Positions 1-64,000 of a stretch of 64,000 bases of DNA are shown piece after piece. The DNA is taken from contig NC_060253.1 of NCBI RefSeq assembly GCF_921293095.1, positions 96,861,073 through 96,925,072 on the forward strand. Reading direction: 5' to 3'. Positions within the stretch are counted from its first letter, which is position 1. Each line of letters starts with the position of its first letter. Below the pieces are notes generated by a model. That model saw only the letters and a program-made list of their open reading frames with translations, had not been told where the DNA came from and searched no databases. A program made the translations under genes and the position numbers. Origin of the DNA: Ischnura elegans. Taxonomy: Eukaryota > Arthropoda > Insecta > Odonata > Coenagrionidae.

Positions 1-2362
1 AAGTATGGGTCCAGCGATCGCTCCATTGGTCCCTGAAAACCTTCGGCTGGATCTATCGCTCTGAGGAAAGGAAAAATGATTTGACTGAAATCACAGGGTA
101 AATTTACTGATAACTCAAAAATTACTCAGGCTGCGAGACTGTTTTATTTCAACATAATATCAGTTTTGTGCCAAAATTGAAAAATGTATTCTGGTATTAA
201 TTATTATTTTTTGTGCTTCTAGACTATCAACTTCATTACTACCCGAAATCCCTAAAATATAGCACGGAAAGCCTATTTTTTGTCGCCGTCAGTCAATTAG
301 AAGAGCATATATTTAAATTTGATAATGACACATAATTTGCACCTCTTGGCCACACATGCTGAACTTGAACCAGTAAATATTTTAGCAACTTTCCTCTCTC
401 TGCTATGGACGAAACCTATCGAATGCATCGGAAGAGATGAAGCCAGCATACGGAGGGAAGAGATTCCTCTGTGAGAGCGATCATCCGAAAATGATAACAA
501 AAGACTACCAACCACTACGTGGTGCAACGGTTATTGACGGGTGCCTCGTAACTTCCGACACGCCCATGAGGGCGCAGCACGAAATGGTGAGGCCAGGGAG
601 GCAGTGGCGCGAAGGGATGAGTTTAGGGCAAATGAAGCTGATTTAGATAGGGGTGGTGGAAAGCCATGACTTTGAAGCACTTCAACCACTATTCTCAGCC
701 GGTCACGTGCTCTCCGCTATGGAGTGAATGAACGACGGAGACAATGGCAGTCAATGCTATAATAATTCCCGCGGATACAGACCTCCCGCCGTAAGTGGAC
801 AACTCGCGTTAGCAGATGACGATGATTTGACGGTGGACGTAGCTACGTTGGTGCACCATTACACAAGGACTAATGAGTACATTTAAATCATACATACAGG
901 TACTCCATGCAGCAATTTCTTCTTTCCAAGACTATCAATTTTTAGTTTATTTAATTAGTTCCTTTATGATGTTTGTCTACATAAATGAAAAATGGTCATT
1001 GCATCTACAAAAATATAAGGCAGCCCATAAAAGTAATATATAATACCATAATCTAGCCACATCGGCAAAGAAACAGTGTAGGTTATTTACAGGTCGCCGA
1101 CACAACAACGTGACAAAAATCCTCGTCTTTTATGAAAGTAAACAAGTTCTACATGGTCAGGGCCCATGGACCTCAGAATTTCCGGGGAAATACGAGACAT
1201 CACTTTCAGCATCTCGTAATAAAACAAAATCACTGCATATAACTTTACGAAGTTGGATCAAGCACAAACATGAAGTTAAGCACTGGTCAAATCCTTATCT
1301 CGAGACATAATCTAGCAATCGAAGCCATACTTAACAATCCCGTAAGAGCACAATCGTTAGCTTCCATAATATTTACCATGAAAACATAAGATCCAAGGTA
1401 AAATTAAGGGATGCCCACACAGCCGTACTTCACGGTCCCGATGATATTTTTCTCATTAAAATTCAAGGGAATCGCACCGCCGTAAAAACAACATAACTTA
1501 AGACTGCAATTCCAACTCAAAATCTTGGCGCTCGATCGCCTAACCAGTAAGAAACTACGTACCGCCTCGGGGGCGCACACAACGTCCTCTTAACAGAGCT
1601 TCACGGGCGAAATCACCCTGTTGCTTTCCCACCCAGGCGCCTCATTTGCTAGCAGACAGAGCAGGGGGGAGGGGGGTGAGCGAAAGAGGCGCGACAACGA
1701 GCCCAGGAGACGTCGAAGGGAAACGGAGAGGAAGATGCCGCCAAGGGACAAAGGGAGCGCCAGGGAAATGAACACGCCCTCAGGAGCTTCACTTCGGTTG
1801 CCGTCTCAATTACGCACGGGAGAAAGGGAGAGACAAGGGCGAGGGAGTGATAGGAGAAATCACCGAGGTGAGAGGAAGTTTATAACGACGGACGCGGCCA
1901 AATACCGCCTCGACCCAGGGCGTGTGCTGAGGTGCGAGAAACTAACGCAAGGGGCAAGATTATACGCTGAATTTACACTTTTAAAAGTGTCGAAAATTAA
2001 CTGAAGTACAGAAAGAAAATAATCTTCATCGATCCGACACGTTCATAAAAATTTAAGAACCAATATCGTGTACTCGACGCCATTCATCACTCTCCCAAGA
2101 ACCAACATCTAACTGCCACTCGCACTTTAATACAATTGAGTTGGTTTCCCTAGCAGCCTCGATGCCTTTTCCAAAACTTATTTCTCCACCATATAATACA
2201 TCATTCCGAGATGTCTTCATGATTCACCGTTTGAGCGGACAATGAACGACATAAAAACAAACAAAACAAACTACTACGAAACTGTAGCTCAAGAACTCAT
2301 GCCAGTTCAAAATCGACCAATAACTAATTGTAAGTTAATTTAACCATGACCCGCGACTATTA
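1..2362. other. no gene recognised; GC-rich purine-biased patch at about 1570-1960
   Basis: This is AT-rich non-coding sequence apart from a G+A-rich patch at about 1650-1960, which gives a 127-codon open frame of low-complexity Arg/Glu/Gly composition. I treat that frame as compositional, not as a gene. Confidence 0.5.
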
Positions 2363-2700
2363 TTCAGAGAATGACGGTATTGAACGAAGGGTGATGTCAT
2401 ATTACGCCAAGTGCTCCCTACTCGCTATTTTTTATATAGACCGGCCTGAAGGAGGAATGGAGAACGTTGTTAAATGATGATAAAGGCAGAAATATAAAAT
2501 CAATAATAACACAGGAAACGCGAAACGTCTCGAATACCATAATCGACATTAAAATATCACCGTCCCATAGTTAAAATATCGACCCATGATTAAAATATCG
2601 ATGGTAGGATACCATTATTTCAAAATAAAAGCTGTAACGAAGGAGAAGGGGTGCCATTACCAGTATTTTTCAAGGAATTAACGATAGAACCTAACCAGCG
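2363..2700 (+). repeat. diverged interspersed repeat, copy 1 (partner at 5090-5395)
   Basis: This shares ordered blocks with 5090-5395: gaatgacggtattgaacga, ggaggaat, aaaggcag.a.rtaaaatcaat, acgtctcgaata, and gaaggagaag followed by cattacca. Indels are common, so the duplication or element is old. No termini or coding capacity were identified. Confidence 0.6.
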
Positions 2701-3293
2701 AATGAATGTCATGAAAATCGGAGGACAAATTCTTGCATCCCGTATTATGCTTTCCAAGAGGCACAGCAAGATAAACGTGATAATTATCTAAGAGAATTGC
2801 ATTGATCAAATTCGAATTTTAGGTTTACCCACCGACTAACAGTCAAGTTAAGAAGAGGGGAAAAATTCTTGAGCACAATCTAAATATTTACCGCAGGATA
2901 AAGAAAAATTCACAGCGCGCGCCCAAAGCAGCCAAATCCTTGAAGTGATAAGGAAATTCGAAACCAAGTTATGCCTTAATGGGAAGCGGAGGGAATCATT
3001 TTAAAGCACGTAAATTTAAACTATTGACTCAACAAACCCCTGAAGAAGATATATAACAATCTAGTTAAATGTGCTCACTTTCAGTGGTCAGCTTTTTATC
3101 ACCCTTATTTCATTTATTCCCTCAGCATCTTTATCGATTAAAAACCGTGTCTACTCATCCCATCAATCATTTGATCTACGAAGAAAACCACAATCTTTCC
3201 GCTAAAAATACACCTATAAAGCAAAGCATAAATGCAGGTTAGAAAAACAGGGGAGACCTTCATAGGTTGGTTGGAGGGAAATTAGGAACTGGT

Positions 3294-3339
3294 GAAGAGA
3301 TAGCTGGGTCCTTGACGATGAGGACCCAGCTATCTCTTC
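3294..3339. repeat. perfect 19-bp hairpin with an 8-nt loop
   Basis: Arm 3294-3312 (GAAGAGATAGCTGGGTCCT) is exactly reverse-complementary to 3321-3339, with the loop tgacgatg at 3313-3320. There are no mismatches. It could form a strong RNA stem, but it is shorter than a typical pre-miRNA. It may be a snap-back remnant of a mobile element. Confidence 0.9.
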
Positions 3340-3459
3340 GACGCCGGATTGCAGCAATTGTTCACTACCTGTCTGTCCGGCGACATTCCTTACCTGCGAA
3401 CCACACACGTTGCTTCATTCAAACCCACAACAAATAGTCTCCACTACACCATTTTCGCC

Positions 3460-3652
3460 AGCCTCGGTGGCGGTTAGGTTTAAGTCCTCGCCTACCACAC
3501 CAGAGGTCGCGGGATCGAGTTCCGCCTGAGTAGGTGGTCCATATAAAGGGTTTTGGTGTTCGCGTCGACCGTTGTTAATGTTGGAAATGCCTTTGCAAGG
3601 ACCCTTGTGTGATGTTTACGGGGACGTTGGAAATAAATAAATAAAATAAATA
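3460..3652 (+). mobile_element. tRNA-derived SINE with an AAATA-rich tail
   Basis: A tRNA-like head (ggtggcggttaggtttaagtcc, then the degenerate B box ggatcgagttcc and ccgcctgagtaggt) is followed by a roughly 100-bp body ending in a gaaataaataaataaaataaata tail. The head resembles the one at 16155-16290. RNA polymerase III head plus simple-repeat tail is the standard SINE structure. Confidence 0.75.
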
Positions 3653-5089
3653 CCACGAAGGAGACTGCCTCGTTCTTCTAGCATCAGCACCTACTTCAAG
3701 TCATGGCTCGACGAACCAAATAAACCAATTTAATCAAAATCCACGGCGTTTGAAAAAATTCGTTAACTATCGTACCTTTACTAATTAAAGGCAATAGAAA
3801 TAAAAACATGTCTGTGCCAATCGCAACCAAGCAAACGATTAATAAGCCGGTGTTTACTTCGCGGATAGCCATACCAATTAAATTACAAACCTATCGGATC
3901 TTTAACAAAATATTTGATAAACTGCTCTTTTCTTCATTTTATGAAGGACATGTTCTGAAAATTCATCCGCCAGAATCAACAGCTGAAAAATTAACGATAC
4001 TTCTACCTCCATATGAAAAACCGGATTTTTTGCGATATTTCCACTATTTAAAGTCCATCCCGTTAACTATCGTAAACACATATGTACTCACAACAGAAAA
4101 GCAGATCCAAGAGGACGCTCAGACCTATACTAGAATCAAAGTGAAGAATAAACTAATTCAGGCAACAGGTAATGACAAGTAGGGATCATTAGGTAAAGGA
4201 AAATAAAATAATGCCCGATTCCCAGAATACAATCCACTTATCTGCAAAATAAACGACATAAAATATTTGAGAATGTCAACGTCTTCACTACTAAAATCCT
4301 TCTCCCGATTAAATTAAGTCAGAGGAATAAGCTATTGGTAAAAAGAGGGAAGAATTAAAGTAATTCACAATTAACCTGCCAATAAATGACCACAACAGAT
4401 TATTGTGTTCACTTATGTACTCAAACAGGTGATCAAGTGCACGAGGCGGAAAAGTTTTCAACTGTAACAAGGACTGACACATTTTAGATTTGAATGAATA
4501 GATTTCGCTAACAAAGGAAAGAATGGTATTAACTGCTCATTCCACGCAGTTTATATTGGTATCTCCCTACCGATTTCAAAAATGACGGTATCGAATGAAA
4601 AATCCTTGAAACTAGGGAAGCCAATCAAAATCGCGAAGATAAAATGATCTAACCACGTAACACAGTGTGATCCATATAATTTCAAGATAAGATCCGCGGA
4701 GAATGGTCAAATCTAAATCGAAAAAAAAAATACCCAAAGCAGCATTTCACATCCTTATCCCCTGTTTTCTGCCATCATTTCGCTCTTCAGCTGGACATTC
4801 GTCCCTCGTTTCCTCATTCCGTTCATTAAGCCTATTCTCTTCCTTCCCAAACCAACATCGCTCCAGCCATCACGGAATTCCGCTGACTCTGGAAGCCTCT
4901 CTAACAAACTACTATGCCTCCTCATGGTGCTACGTCACCCACCGTACACATTACCATGTAAACCTTGAATCACAGATAAAGGAAAAGCCAAACTTGAGCA
5001 TAACTTTATCATCATCACATCAGCATTTTATTTTATCTTACATAACAAGAACAGGATATACAATTCATTTAATCATGATCGGCGCATAT
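3653..5089. other. no gene recognised
   Basis: This is AT-rich sequence. The 124-codon plus-strand open frame at 3808-4182 has no recognisable domain and no splice context or relative, so I leave it uncalled. Confidence 0.5.
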
Positions 5090-5395
5090 TTTCCAGTGAA
5101 CGACGCTATTGACCAGAGGGTACTGGAACCTCAATTCACGTACTCCCCAACAGTTAATTTATCACCATTTTTTCTATTCGCCGGGATTAAGGAGGAATAT
5201 AAAGGATTGCAAGACGAAGTTAAAGGCAGACATGTAAAATCAATAATGTTACTGGCAATTCGTCACGTCTCGAATACTTTAAAATATAGAGGGTAGGATT
5301 TTGTTCTTTCGAAATAACCGCGGTCATGAAGGAGAAGACGGGGCCTCATTACCAAGATTTTTCAGGAAATTTATCAGATATAATCCAGAGTACAA
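5090..5395 (+). repeat. diverged interspersed repeat, copy 2 (partner at 2363-2700)
   Basis: This is colinear with 2363-2700. A 197-codon open frame (4703-5296) ends inside it, but the frame has no family resemblance and its shared end is not open in the partner copy, so it is not called as a gene. Confidence 0.6.
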
Positions 5396-6879
5396 CTAAA
5401 AATATGGCAACAAAAAAATAATGCCTGCCACCGGCGCAGAGAGGAGGAATGCAGGTGACGTCAGCCACTTCATTAGCATGAATACAGACCAAAGTCGGAA
5501 GGGCGAAACTTTCAAGAGGTTTAACTCGATAACAACGCCATTACAATGACTGACCGCCGGAGGAAGTCACTACTATTCTCGAAAAGACTTCATTCAGGCA
5601 GGAGTGCCTTCACCCCGGGACGCCCCAATCATCGCGGCGAAGAGAAGAGAAATAGAAGTTCTCGAGCACGTCTGAGCTGAGAGAACACAGAAACAGGGGC
5701 CAAGGCACGGAGAGTCTAACCGTCTATGCGAGAGATATCTTCAGCCTAGAAATAGTGCAGCGGCAGCACCAAAACCCACGTTCGCCTGGCGAACACGATG
5801 ATAAAACAAAATCATAGTAACATAAGATCGGGTACAATTCTAATCGCATCCATTCTCTCCAATTTAAATTTTCCTCAATACATAACACCAACTTTCGATA
5901 ACTACGATTACAATATTCAGCGTTGATGATTAATTATTGTAGTGTACAATGACTAGCGGACGTGCTTCTGCAGATACACTGACATCATTAAAACATTCAA
6001 CGGGATTCTAGGCTTTGAGACATACGAAACGGTGTATTATCCCTTTAAAACCTATAAAAAGTAATACATTATGGATATTTAACTTACTTGTGTCCATTTT
6101 CATACAAAACACTGGGAATTTCCAGCTAAAAAGTTTGAAAGATAACAAGGGCTTTACATCGTCACTTGACGCTGACAAACTGTATTGAAACCGGAAATCA
6201 AACTTCTATGAGATGAACAGCCAATCTGTTCTGTAAATAAATTAGTTTTCCATAAAATTCAGATTGAAAACACACCCTGTGGTCGTTGAGAATTTCCAGG
6301 ATAATACACACAACTAAAAGCACCTTGTACCTGTCGAATTTCCCAAAAATAAAATTCCATAAAGACGCACGTGCGACATGACCGCTATAACATACATCCA
6401 GACAAAAATCGAGCACACTTCGCTCTAAGGTTTGGAGAACACTCCAATCGCTGGAGACAGCATATTACACGTACGAATGATCGCAGAGCACTGCTTCAAC
6501 GAGAGTCAACAAAGAGGTTATCACGAATTCAATTCCGCCCGCGAAATAGAAAAAAAACGGAGGGGGCGGAACAACAATCGAGCTCGGAAGAAGGAGGTGG
6601 CGCAAGGAAGGGAATAAAAGAACACGATCGCGCCGCGAGGAGCGGATGGGAGCGGAGGATGATGGGAAATCGCACTTCCACCTCCCACACCTGTCGCCGA
6701 AAGGTAACGGGCGAATGGGAGGAGGGGGTGAGGGCAGCACAACGAGGAAGGGGATGTAGGAAGGGCATCGGTCGGTCAGGTGGACGAACCCGTGTGCACG
6801 ACGCCGGCCTCCCCACGCCAAGGCAGCGGGGTCGTGGAGAGGAGGGCGGTGGGAAACCATAGCCTCCGTGATGTACAGG

Positions 6880-7510
6880 CCGCAACGTACGAATTTCGAT
6901 TGTCATGTTTGAAATTATTAGGCCCGTTTGTGTACATGTCCATATTGGGATACTATGAAAATTTTCTTATACAACGTTATTTCGGCTACTAATAATTGGT
7001 TAGTACCGAAAAATTCAGCATAATAATTATCATTATCATCAAGTAATCGCAACTGAAGACCTGTGAAGCGCACTATAAAATTTTAACCAACTTATCAACA
7101 CGTCGTTCAACGAAACGCCTCTATTTGAATGTTTTTATTGATCATTTGACTCGTTATTTTTCCACTAAGATACAAAAATTCTTTGATATTTCAAATGAAA
7201 GAGAAGTCACTCATAAAATACACCGTAAGGCTTATGTTTCTCGAACACTGCCGTAAGAGTACTGAAGGGAGGGATGAAACTTTTTATTGTTTTCTTGTAA
7301 TAATTGCCTAAAATTCCCGCTTAAAAAAGACGCATGCTTTCCCTGGAGTATCGATATTCTTGATGAAATTGAATTGACACATAAAGATGAGCGAAAAGGT
7401 AAACTGCTGAATCCTGCTATGATATAATATCATTGGAAGCGCATTCCCCGCGATCCGCGTAGGCTGTCTGAATAAAAGTAAGTGGGGGAGGTAGTGTTCC
7501 GGCCTGAATA
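6880..7510 (+). repeat. diverged long repeat, copy 1 (partner about 19480-20130)
   Basis: Colinear shared blocks with 19480-20130 include atttcgattgtcat, ttattaggccc...tttgt.tatgtcc, ggatactatgaaaattttc, cgtcgttcaa, ctgccgtaagagtactgaag, and gcgtaggctgtctgaataaaagtaag. Indels and substitutions are heavy. Coding capacity and termini are not evident. The G+A-rich block at 6530-6870 just upstream has a loose counterpart at about 19150-19450. Confidence 0.6.
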
Positions 7511-10500
7511 GCTCGGAGACTACGTGGGAAACCAACAATATAAGGCTGGGGCGGGAAATATGCATAAATGGGCGGGAACGGTCGGTATCGCCTCGATTTT
7601 CACGTCCACAGCGGAGCAAACGGAATGGAAGTATGCTGCTCGCTAATGCTGACCGGATCAACAACCAACAACCACGGGTTTCGATGAAGTTCGAGATTGA
7701 AAGGGCAGAATGTTATCATTTACTGACTAACACTCGGGGACACTTGCGTTCGCAGGGATAGATTAGGTGGAGGGATGCTGACTGGGCTCAAGCAATACAT
7801 CCCCAGCATTTACTGCTCACTTGACACATTGAAAAAATAAAAGTTCGCAATCAATGCATACAACCCCGTTAATTAGCAAAAGAGCTAAGAGATAAATGAA
7901 AAAAAACGAGGAAAAACCGTGAGCGCCATTACTGACGGTATTAACTTAAATGAAATTTATCAAGTATTATTCGTTTTTCTTAAATACCCTAAATTAAAGT
8001 AGTACTTTACTTTTCTAAACAGTATATTACTACGCATTTATTAACGAAAACTGAACTGTTGTGGATGCCATAAGCGGAGGTGGTTTCGATAAATCTATTC
8101 CAGATAATACTTGTGGACAAAAAATAACACACTGATAACTCCTCATGCATAACATAGCGTCAAAAATGACGTAAACTTGGAAAACACTTCCATACGGGGC
8201 ATATGAAACCTTAACGTTTGATCGACGAGCGAGCGTAGGTTATAAATATGCAGGAATACTTAATAGAAAATATTTAAACATGAACAGGAAGCGCAGAACA
8301 GTTTAGGCTAGACAATGAAAACAAAAATAAGCTGAGAATAAGTAGATGAACCCGGAAGAATGCCAAACACGTGTCGGTGCTATTTAAAACGCTGTGACAC
8401 AAAAGAATAATTGAAACAGCTGAAAACTAAATATAAACCTAAGAAAAATATCCAGACGAATAAAATGAATGAATAAAGGTCTCTTCCCAACTATATTAGA
8501 CCTTCGGCTAAATTAGCTTCCGCTAACGCCAGAACTATGTGGTCCACTATCAAACCCGTTACGAGCCTACCAACACAATCCACCACGGAACGTGAAACAC
8601 TTTTCGTGAACTTCCAGATACGACTGCATGAACCCGCAGAACTCGCGGACATCCGAACGGGAATTTCCCAGAAGAATGCTTAGAATATTTTCGCTATAGT
8701 CTCAACAGTGCTTATCAGCGCTAACCCTGGAAATTTAGCTTCTTTCATGGAAGATGATAATAAAGAAAGTGTTCCCTGGGTTTGCAAAAGAATCTTAAGC
8801 TTATTGTAAATCTTAACACATCGAGGACGAGAGATGGTGTTTTTACGATTAAGAGGTCATACCTTCATTTTAGCTCTTATTTGGGGTTAGTGAATGTGAA
8901 TAATACGATAATATTCGAGTTACATTAAGAAATCAAAGTCTTTCATTTACGCTTTTAGAATTCAAGTATCCATTTAATAATGGATGTTTGGGTTTCCAAG
9001 GCTACTACTGCGCCACTATGGGATGGCTCGAGGGATCCGCGGCAACTACTGCACCCACTGTGGACATGCCGATGCAAATTTCACGTCCACAATCACCTTC
9101 GCAAAAAGGTCATAATTTGAACTTATACCAGTACCTACAAAATGACGACCACGGAAAAATAATACCTACAGCACATCAGCGGAAACGATCGATGCACGAT
9201 CATTCGAAGAGGCAATACTATTTATTTTTCTCCATTCCGCAGCAATCTCTTCCATCTGCACAGCGAACTATATAACTGCAGTTCGTAACGTTAGTTGGTA
9301 AATAATCGAGCATTATTACTAAAATTTTTGGCGAATAATAATAGTTTCTTGGGGAGTTGCTTCTAGCGAGTCGCATCTCCGACCAGTTAAGTACCTTCAC
9401 TATTGATTATCCTTGTAAATGCTAAACTCCTTATTATTATATTATATTAATTATCCTTGTAAACCTTAAAAAAAAACCGCCAGTGTCTGTTAACGTTGAA
9501 TAATTTGGAACACTGTGGGATTTTCAGGTCCATCTAATGTCATAACAACGGTTCAAAAGAAAAATCATAGAAGAATAGGCGGCAATATTACCAATTAGCT
9601 ATCGGCGATCAAATAACGCTCAGATGTAGCTAAAAAATAAAGTTAAAAATAAAACAAAAAAGTCGTAATCGTCAAAAGCACACGTAATTAGTGAATCCAA
9701 ATAAATGACTCCATATACTTTAACACCCGATCACTTTATATCGGACAAATAACGAGTATATAGGAGCACTTGCGCCTATCTTTCGCCAGATGATATAAAA
9801 TTTAGTAACAAAGGCTACTACTATATTATCCTAACACACATAATTAATTATCTCAAGTACCACCAGATGACAGAATTGTACGGATTCACTACTAACTACG
9901 TGAAGTTTGAGACTAATAATACCCCGTCATCTGTTATAAAACTGGCTACAATTAAAAAAAAATATTTTTACAAGACCATTATTTAAAATTGCATCACTAA
10001 ATCTATCATCTACATCATACCCTGCGAGCCACTTCTAGGGTGTTTAGCAGGGGAAAATGCTGGCAATGCCCGCAACGGATAATAACACGGAGAAATTGCC
10101 TTCCCCAAGGCCAGGTAAATATTCAATGAATATTAAATCCCTCCAGACGCGCATGAATGGCATATAATTCGCGTTGACATACAAGCATATAGTAATTGCC
10201 TCAAATAAGCGTTAATATCTCTCGTTCGGAAATGTGGCGAGAAAAATTAGGAAATAAAATAAACATAAAAAGTAGCCAAAGAACGAAAAGGTTGTATAGA
10301 GATGGCTATACGAGAGAGAATGAAACTGGAATGAAGCTTCCACCACTCGCCATATTAAGCGGCAAACCGTGACGGATAGGGCAGGCGGCGGGATGTGGAA
10401 GGGGTGGTCTCGCATCACGGACTCTACCACGGCTGCACGCTGTAATCCATAACCTCCGCGACCTCGTCATCAACAAAGGACTCTTCCCCATTACAACTTT

Positions 10501-11941
10501 CGACCACGGTGACGGAACACGATAAGGAAAAAAAACGATACATAAGAGATGCGTACTCCAATTGGGAGGGAAATGTGGTACACGGAATGAAAAAAATACG
10601 AGAAATAATTTGGGCCGTAAATTTTCCGAAGTGATATGATTGAAAATAATTACTCTTTCTGATATTCCACGATTACTTTTTCATCGTAAACCGCCAATAC
10701 ATTTCTCTTCGTTCGCCAACAAACAAGGAGTGACATCAAATACGTAGAATGTTCCTACACCGATAGAAGGCACATTACAAAAACATTGAGTTACTATGAA
10801 GGGCAACTATGTGAATCTACAATCACGCACTCACCAAAAAGAAAATTACAAAGCACTAGTCAATATAAAACTATACAATAAAGCATTTCGCTAGGCAGCA
10901 TTGAATGGCAAATAGAAATACTCGATAAGGCAAGGCCTGTTATCTTGGACTGGAGCTTCAAAACCACACGCTTCCATGAAGAAACTCATGTCAGCTTTGT
11001 ATTAAATCAACTGCAAGCGAGATTATTTCACGGCATCAAGATAAAATTCGATTAAAGCTCACAAATGAAATTTAAGACCAGCAAAAAATAGGATATGATA
11101 ACAAACCGATAACATTAAATGAGAAAAAATATATCAATGGAATCTTTATGCAGTTCTAAGATAACAGCAGTTCGATACGTATGCAGTTTTTTCCTAATCG
11201 TAAGCAAAAATTAAATTGCCTATACCATCAGAGATAATTGTGACACACTCATCAACGTAATCGCATGCATTCCGAACAGAAATGATAAGACAACAGAACG
11301 GAAAAGCCGACAGGGCACTAGGTCCCAGGGGAGTGAACCATGATTCTAGAACAAAATTAACTCCGCAAGGCCGAAAACTAGACCATGAAACCATATCCAC
11401 GATCGCGAAGTGACAACAAATTCCTCTTTAAGATGGTACCGTGGCACTAGTTTCCGGAACTTTGATGGTAACACAAATTATAAAATAAAATTCCATTTCA
11501 ACTGACTACGTAAATCCACTCCCGTAACGTCACGTAACCACATCAGTTCTTGCAGAAAAAAAATATCCAAATAATAGGACACACATTAAAAATGAGCAAT
11601 AATAAAGCGCAAGAAAATTCTGTACTTAGAAAGTCCCCAAAAGGAATGAAGTATCTTTCAAATAGCAACGATTTGGTCCGTAAATAAATGGACTATCACA
11701 CGGTCACATAAAATTGAAAATACTATAACCTTAAAGACAATAATTTTATACATGAGAAGAGATGTCATCAAACCCACAGAACACAGTTTAATTACGGCAG
11801 CGAATAACAAACAATCCCAAAAATAGCACAATTAAATTAATTCGATCGATTTTGATGTACCAAATTCAATTCACACAGTAAACATGACGGCATACTTCGG
11901 CACAATAGGTCTCGAGACGTAATCCACTCTTAGAGCGTTTC
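7511..11941. other. no gene recognised
   Basis: This is AT-rich intronic or intergenic sequence. All open frames are short and without recognisable domains. A small internal duplication, ctactgcgccact / ctactgcacccact, lies at about 9003-9060. Confidence 0.5.
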
Positions 11942-12617
11942 AATAGGGTAGTTTCCTTCATCAAAGAAAACGAAAGGCATTGGTTGCGATTCGTTACCCA
12001 CCATAAGTGTGTTCATAATATTAAAATTATTTGGTTTTAGAAGTCCCAGTTTGGACTAATGTTAATGGTCAATTATAACCTCATTTGAAAAAGGCCAGAT
12101 TGGCGCCCATGCGATGCCACTCCACGTGATGTCATAGGGACCTAGTTTCTATACGAGTAGTCACGAGTTTTAAATCGTCTGAGATTACCAATGCATGCAT
12201 GAGACACAGAGCGCAGGTAAACATTTCTTAATAATCAATCACCTATTAAAATTACCTATGGCCGGAAAGTTTCCTTCGTTTGATAGGGTATTAATAATCC
12301 ATAATTAAGCCAGGCGCTACCTGCTAGCAGGCTACTCTACCCTACCGCCATGCTCGTCAGCAAGCAGCCTCCATCGTAGCGGCGTTCATAGCCTCGCACC
12401 CAGGTGGCCTCACACAGCAGCAGCCAGACGACACACGGGCCTTTCCCAGAATTCATACTTAGCCGTCGCGTTTTCGCGAGCTTGAATATTTTCACTTTTC
12501 ATTTAATCGCGAAAAATAGATATCGTCATTTAAAAATCGAAAAGCGAGAAATATATATTCCAGGAGTAATAATCTTTCGATTTAGGCAATAAAAAAATAT
12601 GAGGAAACCACCCTATT
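11942..12617 (+). mobile_element. 676-bp TIR transposon-like element, copy 1
   Basis: It begins AATAGGGTAGTTTCC and ends GGAAACCACCCTATT, an inverted repeat with one mismatch over 15 bp. It is closely similar along its length to 33200-33869 (shared tracts such as aggcattggttgcgattcgt and gagattaccaatgcatgcat). It has no transposase, so it is a non-autonomous DNA element. No convincing target-site duplication was found, so the superfamily is unassigned. Confidence 0.85.
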
Positions 12618-12999
12618 TGACAGAATGCCATCCCGCCCCCAAGGCCGAGAATTACGAAATTCTGGCCGACGAGATTCGGACGCGTGACAAGAGCTCGAAA
12701 AATAAGAAAACAAGGAAAAGCTGAATGGAGACACAGATACGGAAGGTCGAGGAGGAAAGGACCTGGACTCACGAGAAGGTCAAGGAGAAAGACGCAGTGT
12801 CCATAGTACTACCAAACGCAGAGGGATGAGAAGGCGTGGGCATATCGTTCATAGCTGTGCAAAACGGCTTCCGTAATGGGTCATAATCGGCCGGCAGCTT
12901 GTCAGTCATTTCCCATTCCACGTTTTTGTCGGAGAAATTGGTAAAGGGGCCAGACCACGAATGTAACAGAAGAGCGGTGAAATTTACTAGGGTTTTCCA

Positions 13000-13710
13000 C
13001 CGGGCGAGTTGCTTGTAGGCCAAAGTTTCATTGAAGCTGAAGTTGTTTCGGGTCTCCCACCGGGTGAGGTTCTCCATCTCTGCCGACATTTCGAAGGCCG
13101 TGTCGTCCATCGTCAGTGATACGAGTGGCGTCTTCTGTAAACCCATTAAAATGCACCGTGGGTGACAACACTTACGGGGCCACCTTCAGGTCCTCTTCTG
13201 TCATGAAATATGATTTCGTTCTTTCCCGGCGTATGATACTGACGAATTATCCACGGGGTTTCTACCGGGTGAGTTGCTAAAACGCCGACGTTTCGATGGC
13301 TGCCTCTGCGATCGTCCTCAGGGCATCAGAAAAACAGAATCCGAATGTGCCTTCTTATACAGCGGTCTGTTGGTCATAGTATCGACAATAGTCACCGAAT
13401 ATAAACTACCGTGATACAGTCTAACAAGCTTTAAGCTGTAAGTTTTAAGGGCCGCCAACCAGCAGTACGAAAAATCAAGGAAGAAAGGCAGAAAATCAGT
13501 TCGAGCCAATCAGGAGGAACCTGGCTTTTGGCGCAAAACAGATCGACACATAAGAAATCAACATTTTCGGATTGTCATTCCCTGAGGACGATGGCAGAGG
13601 GAGCCACTGATACTTCGAAGGAAGATCTGAGAGAAAGATATTGAAATTGTTTCGAGTTGCCCACCGGATGAGGCTCTCCATCTCTGCCGACGTTTCGATG
13701 GACGATGGGA
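13000..13710. repeat. cluster of three related repeats with a gaaacgtcgg motif
   Basis: Three imperfect copies (about 13000-13110, 13250-13325, 13640-13705) share ccaccgggtgag, tctccatctctgccgac and gacgtttcgatgg (minus strand: CGAAACGTCGGC). Two are paired with cctgaggacgatggcagag or its complement. The combination CTGAGGA...GAAAC followed by GTC resembles the conserved core of hammerhead ribozymes carried by Penelope-like elements, but the core spacing is imperfect. The 125-codon minus frame at 12769-13146 overlaps this repeat and is not called as a gene. Confidence 0.5.
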
Positions 13711-14039
13711 TATTCCCGATAGGTGCGCGACACAGTGCGAAGTTGTGATTTTATAGTATTGCTGCTCTATTGATTAAAACTTCACTGAAACTTTGAAGTG
13801 AAATTTAATTTTGATTTGGACGGTTACATCCATTATTTGCCACAAACAGCGAAAAAACTAATTTTTTTAAAAACGTACGAAGATGTTTTCTGCCTATATG
13901 CACCAGACAAATAGTATAACTACATAAGACCAACCCTTGCCGTTGGCATAGCAACAATAAGCGAAGTATGGACCCTCTCGGTCTAGCAAGTAAGGTTAGG
14001 AGTAATGTGCGGAATGCGGACAGTCGCGGTCAAGGCACC

Positions 14040-14760
14040 TTTGGGCGCTGTGCGGAAAACGGACGTTCTTATCCACTGAGACAGGTAAAATGAGTAATTG
14101 GAGACCTACGGCCGAGAGCGGTTACTTTCATACACTCATTTTCGCCCTGCCGCCCAAGAAATCATCAAATTTGCCAATCGCAGTTCTTCAGAACGCTCGT
14201 ACTATTCACAAATTTGAGCAAAGCAAATTTGTAAGCGAACGCCCAAGCAGCCGCCGAGTCACCCGAATCCTTTCATACTCGGCGGTTGACCGTGGACTCG
14301 AGGCGAGTACGCGGTCGAGCACAGCCACACTCGGATTAACTCGAGGCTGGAATGTATACAACCGACTATACCGCCAGCCGAGAGAAAGTTGGTGGGGTTT
14401 GGGAGGCGCTTTGCGGAGCTCAACATGTCGTATGCGAGGAAGATAAGAGGGACGAACTGGCTGATAATAAGGAGGGGAAGGTCGCATGTGGAGAGCCCCA
14501 TCCTTGGGGAAGATAGCTATACGCCTTGGAATGGAATGATGCCGTCGTGTTTATGCGCGGGAAATAGAGTTGATGGGAGTGAAGTGGAAGAAGCAAGTGG
14601 ATTACAAGGAAAAGATGAGCTACTGGGAGGGGTGGGCGGAATCATGATTGGATGGAGCATCCGTATTTTTATCAGAGGGGATAATTCGGTCCCGGCCAAT
14701 TTCCTTTAGGCCTCGGGAGGATTCACAGACGCCCCTAATCCGATTTCGGCGGGGAAAAAC
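14040..14760. other. no gene recognised; moderately GC-rich, overlapping open frames
   Basis: Several 60-118-codon frames overlap on both strands at 14090-14709. None shows a recognisable domain, and mutual overlap on both strands is typical of GC-rich non-coding DNA. Confidence 0.45.
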
Positions 14761-16154
14761 ACTTCAAATAGAATTTGGAAAACAATTAACAACGCTAATT
14801 AATAGATCAAAGGAAGCCACTTAGTGAGGAAGCAAGGCAAGTGGCTGATATTCTATCGAAAACAACGGTTATATCAAGGAACAAAAAAAATCGAGGCTGT
14901 CCATCGAAGGGTACTCGAGAAAATATTTTTCAGGAGTGCCATCACTCAACTACAAATTTGTACGAGTATTTGCAAAAGATCGCCCAATGATCGCCCAAAA
15001 GTGAATTTAAGATCCACGCACACGAAATAATAGCTTAACACACGATCATCCTTAAAAGCATTCCTCCCATCAAGTCCGCCTGATTATTCATGATAGTCGA
15101 TAAGGATGAAAGACGATACATGATTAAAAGCAAGTACCATTCCCAAAAAAATAGAAAATTCTCCAAATATTAAATCTTTGTGATTGCCTTGCGTTTCACG
15201 GGCCTACATTGATAATTGAACCCTTTAATTAAAAAAAATCAAAGTCATCCACAAACTCTCATTCAATTTTTAACTCATCAACATCACGATATATTCGACT
15301 CAATTCATACGACAAATGGTTTCACGTAAGAATCATTTTAAACTCACAGATCTGTAGGAATAGCTTTTATAACGCACACAGCTATGAATGTACGCACGTA
15401 AACGATCATACAATATCCAGCAAGGACGGCCCAATAGTCCCCAATTGAATATTTCATGGCATTTAAGTCAAAATTTATAGCGCAAAAATGTCTCGTATAT
15501 ATTTCTTCCCATGAAATAATAATAATGATAATATTGATGATTAAAAAATGGAATACTATATTAATGGCATCAAAAATAGACGCATTACATCAACAGTGAA
15601 ATAAAACCAATTCGAAGAAGAAAAGAACACCCTCGCTAGCGTCATTTTCAAGCAGATGCCCACAAAGAGACATCCGATGATTTCTCAAAATTGTACCTGG
15701 AGCATTACGCAGCACTCGCTCATGTTGATGTGTAATTACTTCCTCTCTAAAGGGAATTATTTACCGCTACATATGTTGATTTCCTTCCCACAAAGAGCAG
15801 AGAAAGAATTTTAGCTCTAAAACTAGTCTGCGATATTTAAATGGAATAAGAGAGAAACAATCGATCCTCTGAATTTCTAAACGAGGTCGGGCTATTTCCA
15901 TCGCCAGGGCTATCGGATGCTTTTCAAAGCGAGAAAACTAAATAATCGCCAGTCAGCCAAAACTTCACTCAACCTTCGTCACGAACAACCAAACGAGCTA
16001 TTAACCGAAAATTCTAGCCTTTATACTGCAGATGGAATACCTAAAAGAATACCATTGCCTAAGTAAGAGGAACACTACAGCAGGTTTTAATTCAACAACG
16101 CCAGGAGTTCCTGCTCCCCATAACAATCAAATTAAATACAAGAAAAACCCCTTG

Positions 16155-16290
16155 TAGTCAGACGCGGTGGCGGCGTGGTAAAGTCCTCCGCCGCCAAACC
16201 TGAGGTCGCGGGTTCGAGTCCCGCCTCGGTAGGTTTCCCTTATACAGGGCATAGTTATACGTGTAGGTTAAATTTGATTAATACCCCCAT
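16155..16290 (+). mobile_element. tRNA-derived SINE head
   Basis: The tRNA-like sequence gcggtggcggcgtggtaaagtcc is followed by an exact B box GGTTCGAGTCC and ccgcctcggtaggt. It is related to the head at 3460. It does not fold as a functional tRNA and lacks a clear tail. Confidence 0.7.
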
Positions 16291-18529
16291 TATGAAATGG
16301 CCAATATGAGCTGTATTCGGTGGTTAGGGAATAAAATTTTAAAGATAATCTAAAACTTAATTAGGAATACTTTTCACCATGTTAAGATGCGGCGAACTGA
16401 AGTAGGGTTCTCATGGTTTGAGAAGGTATCGCATTGACTGAAAATTTTCTGGGATAGCAGGGGAAAATAAAATGATAATATGAGAGAATTAAATAGTGAG
16501 ATTCCATGCTCATAATAATTCCTTGAATCATTACGCGTACGAAAGAAAAGTTTTAATTATTCGTGGACATTCCCTTAATATAGTACGAAGAGAGCGCATT
16601 CCAAAAGCAGAAATGGCGAAAAATACTCCAGCAGTCATTTTCATCAAACAACGAAAATGAGAAAAAAAACTAGGTTAAATTTTCTTTAAATTGGGTCACG
16701 CAGGAAAATAAGGAAATGTAGAACGAGAATTCACAAACCATGCGACTCGATATAAAAGTTTCAAAATGATAAACAAGATAATTGGGCCCGTAGACATTTA
16801 TTTGAATTTTATTGGCATGATGAAGCTCATACAGAACAAGGGTATACAAAGATAATACCAGCAAGGCAAGAAATGAGAAGATATTTGCACAATGCACAAA
16901 AATCAATTAAAAAGGCCATTAAAAGCTGAAAATCCGAGTGAGAGAACATCATACAGCGGTTTAAAATTTAAAATGCTTAGTTAAACATATTGGAATAAAA
17001 AAGCAGACAAAACCAGCACGGTACAAGAAAACAGATTAGTTATATAGCGTATACTTATGAAAATAATCAGAGAAGTTTCGTTTTAACTGTGAAATAATTG
17101 AGGTTAATACTGCTTTGGATTAAGAATCGAAAACAGAATATTAAAGAAAAATAACGCCAACATTCACGAGAACCATAAACAAAGGGCAATTCCATTTTTT
17201 ACAAGTAGTCCGTGAAAAGCCAAAATTTTTTAAGAAATTAGTTTCAGATAAAAATGAGAACTTAGAGCCCCATAAAATTCACCAATCTAGGTCAGAATAC
17301 ATAAATGCGGAGTAACGGTCAAAAACTTCATCTTCGCCACTCGACAATTTCCAGCATTAATAAATTTACACCTCTTCTAGAGATAACCAAGTCATTATCA
17401 ACGAACGTCTAAACAGCTGATTCCGCATAAATGAGAGCAGCATCGTCTTCTCAATGAAACAGCAAGAATGCGAACCACACAGGGATGAGAAAGGAGACGA
17501 GCACAAAACGAAAGCTCAAAGGCTTCACGATGCATCAAGTTTCGGTCGTAACTCGGTGAAGGTCGCTGGGAGACCACAAAAACCAATTGGACATAATTTT
17601 CCCACGCACTCGGCCACCACCAAGCAAGAAAACAACTCAGCAGAAACAAGAGGATGAAGCCAATTCGCAAGAAAGAAGAATATTTGTGTAGTACTACATT
17701 GGTTCACTTCTGCCAAGAAAAAAGTGTACTACTAAGCTGGAAGCAATCAAGTCATCTATCAGTCGAAACGTGGCACCCAATCACCGACTCGTATAACGTC
17801 AACTGTTAACCAACGACAACTCACGCACGAAGTGAAGAAGTCCTTAAAGTATCGCTTTTTCTCAGAAAGCCTTGCAAAATTGTGCAAGACATAGTTTTAA
17901 AAAGTTCTGGAAGATTTTAAAGGCGCATTAACTGAGGGAATTAAATTTAACTTACTTAATTAATTCGTAAGATTCATAATCACGATATTCCTACATTATC
18001 ATTAAATGCTGAAAATAAAATTTTTGGCTACAGACACTTTTAATTTAATGCAGAAAATGTTGTAGGCGATCTCGTCACCACCACTACGCCAATTTAAGGT
18101 CACAACATGTTTTCATAAAATCCAAGAAATCCAAGTGAAAAATTAATATTCACATTGAAAATGGAAAATTTTGAATCTGAAAATGAAAATAACAGTCATA
18201 TCAAGTGGGCGACCAAGACGCCACGCAAGTTTACCCAAGTTACAATGAATTTAGCAAAAAAGTATTCCCCAATTGTGCGCTTCAATGAGTTTATCCAACA
18301 TCTACCACCGTATCCTAATTCATAAGATACATTGAAAATGACACTCGACTAAATTCATACAAGCACAACCTTGATAGAGTCTGAAAAGGGCGACATACAA
18401 TACAATAAAACACTACAAACATTGGGATAACTCAATGTAAGTATACCAGGACCAGCCACGGTGATAACTTGACGGGAGTCACCGGCAATGCACAAATTGT
18501 GCGAAAAATCCATATTGAAAAAATAATTA

Positions 18530-18656
18530 GCCTAGACCGGGATTCGAACCCGGATGTAGCCCTCAAATTTCCACAGGGGAGAATGACGCCTAGATAGCGT
18601 AACTGGCTAAACTCGGCCGGAGATCGAGGGAACCGGCTTCGTATCCCGGTCTAGGC
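18530..18656. mobile_element. tRNA-derived fold-back (two tRNA-like units sharing inverted ends)
   Basis: Arms 18530-18556 and 18631-18656 are inverted: GCCTAGACCGGGAT against ATCCCGGTCTAGGC is perfect, and the next 11 bp are nearly so. The right part (18588-18656) reads as a 69-nt tRNA-like unit: acceptor arms GCCTAGA/TCTAGGC pair perfectly and TAGCGTAACTGG fits an A box. On the minus strand the left arm carries a perfect B box (GGTTCGAATCC). It is probably a SINE or tRNA-pseudogene pair rather than a functional tRNA. Confidence 0.7.
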
Positions 18657-19479
18657 GAATGATTTTTTTCTCTGTGGGTATTTCACACAGAGATAATTCA
18701 GCCTGCTAAAAACTAAAGTACTACGTTCCTGCCTGCCCATCCATAACTACGATTTCGATATTGAATTACAGTGTTGTACATTTATTTGAGGATACACTCG
18801 CAACCTAAATAGTATTCGGCGTGACACCACTAGTTATCAAGATATTTTTATAACAGAAAGGATTGACGGCATCACTATTTGGAATTATGATGGCTGCATT
18901 CTCACGTTAAAAAATAGTATCAGCTTCCTTGTCTTGATAATGACGAACTAAAATTGTCGAAAACAAGGTCTGGAAAATAAGAAAGTGTGGAATTGACTAG
19001 AATTTCGATTTCTTCCAGAGAATGAAGACACCAATTTGTTTACAAGGACTAGAATTAAATTAGACATGCCCTTGGGAGTGTAATAGAACCTACGGCACAA
19101 TCCACTCGGATATATCACTCTTTATCCTCCTTATCAATGCGCCCATCCGTAAGTGTCGCGGAACAGCCTGAAGGGAGAGCGCACAAGAGAAACCCACGCA
19201 GCCAAACCACTCGAGGAATCTTCGAAAATGGAGATGGGAATACTAATCGATAAAAGGGGGTGGGCGAATGCAGCACGCATCGTCTGGCAAAAAAAAAGAA
19301 AAACTCGCGAGTATACACGGCCGAAAAGAAGAGCACGCTACCAGCGAGCGAGCAGCCGTGCGCGAAAGGAATGGCTGACAATGAGTACTGAACCGAAAAG
19401 AACTACTTGTAGGAACGCTACTTAGAGAAGAGACTAAACAGAGGAGGAGGTGAGCTCCGGGGGACAGAACATCTAAATT

Positions 19480-20130
19480 TCAATTATCATCTGTTCAAAA
19501 TTAGTAGGCCCAATTTCGTTTATGTCCTTACGGGAATACTATGAAAATTTTTCAGCATAACGTAATTGAGGCTACTTAAATTTGATTACTAGTTTACATT
19601 TCAAAATAATGGTTATCAAAATAATAGTTATCAAAGAGTCGCTATTGATGGCTCCGAAAGAGTTATATTCCATCTCATCAAATATATTTTCGCGTCGTTC
19701 AAAAGAAATGCGTCAACCAGAGTTTTTCTTTGCACATTTATACACTACCCTTTTAATTTTTCCCAAACATACAAAAATGCATCGATGTTTTCAATTAAAT
19801 AGGAGTTCATAACTTACGCCGCGCGAATATTCGTAAACTTTTATACGTTTCTCCAACTGCCATAAAAATACTGAAGAGAGCTACGAAAGTTTTTTTTTTA
19901 ACGTTCTCTTATAACACTTACTTCAAGTTCCATCTTAAATATTACAAACGCTTTCCGTATTATATAATATTTTAAATGAAATGTAACTGGCAGATCAAAT
20001 GAGGCGTGAAATATGATACAAATGTTCACTTTACGTAAAATGTGCCATAAGAATACCACTGAAAGAGCATTTCCCATACGTAGGCTGCCTAAATAAAGGT
20101 AAGGATGGCTTCGTAGAGGATCACCAGTCT
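19480..20130 (+). repeat. diverged long repeat, copy 2 (partner about 6880-7510)
   Basis: This matches the copy at 6880-7510 in the same block order. It runs into the inverted-arm repeat at 20170-20735, so both may be parts of one larger decayed element. Confidence 0.6.
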
Positions 20131-20169
20131 GTTCCGTTGAAGCTTGATACTTGCTGCCACTTGGGTTAC

Positions 20170-20735
20170 ATTTTAATCGGTTTTCAAAATGTCACTATAA
20201 TCGCAAAGAATGGTATTGAAGAGTTGTGAAATTGAAGGTTCACTTCATCACGAATATAAACGTCGGTTAGCAGCCCCATGTATTGCTTAATTACCTGTGA
20301 AAATCGGATCGCTATATCTGCCAGCGACGCGAGTGGAGACCTTTTTAATGCCATTTACACGTTCGGTAGGTAAAAACATACCTGAACGCTGAATGGAAAA
20401 GCCTCCATTCTAATATTCACGGTTTACTGGCATGTTTCGTTACTACGTGGATATAAGGGCGAACTTGCTGGCTTAAAAAATTGAGCAAATGAACATGGTG
20501 GTCGTCCTATATATCCGTGAACGAATCATGTTGCTGATTAAGAAAACGCCCTTTGCCCAAACATACTTTGCCATCGTTTGCTTCCATATATACACGTCGG
20601 TTTTATTGAATTTATAGCGCACGAATATTAGAAAAGAGGAACCTCAAGTCCTCCTCGAAATGTGTTGTCACACACCGCGCATTTAAACGTGTTTACAAAA
20701 GTCGCCACTCACGTCGCTGACGGACAATGTGATCC
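20170..20735. repeat. repeat with inverted arms (20309-20345 / 20690-20735), relative upstream of the seven-exon gene
   Basis: The left arm ggatcgctatatctgccagcg (first 20 bases quoted as ggatcgctatatctgccagc) continues acgcgagtgg. The right arm, read on the minus strand, is GGATCACATTGTCCGTCAGC then GACGTGAGTGG. The same core, gtcagcgacgcaagtggcga, occurs at 41155-41175, followed by tttaaatgcgc and tgacaaca, which also follow the right arm here. It is probably a decayed TIR element. Confidence 0.55.
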
Positions 20736-21477
20736 AAGTTTCAAGGGGAAATATGGCATGATCAGGTTTGTTAACCGAACTCTATATACATTATGAAGTA
20801 ATCTATCAAATTCAATATTTTTCAATGCTATTCCTCGAAATTACAAGTAGTATACTGCAAAATATTGAGAGAGAAAAAAAAAGCGGATCGAAATGCGCTC
20901 AATATTTTTGAAAACATTAAAATGCGACCGAAGTGGCAACAAAAAATCAGCCTTCTAAGGGATGTAATTGGACCTCCTTTGTGCAGTCCCTTGTTAGAGC
21001 CATTCAATGTCAATCCATTCAGTTTTTGGGGGCTCGTATGGTGAATGATAAATTGAATATTTTTTCCCTGGACTGCCAGAGAGTATGATTTTTAGGAGCG
21101 GCCGTACATTTCTTTCCCGAGTCAATGCCTTCGATTTCCTGAAACCCAGCATTTCATTCTACAAACTAACTTCCTAATTATTTGTTGGTTCATATTCAGA
21201 GTGAGAACGTATCTTGCAGAATAAAAAGCACACATGACGAAGTACGTACTCTTCGTATTTATTGTTTGAACTCTTCACAGTACGTTCAAACTCTTCGCGA
21301 TATCATCAACTCACACTCATTTCCTATAGCGAAATTGCGAAACAAGAAATTAACCATTATTCCATACAAGTAATTAACCATTGTTTCTGTAGGAAAATTG
21401 CGTGGTCGTAACTTGAAGAAGCAGTAGTTACACCTGAAGGAGGATTTAAATGACAGATAAATCCATACTTATGTCTT

Positions 21478-21860
21478 TTGGTTCGTGACAAGACATCTTG
21501 GGGTGACCTGGAGAATCCCGTACAGTAACACTCGTGTCAGATCGCGAGCGGTTGAGAGAAGAGATCCGACCAAGCCGGATGAACCACCGCGATTAAGAAG
21601 GTGCACGGGCGGCGAGAGGAAGGAGAAAGCAGTTTTGTGCACACAGGTGCGTTGGAGGGGGCGGGGAGGGGAAATGGAAGTGGAGGGGAAGATGATGTCA
21701 CGAAATTCCTCCACACAGAAGCGGCACTCTTCCCCCCCCCCCCCCCAACCACTCCTACCTCCCCCAACAGGCACCGCATTCCAAAACACCAGCGCCCTTC
21801 CTCCGGTGAGTTTTCATGTGGAGTAGGAGTGTGTGAGCGTGAGATTGAGACGAGCATTTC
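21478..21860. other. GC-rich purine/pyrimidine-biased block with a poly-C run
   Basis: This block is G+A-rich to about 21700, then has a run of about 14 C at 21733-21746 and C-rich sequence. Overlapping open frames occur on both strands. No gene is supported. Confidence 0.5.
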
Positions 21861-22729
21861 GATTCATTGTGATGATTCCAGCCACGTGATTCGGTTCGTG
21901 CTAATGAGTCGTTCTTTCAAACCGTTCAAATGAACAAGGCAACCATGAGAAACAAATGAACAATCCGAACCAAATGATACAACGATCCAAAATAATATCC
22001 GAAGATTACGTTTCGTGTTGGTGTAGTTTATGTCGACGGTTGGAATCGATACAATCTCAGAAATAACGCAGATTTTATTAGATTGAAATTGTAAAAGTGC
22101 ATTGCCGAGCCAATATGCTTAAATTTTAAAGAAACTGTTCGATTTTTTTATTTCCCCATCACTACCTTTACAAAAATTTCCTGAAGCATTGCCTTTTAAA
22201 TTTCTCCGAGTTTAACCATTCTTGGAATTTTCCAAATGCCATTAATAAACTCGATATTATTTTTTTGCCATCACCGCGTAGGACGCAGAACCCCAAGTGT
22301 GGATTACAACTACATTTTACCCTGCAAGCGACCTACAGAGGTGTTTGTCAGGTGTTGAACCATCACCAACATTCACCAGGGGATTAAAATTTACTTCCGC
22401 CAAATGCACTAAGCAACATTTACGTTACACATTAAATACAAGGTATGGGATTAATATATGTCTTACTAATGAAAAAAATGTGCCTATGAAGCTAAAAACA
22501 TGTGAGAAATACTAGGAATATTCAGAAACATGCAATACATAAGTTAGTAAGCCACACTACGGGACGACTAACCTATTTCTAAGTCCTGACGGTGAAGTTT
22601 AGTCTCTTATAGATCGCGGAAAAAGCTATATTCTAAATCTACGAAGATGAATACTGTGACTCAATTCGTATGTTTCATGGCATTGAGCCGTTCAAAACGT
22701 ACGATTCACTCGTGAACGACACCGCCTTA

Positions 22730-23110
22730 GTATGTGAAAGAAAGAGTAGCTCTCGAAAATGGGAGGGAGGGGAAGTGGAGGGAGCAGTGTATTGAGGGGA
22801 GTGGATATGAGGAAATCGGGAGCGACGCCGTGCACGGGGACGTCTTATACGTGCACTGGGCGGTGATCGGCTTAGAGCGGAAGATGCGCCACGTCCGAAG
22901 AGCGCGAAACCATATCAGCGCCTCTCGCCAAATCGGTCGCCACACGAATCGTAAAAAAGAGGCACCAATCACGACCCTAGACGCGTACAGGGCCTACACG
23001 ATTCAGGGCTTGGAAAATGGGAACTCTATACGGAGCCTCGACGGCGATAGTCCACATGCTGGCTCACCCGACGATTACAACACGTACACAGGTACCTTAC
23101 CACCACCCTG
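22730..23110. other. GC-rich block with a 125-codon open frame, no gene recognised
   Basis: The plus-strand frame 22734-23111 starts in a G+A-rich stretch and contains no recognisable domain, and a minus-strand frame overlaps it. CpG dinucleotides are common here (cgacgccgtgcacggggacg), so it could be a regulatory island, but nothing else supports that. Confidence 0.35.
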
Positions 23111-23814
23111 AGTGAAGACCAGAATAATTATAACCTTATAACTTTTGAAAAACCACAAAATTTCTAGTTCGGCGTCAATGGGTCTGCTATTTTCTACGCC
23201 ATTGAGTGCGCCCAATACACAAAACCGTTAATTCATATCGTTTCTGCTTTTGTTTTTGAGAAGCAATATTCTAAATTTTGTTTCAATACATGAGAATTAA
23301 TGTTCTTGAAATCTTTAGATTGGAGGATTGTGCGAAAATAGTACGTGTACATCACAGAGCGAATCAACGTCAGCAGGCACACTAACAATTAAGGATAGAT
23401 TTTGGCTTGCAGACGATTTAATACCTGTGCATATATGTAACTTCCGACTCACGATCAATTCGACCCACCAGCATGTGTTTGGAACGTGTATCCTGTACGT
23501 ACGTCAGGGAGCACCTTTGCATGAAAGGGTACGAAGTGCCGACCTACATGGCTGAGGGGCGAAGTCCTCGCGTGTTAAAGTGAAGGACCCGCGTTCACGA
23601 CAGCTGATTATCGTGCACATAGAAGATATTTACACATACAGTACCGAGTAATTATTACGGTAAACGGTTTAGTAATGTATTATTCACATCTAGTGTTAAG
23701 AGAAGCCCAGCTCTTTACGGTGCGAAAACGTGCAAACTGAGGAAAAAGGGGAAAAAAATATACTGGAGGTGTTCGATAATATACTGGAGGTGTATGAAGG
23801 AGAATGGAGAAAGT

Positions 23815-24085
23815 GAAGCGGACAGTGGCGTAACTAGAAATATGCTTTGGGGGGATGGGATGGCATAGGGTGGCGACCCCCCTCCCAGGTAACGGGGGTC
23901 CGGGAAATAAAAAAAAAAAATGATATGACTGGAAATACATTTTACATCATTTTGACACTAAAAATTTAACTTTAAGCAGATGCAGTTATTAAATTTCAAA
24001 ACTAGACAATTGCTTTAAATATTTTTTTTATTTCTGGGGGATCTATCCCTTCATCCCCCATCATAGTTACGCCACTGGAAGCGGA
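23815..24085. mobile_element. hAT-type MITE (family A) with a perfect 8-bp target duplication
   Basis: The element spans 23823-24077. Its termini CAGTGGCGTAACTA and TAGTTACGCCACTG are perfect inverted repeats. The flanks 23815-23822 and 24078-24085 are both gaagcgga, the 8-bp duplication expected for hAT. The interior is non-coding and includes a run of 12 A. Confidence 0.93.
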
Positions 24086-27000
24086 TAATGAGGAAAAGGA
24101 ATATAACATGGCGATAAAATTTATGATTTGACTAAATGACACAGCATGCAAGATTCCTATTGGAACAGGTAAACACACATGCAATGCTCGAACGTACGGT
24201 ATAATGAGTTCGGGCGTGATTTAACACCGAAAGCTACTCAGGACTTTCGCGCACTTGGCACCGAAAACATGACCACAAGGGTATTCGAGCGAAACAGTAT
24301 TTTAAAAGCCAAACGCAATGCATTCCCTTTCTAAGGTTGATGTCTGACCAAGGCTACGAGCATAACACCTATTTGCAAAAAAACCTCTCACTGATTCTGA
24401 TCCGAAAACAACCTAAAGGTTTGTTTTGATGGTTAAAATCAGACCTCATGACAAAGTATGCATTGCTATCAGAATTTTACACAACGAAAGCATAATGCCT
24501 GTCCGTGGGACGAGGCATTACTAGGACAGAAAATTCAACCTGAAAAAATGACCCTGATTAATACTACATTATCCCCAATAGAGTTGATTAATCAAGGGGA
24601 AAATTTGGAAATGTGGCTGGAAGACTAAATTCTCATTACGAGACGTAATCGTTAATCAATGTGACTCGTTCCTCGCTACGAGAATGTTGACGGTGTTTAA
24701 CACTCCATCGTCCTCCGACCTCCAAACAGTCTTATCTTTACAATCACCGCCGCCCTAGGTTGATGCAGGGCTGAGGTGTTGCCTACCACGGTCATCGGTT
24801 CAAGACTCGATCGAGTATTTCTCCACTCAAGGAGCAAGCCAGCAGATCGCCCATATAACAAGGTAAAAAAATAATAATTCTCAATGGCAAAATACAACGC
24901 AACCCGTTCAACTCCTCATTTTGGTGAAAAATTCCTCATACCACACCAGAAGTAACGGTATTTATATTAATGAGAACTCTGCCAATCATTACATAAATTT
25001 TACAAACCATGCGTCATTTCTGGGACAACACAATGCCTTTTAAACATCAACCAACCTATTTTAAAGATTAGACGATATCATCTATAAATTATATAAGACT
25101 TATTAGTCAAACCCTCCACCCGGAATATTCTGCCACTATCACTTTATAACCCGTTTTAGCTGACCTACACGTGTTTTGTTAAAATGTAATTAATTTATTG
25201 ATAAACTCGTTAAAATCGCACGACAGCCAAAACCTCACACTTTGGAAGCAATATCAGTAATCATTAGAATAAAACCATTCGCCTTGATTTATTCTTTCAG
25301 ATATCGCAACACAATATTTTCTCGCCTATTCCTATCCTCGTTTCCGGCCTCATCAGGCCAGATGATCTCCACCACAAGTTACGAAGTTTGAAAATCCCCA
25401 ACGCTCCAACAATTTTTAGGGCAATATTCCGCAATGCTACTTATGGTTTTTCCACGAGCAACCTTACTGAAAAATTTCTTGAACATAAAAATTCTCACAA
25501 ATGGTTCCTAAAATTGATGTTTTCTTTGAATAATTCCCCCGAACGTATTGAATCCCAAGTACGACTAAGGATATAGAAATAAAGGATAGCTCTTTTCTGG
25601 GACTTTCCAGTACATCAGGACACCCCTTTATGGTTTGAGTTTCCACATTATACGATTACAGTTATATCCCTCTTATGTTCATCCTGCGTTCACGGAGTAC
25701 TCGATTCACCGCGTTTGTGGCTGTATGGAGTTTATTTCTGGCCTCCCAATATAACCGTATAATATCCCTATAAGTACAATCTCCGCATGCGATCGGTAAA
25801 ACGATGCTGGATGACTTTTCCTACATTGGCTCTCATCCTTTTGATGCATATTTCTGGGTCTTCGTCGATTACTTTTTAAGATTGAAATTGAATAACTACA
25901 TCATTTTCTTACCGCTTACTATGAGCCTTTGTCTACTGTCTTAGATACCCACAATAGTAGCATTATCCCTCGTTCGACCTTATACTACTTGAATACGGTG
26001 ACATTTTGAAGCTATCGAGTAAAATATCAAACAAGTTAACATAAAACTCCTGGGGAAATCCATGATCACAAATACAAAACTATGTAATAACATTGCCCGA
26101 GATGTTCTACAACGCGCTGAAAAACAATATAGGAGACCTACTTCTCGGGATATGGTCTTTAATTGCGTGTAGCCAGGAACAGCTTCCGTATTTGAACAGA
26201 ATGACAATGATGAGTGACAATGATTCTTGAGAGAAACGGAGGGCCGTAATACCGTCAACAGAGAAAATGGGGTCACTGATTAATTCAATGGCATAAGATG
26301 GAGAACCCATTTTCCATGCCATGGCAATTGGAGTATGATATCGGACCTTAATTCATTCGAAGGTCAAGGGCTCATCCAAAAATGCGGCTAAAAATCGTCA
26401 AAATAACTTCTATAGAGTATCGCTTGAAATATTCACCGTAGCACACTAGAAGAAGCAGAAATGAATAAGAATGCCTACCAAAAGAAGAAAGTAAATCGTT
26501 ACATACGATACTACTTCGAGAACTATAATATTTATATCAGGCGTCAGGGCGTGATATGAAGTGTTGATATTGCCGGATTCCCAATAGCTGGATTACCACA
26601 GGCAATCAAGATAGAACATCACTTGTTGCCGTGACAAACACGAGATTAACCTTTTTACAGTTTCACGAATGATTTTTTTTCCGGATAATTTAGATTGTTG
26701 ATATTCATCATATTTGTGTTAACCTATAAGTCCCAGAAGTTGGTATGATAATAAGTTTCAGGGCATTGTTCTGAGTGATAGCTGCACCGATACTTTCCTT
26801 GCAATCATCTTCACGTTGAAGCGCTATAAGATGATGGCAGAAAAGTAGGCTCGGTGAAATCAATCACCCGGTTATAAACCATTGAATAACACATCAAGAG
26901 AGATTCCGGAGAAAATGAACACAACTATATGTAATAACTAATTTTAATATGAACAAATCTACTTATTTTAAAACCAGTCACAATGCGTGAACGGGAATTA

Positions 27001-28096
27001 GAGCTGAGAATGTAAAATACGCCGCGCAATTGGCTAACAATAAGCTTCATACCTGACCTTGCTATACAGTAGTAATGTACAAGCATATTCCACTTTCATT
27101 ACGAGCGGGCATCTACCACAGAGATTTGTTTTTGTTTCGTTGAAGAGCATGATCGTCACTTTCCGCCGCGACAATCCTCGGCTGTGAGTCACGTCCATCA
27201 ATTCACAGCCACGCCGACGAGGACTTGGCAATCGCTTTCACTGGGCGTGATCAAGGAATGACGGAATGATACACAGAAGCAGTGATTCATCGTGATACTG
27301 AGAGATCCCGAGAAGCGAATTAGGCCAAAAAATGAGTTGATGACGGAGCCCCTCCATAAGCATACCTTGATTAAACTACCCGGTAAGTAAAACGCTTTTG
27401 ACACCTGTAATCACTCTCACATCAATCCGCACTCCAAGGTCACGCCATGACCTTACGTATAGTAAAACCTACAACCACAAGTCGAACAATGGTTTTGCAT
27501 AATGCTCACTCGAATCCCTTGACATGAAAAGGAATATTAAATACGCCATAAAATACGAACCTTCTCCTCACATTCAGAGGGGCCGTTACCGAGATAACCA
27601 TTACCTCCCTGATGTAAAGGGGGTCAAAATACGGAGATGATAAAATTCAAACTATTTAGGACTTGATTTAACAACCAAAATTTCATAAATAGGGAGATAA
27701 CATTCCGAGGCAATGCTGGCCCATGACAGTGGCAAATATCATGGTAATCTTAAACCCAAAAGGAAGAGTAAACACATCTTGGTTTGTTTACTCTAGTCTC
27801 CTAGTACAAAGCCCAGTGGTTCCCTAAATTACCATAGCCAAAATTTAACGACAAAGTAATCTAGAGCATCATGCAAACGACTCAAATTAACTCAGGCAAA
27901 TTGAAAAAAATTGCTTCGATTTTATGCCAGCTAAAAGTAGATAGGTAATGTGAATAAGAATTGCTCACATGAAAATATTCCTTTCAAATATTTTCATAAG
28001 GATTATCATGCAAACACCGTCTACAAGCTAAGTAAATGTAAACGAATGCCTACACTAATAACGATGACTTTACAGCATTTGCAAAGAAAGCATATA
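24086..28096. other. no gene recognised
   Basis: This AT-rich region holds short overlapping frames at 25388-25646, 25980-26322 and 27034-27404 without recognisable domains. A small inverted repeat ggctgtga...tcacagcc sits near 27179-27209. Further exons of the membrane-protein candidate at 28.1-28.6 kb would be expected here if it is real, but none could be assigned. Confidence 0.4.
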
Positions 28097-28101
28097 CCTA
28101 C

Positions 28102-28625
28102 CGGCATCAACTAAAAATGCACACAATGATGGATACGCAACTGAAATGGCATCAAACCAATTGGCGATGCGTAACTCTACAACACAATGAATAAACCAAA
28201 TTAATTCAAAGATAAGCAACTGAATGTGCACCCATACAAAGTAATACAATGATATACATCCAATCCTCACAACATTAGCAAAACAGGTCAGGGAATTAAA
28301 ATACAAAACCTATCACATGCATTTTCCAAGATCAAGTGAAATAATAACTTGGAATTCGAACAAAAAAAATTAAAATTAGAAATAGCACGTTCTAATAAGT
28401 CCGGTAACTAGATTTGAAAGTACCTGAGCCCTTTCCGAATTGCCAAAAGAATACTTTTAATTCCCATTGATGACTTAGTTTCTGTAATCATGAGGAATGT
28501 CTCAGCTAACGACATTATCACATACGAGAAAAGGTATATCATTGCAAACACGATAATGAAAACGTTGAAATCCACATCAACTAAATGTAGAGGATTGGTA
28601 CTAACACGAACGAGATCCTGGAACC
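28102..28625 (-). CDS. putative multi-pass membrane protein, two internal exons (possible insect chemoreceptor)
   Basis: Two minus-strand open segments join in frame. Exon a (about 28625-28424, acceptor TTTAG or, nearby, CCAG at 28618) gives a hydrophobic span (FNVFIIVFAMIYLFSYVIMS) followed by a polar KSSMGIKSILLAIRKGL. Its donor is CTCAG|GTACTT in phase 2. Exon b (28265 to 28102 or 28098; acceptor TTGTGAG|GATTGG, phase 2) gives IGCISLYYFVWVHIQLLIFE, then LIWFIHCVVELRIANWFDAI. The intron is 158 bp. A hydrophobic helix followed by E..xxF...xxLR...WxD resembles the TM4/intracellular-loop region of insect gustatory receptors, but this is pattern similarity only. No start, no C-terminal TY...QF motif and no other exons were found. 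It lies on the same strand as scrib, apparently inside a scrib intron, and could instead be a pseudogene or a chance pair of open frames. Confidence 0.35.
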
Positions 28626-29476
28626 CTAAATAATAGCTTCCCAAATGATAATGGCCACCATAAGAACAGAAAAATTTCTTCACCACACAATCACATTACG
28701 ATGAATAATTTCATAACTTAACTCTTTTCACCGACTTCCATGCATGCATAAGTGGATAAGGAGATAAAGTAATACTAACTACTTTGAATCATATCATAAG
28801 TCAGGTCGCGCCAAATTCACTATAATTTGTACGATACATTTATTTTCCTTCGCCCACTGCTCGAACAACGTAATCACATTACAATGACTGCAGCGAACTA
28901 TCAAACGAAAGGTACACAGCGCAGACAAATAAACATACTTAAAGCATGAAAGCTATCACAAAAGCATCCCTTGGGTGATGCAACTACTTTATCATTGGGA
29001 GACAATTCGTAATGCTTCCTCAAAAACTGATGCCGAAACATGTACTTCAATCATTCAAACTTTCACAGATAGCTCAATTCACCACCTAAGCATTGAATCA
29101 GAAATGTACACGAAAATGGTCACATATAACTAACAGACCAACGAATTAATTAATTATTCACTGAACATTAACATGTATTAGCAAGTTGGCACCGCATAAA
29201 TTAGACTACCTGCGGTTCTTCTTCCGTTACCTACTGTATGGGAGCTGCCTAGTACCGACGTGATAAATCGACGCAATAAATTATATTTCACGAGGAGTAC
29301 TATCATACAATCAGCTATTTGATCAAAATCACTGAAATATCCTCGAAACATCTAAAATTGTAGGTGCGGCACCTATGACAACAACTTCTCAAATTCATAT
29401 TGTATGGCCACAATAAACTTCTTAAAGAACATTAACGCAATGCAGGTCTATGGTGGAATGAACAATATCAAAATCA

Positions 29477-29851
<375 letters not shown>

Positions 29852-30802
29852 TTAGGAGTACACACAAGAGGGCATTATCCAAAACTGTACACTATTGGAG
29901 TTAAGACGGAACAAAAAATCGTCCTATTTCGGAGACACAATTCACACCACCCACAACACCCATCTCAGGTTCAAACATGAAAACTGAATACGTGACGTCA
30001 GATATCCTCATGCCGAGGGATTCGGTGGCACAAAACGCAACTTCTAGTGGGAGCTAAGATATATTAGTTCCAAAATCCACCACTCCACATCACAAAAATG
30101 AAATTCTTTGATTAAATTAAAAATTTAAGTTGATTTTTTATTCCCCTGAGGCATGTAAAGATATTTAGTGTAAATTTATTGATTTCATATTTATCATTGT
30201 GAAATTAAATTAAATTCACACAGCTATTTTTCTGGCAAGCTACAGCCTGAAAACGATCTTAGCGACATCTTTTATCAATATTAAGGACCCACTATGTATG
30301 CCCACTATCGGCGCGGTCTATTTAAAGTGGCGTTAGTCGAAACTTAGTTCTAGCCTTTTACCGACCTTGAGTTCTAGCCATATTAAATTCATTTAGGTCT
30401 ATTTTTTTCCTAAATATGTCTGTATCTACTGTTTAAAACACTAGTTGTTAGAAAAAATTAATAAAAATTAGCATATTATGATCATGTAATTTATTAAAGG
30501 AGATGTGTATACTTAAACAAAGTAATAACTATGGGTACTTTCCATTCCTGCGGCTCACGCTTCGATTAGTGTAAACTCACGGAAACTGGTGATAACTCTC
30601 AAATTCCTGCCCGTAATCGTTTGTTGACTTGTGTCACAACAGTCGGCGACACACACAGAATAGAACACAAAAACAGCTACACAAGTCGACTTGTGTTGAT
30701 GAATGTAAAGCACTCTATGTCATCCCAACTCATGACTTTACTAGTCATTCAATGATACACACAAAAATTGTTTCTATCTCATTCTGCATTATTTTGCTGA
30801 AA

Positions 30803-30925
30803 TCTGGTTGCATTTTTTGCCATCAAGTGAGCACCATATACCATTTTCTGTAACCACATATTCCTTATTATGTTCTTCCTCATGGAATGGTCTTTTACAC
30901 ACCATCCGTTGTTGCTGCTTTACAG
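30803..30925 (+). repeat. direct repeat, copy 1 (partner 31281-31417)
   Basis: Shared blocks with 31281-31417 are tctggttgca, gccatca/gtcatca, cacatattccttatta, ttcttcctcatg and ttgctgctttacag. The two copies flank the partial hAT-like element starting at 30993. Confidence 0.75.
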
Positions 30926-30992
30926 TTTTAGGGGTTTAATGGAAGATGGGACTTTCTAGTCCCAAGTTTGTCCAATAAAGATGAATTACAAT

Positions 30993-31196
30993 CAGTGGTG
31001 TAGCCAGGAATTTCATTCAGGGGGACGTGGTCCAAAACCAGGGTGGAAAATTTTTTACAAACAGGGTACTAAGTAAAGGATTTTAAACTAATTTTAACAC
31101 TTTTCATAATCGAAAAAACTTCATTTGTCAAATTTGAAATTCAATTGTCCAATTCTTTAAAGAAATCTTTTGTAAATTAATGATTTTTTCAATATG
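30993..31196 (+). mobile_element. truncated hAT-like MITE (family B), 5' part
   Basis: It starts CAGTGGTGTAGCCAGGAATTT and stays colinear with the family B copy at 62576-62826 (gtactaagtaaaggattttaa; aaaaaacttcattt; aaagaaatctt; gattttttcaatat). Similarity stops near 31196, where the second copy of the direct repeat region follows. The right terminus is missing. Confidence 0.75.
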
Positions 31197-31280
31197 TATA
31201 AGTGCACTGATACCTTGTCACCGACCCAGCAGCAACTCCCTACTGGTTTGTCTGTTATATCTGTATGAGCATGTGGTCAA

Positions 31281-31417
31281 TCTGGTTGCATGTTCTGTCA
31301 TCAGGGGGGTACCATTAACCATTGTTAATTTTTTTCCGTGCCCACATATTCCTTACTACGTTCTTGCTCATGACGTTGTAAATCGCACACCATTCATTAA
31401 TTTTTGCTGCTTTGTAG
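31281..31417 (+). repeat. direct repeat, copy 2 (partner 30803-30925)
   Basis: This shows moderate, ordered similarity to 30803-30925. The pair may be part of a larger duplicated unit whose limits I could not define. Confidence 0.75.
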
Positions 31418-31713
31418 AATAGCATACTTTCCCAGTTACATAATCCTAAGAAATTTTCTTCCCTGCTATTCTTAAGATTAGCAGAGAGGAAAAGTTGGCA
31501 TTTAAGTCCACCCGAAAACAGTTTAAACTAACAGGGGAAATGTTTTTAAATGAGTGAGAAATGCCAAAAATCAAGCATTGGCTATCACATTGGCAAGAAT
31601 GATGCTCTTCGTCTTATAAGGTGGAAGTTTTTTCTCCTTCAATACTTTTCATTTAGTTTACCGGAGATGATTAAATCTGCTGAATTTCCCAGATGAAAGT
31701 GAATAATTTCATT

Positions 31714-32043
31714 GGTGGTGGCAGTGGCCCCAGAGCGCAGAGAAATTTTTAATTTTAATCTATTTTCCTTAATTGGATTGACGTTATTAATAGAATAATC
31801 TAAGGGTGACGTTATTAAGAGAATAATCTAAGGATCAATAAAATATCCTCAGAAAGCTGTAAAACTCACCATTTTGAACTGTTTATCTTAAAATTCCGCA
31901 GTTAATTAATCTCGCACCTACCGCTTATCCTGGTGGGTAGTCCATACCCCCAAACACCTCCCCCCGCCTTAATTCCTAGTTGCACCTAAACCCCCCCCCC
32001 CCCCCCCCCAGCCTTAATTCCTAGCTGCACCCCTGGGTGGTGG
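31714..32043. mobile_element. hAT-type MITE (family C), copy 1, with 8-bp duplication
   Basis: The element spans 31722-32035 and is flanked by ggtggtgg on both sides (31714-31721, 32036-32043). It is homologous to 35044-35340 along its length (ggatcaataaaatatcctcagaaagc region; accgcttatcctggtgggta; gccttaattcctagctgc). The 5' end has lost the G-rich terminal part, and a 19-C run is present near the 3' end. The duplicated flank is itself a simple repeat, which slightly weakens the call. Confidence 0.82.
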
Positions 32044-33199
32044 TACTTTAAATACAATTGCCATGTATGATGGTATTGTTTGCCCTCGCATCATTTTTTG
32101 GCTTTTACTCTGCATGCATTTCTTGTCTCTGGACATAAGGTCTATTAATGAGTTTTTCAAACAGATTTTTTTGTAATGGCCCTCCATATTTGTGTGTGCA
32201 CCCTGATGCTTTCACAAAATAAGGACTGAGTTCAAACGTGTAATGGAGATTTCACCACAATGATTTACTTGGATACAAAATTCCGGGACTGGGAATATCT
32301 CTGTCCAGGGTGAACACTACTCACTACTGCTTTCTCTTTTGCTGAGTAATCCACAGCCAGAATGGTTAACTGAGCTACTGACGGGCAGTAAGTTAATCAT
32401 GGTAACAACTCTATACAGTGAGCAAAGTGTTCCACAGTACATCACTGGTCATACATGAAAGTTACTCTCAAGGAGATAAACTTGAGCAACAAATGTGCCC
32501 TGGTTTCATGCCAGTCACATTGGGTGGCATGAAACCTAGATCAATAACATTTATGAAAACAAATCAAACACCCATCAAAACAAGAAATGCTTGCATTTGC
32601 TAGGTCTTTTGCTCGTTAACTTTGGCAAAAAATATTCTCTCCAAAATTATGGAGATATCCTGGTACGGCTCTCGGTGGTTCTTCTATAGGTGCTTTGGGG
32701 TCAAAAATAGAGTTTTTAAAGATATTCAGAACATCACTCATTGCAAAAATAGGTTTAATTTATCAAGAAATCTCATTATGAACACAAGTAAAACATACAT
32801 AAATATTTGATTTCCATAAGGAACTAGGTATCTAAAATCCACATGAAACAGAGGTCAAAAGAGAAGAAAAATGAATGTCACTCCAAGACTTCACAACCTA
32901 ATCACTATCATGTATGGAATAGAGAGAACAATCAGCATTCATTTCTATGCTGCATTTCAATCATTATCCTCTAAACATATAAGTATAATTTTCCTCGGGC
33001 TCACTGTTGGCCCTATGAATTGGGATTCACAAGGTTGTAGAGCCCATTGAATTACACCTTGTTTATCAGATACTGAGAAAATGATTCACTTGCATCAACC
33101 AAAATATCTATTTGGAAAATGTAAAAACGATGTCTATCACTATAAGTTAATCTATTTTCATCCTGTCAATCTTCATCTGGATACTGGTGCATATCCTCA

Positions 33200-33869
33200 A
33201 ATAGGGTAGTTTCCTTCATCAAAGAAAACAAAAGGCATTGGTTGCGATTCGTAACCCACCATTAGTGTATTCATAATATACAAATTATTTGGTTTTAGAA
33301 ATGCGGGTTTAGAAGAATGGCAATGGTCAATTTTAACCGCATTTGAAAAAGGCCAGATTAGCGCCCATGCGATGCCACTCCACGTGGCGTCACAGGGACT
33401 TAGTTTCTACACGAGTAGATAGGAGTTTTACATAGTCTGAGATTACCAATGCATGCATGAGGCACAGAGCTCAGGGAAACATGTCTTAATAATCACCTAT
33501 TAAAGCTGGCTAAGGTCGGAAAGTTTTCTTCGTTTGATAAGGTATTAATATTCCTTATTTAAGGCAAGCGCTACCAGCTAGTTGGGTACTCTGCTATCTG
33601 CTAGCATCCTGCGTCGTATCAGCGCTCAAAGCCTCGCCCCAAGGTCACCTCACTTGCGGCAGCGGGAACCAGAACGACGTCACACGGATTTTTCCCATCA
33701 TTCCTACTTAGCCGTCGCGTTTTCTCGCGCTTGAAAAAAATTTTAACTTTTCGCTTATTTGCGAAAAATAGATATAGTCATTCAAAAATCTAAGAGGGTG
33801 AAATGCGTACTCCAGAAGTTATAATCTTTCGATTTAGACATTAAAAAAATAATAGGAAACCACCCTATT
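33200..33869 (+). mobile_element. 670-bp TIR transposon-like element, copy 2
   Basis: This is the sister copy of 11942-12617 with the same termini and orientation, and it lies outside scrib whereas copy 1 lies in the presumed scrib intron. Differences are scattered substitutions and small indels, indicating moderately recent activity. Confidence 0.85.
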
Positions 33870-34224
33870 ATGGAATATTTCATACAAGAAAACTATTAAT
33901 TGGCATTCAGTAACTCTCTTACTTCTATCATATGCTTCTGCATGGGGTTTGATGAATAGTTTAAAGAAAGTATCCAATTGTTTCTAGTACCTACTCTAAT
34001 CTCCAATACAAGTATTTGCTAGATCAGACTGATCAGGATTAAACAATTAACATATCTCAGGAGTATAAATACATACATCTCAGTTGGGTATGGGAAAGAA
34101 AATTCTGTGGTTGTGACAAGAAGAGGTGAAAGAATAAGCACTGATTATGAGGGATCTCTAAGAGACGCAAACTGGGAATCTAATGTTGTACTTTTGGCTT
34201 TGCGGGCCACTGCTAAGACCATAT

Positions 34225-34427
34225 TGCTACTACCTTGCCATCCCTCCGTTGCCATCCTTGATGGAGTGCAATGGCCTAACACCTAGCAACATTGACCCTC
34301 GGTAAAATTGCCATAGAAACTAAAGAACCTGGATAATGTAATGGTCTGTGCAGTGGCCGGGAAAGCCAAAGGTCTGTGGTTCGATTTCTGGTTCAGGGGA
34401 ATTTTTTTGTATGGCAATTAATGTGAA
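34225..34427 (+). mobile_element. tRNA-like plus arm repeat element, copy 1 (partner 58298-58585, inverted)
   Basis: An arm (gttgccatccttgatgga ... ccta acacctagcaac) is followed by the tRNA-like unit cctggataatgtaatggtc ... agccaaaggtctgtggttcgat ... ctggttcagggg. Acceptor-like ends CCTGGAT/GTTCAGG pair partly, and GGTTCGAT is B-box-like. The partner copy lies in an intron of the seven-exon gene in the opposite orientation. Confidence 0.65.
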
Positions 34428-34851
34428 GTTAAGAAAGGTTGGATGGAGGGAAAGGGAATGGTGAGTGAGGGATAGGTAACTGAAAGTAAGAAGTAACAGT
34501 GAACAATAGTAAAATTACTTGCTCAAAATAATTATCTTTTAGATAGTGACAATTTCAAGAATTTCTAAGAAATCCAATTTTACTCTCTTAATTTCTAAAT
34601 AAGGAATCAATTGGTTAAATTCACTATGATGGCCACTTGCAGATATTTTGCAAAATCGGAGGCACATTTCTCTTTTGCACACACTTACATTGTTATTTGT
34701 ATGGTATTTGGAGAAGGCAGCCAATGCTTGAAGTCATTTGTATCTTAGAGCTAGCTTTAGGTAAGGAAGGTGTAGAGAAACCTGGCATTGGCATTAGCCT
34801 GCTCTTAATGAAAGATGTAAAGGGTACTGGGGGTCAACGTCCCATAGGATA

Positions 34852-35439
34852 TATTGAGTCAGTAGTGTGGCCAGGATTTTCAATAGAGGGGGGGTTTGAG
34901 ATTTCAGGGCCCTTCCGGGATGTATGCAAAATTCAAAGGGGGGCATGGAAATTTTTGATGTTGAAAACATAATTTTTAGGACTCTATAACAGTAATTTTA
35001 TCCAAGTATTTATCAAATTATATTAGTTTTTATTCATTGAGGTCAGTGGCGCAGCGAGGGGGGGTTTTGGGGGATAAAACCCCCCCAGAGATCAAAGAAA
35101 TTTTTAAGTTTAATCCATTTCACTTAATTAGATTGATATTACTAATAGAATAGTGTAAGGATTGATAAAATATCCCTCAGAAAGCCGTAATACTCACCAT
35201 TTTGAACCATTTATCCTAAAATTCCCCAATTTATTAATCTCACACCTACCGCTTATCCTGGTGGGTATACCATACCCCCACACACCCAGGTATTAGCTGC
35301 ACCTAAAACCCCCCAGCCTTAATTCCTAGCTGCGCCCCTGATTGAGTTCATCTTACTTGTTTATGTTGCCTCTTTCAAAAGGTCAAGAGGGGGGGTTGTA
35401 ACCTGGAAACACCCCTGTGGCTACACCACTGGATGGAGT
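34852..35439. mobile_element. hAT-like element (34860-35431) interrupted by a family C MITE
   Basis: The outer ends CAGTAGTGTGGCCAGG and CTGTGGCTACACCACTG are imperfect inverted repeats of the hAT-like CAGTGGTGTAGCC type. The flanks tattgagt (34852-34859) and gatggagt (35432-35439) match at 6 of 8 positions. A complete family C MITE sits inside at 35044-35340 with its own duplication. The outer element is therefore older. Confidence 0.72.
35036..35348. mobile_element. hAT-type MITE (family C), copy 2, nested
   Basis: The element 35044-35340 begins CAGTGGCGCAGCGAGGGGGG and ends CCTAGCTGCGCCCCTG. The flanks are attgaggt (35036-35043) and attgagtt (35341-35348), matching at 7 of 8 positions. 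It is the more complete of the two family C copies. Confidence 0.88.
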
Positions 35440-35999
35440 GTACTTTACTGGAAGTGTCCTTCACAAAGCACTCAGGTAGAGTTTGGGCAATCTTTCCTTC
35501 CACCACTGCCAGGATTTTAAGCCAATGCACTAGCCACCACAATGACCTGGATTCCCTTACTTCTCTCTTTTTATATCAGACAGACCCAAATAATAACAAG
35601 ATTGTTGGTTAGCAAAATTTGAAAAATGCAGAGGCTAAAATAACCAGATCTCAAACTCCATTCTGAAGTGACATCAATGAGCAGGGTGGAGTGGCACACT
35701 GATATAACGTTTTCTTTTAGAAAATAGCATACCACCACATTTGCAACGATCATACGTGGTGGACTAAGTTGACCCTCTCCTGCCGGCACCTACGATAGGA
35801 AAACGATTTCCGTGCTATGAGTAGCATGAGAATATTTTAAACCTCTCTGCACAGAGCTCTTTTTTGGGGTGGAATTACCCTGGTATTTTTGTCCCTCAGA
35901 TTTAGGACTCAGCTCAACGGGGTGCCCGACCCTTACCCCAGCCACTGGACTACACCCTCGAACCCTGTCATAGCATGAATCCACGGTCAACTTATTGCG

Positions 36000-38620
36000 T
36001 TACCCATGTTTTTTTCTACCAAACATTTTATTTGATTATCAATAATTTATTCTTCCAAAAGAATTACAAACATTTTTAAAGCATTGTGGAATTTTTAACA
36101 GGTTTCTACCGTTAATAACTAAAAAAGTTAGTAAATACAAGGTAATAAGTCCAGAAGTCCGTTATTTTTAACTCTAAAAGTTTGCTTAAAAATTGCTTAT
36201 GCACAGAACAAAATGAAGAATTCATTTCAAAGTATTAAAAAATTGTAGTATGCGACAAAATATGTCATTGAAAAAACTATTGACAATATAACCACTTCAC
36301 AACGGATTCTGTCAGCTAGAGCCGACCGAGAGTTTGCGTTGAAAAATCCACAACTATACCCAACGTCAGGCTTTCTATTGATGAAAAGGCCTGTCGGCTC
36401 CACCCAACGTCCAGCGCAAAAGAGTTAAGGAATGTCAGCCATTTCGCCTGATACCATCCTGTCTGGCAAGAGTATGACCCGCCAATGAGCCACACGTACA
36501 TTACATACGTACACTAGGGTAACGTGTTACCCTAGTATTAAGAGAGATTTAACCTGGGAAGGAGATACAAGAGATCACAAAGAAGTCTGGGGAAGGGTTG
36601 CATTGGTATAGTGGTCGAGAGGGAATACCAGATAAAAAATCCATCATCACCCTCCACTCCAGCATGGTTGAGAGAGAAAAGTTTCGGTATTGAGATACCC
36701 CCGCATATGAGGAGCATAAGTGTGGAAGGGAGGAGGGTCAAAGGGATAAAGGGAATGGGAGAGGATGAAAATTCATTAACTGTCTTTGTGACGTTGGAAG
36801 CATGGGTTTATAACATTCCCGGGTCCAATAAGGATCCTTCGAGGGACAATCTGCAATATAAGGGACACAAAAAGGAGGAAGCCGAGGATGGGTTGTTTTG
36901 CGTACAAATCATATTTTAGAATCTAGACCAGGGAACATATGGTACATTGGTAAGTCACAGCAGAGCAGCTCTGATTTTAATTCAACGATTCATTTGCATA
37001 CACATTGAAAAAAAACATACATCTGAGAAGAATACCTGCACAGACAAAAACCAAAGCTACTTAACCAAAATTCAAAGAGAATTGTAACTAACCTCTTTCA
37101 GATTTTGGTCCTCAAGTGACTCATACAAATAACAACTTTACATTTATCGTGGTCAAAGGCAACATATTTATAGATAAAAATTCTGAGGAATGACTGGTGA
37201 TGGTACCAAAATTCTACCGCAGGTTCATTTGAATGTATGCTTTGCCTGGTCATTGGCATTGTGTAGTATATATGTAGCTGTCAAGGGAGAGCTTTTTAAG
37301 AGTTGAATTGGTTGAAATGCAGTAAAGGCTTGCAAGCAAAGTGCACTTTCCAGAGATAGGCAAACCCCTGAAGGACTGAACTTTTCCTCAAGAATATGTC
37401 CAGCATATGTGTGTTGTGCAACTGCCGCGGTCGCCTCCCTTAATAGGTCACTACCCTTCGCGGAAAAACTCTTACAAACTATGTATTTTTAAAAAACTGT
37501 TGAAAATTTCCAAAGTTAAGTGGGACCACTGTTGAATCCAACAGTAAATTGGGACCAATGTCAAAACTAACAGTAGGTAACTGTTAAATCCAGCAGTTAT
37601 TGATCAATTCAGCAGAATTCATCATGATGACTTCAACTGATGAGCATAAAAACATCCACAAAATCATAGTTAAATCATTGAATAAAACAGGTGCTTTCTG
37701 ATAAATGAAACCTCCTGTGGTTGTCTCATCTAAAATTGTAACACCCCCACCTCAATACTCCTAATGAAGGAGTTCAGCAGAGGTTTCTAATTCAGCAAAA
37801 TAAAATCCATCCTTCATAAAGTAGTAAAAATAACGCAATATTATGATATGAATACGTACATACATTTTAACTATGAAGTACCTATTTACAACAATAATTA
37901 TCCCCCCAAGACATGAACAATATAAACCCTTACCCTAACTCCACCTTATCAATTTTATACCAACATATTTCAGGAATTCCTTTTCAATTACCTCCAATTT
38001 CTTCATAGCATAATCTGAAATAAAACATATGCTTTAGTTATCAACATCATGCGATTCATGTTGTCAAGCTATCTAGTATTGAGTTGAGTAATTAAGCACT
38101 CACTTTTTATGTCAGCCAGCTTCTTAATTGAATCCAGATTGCCTTTGGAGGAGGAGGTGGCAAATTTTGGTCAGCCAATTTTTTAATAAAAAAATTTGAA
38201 GCCCTCCCTGTAATGGAGGACTTCTCCACCGATCCTCTTGGCTAAAAATCATCATCATCACCTTAACAATATCCCTATCCTGTCTCTCCTCCAAAACTTG
38301 TTAAGACCCTTTCTTCACTCTCACGCCACTTCTAAGGAAATTTTTTGTAACACTGTCTTCATTTTGAAATTATCGTTACGAATCCATTTCAATTAACTTT
38401 TATGTCAGATTTTACATTTAGATAAATGAAAACAGTGATAAATATTAACTTCAAGACGAGGGTCCAATTTTATAACTCTAATTTCGTAAGAAAGAACCGT
38501 GGATGGAGTTGGCCACTCTCGAAAAAAGAGTCCATACCTCTCATTTATATAAATTCGTAGCCTCAATAATTATTCAATTCGTGCTCACATTTTAAATCGT
38601 ATCTTAAAATAGTATACTTA
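36000..38620. other. no gene recognised; short palindrome and low-complexity stretches
   Basis: This is AT-rich sequence. A 24-bp near-perfect palindrome lies at 36513-36536. At 37490-37620 the motif aactgttgaatccaac / aactgttaaatccagc recurs loosely. The 102-codon plus frame at 36611-36919 has no recognisable domain. Confidence 0.45.
36513..36536. repeat. 24-bp palindrome, 11-bp arms
   Basis: ACTAGGGTAAC, a GT centre, then GTTACCCTAGT form perfect 11-bp arms. No function can be assigned. Confidence 0.8.
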
Positions 38621-40606
38621 GGCTGCTATTCTGGATGGAATTGCATTATGCTATTCTTCGATATTGCAACCGATGTTGCTATAATATAGCGTATTGCAAC
38701 GCCTATGCTATTTGGTATTCAGAACGGTTGCAATTCGTGTTTTTACTACACCGGAAGACGTAATTCTCAGAATAGCATAGGCCCGTAGCAATTCACTATT
38801 CTGAACGGCGTATTGCAACCGGTAGGCTTGCTATAATATTACGCGGTCTTGCAACCCTGAAAACGTGCGCATTGCGATGTCGGATTGTTTTTCTGAGGTT
38901 AAAGTAACATAATCAGTATTGAAAAATGGAATAATAGCCAAAAATAAAATGATATCTGCTTTATTTTAATTAAATAATAGTAGCATAAGTGATGAATATT
39001 TAACTAGTTAAGTGAATTGGTTAGAAATTAACATTCGAGCTTAATATATGAAGCACAAGCTTGCTTCATCGACAGTACGAAAACAATAACAATTAATGCA
39101 AAGAATTACTACGATTAGCCCAAATTTTCCGCGTTTTACTCATATGTACAACTCATAATTTTATTTCATCACTTGACTTGCTACTAAAAATATCCTCAAT
39201 GTAGGCTATGAGGTCTATTCTTGAAAAATTTCAAGCTTGTGTTAACACACTAACTCGCCAAATATAATAATTGTTATAGCTTTCAATGAAAACCATATAT
39301 TACCATAATAATACCATATACTTTGATCAGCCGTTCATTTCCTCAGTTGGACAGTATATACAAATATATGCAACGCGTCGAAATTATTTTCCCCACTATT
39401 CGCTACCTTCTACAATTAAAACTTAAAATTTACTAAATTATAACAGGGGCAGTCGACTTGAATTACTTGCTTGAAAACAAAGGATTTCTCCGAACACCAA
39501 TAAAGTTTCCGAACAAATATGATTCACCACAAACGTTTAATGGAATATTCATGTACATCATAAACGCAATACATATCATGTGGAATTCAATACAAATTGT
39601 TTCCTCTATAGCCAAGCAAGTTATTCACACAATTAATTTTCAGTATAACGGCACAGTTCAGGGTCTATAAAAATTTCAGTTACACATTAAAATCAGCTGA
39701 TACGAAAACAATGATAACTGACACAACAGCACTTTCCACACGATTCACTATCGCTAGATTCACTTTTTCACAGCTGTTCCATCATCCTCAAATTCACCAT
39801 CACCTCCCTCTGCTTTTTCCAAATCTGCAGCTGAAATATCGATACTATTCCATCGTAATACATGAAAGCACAGCTGTGACGTTTCCACCTACTTCAGTTC
39901 CTAAACAGAGATTGAATACTGAAATTAGGGAGTCATATAATATAAAGTTAGTATTAAAAACGAAAGCTCCTAGTCCATACAGTAAAGCTATATCGTCACG
40001 ATCAAAGCAATAAAAGTTGGTACATATTTATTTTGACATGCAACGAACAGACAGACTTCGAAGCCTAAGACAATTACGAAGAAAATCAAACATATTTAGC
40101 TTTCAATGATTATTTCGCATAACATATATCTCACGATAAAGGACCGATCGGATATAGGTAAATGATTCAATATTTATGCCCGATAAATCATCATTATAAC
40201 AGTAAAATTATGACCTAACCCACCTGTCTGAAGCCATTGTGATATTATCAAAACAACAACAATCAGCTGATTTCCTAAACGAGATTTTTAAAGCGTATTA
40301 TATAAATCCACGGTTTAATATAATTTTTAAATGCAAATGAAGCAATTATTTGAAATTGCAAGTCAATATTCCATAAAATACAGAAAAATATATAAAATAT
40401 CTTCTCCCCCATTGGTTGCGCAAACTGTTCAGAAAGTTTTTCATACGGGAAGGGGCGGAGCTTCCAAATAGCTCGCGCAAGGAATAGCATGATGCTATTC
40501 CGAATAAAATTATTACTACACGTCATTCAGAATACGGGGTCGTTGCAATAATGACCCGAAGAATAGCATATGCTATTTTTTGCAACGCTTATCCAGAATA
40601 GCAGCC
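38621..40606. mobile_element. 1986-bp TIR transposon with subterminal TATTGCAAC repeats
   Basis: The ends GGCTGCTATTCTGGAT and ATCCAGAATAGCAGCC are perfect inverted repeats. Similarity continues inward (tatgctattcttcg on both arms), giving about 50-bp TIRs. The first 250 bp hold repeated gcgtattgcaac / gatattgcaacc / gaatagcata motifs, as expected of transposase-binding sites. Flanks are TTA on the left and TTT on the right, perhaps a decayed 3-bp PIF/Harbinger-type duplication. Internal frames (39458-39670, 39711-40013) show no recognisable transposase, so it is probably non-autonomous. Confidence 0.85.
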
Positions 40607-40939
40607 TTTGAACGGTTTTGGCAGTAACCACTGTTTATCCAAGGTAGAACTTATCGCTTAATCATAATCACTCCGCGTTCCTTTAATTTCAGGCGCTAGG
40701 TTTTTTAAATTACGCACAGATGGAAATAAACAGACTAAGAAAAATATTTATTATTTATTTCTATATCCGTTTCACATCGCGTTTTCAATTTGAATTAGAA
40801 CATCAACGTTTTTCGTAATTCACTGATGATGTCACTGAATGCCGCCTGGGAGCGCTGCTCGTCTCTAGGCTCCAAAGCATGGGGACTGCATAGAGGAGGG
40901 TCCAGTCTAGTCCGAATCATTTGGGACCGCTTCGGAAAC

Positions 40940-41722
40940 TTTATAATCGGTTTTCAAAAGTGCTCGCAGGGTGGCGATGAGGAGAGAGCGATCCATTCCA
41001 ACCATCTATTTGCTCTAAATATTTATATATTATTTATTATTAGAATTGAAAATTGTGAGTAATATAATTTAAAACTAATAAATTTGATAGAGCATATAAT
41101 TTAAGTTTTGGTTAATGCCTCATTTCTCTTCTCAGTTCGGATCGCCATGCCCGTCAGCGACGCAAGTGGCGAGTACATTTAAATGCGCCATAGGTGACAA
41201 CATGTTTTGTTGAAACTGAAGAATCATATTCCGTGCTCCAAAACTCGAAAACATAACATTACGGTATCACATGTGCCTCATTAAGAATGATAACACGATA
41301 AGATTTTGATGAATGTTAGAACGGCTGAAACGTGGTTGTAGTTGGTGGTTGTGCTCTTTGTGACTTATTAATTGTTAATTTGTAATGACAGTGCTGTTTA
41401 TGTCGTGTCGACTGTGCGCTTGGAGTTCAGTGCCAACGAAGCGGTGTTTAAACACAAGTCTGATGTTTGAGATATGGGCGTAACCTCAATTCTAATAATA
41501 TGTGAACTGAAGATCCTTCATTTGTGTTTTAAAATATTCCGCTGTCATCCTAATAATTTTGTTCCTCCGCGATTAGAGCTGCCTGTGATGTTGAGTTAAG
41601 TAGTGCAGTCCGAGGATCTGTCGCGAAATATTGGGAGAACGTTGTTCCGGAATACAATGCGGTTATTCGATCTGTATCTGTGACCAAGAAACCTATTTAT
41701 TCTTGTTGATGAAGCCGTCACA
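40940..41722 (+). promoter_or_regulatory. upstream region / presumed 5' UTR and promoter of the seven-exon gene
   Basis: There are 783 bp ahead of the start codon, with no earlier in-frame coding evidence. Its distal part (about 40940-41220) is a diverged copy of the repeat at 20170-20350, so a mobile or duplicated sequence may contribute to the promoter. No TATA box was assigned. The last 300 bp are more GC-balanced and are the likely 5' UTR. Confidence 0.35.
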
Positions 41723-42298
41723 ATGGCAGATTATCACTGCGGATTACAATGTGTCATCGCTGAAATCAAATCTGGTCAAGAATTTCGCTTGAAATTTGTA
41801 CTAAACGGAAAAGAGTATATTTCATCCTACATAGAGAAAGAAAATTGTGCCTCTAGAAGTATTGCTAAGCTTCTGTCAACTTCAGATGCATGGAAGGCTT
41901 CCATTTGGAATGTGGTATCTGGTCCTCCCGGTTTAGGATGCCGTAGTCGGTATGTTACTGATATCTGGTGCCCAAGTCCCAATGAAGTGGAGAAACTGAG
42001 GTTGCCAGAGCCAATTTTTTCTGTCGTGTGTAAAATTTCACATTTCTTGGGAAAAGACTTCTTCATATGTGATGTGGGTAGGGAATTCCCCAAGGACGTC
42101 ATAATATTACCTCGATATCTTGTGTGTAATGCTTCAGGAAATACTTGTCCTAAAGTTGGAGATTATGTATTGGTTTCCGCGCTATTGATATTGGATCTTG
42201 TAGATGGTGTGAGAGTGAGTCGTATGATTCCATTTTGGGCATACTGGGATAGTTCGAACTGCTCTTTGGATAGTACAGGTCTTCTTAATGTGGTTGAG
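41723..42298 (+). CDS. unidentified gene, coding exon 1
   Basis: This exon holds 192 codons from the ATG to the donor GAG|GTAATT (phase 0). It carries the possible module 1 (residues 4-38) and module 2 (about 97-152). It is rich in Cys and hydrophobic residues, has no signal peptide, and has no obvious membrane span. Confidence 0.85.
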
Positions 42299-45200
42299 GT
42301 AATTTAATTGTCAATGTAAAATGTTATATTAAGATAATATGTCACAATTGTCCACATGCGAAGTTGTACATTTGAAAGTCGAAAGCTGGCATTTCGGTGT
42401 GTGTCTAGAGATGAAGACAACATTTTTCAGTATATTGGAATCCATGATACATTATTTCGTTTCAGCGAGGCCCAGGACATTCAGTTCGGCACATTCCTGA
42501 CCAGATACCTTGCATGTGGGGTGTTGTTGAGAAAGTGGCCAAGAAAAGCCTTAACGTTTATGTTCCTTGCGTTGATTCATCTGTGTTGGTTCCGAAAAAT
42601 GTTATTTTTCCTCATGAGGGCGACATTTTGGAAGAAGATTGGCTTCAGTTATGGCTGTCTCCACAGGTATTTATTCATAGTCTCTTAATTCTGGTTTCTC
42701 TTTTTTCCTGATAAAAGGTTATGTGTGAATATCTTATGTCCTTTGGTGAAAGAGTCTATAAAAATCGATGCAATAAAACTACTTAACACGTTCAGTCTCA
42801 ATGGTGGTGGGGTAACTAACTGCTAACTAACAAGATGAGAGTTCAAGTCCTCCCTGTGTTATTTGTTTTAGCACTCCCTTTGCATGAATATGTTCGTGTG
42901 TATTTGAAAAGACAGTTGTAACTGAAGAAAAGATCGGCCTAGAGTTGCTTAAGTAATTTAAGCAAAATTATTATTATAATTATAATTCACAACTATAAGC
43001 ATGTAAAATTAATCCCATAGAACTTGCTACCTTCATGGTGGTGAAATTCATCTTAATTACAAGGCAAAATATTCTCCTGTTCCGGGAATCAAACCACAGG
43101 TCTTGATTTTACAGGTTAGAAAAAATAATTTAGCTTGATTCACATATTGCCTCAGGCCAAAATTTGATGTTTTACGGAACCATGTTTTTGGTGCAAAATT
43201 TTCTAAAATCTTATAGTTTAGAGAATTTTCACTATCCCTTGTGATATTTTTCAATAAGTATTTGGAATCCTCATGACTTGCATTGTAAACCTGCAAATTT
43301 TCATAAGAATTGGATGAAAAGTGTGGCTGAGACAAATTATTTCCATCCTGAGATACTGTTGTTTTCAAAAGTATGTAGACATCCAGGAGTCCCACTTAAC
43401 TGATGGGACTGGGTCGTTAAAACTTGTGAGGTTGGTACATAAAGTGACCTGCATCCCTCACTCAAATGCCACCAATAGCCGACAAGGACGGAGGTGGACG
43501 CGACCTTGCGACTGAAGCTGGAGTCAAACTGCAGGAGCATGAGCCCAATCAGAATTAAGATTAGTGGATGGAATGTACTGGGGTAACTCACGTCCACACT
43601 CACGTTGGGCTGTCAGAGTGTTTTCTTTCGGATTCCGTGGCAGGGTTTTCCTATCTTTAGATTCATATTTGGACTCACCGTTTTGCTCTTACCAGTATCG
43701 CACTGTGGCCGAGTAGGTCTATACTGTGTGCGGTAATTGCGGTAAAGTTCTGGAAGGGTTCGAATCCGAAATTATAATGCCTTTTTTACTTTTTAAGGGA
43801 GACATCCTGAACATCATCATGATCTCTGCAGATGGCTCAAGAAAAAGTTACTACTGATTTTTTTTAAATGACTTAAGTTATTAAAATGATGAATTTATCT
43901 ATGCTAACACATTTCTAAACAGATTCATTCACGGTGAAGTAATTACCAGGGGAGGTGAGAATGGTATTATATTCGTGTATTTTTGCCTAATTACTATCAA
44001 ATCTCCTTTGAGTGTAATTCCTACACATACAGGGACGCCGACTTGCAAAAAATATTGGGGGGCCTAAACCGGGGATCTTGCCCCGGGAAATTTTATAATT
44101 AGTGAGTTTTAAGTTTTTTAAGCATTTTAGAAGAGTTTAATGATACATTAGAACCCTGTTAACTCGAATATCGAGATATGGACACTCCGGGGAAAATCGA
44201 CAAGCCAGGTACATTTTTTCCTCACCCCCATAATGAATTTTTGAGGGGGCTCGGGTCCCCTCATACTTTATGGAGTCTGCGCCACTTTACACATAGTCAT
44301 TAAAAGTCTCACAAAATAATCAGATACACTCATATTTGAAATCAATTTAATGACCTTATTGTAATAAAAATAATTGCAATTTGATCGATAGTCATAGTTT
44401 TTAAATTTCTAGTTCTTCATCACAAAAAATGTGGGAAATAGCGTGATTAAAAGCACCGACGCTTTACTTTCAGTGAGTGTGGGAACCAGGCCCCGCTCAC
44501 TAGGCAGATGCTAACGAATGCCTGAAGATGTCAGGGCAGTCGCCGCGAGCAGCGCCTCTGGCGGCTCGGCTCTGATTAAAGCGCGAATTCGAAAATCCAC
44601 AGGGGAAATCCTTGTACTTAGTTTATGTCTTTATTGGCTGAGATTTTCCTCTCGCTATAATGCCGCAACATTGTAGCAAGAGGCATTCACGTTCATGTTG
44701 TTCACCGGCTGGGAAACGAAGGTAGCAAAGATACCTGTACAATTTAAATAAGACTACCAGGTGACTTCGTTGACCTACAACACTCTTTTTCTCGACGTCC
44801 ACTGTCAGGGCCGGCTCAAGGCAAAATACTTACCACGGAAAACTACTGTTTTATCGCCCACCTACTCAGGGTTTTGGCATGAGATATCCCCGAATTACAT
44901 CGGGTTTGGTATGGAATAACCCCCAATCAAATTTGGTCGCCCCCTAGCTACGTCGTCCGGCCCTGTCTACTGTCGAGACTAAGTTAGCAGTTAACTAGAA
45001 TACCATGCCTTTACATTAGGAATAGACAAGTTATAATTTAATCATAAACTACATTGCTAAATTAATAGGCATAAATAGTATTTAGAGTACACAATGTGAG
45101 GAAAATCTCAGTAAATGGTATTGTATGCAATGAAACCAATAATATGAAAGGAATCAATTCCAAAAAAGAGGAAATAGACTACCACTATGGAAGAAGGAGG

Positions 45201-48200
45201 AGAGGAAGCGCAATCCTTTACCTCCTTCCATGTTACTAACATAATATTACAAAAGATAAAGAATAAGTCAGCAATCGTTGTTTAGGAATTTATTTGCTGG
45301 ATACCTTACATTAATCATGGATTTTTTTGGTTCATCCAATTTTATTGCTTCTCTATGTTAGTGTCCACTAATTTGAGAAAGAAAATGATTTACATTACTA
45401 CAACATCGTTAATGGCGTTACTCACTGAACATGCGAGAGTCACAGCATCATTTAACGAGCCAACCTAATCAAATTTGGATTTCTTGAAGAAGTCACTATT
45501 TCTTCTTTTGTCCTTCATCACGATATGAACTGATGGGATTCGCAGGCACAAAACTTCAACTTCACCAGTCCGTGGTATAATCACTTGATGCATCTCTTTC
45601 AAAGTCCGCTATTCATATTGTAAAAGCTCGGCACCACTCCCAACGAGCAAGAAAATACTCCGGAGTACAGGTACACGCACACAAAAACAAGCAATAATTA
45701 AATAGCAGCGCGTAATGGGATCAAAATAACGATACACACTGATACACATGCATCACTGTTTCCAAAACAAACTATGGAATTCATCTGGGTAACGACAATT
45801 CGATCCTAATCGGTGAGCATCTCTATCGATAGTGTGAACCCCTATCGATTGTGAGAGCCACAATCAATCATGAGACATTCTATCGATAGCTGCCAAATAA
45901 GTCCGAGCCAGATGTCTCCACCGTCGAAAGAGAGATAGAAAGAGGGCCAAAAGCTATACTATAGGGCCTTATGGGAGTGAGCGAGGCCTGGTGGGAACCA
46001 CTATGTATTAGTATAAGGTCCAGTTGGAAATAAATTGGTTTCTTCTCATTTTGCCCTTGGCAAATTATGAAAAACACCATTGTCGGCTCATTTATCCCAC
46101 CTAAATATATCACAGCAAACTCCTGGTACCACTTTTTCCACGTGCTGAAGACCAGAAATTCAGAAATCCTTTGGTCCCAAGCTTTCCGGATTTGAGGTCC
46201 TCAACTGTATTTTGATTTCATAAAGCTGAATGTTAAATTCATCATTCATTATTTGCAGACATTATGACGTATATAACTACATATATTGAGAAATGGAGTG
46301 TCAGAGAATAGATGCCCCTGGACTAGTGGTCTCTTCAGCAGATGCATAGAGGGTAGTCGCATCGAGGTGAAAATGTTTGGGAGGGCTAAAGCCTCCAAAG
46401 CCTTCCCCGTGGCTATGTGCTTGATGATTCTTGTGTCCACAGAAGAGCCAGAGAGGGTGTAGCAGGCTGGCGGAGGTGAGTGGCTGGGTGTGCAACTACT
46501 GCTGCTGGTCTGGGCGCGCTGCATATGATGGATACCTTGGGTGGAGGCTTGGCGAGCACTATGTGAAGCATACGGTGCAGCCAAGGCCCCAACCAGAGCA
46601 AGCCACATTGACTGGTAACGTGGGTGCTGACGTTGTGAAGCCCACTGCCACGCCAGCTAGCAGAGTGGTTGGTGATGTTGTGAGGCCCCCAGCTACTTGC
46701 AAAGGAGTTGTTGACATTACGACACCCACCACCACCTCAACTACCGAAGCCGGCGATGTGGGCATAGGCAAGGTATTGTTGGTGAAGGAGAAGAGCGGCA
46801 TGCTGCTCTGTGGGCGAGGCAGTAGGTGTCCTGTTGGCAAGCACGTGTTCCACATGGGCCTGATGACTGTGTTTGGTGTGAAGATGGCGTCCATCCCAGG
46901 AGTTAAGATGACCGAGCTTGTGGAGGAAGGTGAGGCCCTTGAATAATTCTTCTGTTCAAGACTCTGTAATTGTTGTTTGCATTCAATGGAACCCAAAGTG
47001 GTGGAGCAGTTGACATATTAAGTCTTATTGTGGTAGATGTTGCTTTCTAGTGGTCACTATAGGCACTGAAATTTTGCTTGGGGAGGTATTGAATTCAGTT
47101 CATCTCTACAATTTTCCTATCCATTGTTTTAAAACTGCCCTAAAACAATGCTCTTCTGACCAAGTCCATTATACTCCCCTCATTCTACATTACATTAACT
47201 TCAAAATTTGGTCTCCATCTCTTCTGCTTTCTGAAAATGCTACATGTCTAAGTCGTCTTTGCCGACCGTAAAAGGGTTCTTGGTAAACAAAGCAGGGAAC
47301 AAGTCCAAATGCTCATACAAAGCAACTCAACTTTATTCAAGCCAAGTCTTACACTCCTATTCCGCTGCCCAACTACAACTGCCTCCCCTAGCCGCCGTCA
47401 GCCCACGTCCGTCGAGTCGCCGCAAGAGATCGTTTCCCAAGCAACTCTTCGAACGCAAAACGAAGTCCGTTTTGAGGCGGCTCCCTGTCATCTGGCAGCT
47501 TTTATTAAACTTAATGAAAGCCACACTTACACATGTGTATTTTTACAAACATTTTGCTTGTTTTTATGAATTGAATTGTGTGAAGAGGGCAGCTGGTTAA
47601 TATGTGTTCCAATTACACTTAGAGCACAATTACAATCTCCTTGTCATGATTTGCCTATTGGATATAAATTGCGAGGCTCTGTCATGATGAATTGTATGCA
47701 ATCATGCAGTTTTGCTGTTGTTCCTTCCATGCAGGCTCCAATCTTGGTTACCGCATGAATCCTGTGAACCATATGCTGAGGGCCGTTTGGGTAGGGCCTG
47801 AGGTGGTGCCATTAGGGAGCTTAGACTTCCTCCCTCAGATGAATGATTGGGTGGCCTCAAGGAAACTCCGGCAGGAAGTCGTCCAGAAGATGGTATGCTT
47901 TCATGGTATTAGAGATAGGATATTAGTGTGCCCCTTATTTTCCATTGCATAAACTTTTGACCTCTCACCTCCTGATTTAAAGAAGAGTATTTCTACCTGT
48001 GTGGAATTGAGCGTGAGTTTGTGCGAAAAACCTGCCCAGATTTAAATCATGGCTGTGACTGCCGGTGTAGGAAGTCCATGCAACAGTTTGGTTTGTCCAT
48101 TTATAGTTTTTAATTGTTTCAGCATGTATTTGAGTTGCTACTCTAGTATATCGATCAGGAATTGTCAAGAGGACTTTAATTTAATTTAATTATTAATAAT

Positions 48201-51200
48201 TATGTAAATGTAATTGAGAATTTAGTGCAGAAGGCCAAAACTAGGAAAAAATACCATATAACATTAAAATTATGGAATATTTTTATAGTGTTATGGAGAT
48301 AAAACTTATGGCCAGTAAATATCTGATCTGTTATTCGTGAGATTGCATAGTTTCTGATAAAAGATTATGTTGAATGTATCTAAAGGGCATTTCCCTTGGA
48401 AATATTTGATACAGTGTGGTAGGAGAAAGCTGCAATAGATTGCAAATGAGAGAGGATCCTAAACAGTGCCAGAGAGAAGCTTTTAATCAAATATCAGAAA
48501 AAGAATGTTACAGCGCCACCAAAGTACCTTTAACAGAAGAGAATATGTTAGGAGAGATGGAGCACTATCAGATGAAATACGTAATTGAAGGAAAAAAATC
48601 AACCAGAGAAAATGTCCTACGAACATGAGATTCAAAATATTTCACCCAACTTCACCTTTACAGCTGTGTGTTAAAGATTCTGTAGCCATTTTTAGGTTTT
48701 ATCAAGTGCTAATAGTCTTTATGTTCTTATAAAGAAAGTTCTCAAATACTGCCTTGTGTACACATTTTGACTGAAGTTGTTGAAAAACGCATTTCTAGTT
48801 GTGATGTAGGTATTTGGAATGGTATCTTAGTCAATCGAAAATCAGCGAAATAAATGCACTAAAGCGCAAGCACTACCAATGAAGTTGATTATGGATTTTG
48901 ATGGTATCAATGGTGGAATTCATAATTTTTTTATAATAAGAAAAACGTAAAAAGGCACAGGATCCTTCCACCTACCACCTTTTTTTGAGATTTATAATTA
49001 ACGTAATATATATTTTCATCCCTTTGTTTTTACTAGGTAGTTTATATTTCCATTTGACTGAGAATCGTCTCCTTCATTCCATTTTCAATTACCCTTTTTA
49101 CTTTTTTCACTTTGCTGTGTCAAATAATTTATGGGCACACTTTCGGTTCTGATTCTGCCTCCCTGAACGATTATGGGGAGAAAGAAATCAAACTAATTAT
49201 CTAGGAAAAGCTGCATTTTGACAGGCCTAGAAGTTATTTTTGTTAGCATGTAAATATCAGTTTACAGTAAAATTCTGATAAATGAACCTCTTAATAAATA
49301 AATTAAATTAATTAAAAGAACCTTTGATATGCACAACCTCCATTTTATTACTTAATGAAGTATGTAACCAGTTCGGAGAAGCATTTCCATTTTTCGAAGT
49401 TCTTGGTTATAGAGGAAGCTGCCTGGTTGAGCTATGGAAAAGAGCTTGGCAGTACATATTTTCAGGAACAGTGAGAAAACTTGTTGTCTACTTTTTTCAT
49501 TCGACACTAGAAAATGGATTGTACTCCTACCATTATTCAATTACATCTTGTGACCTAGCAGAAAAATTTTTGTGATTTGTCCACTTTGACAATTCTAGAC
49601 TTTTTCGTGGACATGTCTTTGAAATTTCCAGATCTTGGCTGGTAAAATTACCTTCGGTTCTTGGTTCAAACTAGTCTCAGCCTTGTGTAATTAGGCCACT
49701 GCTGTTTTGAAAATTTTGTCTCACATTTCAAACGTACGACTTTCATTCCTCTGTTGGTCAGGTGGCAGTCTCACAGCTACCCAACTGCAGTTCTGGTTTC
49801 TTAATGTGAAGGTATATGTATAATCCCGGCTCAGCGAAATTCATTAGTCCAATGGCCACAGCAGGGATGCCGACTTACAAAAAATATCGGGGGGGCCCAA
49901 ACCGGAGATCTTTCCCCGGGACATTTTATAAGTAGTGAGTTTTAAGTTTTTTTAAGCATTTTAGAAGAGTCATATGATCAACATTAGAACACTGAGAACT
50001 CCAATCTCGATATCTGGACACTCCGGGGAAAATCGACAAGCCTGACACTTTTTTCCTCACACCCATAACAAATTATCGAGGGGGCCCGGGCCCCCTCAAG
50101 CCCCATGGAGTCGGCGCCACTGGGCCACAGGTATAAAAACCTTGGGCACAGAGTTCTTGGTCTTCTTACATACCCATGTTTACTCAGCTGCTTCCCTAAG
50201 TAAACAAATCAAGGTCTAGCTAGTCTAGCCCTTATTCCTCTATAAATCGATAGCAGCTGATGCTGGAGGACATTTTGAACCTTTTCAGTTCTTTGCAAGA
50301 AATTGTAAAAAAAAGAGCGGTGCAACAGCATTGGTTAATTTATTTCAAATTTTTTATGCCTCCATTCTCACTGGCAGCAGTTGAATCTACTGAGTCTTAT
50401 GCTGCGCAGGTCTCTATTACGTAGTTGAACTTTGTGATCTGGCATCATCATTAACTAAGATTCTGATAATCTTTTTATCATATTAGTAAAGTAATTGAAA
50501 TACAGTAGAATCCTGATTTAACGTTTTTCAGGGGGGACAACATTTAAAACACTAAATGAGGACCTGCCATTTTTTTCAGGTTTTAGGGTCTGTAATGATT
50601 GGAATGGCTTTTTATGAATAAAAAATATAATTTTAAGTAACTAAAAGGTGCTGTATGCAGCAAAAAAATCATTGTTTAAGTGTTCTCTGCCCAATGAAGG
50701 TTGGATGATAAATCAGCTAAAAAATGGGTAGTAAAAATAAGTAATGAGAGGATGACAATTGTTTTAATGAAATATTTTAAGAAAATTATAATATGCAAAA
50801 ACTTAAAAGCATTCCCACATGGAAAATAATGTGGGCATCAGTGATTCCATTTTTATGCATATTTCAGTGGTCTCGATGAGCTTTTAAAATTTTTTCTGTA
50901 AAAGTGACATGTATGGTAAAGCATTTCTAATGTAAAGAAAAGGTGTAAGTAGGTACCTACTCGAAAAATCGTCATTGCATCAATAAAGATGAGTGAAATA
51001 AAGGGACAGCAGAAGATCGCTAATCCCGAATTCTTAACTACCGAATATCTAGTACAAGGGAGGTTTTCTGGAATTTTGCCAACTTAACGTTTTCTGTTGC
51101 CTGGGCAAAACGAGGGATTTATGAGCCTTTAAAAAGCCTCCTGTGCGCACATTTTGGATTTCGAGGTCATCCAAAAAAAGAGAATCTTATTTCTAGTATG

Positions 51201-54200
51201 CGTACAAGTCGATGGTGATTCTACTCGATGATAACACCAGATTCGTTGTCATATATCCGCGGCCTCACGCAGGTCGAATGGAGCCGGGAGAAGTTGTTTA
51301 CGCGGCGCGCTGATCACCTTGACTCCGACTCACCTTGTTTCTCGGCAGCTTCGAATGAAATTTGGTTGGACCTTGAATAACGATTAGTTAAATTCTGTTA
51401 AGTGAAAAGGTTTAATCTTCAGCAGAACTGGATTTCATCTGAAAAATTGACAGTGCCTCTGGAGTTTGGCAATTTCGTCAGGGTTATGATGTCGAAGTCA
51501 ACCACCAAGGGATACCTGCCGGATTTTCGTATTTTTCCGCGCTCATCCATTTTACCGTTAGTATGCGCTGATTTTTTTTCCACCATGAGCGATTTATTTA
51601 GATTCATGGACCGTGATAGTTTGTCAAAACTGCGATTGTCATTCTCTTTTGACATAGATTAGCACCAGATAAATATCTTTGAATCGACAGCGATATCAAC
51701 CAGCCGCATGTCCGTAAATGGGGTCCGGGATATCTAAACTACGATGTAAAATAATGTAGTCCCGTAGGGAAAGAATGCTCTCACTCACGATCATGACAGG
51801 GGAAACACATCCTCGGTTCTTTCGCTGTTCCTTCGTGGAAACTGACCTTGGAATGGATTATAGAAAGAATCTTCTAGTGAACTGCGCAAATGATATTGGG
51901 CCTCCTCTTTTGAAAAGAGAAAGTAGCCGACTGGAAAAATATTGGGCTAACAATGGACTGTCCGTAGGGAGTGGAGTTGAAAGGGGCTTAAGCCATCAAT
52001 TGAAAACATAACGAGAAAACCATTATTGTAGCGGCCCTCGGAGGATAACTCGTGTCATCAGTCGTCACGTATGATCGAAGTCAAGTTCAAGAAGTGAAGG
52101 ATAAGGTAGTTTGAGGTTATTAAGGGATGACTTTGCTCCATTAGATCGGATCTGATACAAAAAGTGCCAGGTGTTTGGATCAGAAGGGGAGCGAAACATT
52201 ACGAGAAGACAAATCACCCACCTTACGAGTTGGAGGTCCCAGCGCAGCGTTCGCGGACGAAAGCAGTTGAAGAAGCGTTCCCCGGTAGATTCTATCGACT
52301 CTTGGTAACCTTTCATGAGACTCTTCTTGTTCATGAGCAGAAATTCGAAGATTTGGATAATCATTTGCATGAACCGTCATGAAAAAACGTTAAATCGGAC
52401 AAAAAAATCTTGTGCGGGAAAATTTTTTACGACCATAAATGCGGAAAAACGCAAAATGCGGAAACACGAAATACGGATAATTTTTACGTTGTCCTAATAT
52501 GGAATGAATCGGGACCCAAAAAAATAAACGCTAAATGCGGAAAAACGCTAAATGCGGAAAAACGCTAAATGCGAAGACGTTAAATCCGAATCCGACTGTA
52601 TATGTTAGGGTTACTCTTCAGTCCATCATTTTTTTATGGTTCAATGGTTCTTTTGATGTTTTCTTTGCTGGCAACCTTTTGAATAACTTCTGTGATGTAT
52701 TTTGGAGAACAAATGGCGAGTACAGGGGAGAGAGAGGCTTTGTAGTGTTCAGGGGTTGATACTCCTATCCTTGTATCCACAGCTGTGGATCTGTGCACGG
52801 CTTACACCAAAAGCAAGGCCACACCACAGGACTGGCATGGAGTCTGCTCGAAATAAAATCATGAATATTCCATAATATACTCAACTAAGCGTGCAATCTC
52901 ATTATTTAATCTTCGTTTTTTTCTTTGGAACTACAAGAACTCTATTTTCGGTCATTAGTGGCCACCTACTTGCACCATAGGGGTTATTGGTATGAATGAC
53001 ATCATATACTGCATGCCACAAAAATTACCGCATTCCTCCGAATATAGTCCCCCTCTGAATATAGCCCCCCCCCCTAATTTTGAGGCTTGAGTTTCGGGAA
53101 AAATAAAAAAAAATAGGTTTGAATATAGTCCCCCCCTTAACTTTCATCACGGGCATTTTTGGAAAAAAGGGGGGACTATATTCAGACATATACGGTACCT
53201 CCGAATACTGCCACCATCAAATTTTGGCTGTTGATGGATGGGACTAGCTTCAAGTGTTTGCTTCCATCACAATGGCTCACCCTGGTTGATTTCATCTGCC
53301 CTCTTTGCTTTTGACTATTTGTATTTTTAATAGGGATCTTTAAGGAGGTGATTTCTTAATCAGTTATTTCATTTCTCTCGGCCATGTCTCTTATAGAAGC
53401 CAGATTCCTGTCATTTGCGTATATTCATGTGTTGATCACATTGTGTCAATTGCTGTATCCTAGGCAGTTATTTCATTTATGATTTGCTATTGTTTCTTCT
53501 TGTCGACTCGCACGAGTTATGTATCTAGGGGTCTGGTCATCATTAAAGTTATATGATAAAACATTGTTTGTGTCGTTCTTGTTGCCTATAAAATAGCAAT
53601 TCCTTCTCATATTTTCTTCTTTTGTGCCAGCTCAAGTCCATCATGGACAATTTTGAGGCTGCATCCAAGCAGAAGGGAGCTGCAGCATTGCGTGTGGAGG
53701 TCACCAAGGTAACTGTGGGGGCAGGTGACGGTGGCCCATCAGTCATGGAAGCCGTGAGGGGTGCAGCTGATGGTCGTGATGATGAGGGGCAGTCTGTGGA
53801 AGGGTGGTCGGTCGACTCAGACGAGTCGGAGGTGGACGAGCTGGAACCCCTACCCCCCATGAAAGGTTTGCTCCCTTCTGCTTGCAAGGGCACCCCTTGT
53901 ATGTGTGTGGCTCTCACCTGTGTTTGTTTTGTGGTCAGCCTTTTCCACCTCGCTTGGATTTACGCTTTCCCTGCGTGGCCTCGATGGAGTTACTATTATG
54001 TACACATGTGCCAAACATTTTATCCATTGCTCTAATGAGAAGCCAAATGGTGTCTCACTACTTAGCATTTGGAGTCATGTGAGGTTCGTTGTAGTGACAT
54101 TTGCTAGGGAATGTGTTCTTTATTTTTTTTATTTCTTTAAAAAAATTTATTCTCATAGCACCGAATACAGCTCATATTGGCCATTTTACATCAGGACGTT

Positions 54201-57200
54201 CAACAAATTGAACAATTACACATGCTCAAACAATTTTGCCCTGGGTGGGGGCAACTCTCATCACTGAACTTGAATGCTAGGTTAGCACTAACCTCCTTGG
54301 GAGTGATAAATTGTCATTGAGGATGGTCTACCACCTACAGAATTACCCAATACCACGGAGATATATCATCATCATCAACAGTCATCAATCTAAAAAATTT
54401 TTGATGTATCTCTCCTCTCAATTCTCCTGTCAGCTAGTCTTTTAACACCTACATAAATATTCTGCTTTTAGATGATAGTCAAGGAAATTTGTGTTGGAAT
54501 GAAATAAAACCAGGGATCTTTTGATACCATTTTCTAGTTCCTCAATTGCCATTCTCTGCTTGTAGGCATAATGAAGCTCTTTAAAAAGTGAAAAAGTACA
54601 ACTTTCATTTCTGCCAGTTCTTAAAATCATAGTTGAGATCATATGTTTCTCTTTCAATTTCATCTTCAACTTTGCTTAGTTTTTTCACTTCACATGATTT
54701 AATGGCAGGGAGTCATAATATACAATTCTTCAGAGATGTTTTTTTACTTTGAGGTAGGAATTCTGTAGGAATGGAGTGCTAACTTTGTATGCTGTTTGGT
54801 TTGCAGAATGTCATTGTTCTCTGCTGGTCGATGACTTGCTTTTCGAGGTGACTGCCCACAATCATTCGTTTCAAGATAGCTCCATCAAGCATCCTCTGTC
54901 CACAGTTTACACTGATTGCAATGTTATCACTCAGATTCAGCAAATATAACTTTAAAATTGTGAGATGATAGTGTATTGGTGCATGTTAAGTGCTCACTCC
55001 TATGAAAAATGTATGTAGAATGCTCTTGCAAATTATATAGTGCAGCATGGGTCACTGAAACTCTCAATACTGTTATATTTTCAAGCTCGTGTTTGAAGTA
55101 CAGATTTGGTGATTATCCTTTTGTTTCAGGTTCACAGGAGCGCCGTGAAGGCTGTGATACACAATTTTCTGCAGAACCAAGCAGGGAAGAGGTGAAGCAG
55201 GAAGGATCATTGGGGGCTCTGCAGCATCCCAGTGCGGGGAAAGTGGAGGACAGTGTGGAAACGGTGAGAGGATGTGGCTATGGTGGGGCATCCAGGAAGG
55301 TGCCAGTGCCTTTCGAGGCCCTCTTCGAAAGCGTTTTCCGAGTTTGTTTTCTAAAGTTTCAATCATCAAGTTAACTGGATTTCAAGAACTTGATGATGAA
55401 GGACAATGATCTCAAATGACAACTTACGAACGCAGTCATCTTCATAGCCATGTTAGTGACTTTGGCACAATGGGTATTGTTTGAAATTTGATGTTTTTTT
55501 TTCATCCCTGTGCCAACCGCTAGATGTTTCTTCTGTTGGAGGTACTCCATTAATTGTTATATGAGATCATTGTCTTCATCATCGAGTGAACTTAAAATCA
55601 AGTTAAATTGATAATTCGGGCCCAACTGTAATGGGGTCCCTTAGGTGTCCTTGAAGGAAATGTCTATCAATCATTGTCTAATAAGTTCAAAATAATACCT
55701 AAATTGCTGCCCACTCATCTTGAGTTAGTAATCTCATGTCATCAGAGTTCCTGCACATTAACTTGATCAGGGAGATCTGTGCATTTGGGGAAGGAATTCT
55801 TCACTAGAGTCTAAACGACATACCGAACAATGCACAAGGCCGAGGAGTAGCTGAGAAGTGGTAGCACATTTGGCAAGAGCTCTTGATGTCATCAACTTGT
55901 CTGAAAAGGATCTTTGCTGTCAATTTTGAACTGAGAATAGTGTGAGATATAGGTAATAGATAAAAAAAAAGGAAAAATATGGGTTCATTAATTTTTCAAA
56001 CTCCGTCACAGACAACAACATGAAAAAAATGGCGAACGAGCAATTGTATTGCCTATGTTTCATAGGCCAGGGCTTACTGTGGAGACCTGTTCATCAAAGT
56101 TTAGTCTCAATTGGAAAAATTGAACCACTCAGGAGAAGAGTGTCTCTTTTTAAACTCCAACCAGTATCACCCTTCCACCATATGTGGTTGGAGGAGTCAT
56201 TCTAAAAGGTTTCACCCCAAATTGAATAAATACAGCGAGGAGAGCTTGCTGGATGGTTAGAAGATCACTATTATAAGTGATTGCTTGAAAATTTTCTTAA
56301 TGAAGAGGACTGTATGAGTTAGTCTTGGAGAATGAATTTGGAAATTCAAGTGCTTTTTCATTTAGGAGGTGCCCAAAAGCTGTACACCCATGTCTCGTAT
56401 AGCGCAAGGGATGCGTTCCTTGGGGTCTTTGCGCTATACGAATTTGCGTTATACGAGAGCGTTTTAACATTGGGAAGATAGGGATGCGTTCCTGGTAGCA
56501 TAGGTCTTGGGTATTTTGGGTATTGAATTTCCTATAAAACATCTATATTCCCTTAAAAAGCCTTAGAAAACATTATTTATATAAATGTTTATAGTTTAAA
56601 ACATCTTTAAAGATAGTATGCACACATTCAAAGACTTTTATTCACGTTAAAAAAAATTCTTACGTGCTTTTGAAATTCCCTCCTGTGGTGCGGGTGGGCT
56701 AACATCTGCTATCTCAGGGGATCGTAATGCGTTGCCGGCAGTTGACGATTTTTCAAACTAGTTTAAAAACAACTATTGTGTCACTCAGGCCCTTTTGTTG
56801 CTCATCGAAATTACAGGAAAATGCTACTTTGAATGCCATTTCATAGCTAGCGGAGTTTATGAATGATTAATCATTTTAATTTGAAGTCCTCCGAGTCATT
56901 AGCAGCTACGTGAAACAGCCTTTAAATGCCTTGGAACCTGACCCAGGTTTTCCTTCGTTGAAAATGAATGAACGAGATTGCATTCTTTTCCAAAACAATA
57001 TCGTCTCGTCAACACTAAAAACTGGTTGAGGGGGAAAGGAGCCACTTTCAATCACAGCTTGGAGTTCATCAGAAAATGTTGCGGTGACTGCGCTATCAAC
57101 ACTTGCAGATTCACCTGATATCGCCGCACTGAAAATACCTGCTTGCCGTTTAAATTCTGGAACCAACCGGAGCTTTCACTAAATGTCTCGGAGCGATTAC

Positions 57201-60200
57201 CACTCTCGTCTTTTTGTACTGATTCACTATGAACTTTCCGTATGTGTAGACCGCTTGGTTGAAGTTGGTGCAGCTGAGGTCACTGATGTTTTAACTTCGT
57301 CTTTAGTCAGAATAAGGCATCGTGCGTTTAAACTTCCGTGCAATATCGCTTTGACGTTCTCCATTTTCAAAGCAATTGACCTCTTTCAATTCCTCTTCTA
57401 GGTTTATAGTTTTTCTTGATAAATTCTTGATTTTTCTATGCGCATTCCTATTTTTTGGCATATTCTCTTGGTTTTTACTCTGTATGGCTCTATCTAAATC
57501 ACCTTCCACTGCTGAACTGTATTCCTGAGACGCAGAAGGCCTACGACTGCGGGGAGGGAACGAAGCCATTGTGTTTGAGACTCTATAGCGGACCCTTTTA
57601 TGTGTTGATGCTATTCATGCGCAACTCGGCCATTGCTCCATTTGTCCCCCGTGAATACCGATGACCTTGAAGGCTTTAGCGTAGACCCTCTACCTGGAAG
57701 TCAATCGCCCGATAACCTATGGCGGCAAAAATACGTCTCAAACCGTATTGCTGAAAAAAAATCATTTCCACCAGCCCCACTCTTAATTGACGATCTAAAT
57801 TCTTTTTTATCATTCTGTTAAGGAGACGAGATTAATTACTTCGGTAGGCCGGCTATCTGGACCCAATGACGAGTAATACTTTTGGCCATTGCACAGTAAT
57901 GCATTTCGATTAATATATAAACAAAAAAGAAGATTTGAGGCAAGCAATAATATAAATATGCGTAAAATGATAGAAATTTCGTGTGTAATTAGCGCAAGTT
58001 CACATTTTATCACGAGAGCGTTTAAGATTTTTGATTAGGCTACACTGCATTGCAATGTTTCCCCGAGGAACGAATTTGCGCTATATCGAAATTGCGCTAA
58101 TCGAAATTGCGCTATACGAGACATGGGTGTACTGACTTGCTACCATTTTGTTCTAGTATGATTGTGATTTCAAAGCTACCATCGGATATCAGTGCTAACT
58201 TGGTAGAATATGATCTTTCACTTTCTGTCTACGACAACAGACTTGATGTAATATTTCAAATCCTGCCGTGTGAACGGCGGTGAAATATTCAAGAATTGCC
58301 ATGAGAAAAAATTCCCCTGGACCAGGAATCGAAACACGGACCTTTGGCTTTGCTGGCCAATGCACAGATCACTATGCTATCCAGGTTCATTAATTCCCAT
58401 GGCAATTGCACCGAGGCTCATGGTAATAGATGTTGGGCGCTTGCGGTCCACCAAGGATGGCAACGCGAGGGAAATAAGACTTCCAAGAAGCCATGACCAG
58501 TTTTCTCCCTTGTGTTGCTATCCTTGATGGACCGCGAGGGCCCAACACCTAGTACCATGAGCCTGGGTGCAATTGCCATGGGCTCTTCTACACTGAATGG
58601 GGGGGGGGACAATTTTGGGGCTTCGGTTTTGGGGTTCAATTTTGGGGCTTACTGTTAGTTTTGGGGTTCATAGACGACACTGGTATGGAATTTTCTTAAC
58701 TTGGCTTGGGGGTCGGGATGGATGAAATGTCTTGTTAGTTCTTGGTTTGTGGCAAGGGCAGTGGTACTTATCAGATCCAGGTCGCGTCAACGCTGAGGGC
58801 TGAGTTTCTGCTTTTTGCGGCTCCTGGTGAGGGCTGTTGCCTTCTGCCGTGTCTCCATGATGGGGTGGCTTTCCTTTGGCAACTGAAAATTACTGGTCAG
58901 TCTCCTTTCTCCTGTCGTGCTTCAATTTAGCCCATCCACCCATCCCACATCGCGATAAATCTCCTCCGGCTGCGCATTCGCCAGCAACACTTCAACAAAA
59001 CCAGGCCGACTTCTTTCTTTAGCGTGGCAATCTTACGCTCTGAGTGACTGCGTGACCCAACTCGTTCTCCTCCCGGCGGCCACTCTCGCCGGTGTTTTAT
59101 CCCCAAAAGTCGTGTTGGTGTACCTGGGGTGGGGCAGTGGGAGGGCTCGTAAACGGTTGCTCTCTCGAGCCATATCACCATGGGGGATAGGTGGGGGGGA
59201 AATGTCTTAGTTCGTTTCGCATCACGGGGACTTCTTAAACCAGGAATTGAAGGTGGGGGAGGGAAAAATGAATCACTCTCACATCGTTCGCTCGCACACA
59301 GGAAAAATCCACACGCACACAAAAAAAATAAACCTCTGCTTGACCATGAGGTAAGGCTCTCCCTCTTTCAAAGTGTCCATTCAACCCGTAATGTTGCCAG
59401 CTAAATGGCGACGGTTACACTATGCAATATCCTTGTCAGACACTATGCCTGTGCTGATATGTTTGAATGTTAAGCTTTGGCATTGCTTACTAAGGCAAGA
59501 GGTATACCTTTCTGATTGTTACTTCATTCATCTTCCCCATTGCTTTTTATTCATAAGCCTTGGAAATGGTGGATGTAGGTTTGCACCAAGGGGATATGGG
59601 TGGCAAACCAGGGGTCTGGGAATTCCTCCCCATTCAAAAGGGGGTTTTGAAGATTTAGGAAATTTGGGATTTTCATGACTTAAACATGGTGGTTTTAAGC
59701 TTATTCTTTGATAAAAAAAAGACTGCTAAGCATTTTTTGTAGGTCATTTAATTAGTACCAAAGCATGTAAAATAGACCGTAATTTTAATTCATGATAGCA
59801 GGTAAATTTACCGGAAAATACATATAACTTTTTACTTTACTTTTGTACAAAGAGGTTACCTCCAAAAATTTTGATTTTTATCAAGTTTATGTTTCAACTC
59901 AAGGAGGAGGGGGGATAGCCCCCTCAGGCCATGGGGTCACTGAGTCCTGGTATAATTGGGGCTTATGGATCTTATCAAAAATTTCAACTGCTGGAGAGGG
60001 GCAGGCACTGAAGCCTATTTGGTTTCCTATGCAGGTGAACAAGGAAAACCCACTGCTGAGGCTGGTCCTCATTGAGCTGGCCAAGTTCCTGTGCAAGGAG
60101 TTTGTGGAGAAGGGCAAGCTGGCATCAGTGGCTGAGGCTTGTGAAGTGTCGGCTGATTTTGTTGCTCGCTTGGAGGAAGTTTTGAAAGGTGCTGAACAAG

Positions 60201-60250
60201 ATGGCCTCCTGGGGCCGGCAAAGAAGTCTGTTGGCCTGCAGACTGATTGA
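41723..60250 (+). CDS. unidentified seven-exon gene encoding a 668-residue protein with repeated beta-rich modules
   Basis: I predict join(41723-42298, 42466-42666, 46443-46929, 47735-47892, 53631-53865, 55130-55263, 60035-60250). Every junction keeps frame (phases 0,0,1,0,1,0) and every intron is GT..AG, which is strong evidence for a real gene. The product starts MADYHCGLQCVIAEIKSGQE in a cacaATGg context. Residues about 97-152 (FSVVCKI...FPKDVI...VGDYVL) and 208-246 (MWGVVEKV...VPKNVI...EGDIL) look like two copies of one module; residues 4-38 and 367-398 may be diverged copies. Residues about 305-362 are Thr/Pro/Val-rich, 535-550 acidic (DSDESEVDELE), and 598-650 look helical (LLRLVLIELAKFLCKEFVEK). 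The end is KSVGLQTD. I do not recognise the family. The modules could be OB/S1-like or Tudor-like, but that is a guess. Exon 3 could use a more internal acceptor. Confidence 0.82.
42466..42666 (+). CDS. unidentified gene, coding exon 2
   Basis: This exon is exactly 67 codons, with acceptor TTTCGTTTCAG|CGA and donor CCACAG|GTATTT, phase 0 on both sides. It encodes the clearest second copy of the module (GVVEKVAKKSLNVYVPCVDS, then LVPKNVIFPHEGDILEEDW). Confidence 0.85.
42780..42870 (+). repeat. possible tRNA-derived SINE fragment
   Basis: A tRNA-like string (tggtggtggggtaactaactgc) is followed by the B-box-like gagttcaagtcctcc. It lies in intron 2 of the seven-exon gene. No tail or target duplication was found. 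Confidence 0.35.
43693..43780 (+). repeat. tRNA-Ser/Leu-like pseudogene or SINE head
   Basis: The sequence gcactgtggccgagtaggt fits a class II tRNA A-box region, and gggttcgaatcc is an exact B box 50 bp on. The acceptor ends do not pair well and the anticodon arm is not convincing, so it is not called as a functional tRNA. Confidence 0.5.
44022..44295. mobile_element. hAT-type MITE (family D), copy 1, with perfect 8-bp duplication
   Basis: The element 44030-44287 starts CAGGGACGCCGACTTGC and ends GGAGTCTGCGCCACTT, with flanks tacacata on both sides (44022-44029, 44288-44295). It is colinear with 49862-50122 (gtgagttttaagtttttt; ggacactccggggaaaatcg). It lies in intron 2 of the seven-exon gene. 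Confidence 0.92.
44808..44973. mobile_element. short hAT-type MITE (family E)
   Basis: The 150-bp element 44816-44965 has ends CAGGGCCGGCTCAAG and CGTCGTCCGGCCCTG. The flanks tccactgt and tctactgt match at 7 of 8. It is non-coding and lies in intron 2 of the seven-exon gene. Confidence 0.8.
45824..45888. promoter_or_regulatory. cluster of three TATCGAT(A/T) motifs (DRE-like)
   Basis: TATCGATA lies at 45824-45831 and 45881-45888, and TATCGATT at 45843-45850. TATCGATA is the DRE bound by DREF at many insect core promoters. The cluster lies in intron 2 of the seven-exon gene, 560 bp before exon 3, so it could mark an internal promoter. This is inferred from motifs alone. Confidence 0.4.
46443..46929 (+). 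CDS. unidentified gene, coding exon 3
   Basis: The acceptor is TTCTTGTGTCCACAG|AAG and the donor GAGGAAG|GTGAGG (phase 1). The exon has a Cys/Trp-rich start (GWVCNYCCWSGRAAYDGYLG), a long Thr/Pro/Val-rich linker, then GKVLLVKEKSGMLLCGRG and FHMGLMTVFGVKM. The frame closes with a stop 16 bp past the donor, so splicing is required to continue. Confidence 0.75.
47735..47892 (+). CDS. unidentified gene, coding exon 4
   Basis: The acceptor is TTCCTTCCATGCAG|GC, which completes a Gly codon from exon 3, and the donor is AAGATG|GTATGC (phase 0). It encodes SNLGYRMNPVNHMLRAVWVG, then EVVPLGSLDFLPQMNDWVAS, then RKLRQEVVQKM, a likely amphipathic helix at the end. Confidence 0.82.
49854..50130. mobile_element. 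hAT-type MITE (family D), copy 2, with perfect 8-bp duplication
   Basis: The element 49862-50122 starts CAGGGATGCCGACTT and ends GAGTCGGCGCCACTG, an imperfect inverted repeat. The flanks are ggccacag on both sides (49854-49861, 50123-50130). It lies in intron 4 of the seven-exon gene. Confidence 0.93.
50501..52600. mobile_element. Tigger/pogo-like DNA transposon, decayed, TA duplication
   Basis: The element 50503-52598 is flanked by TA on both sides. The left end CAGTAGAATCCTGATTTAACG and the right end, read on the minus strand, CAGTCGGATTCGGATTTAACG are inverted repeats of the pogo/Tigger type. The right subterminal part holds a 17-bp tandem repeat (52530-52585). Internal frames (51402-51662, 51775-52011, 52164-52382) carry no transposase motif I can recognise. 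It lies in intron 4 of the seven-exon gene. Confidence 0.75.
52530..52585 (+). repeat. 17-bp tandem repeat, about three units
   Basis: The unit aacgctaaatgcggaaa is repeated with related, looser units upstream from 52430 (aatgcggaaaaacgcaaaa). It lies near the right end of the Tigger-like element and may be subterminal. Confidence 0.85.
53026..53197. mobile_element. Stowaway/mariner-like MITE with TA duplication
   Basis: The element 53028-53195 is flanked by TA. Left ccgcattcctccgaatatag and right, read on the minus strand, CCGTATATGTCTGAATATAG are inverted ends, followed inward on both sides by a run of C (tccccc / tcccccc). It lies in intron 4 of the seven-exon gene. Confidence 0.7.
53631..53865 (+). 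CDS. unidentified gene, coding exon 5
   Basis: The acceptor is CTTTTGTGCCAG|CTC (phase 0) and the donor ATGAAAG|GTTTGC (phase 1). It encodes LKSIMDNFEAASKQKGAAAL, a Gly-rich stretch, and an acidic, probably disordered segment (SVDSDESEVDELEPLPPMK). Confidence 0.82.
55130..55263 (+). CDS. unidentified gene, coding exon 6
   Basis: The acceptor is CCTTTTGTTTCAG|GT and the donor GAAACG|GTGAGA (phase 0). It holds 44 codons of charged, Glu/Ser-rich and probably disordered sequence (SQERREGCDTQFSAEPSREE). Confidence 0.78.
56906..57166 (-). pseudogene. Tigger transposase DDE-domain fragment
   Basis: The frame contains QPVFSVDETILFWKRMQSRS, which matches the first catalytic Asp motif of Tigger/jerky transposases (VFN.DET.LFWK..P.RT), preceded by a degraded linker (ELQAVIESGSFPPQ). 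It continues into GKPGSGSKAFKGCFT. The rest of the DDE domain is missing. Confidence 0.88.
57303..57569 (-). pseudogene. Tigger transposase N-terminal fragment (CENP-B-type HTH)
   Basis: The frame contains KTINLEEELKEVNCFENGER followed by QSDIARKF, matching the pogo/Tigger N-terminal helix-turn-helix pattern (K..LEEKL.V...ENGE...DIAR). The domain is cut off from the catalytic part by frame breaks, so the gene is inactive. Confidence 0.8.
58298..58585 (-). mobile_element. tRNA-like element with a long hairpin, copy 2
   Basis: On the minus strand the tRNA-like unit (CCTGGATAGCATAGTGATC ... TTTCGATTCC ... GTCCAGG) follows a hairpin. Arms of about 75 bp, at 58396-58475 and 58510-58585, are inverted copies (catggcaattgcacc, aggctcatggta, gttgggc, gcggtcca.caaggat.gcaac). 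The anticodon-stem-like TTGGC/GCCAA is perfect. It is related to 34225-34427. Confidence 0.75.
58600..58670 (+). repeat. minisatellite of ttttggggttc units
   Basis: After a run of 10 G, the units aattttggggctt, ggttttggggttc, aattttggggctt and agttttggggttc recur about four times. On the plus strand this is G-run-rich and could form a G-quadruplex. Confidence 0.75.
58730..59400. other. GC-rich intronic stretch, open frames on both strands, no gene recognised
   Basis: This lies inside intron 6 of the seven-exon gene. The minus frame 58927-59322 (131 codons) has no recognisable domain and is overlapped by plus-strand frames. It may be a mobile-element remnant. Confidence 0.35.
60035..60250 (+). 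CDS. unidentified gene, terminal coding exon 7
   Basis: The acceptor is GGTTTCCTATGCAG|GTG, and the exon has 71 codons plus TGA (60248-60250). It encodes a helical segment (LRLVLIELAKFLCKEFVEKG, then ASVAEACEVSADFVARLEEV) and the C-terminus KKSVGLQTD. Confidence 0.86.
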   Translation: MNKENPLLRLVLIELAKFLCKEFVEKGKLASVAEACEVSADFVARLEEVLKGAEQDGLLGPAKKSVGLQTD

Positions 60251-60426
60251 AACAGTGCCCTTTTCTTTCCTTTGAGAGAAAAATCCTATGTTGACCATAC
60301 ATATCTATAGTGTGTGGGGTATTTTTTTACTTATATCTACTTTTGTACATATTTTGATGAAGAAATAAGGCAAGATGGTGTTGCAAACCCTTCACTGGAT
60401 GCCTAAGTACTGTACATACCAGGTGC

Positions 60427-60432
60427 AATAAA
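60427..60432 (+). terminator. polyadenylation signal AATAAA of the seven-exon gene
   Basis: A canonical AATAAA lies 177 bp downstream of the stop codon, in sequence that turns T-rich just afterwards (acatttttttcag). It fits a short 3' UTR for the plus-strand gene. Confidence 0.7.
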
Positions 60433-60471
60433 TTACATTTTTTTCAGTCTTCTTTTCTTTGATTGTGAGAG

Positions 60472-61481
60472 TAGGGGTGCGGTCCGTTGAACGCTACCAA
60501 TGCTTCGGAGCGCCACCAAGCGGTCCGTTATTCGCTACGGAGCGCTACAGGTTAGGCTGTGACGTCACGGCAAACGTCATACACCCGTTTCCCGCCTCGC
60601 TCCGGACCAGCTCCAGACGCTCCCCTGAAAACTTGGGTCAGCGGAGGAGCGAGTCAATTTTTGGCGGAAATTCGAAGGGAATGCACTGAGGCAATGGAGA
60701 GTTTACTCACGTTGCAGATGATGGAGGCTGAATGTGGACGCCTTTCTCCTATATAAGTGACTACGAAGTAACGGAGTAGACGCACTTAGTAAATAGATGT
60801 AACTTTAATTGTGATTTAAATAAATATGTAGCAAGAACTAAATATCGACAAACATTCTCGTATCTCCCCCAAAATGAACTCAAATGTCTTTGGAAGCAGC
60901 CTTTACATACAAAAGGCAACAAAAATTATTAAAAGGGGCATGTAATATAAAGAAAGGATTGTAAGAACATATATCGACAAATTTACTCATGCCATAAATT
61001 AAAATCTGAAGAAAAATAGGATATACATGAAATAGATTAATGTTTTTTAATAGTCGTTAGCCATTATAAGTTAATATGTTTCAACTGGGAAAACGGTAGA
61101 GTACCTACTTTTTCCTTTACTAGGGTAATGAGTTTCATTGAGAAGGGTAGGCGAGAGTTGGTGTGAGAAATACAGTCCAAAGTTTCTTCCTTTACTATGT
61201 GGAGCCTCGGTATTGAAAAATAAAATTCATTTTAATGATATTCAAACATATTTATTAATATTCAATGATCATAGTCACCTCAATTCGCAATTAAAACCAC
61301 ATCTTCGATTTCATAATCCCAGTTTGCCCACCCTCGTTCATTTCCGCCATCTTGACTTCGCTCCTGACCGGTCCGAAAAGAAATTCTCGTAGCGAACGTA
61401 GCGCCTATGGACCGGTGCTCCGGAGCACTTCCGTCTGTAGCGTCTGGTAGCGAAAGTAGCATTCATTGGACCGCACCCTAG
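60472..61481. mobile_element. 1004-bp TIR element with TAG duplication (PIF/Harbinger-like size of duplication)
   Basis: The element 60475-61478 has ends GGGTGCGGTCC and GGACCGCACCC, flanked by TAG on both sides. Weaker inverted similarity extends inward (gaacgctac / gaatgctac; gagcgc / gctccgg). No transposase was recognised. It begins 42 bp past the AATAAA of the seven-exon gene. Confidence 0.83.
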
Positions 61482-61545
61482 GTGGGCAGGGAGGCAGGTT
61501 GATGCATTAGGGGAGTAACCCCACCCCAGGATGTCCTTCACAGTA

Positions 61546-61620
61546 CAGCAAACTTCTGATTATCCGGGCTGATGCATGATGGGTAGAGGTAGTATGAATA
61601 ATCGGAAATCATGGGTAATC
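61546..61620 (+). mobile_element. possible solo Tigger/jerky terminal fragment
   Basis: The sequence ta|cagcaaacttctgattatccg has the form of a pogo/jerky terminal repeat, and gattatcc-like words recur over the next 60 bp. No matching right end was found. Confidence 0.35.
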
Positions 61621-62567
61621 CAAACTTTCACTTCAATTTCTTGTAATGTTCATAATTTACTTAAAGCGAACAATATATTATTATTTCTGCACATAGTCTA
61701 TTATTTTAGATTACTTCTCGGACTCATTGAGAGCTTCTTCGTCCGGCCACGATCTTTTTAGTATTGATATATCATGATTGTATGTACTTGTATTCTCTTC
61801 TTGATTAATTTTAGAAGATTATTCAATGGTTAACATATCCATAGCCAGAAGGCAGTGTTGCCATGTTTTCCAGGGTCCTAAGCCATATTTACCACAAGAG
61901 TAATTACATATAATGAAAGCTCTGTTTGCAGTCCTCTAGTTTTAGTTTTCCTCAAGTTTGCACAGTTTTCATGAAATACTCATCACTGCTCTGGAAAGGC
62001 TGAAGAAAAATTGCCAAGGTGGTAAGTATCAAGTTAAAGAATTATGCAGTAATGAAGCAGTCGGAGGAAATTGATGGCAAGAAACTTAGGCAAAAGCGCT
62101 GAGATAAAATCCCAAAGATTCAGGCATTGTCGTTTCAATACATAAACACCATCACTTAATGAACCAAAAATGAACCACATAGATTAGGAAGAAAACAATT
62201 TAGGTACTCTGGAAAGGATAGGAATTTTCCAAATATCCAAGATAAATTCCACCTCTGCTGGCTGGCTGAGTGTTGGCTTCTCACCTTGTGGGTTGGGGTT
62301 CAAAACCAGGCAGTACTTGTTATTTTTCAGAGGTTACCTGATCTATGCTTGAGTGATTTGTGGAGGACACTTCAATTACAGCACTCCATCTGTCAGGTTG
62401 ATCCTTAAGCCATTATTCTCTTGACACCTTTGGATGAGAACACACTAATGCTGACACTGGATTCCTCTACACCCTTTCTAATGGCCGTAGCTGTTGGTTA
62501 CCACCTCCAAATATGATATCGATGCAGGTGGGCCAATCCACTAAGGTTCTGATTTTTGGAGAGGGTC

Positions 62568-62834
62568 ATCACAGGTAATGGCGTAGCCGGGAATTTTCTG
62601 TGGTGGGGAGTTATTGGTAAAAATTTTATATACAGGATACTTATTAAATGGTTTTAACTTATTTTAATACTTCTGACAGTCAAAAAAACTTCATTTTTCA
62701 AAGAAATCTTGCAAATTCACGATTTTTCAATATTTTGTTCTCTATTATGATGAAAAAAAGTAGTTGTGTTTTTATATTTTGGAGGAGGCTGGACCCCACA
62801 GACTACCCCCCTTCGCTACATCACTGACCACAGG
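62568..62834. mobile_element. hAT-type MITE (family B), complete copy
   Basis: The element 62576-62826 begins TAATGGCGTAGCCGGG and ends CCTTCGCTACATCACTG, an imperfect inverted repeat of CAGTGGCGTAGCC type. The flanks atcacagg and accacagg match at 7 of 8. It is colinear with the truncated copy at 30993-31196. Confidence 0.85.
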
Positions 62835-64000
62835 GCTCCAAGAGAGGGGAGTGCCATTGCTGCCAGAACACCACCCACTAAGTCGGCGGTGTTGCTAAGG
62901 TCAGCTGACACCAAGGGAAACATGGGCTAGAGAGAGGAACATCAAAATTGCCTATAGGCATCCAAACTTCCAACTTCATTGATCCATCATTTGCTTTTGA
63001 CTGAATTGTAATTATCCATATTTTTTGTTGGAAGTAAGTGGAAAAATACCATTCATTGAACAGTATGAAATCAATAAAAAAAACTGAATATGACGCTGCA
63101 ACAAGTGAAGTCCGTGTTGAGATTATTGTATTTTTTTATTTGTGGAACAGGAAATTTAAAAAATGGTAAATAGTGGTGTTTAAGAAAATTTTGAGAGAAC
63201 TTAATTTTGATTGTTGTTTAATGCATATGGTGGCAAAATATATTCTTTAGAAAATGGTGAGAACAGGCTGATTGTGTGCAATGAATGAAGGGAAAGCCAA
63301 CTTTATTGATGCTCGACATGGACGTTCTTAGAATGAAATGCCGACAAATGTTGGTGTTTTAAACTTTTCAAAGATAGTTGGTTAATATGGTTAATATGGA
63401 AAAGCCAGTCGTCTGGGCAGATGTAATTACCGTCAAAGGTATTGCATACCACCAAGGCGCAGAGGCTACTAGCGAATGCAGTGAACCGCCCTTCAAAACA
63501 ATTATCTTAATCCACACCAAGATGCAGAAATCATGTGTTACCAAGGGTGAACAGAAAAAGATTTTTGAAGCGACGAAGCCTCAGGATTGCCTAATCTCGG
63601 TATTACTTTACAAGTTCCTCTATGATTAAATTGCTGACGTGACTGAGGTAGCAAAACGGCTGAGTGACACAAACCGTGTCTTTGGGATATTATTTATGAA
63701 TTTTAATGCACAGAATTAATAGAATTCGGGGTCTAATTTTCAAATTTCGTCTTTTCGGGCATATCCAAATTCTCCATGGCAGACGAAAAATCTGCTTGTA
63801 TGAAACGCTTACATGCAGCGCCATCAGATTTCGAACACTAAACGAACATGCTTCCACAACGATTAGTGCTTCCATGTCCGTGCATATATACGGCTGTGTT
63901 CTTCTTTATTGGTGGAAAATGAAATTGTTGGTCTTGATTGGTTGACAGAGGTGAATATAACAAATGAAACTCGGTCAACGATGTAAACAGTTGCAAACTG
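62835..64000. other. no gene recognised
   Basis: Open frames at 63378-63629 and 63706-63945 have no recognisable domains or clear exon boundaries. The sequence is AT-rich. Confidence 0.4.

What the first reader, a model, noticed from the sequence alone, without database searches (positions are those of the whole stretch)
41723..60250. Complete gene of unrecognised family with phase-consistent exons
Seven exons join without a single frame conflict into a 668-residue protein, ending 177 bp before an AATAAA. Such agreement is unlikely by chance. I cannot match the protein to a named family, so it may be a lineage-specific or fast-evolving gene. The mix of beta-rich modules, a disordered acidic linker and a helical tail is typical of adaptor or RNA/protein-binding scaffolds, but that role is inference.
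Basis: partly seen in the sequence, partly recalled or inferred. Interest (0 to 1): 0.75.

Follow-up and report, generated by a model that had tools for sequence, protein, structure and literature searches.

The report
Ordinary single-copy damselfly gene, family unrecognised
The stretch very probably holds a genuine split gene of a damselfly for a protein that matched no catalogued family here; it looks like an ordinary gene, perhaps fast-evolving, and some of its exon borders are not settled.

Summary
Seven GT-AG-bounded + strand exons join into 668 codons plus stop, with AATAAA 177 nt further on. A generic gene finder scores the best chain here 40.7, against at most 7.1 in 200 dinucleotide shuffles and at most 16.5 in stretches of the same window that do not overlap the gene; it recovers six of the seven exons, four with identical borders. 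[quoted passage not shown] The gene is single-copy there at the sensitivity used, with no significant match in Pfam, NCBIfam or PDB sequences. An S1-like (MOV10L1/CT55/CCAR-type) barrel origin was tested and not established. Best reading: a genuine gene for a modular protein with a beta-rich N-terminal half, an acidic disordered linker and a helix-prone tail, unrecognised because it is diverged or lineage-restricted. Its role is inference. Interest is low.

The parts
41723..42298 (+). Exon 1 (residues 1-192): ATG in the context ACAATGG, segments A (1-95) and B (96-180); donor GTAATT, alternative in-phase donor after 42214
   Evidence: 192 open codons, open in 0 of 2000 simulations
42466..42666 (+). 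Candidate exon 2 (residues 193-259), 201 nt, phase 0/0, may be optional or absent
   Evidence: coding score +5.4, donor only in the top 6.1%, net score negative; skipped by the gene finder
46443..46929 (+). Exon 3 (residues 260-421): linker and most of segment D; donor in the top 0.1% of all GT in the window; first in-frame ATG only at 46800
47735..47892 (+). Exon 4 (residues 422-474): end of segment D and start of a helix-prone stretch
   Evidence: acceptor in the top 0.1%
53631..53865 (+). Exon 5 (residues 475-552): helix-prone stretch and start of acidic linker; weak donor (top 9.0%), alternative in-phase donor after 53898
   Evidence: acceptor in the top 0.1%
55130..55263 (+). Exon 6 (residues 553-597): rest of acidic, predicted-disordered linker
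60035..60250 (+). Exon 7 (residues 598-668 and stop): helix-prone tail ending KKSVGLQTD
60427..60432 (+). AATAAA, 177 nt after the stop: candidate polyadenylation signal
   Evidence: 18% of window positions have an AATAAA within 177 nt

Best explanation
A genuine, single-copy, intron-containing protein-coding gene, very probably of Ischnura elegans. It lies on the + strand and is spliced from 6 or 7 coding exons into a protein of roughly 570-680 residues, probably soluble. The N-terminal half looks beta-rich by sequence, followed by an acidic disordered linker and a helix-prone C-terminal tail. Shown: coding potential, splice architecture, single copy, composition. Inferred: that the N-terminal modules are small binding barrels (S1-like/OB type is the best lead, about 20%) and that linker and tail tether them to a partner, so that it acts as an adaptor (about 30%). 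The family is unrecognised because it evolves fast or is restricted to the lineage; that too is inference.
For: Open frame and GT-AG borders. Chain score 40.7 against at most 7.1 in 200 shuffles and at most 16.5 in non-overlapping stretches of the window. Each of the 7 exons scores highest in the claimed frame among all six frames; codon position 1 is G-rich, 0.40. The 7 matches of the joined protein in the 1.72-Gb genome at E up to 10 (11 candidates scored) are its own seven exons, so it is neither a repeat nor a large family. Disorder index negative for 41-residue windows centred on 521-581; Asp/Glu 25 against Lys/Arg 9 in 496-597.
Against: No transcript or homologue could be examined. Exon 2 and two donors are unsettled. 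Exons 1-2 have lower GC3 (0.34, 0.40) than exons 3-7 (0.50-0.65), and an AATAAA at 42772 lies 61 nt after the stop that ends the exon 2 frame, which would fit a separate or shortened upstream transcript; 7% of window positions have an AATAAA that near. One 19-residue stretch (145-163) has mean hydropathy 1.73, slightly above the usual 1.6 threshold for a membrane span (recalled), though it holds three Asp. The adaptor role has no direct evidence.
Confidence: 0.85

Rival explanations
1. A diverged relative of the S1-like family (MOV10L1 N-terminus, CT55, CCAR1/2): modules B (96-180), C (199-275) and D (366-450) are degenerate S1-like barrels in a protein without the helicase, possibly binding RNA.
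For: By eye B and D share patterns with recalled human CT55/MOV10L1 modules. A home-made S1-like HMM gives B, C and D scores equalled or beaten by 6, 10 and 10 of 300 shuffles, the N-terminal 460 residues by 3 and the whole protein by 4 of 300. B and D align to each other at p=0.008.
Against: Pfam S1-like gives no hit at E up to 10 on the whole protein or on modules A-D, while it hits the recalled human proteins. Segment A shows nothing (103 of 300 shuffles equal or better; 32 of 60). hhalign probabilities are at most 3.9%, with 2, 8 and 14 of 60 shuffles equal or better for B, C, D and 3 of 60 for residues 91-450. The aligned stretches are only 9-17 residues, and the segments were chosen by me after looking. 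B-D is the only pair below 0.01 among 27 non-overlapping pairs. The S1-like model finds a CCAR1-like locus in this genome but not this one.
Confidence: 0.2
2. Two transcripts: a short upstream gene or isoform (exons 1-2, ending at 42711 with AATAAA at 42772) and a downstream gene of exons 3-7 with its own, unidentified first exon.
For: GC3 difference between exons 1-2 and 3-7. AATAAA 61 nt after the exon 2 frame stop. The finder offers a substitute first exon at 44518-44613 at only a few points less (36.8 against 40.7, each with its own regional background).
Against: Exon 3 has no in-frame ATG before 46800 and needs a 5' partner in phase 0, which exon 1 or 2 supplies. With one common background the real upstream stretch beats 60 of 60 shuffles (67.5 against at most 63.8), while the stretch without exons 1-2 scores 57.9, within the shuffled range 56.3-63.2. 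The finder does not call exons 1-2 as a gene of their own (best score for exon 1 alone -6.0).
Confidence: 0.12
3. The exons are remnants of transposons or chance open frames.
For: The introns hold repeats and a DNA transposon.
Against: Single copy in the genome at the sensitivity used. No Pfam match of any kind. Chain score far above shuffles.
Confidence: 0.03

Closest known systems
S1-like domain proteins (Pfam PF14444): MOV10L1 N-terminal region, CT55, CCAR1/CCAR2
   Same: Short beta-rich-looking modules with a P-x-x-G-D-like turn followed by V-x-V (by eye). Scores of B, C and D lie in about the top 2-3% of shuffles, the N-terminal half in the top 1%.
   Different: No match to the Pfam model. 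No helicase found. Has an acidic linker and a helix-prone tail. Long insertions relative to the canonical module (by eye).
Unannotated single-copy orphan or lineage-restricted insect genes (general knowledge, no call)
   Same: Single copy, spliced model, no recognised domain.
   Different: Restriction to a lineage could not be tested, because no related arthropod genome is searchable here.

Membership tests
S1-like (PF14444) | Profile match at or above the curated cut-off of 25.2 bits | tested here: not met
   No hit for the whole protein or modules A-D at E up to 10; the locus is not among the 3 own-genome matches (7 candidates scored)
S1-like (PF14444) | Score above chance with a profile of family members | tested here: inconclusive
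   3-10 of 300 shuffles equal or better for B, C, D, N-terminal 460 and whole protein, 103 of 300 for A; 2, 8 and 14 of 60 for B, C, D. The profile is built from six recalled human modules plus one PDB stretch
S1-like (PF14444) | OB/S1-type beta-barrel fold | not testable with these tools
MOV10L1/Armitage | SF1 RNA helicase domain in the same protein | tested here: not met
   No Pfam match in the 668-residue protein, which ends in a stop codon
Real spliced protein-coding gene | Open frame, splice sites and coding bias above chance | tested here: met
   not met by exon 2 on its own
Real spliced protein-coding gene | Spliced transcript | not testable with these tools
   No RNA data held
Transposon-derived repeat | Multiple genomic copies | tested here: not met
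   7 of 7 genome matches at E up to 10 are its own exons (11 candidates scored)

The most novel reading that the evidence does not exclude
An odonate protein that carries three or four diverged S1-like/OB barrels without the MOV10L1 helicase, joined to an acidic linker and a helical tail that ends in a possible dynein light chain LC8-like QT motif: a fast-evolving germline or RNA-silencing adaptor not yet described.
Probability: 0.07. Interest if true: 0.5.

Novelty: new member of a known kind. Interest (0 to 1): 0.2.

Why it matters
As found, it matters mainly as annotation: a genuine gene without a named family in a well-assembled insect genome. If the N-terminal modules proved to be diverged S1-like barrels, it would show a free-standing, helicase-less relative of the MOV10L1 N-terminal region in an early-branching winged insect and give a candidate germline factor to test. 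That is not shown.

Tried and rejected
Pfam, NCBIfam and PDB sequence searches of the joined protein gave nothing significant (best PDB E 0.25, a designed protein), nor did pieces (ResB E 0.1 for module D; DUF7692 E 0.028 for the tail, NMT1_3 E 0.12 and DUF1153 E 0.13 for residues 442-500, all below their cut-offs; best PDB E 2.8 and 0.49). Relatives were sought in viral contigs with exons 1, 7 and 3 and in prokaryote genome contigs with the whole protein: of the 1, 9, 1 and 10 stretches that matched a pattern, none encoded a relative. Internal repeats among eight hand-chosen segments: of 28 pairs, one is an artefact of overlapping segments (H and Acid) and only B-D (p=0.008) is otherwise below 0.01, so repeats are not established.

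A chain of six upstream + strand exons (437-23091) that the whole-window run attached to the gene was left out. On its own it scores about 29, more than the 10-15 of the minus-strand, reversed and complemented controls. Scored in 20-kb stretches with their own background, that part of the window gives 4.8-16.5 with one to four exons, and one of its open frames (1594-2004) has no Pfam match. I did not pursue it. At the loosest penalties the finder also adds three small exons between exons 6 and 7 (58757-59350), which I did not accept. The amphipathic-helix test of four stretches gave one with p about 0.03 (residues 634-650), not convincing. Paper searches on S1-like/MOV10L1 proteins and odonate orphan genes (listings and starts of abstracts only) gave nothing on this gene; PMC9975421 came from the listing and was seen as found passages.

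For the check I made and mended: the real-sequence controls added, the AATAAA odds added, the hydropathy caveat added, the status of the upstream chain corrected, the CCAR1-like loci looked at, residue ranges corrected.

Full report
Where it is. The window is contig C8, 96,861,073-96,925,072, of a genome of 1,722,721,009 bases in 110 contigs. The published assembly of the blue-tailed damselfly Ischnura elegans has 1,723 Mb in 110 scaffolds (PMC9975421, found passages), so the source is very probably that species. This is an identification by size and count, not by name.

The observation. I found seven + strand exons with GT-AG introns that give exactly 668 codons and a stop: 41723-42298, 42466-42666, 46443-46929, 47735-47892, 53631-53865, 55130-55263, 60035-60250. 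AATAAA follows the stop by 177 nt and the ATG lies in ACAATGG. The AATAAA alone says little: the + strand of the window has 79 and 18% of positions have one within 177 nt.

Is it more than chance? A generic gene finder (splice matrices and amino-acid-based coding score set from general knowledge, not trained on this genome) gives a best chain of 40.7 in 41001-61000 with six exons of this model, four with identical borders and two (exons 1 and 5) with the alternative donors. In 200 dinucleotide shuffles the best was 7.1 and the longest product 144 aa; the opposite strand of the same region gives 3.4. Real + strand stretches that do not overlap the gene give 4.8, 11.1 and 16.5, so unshuffled sequence is a harder control than shuffles, but still far below. 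In the claimed frame each of the seven exons scores above the other five frames. Exon 1 was open in 0 of 2000 simulations and exon 3 in 0.1%; the short exons alone are not improbable (open in about 7-27%). The gene is therefore real with high confidence, carried by exons 1, 3, 4, 5, 6 and 7.

What is not settled. Exon 2 was skipped in each of the three penalty settings and has a net score of -2.49. It is 201 nt with phase 0 on both sides, so including or skipping it leaves the frame intact. Exon 1 can end at 42214 or 42298 and exon 5 at 53865 or 53898 with no change of phase. Phase agreement at those joints therefore does not discriminate. Exons 1-2 have GC3 0.34 and 0.40 against 0.50-0.65 for exons 3-7, and AATAAA at 42772 follows the exon 2 frame stop (42711) by 61 nt (7% of positions have one that near), so a short upstream isoform or a separate gene is possible. 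Against that, exon 3 has no in-frame ATG before 46800, and the real sequence upstream of exon 3 beats 60 of 60 shuffles only when exon 1 is included (67.5 against at most 63.8; without exons 1-2 57.9, within the shuffled range 56.3-63.2).

What the protein is. It has no match in Pfam or NCBIfam at E up to 10 and no meaningful PDB sequence match. Pieces gave only sub-threshold hits. In the own genome its 7 matches at E up to 10 are its own seven exons (11 candidates scored), so it is single-copy at that sensitivity. The most hydrophobic 19-residue stretch (145-163, mean 1.73) is slightly above the usual threshold for a membrane span (1.6, recalled) but holds three Asp, so I take the protein as soluble without proof. 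The 41-residue windows centred on 521-581 are predicted disordered by charge and hydropathy, and segment 496-597 has 25 Asp/Glu against 9 Lys/Arg; the last 71 residues are helix-prone by composition. The C-terminal KKSVGLQTD resembles dynein light chain LC8 ligands (motif recalled, not tested beyond a pattern match).

The S1-like lead. By eye segments 96-180, 199-275 and 366-450 recall the S1-like modules of MOV10L1 and CT55. The Pfam S1-like model detects the recalled human proteins (3 stretches each) but none of the window modules. A home-made profile of six recalled modules and one CCAR2 stretch gives scores equalled or beaten by 6, 10, 10 and 3 of 300 shuffles for B, C, D and the N-terminal 460 residues, and by 103 of 300 for segment A (shuffles not listed by the program count as lower). 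hhalign gives probabilities of at most 3.9%, with 2, 8 and 14 of 60 shuffles equal or better for B, C and D. The segments were chosen after looking, so these figures flatter the lead. In the own genome PF14444 finds two exons on C6 and one weak hit on C5 (17.7 bits), not this locus. The C6 exons read CCAR1-like by eye next to the CCAR2 stretch, the C5 one CSDE1-like by eye. The lead stays open at about 20%; membership is not claimed.

How it most likely works. From its make-up (beta-rich-looking N-terminal half, acidic flexible linker, helix-prone tail) the most likely role is a soluble adaptor whose N-terminal modules bind a ligand and whose tail binds a partner. This is inference, at perhaps 30%; the gene itself is at about 93%. 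The best-explanation score of 0.85 covers the gene and its make-up, not the role.

Verdict. A genuine, ordinary gene whose family could not be named with the libraries at hand. Whether it is lineage-specific or fast-evolving could not be tested.

Noticed in passing
window 56383-58131: DNA transposon with perfect 25-nt inverted ends (TACACCCATG...) inside intron 6. Minus-strand open frames within it look transposase-like (pogo/Tigger-like) by eye, but Pfam did not confirm this (only DUF4094 at E 0.013, Antimicrobial23 at E 0.43, both below cut-off; ends).
   Followed up: partly
window 44057-44218 and 49890-50054: Two copies (85-92% alike over the matched parts) of the same interspersed repeat in introns 2 and 4.
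   Followed up: no
window 58396-58582: 82-nt inverted repeat, 87% complementary, 23-nt spacer, in intron 6.
   Followed up: no
L002:3569-3952 (+), about 3.6 kb past the window end: Open frame downstream on the same strand encodes a RING finger (Pfam zf-C3HC4 over its cut-off), by eye RNF146-like (RING plus start of WWE): a usable synteny anchor.
   Followed up: partly
window 437-23091 (+): Six open stretches that the gene finder chains at about 29 points, above the 10-15 of its controls, though 20-kb stretches scored alone give 4.8-16.5. Could be another gene or composition bias.
   Followed up: partly
window 42711-42777: Stop that ends the exon 2 frame, followed after 61 nt by AATAAA: possible short isoform by intronic polyadenylation.
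   Followed up: partly
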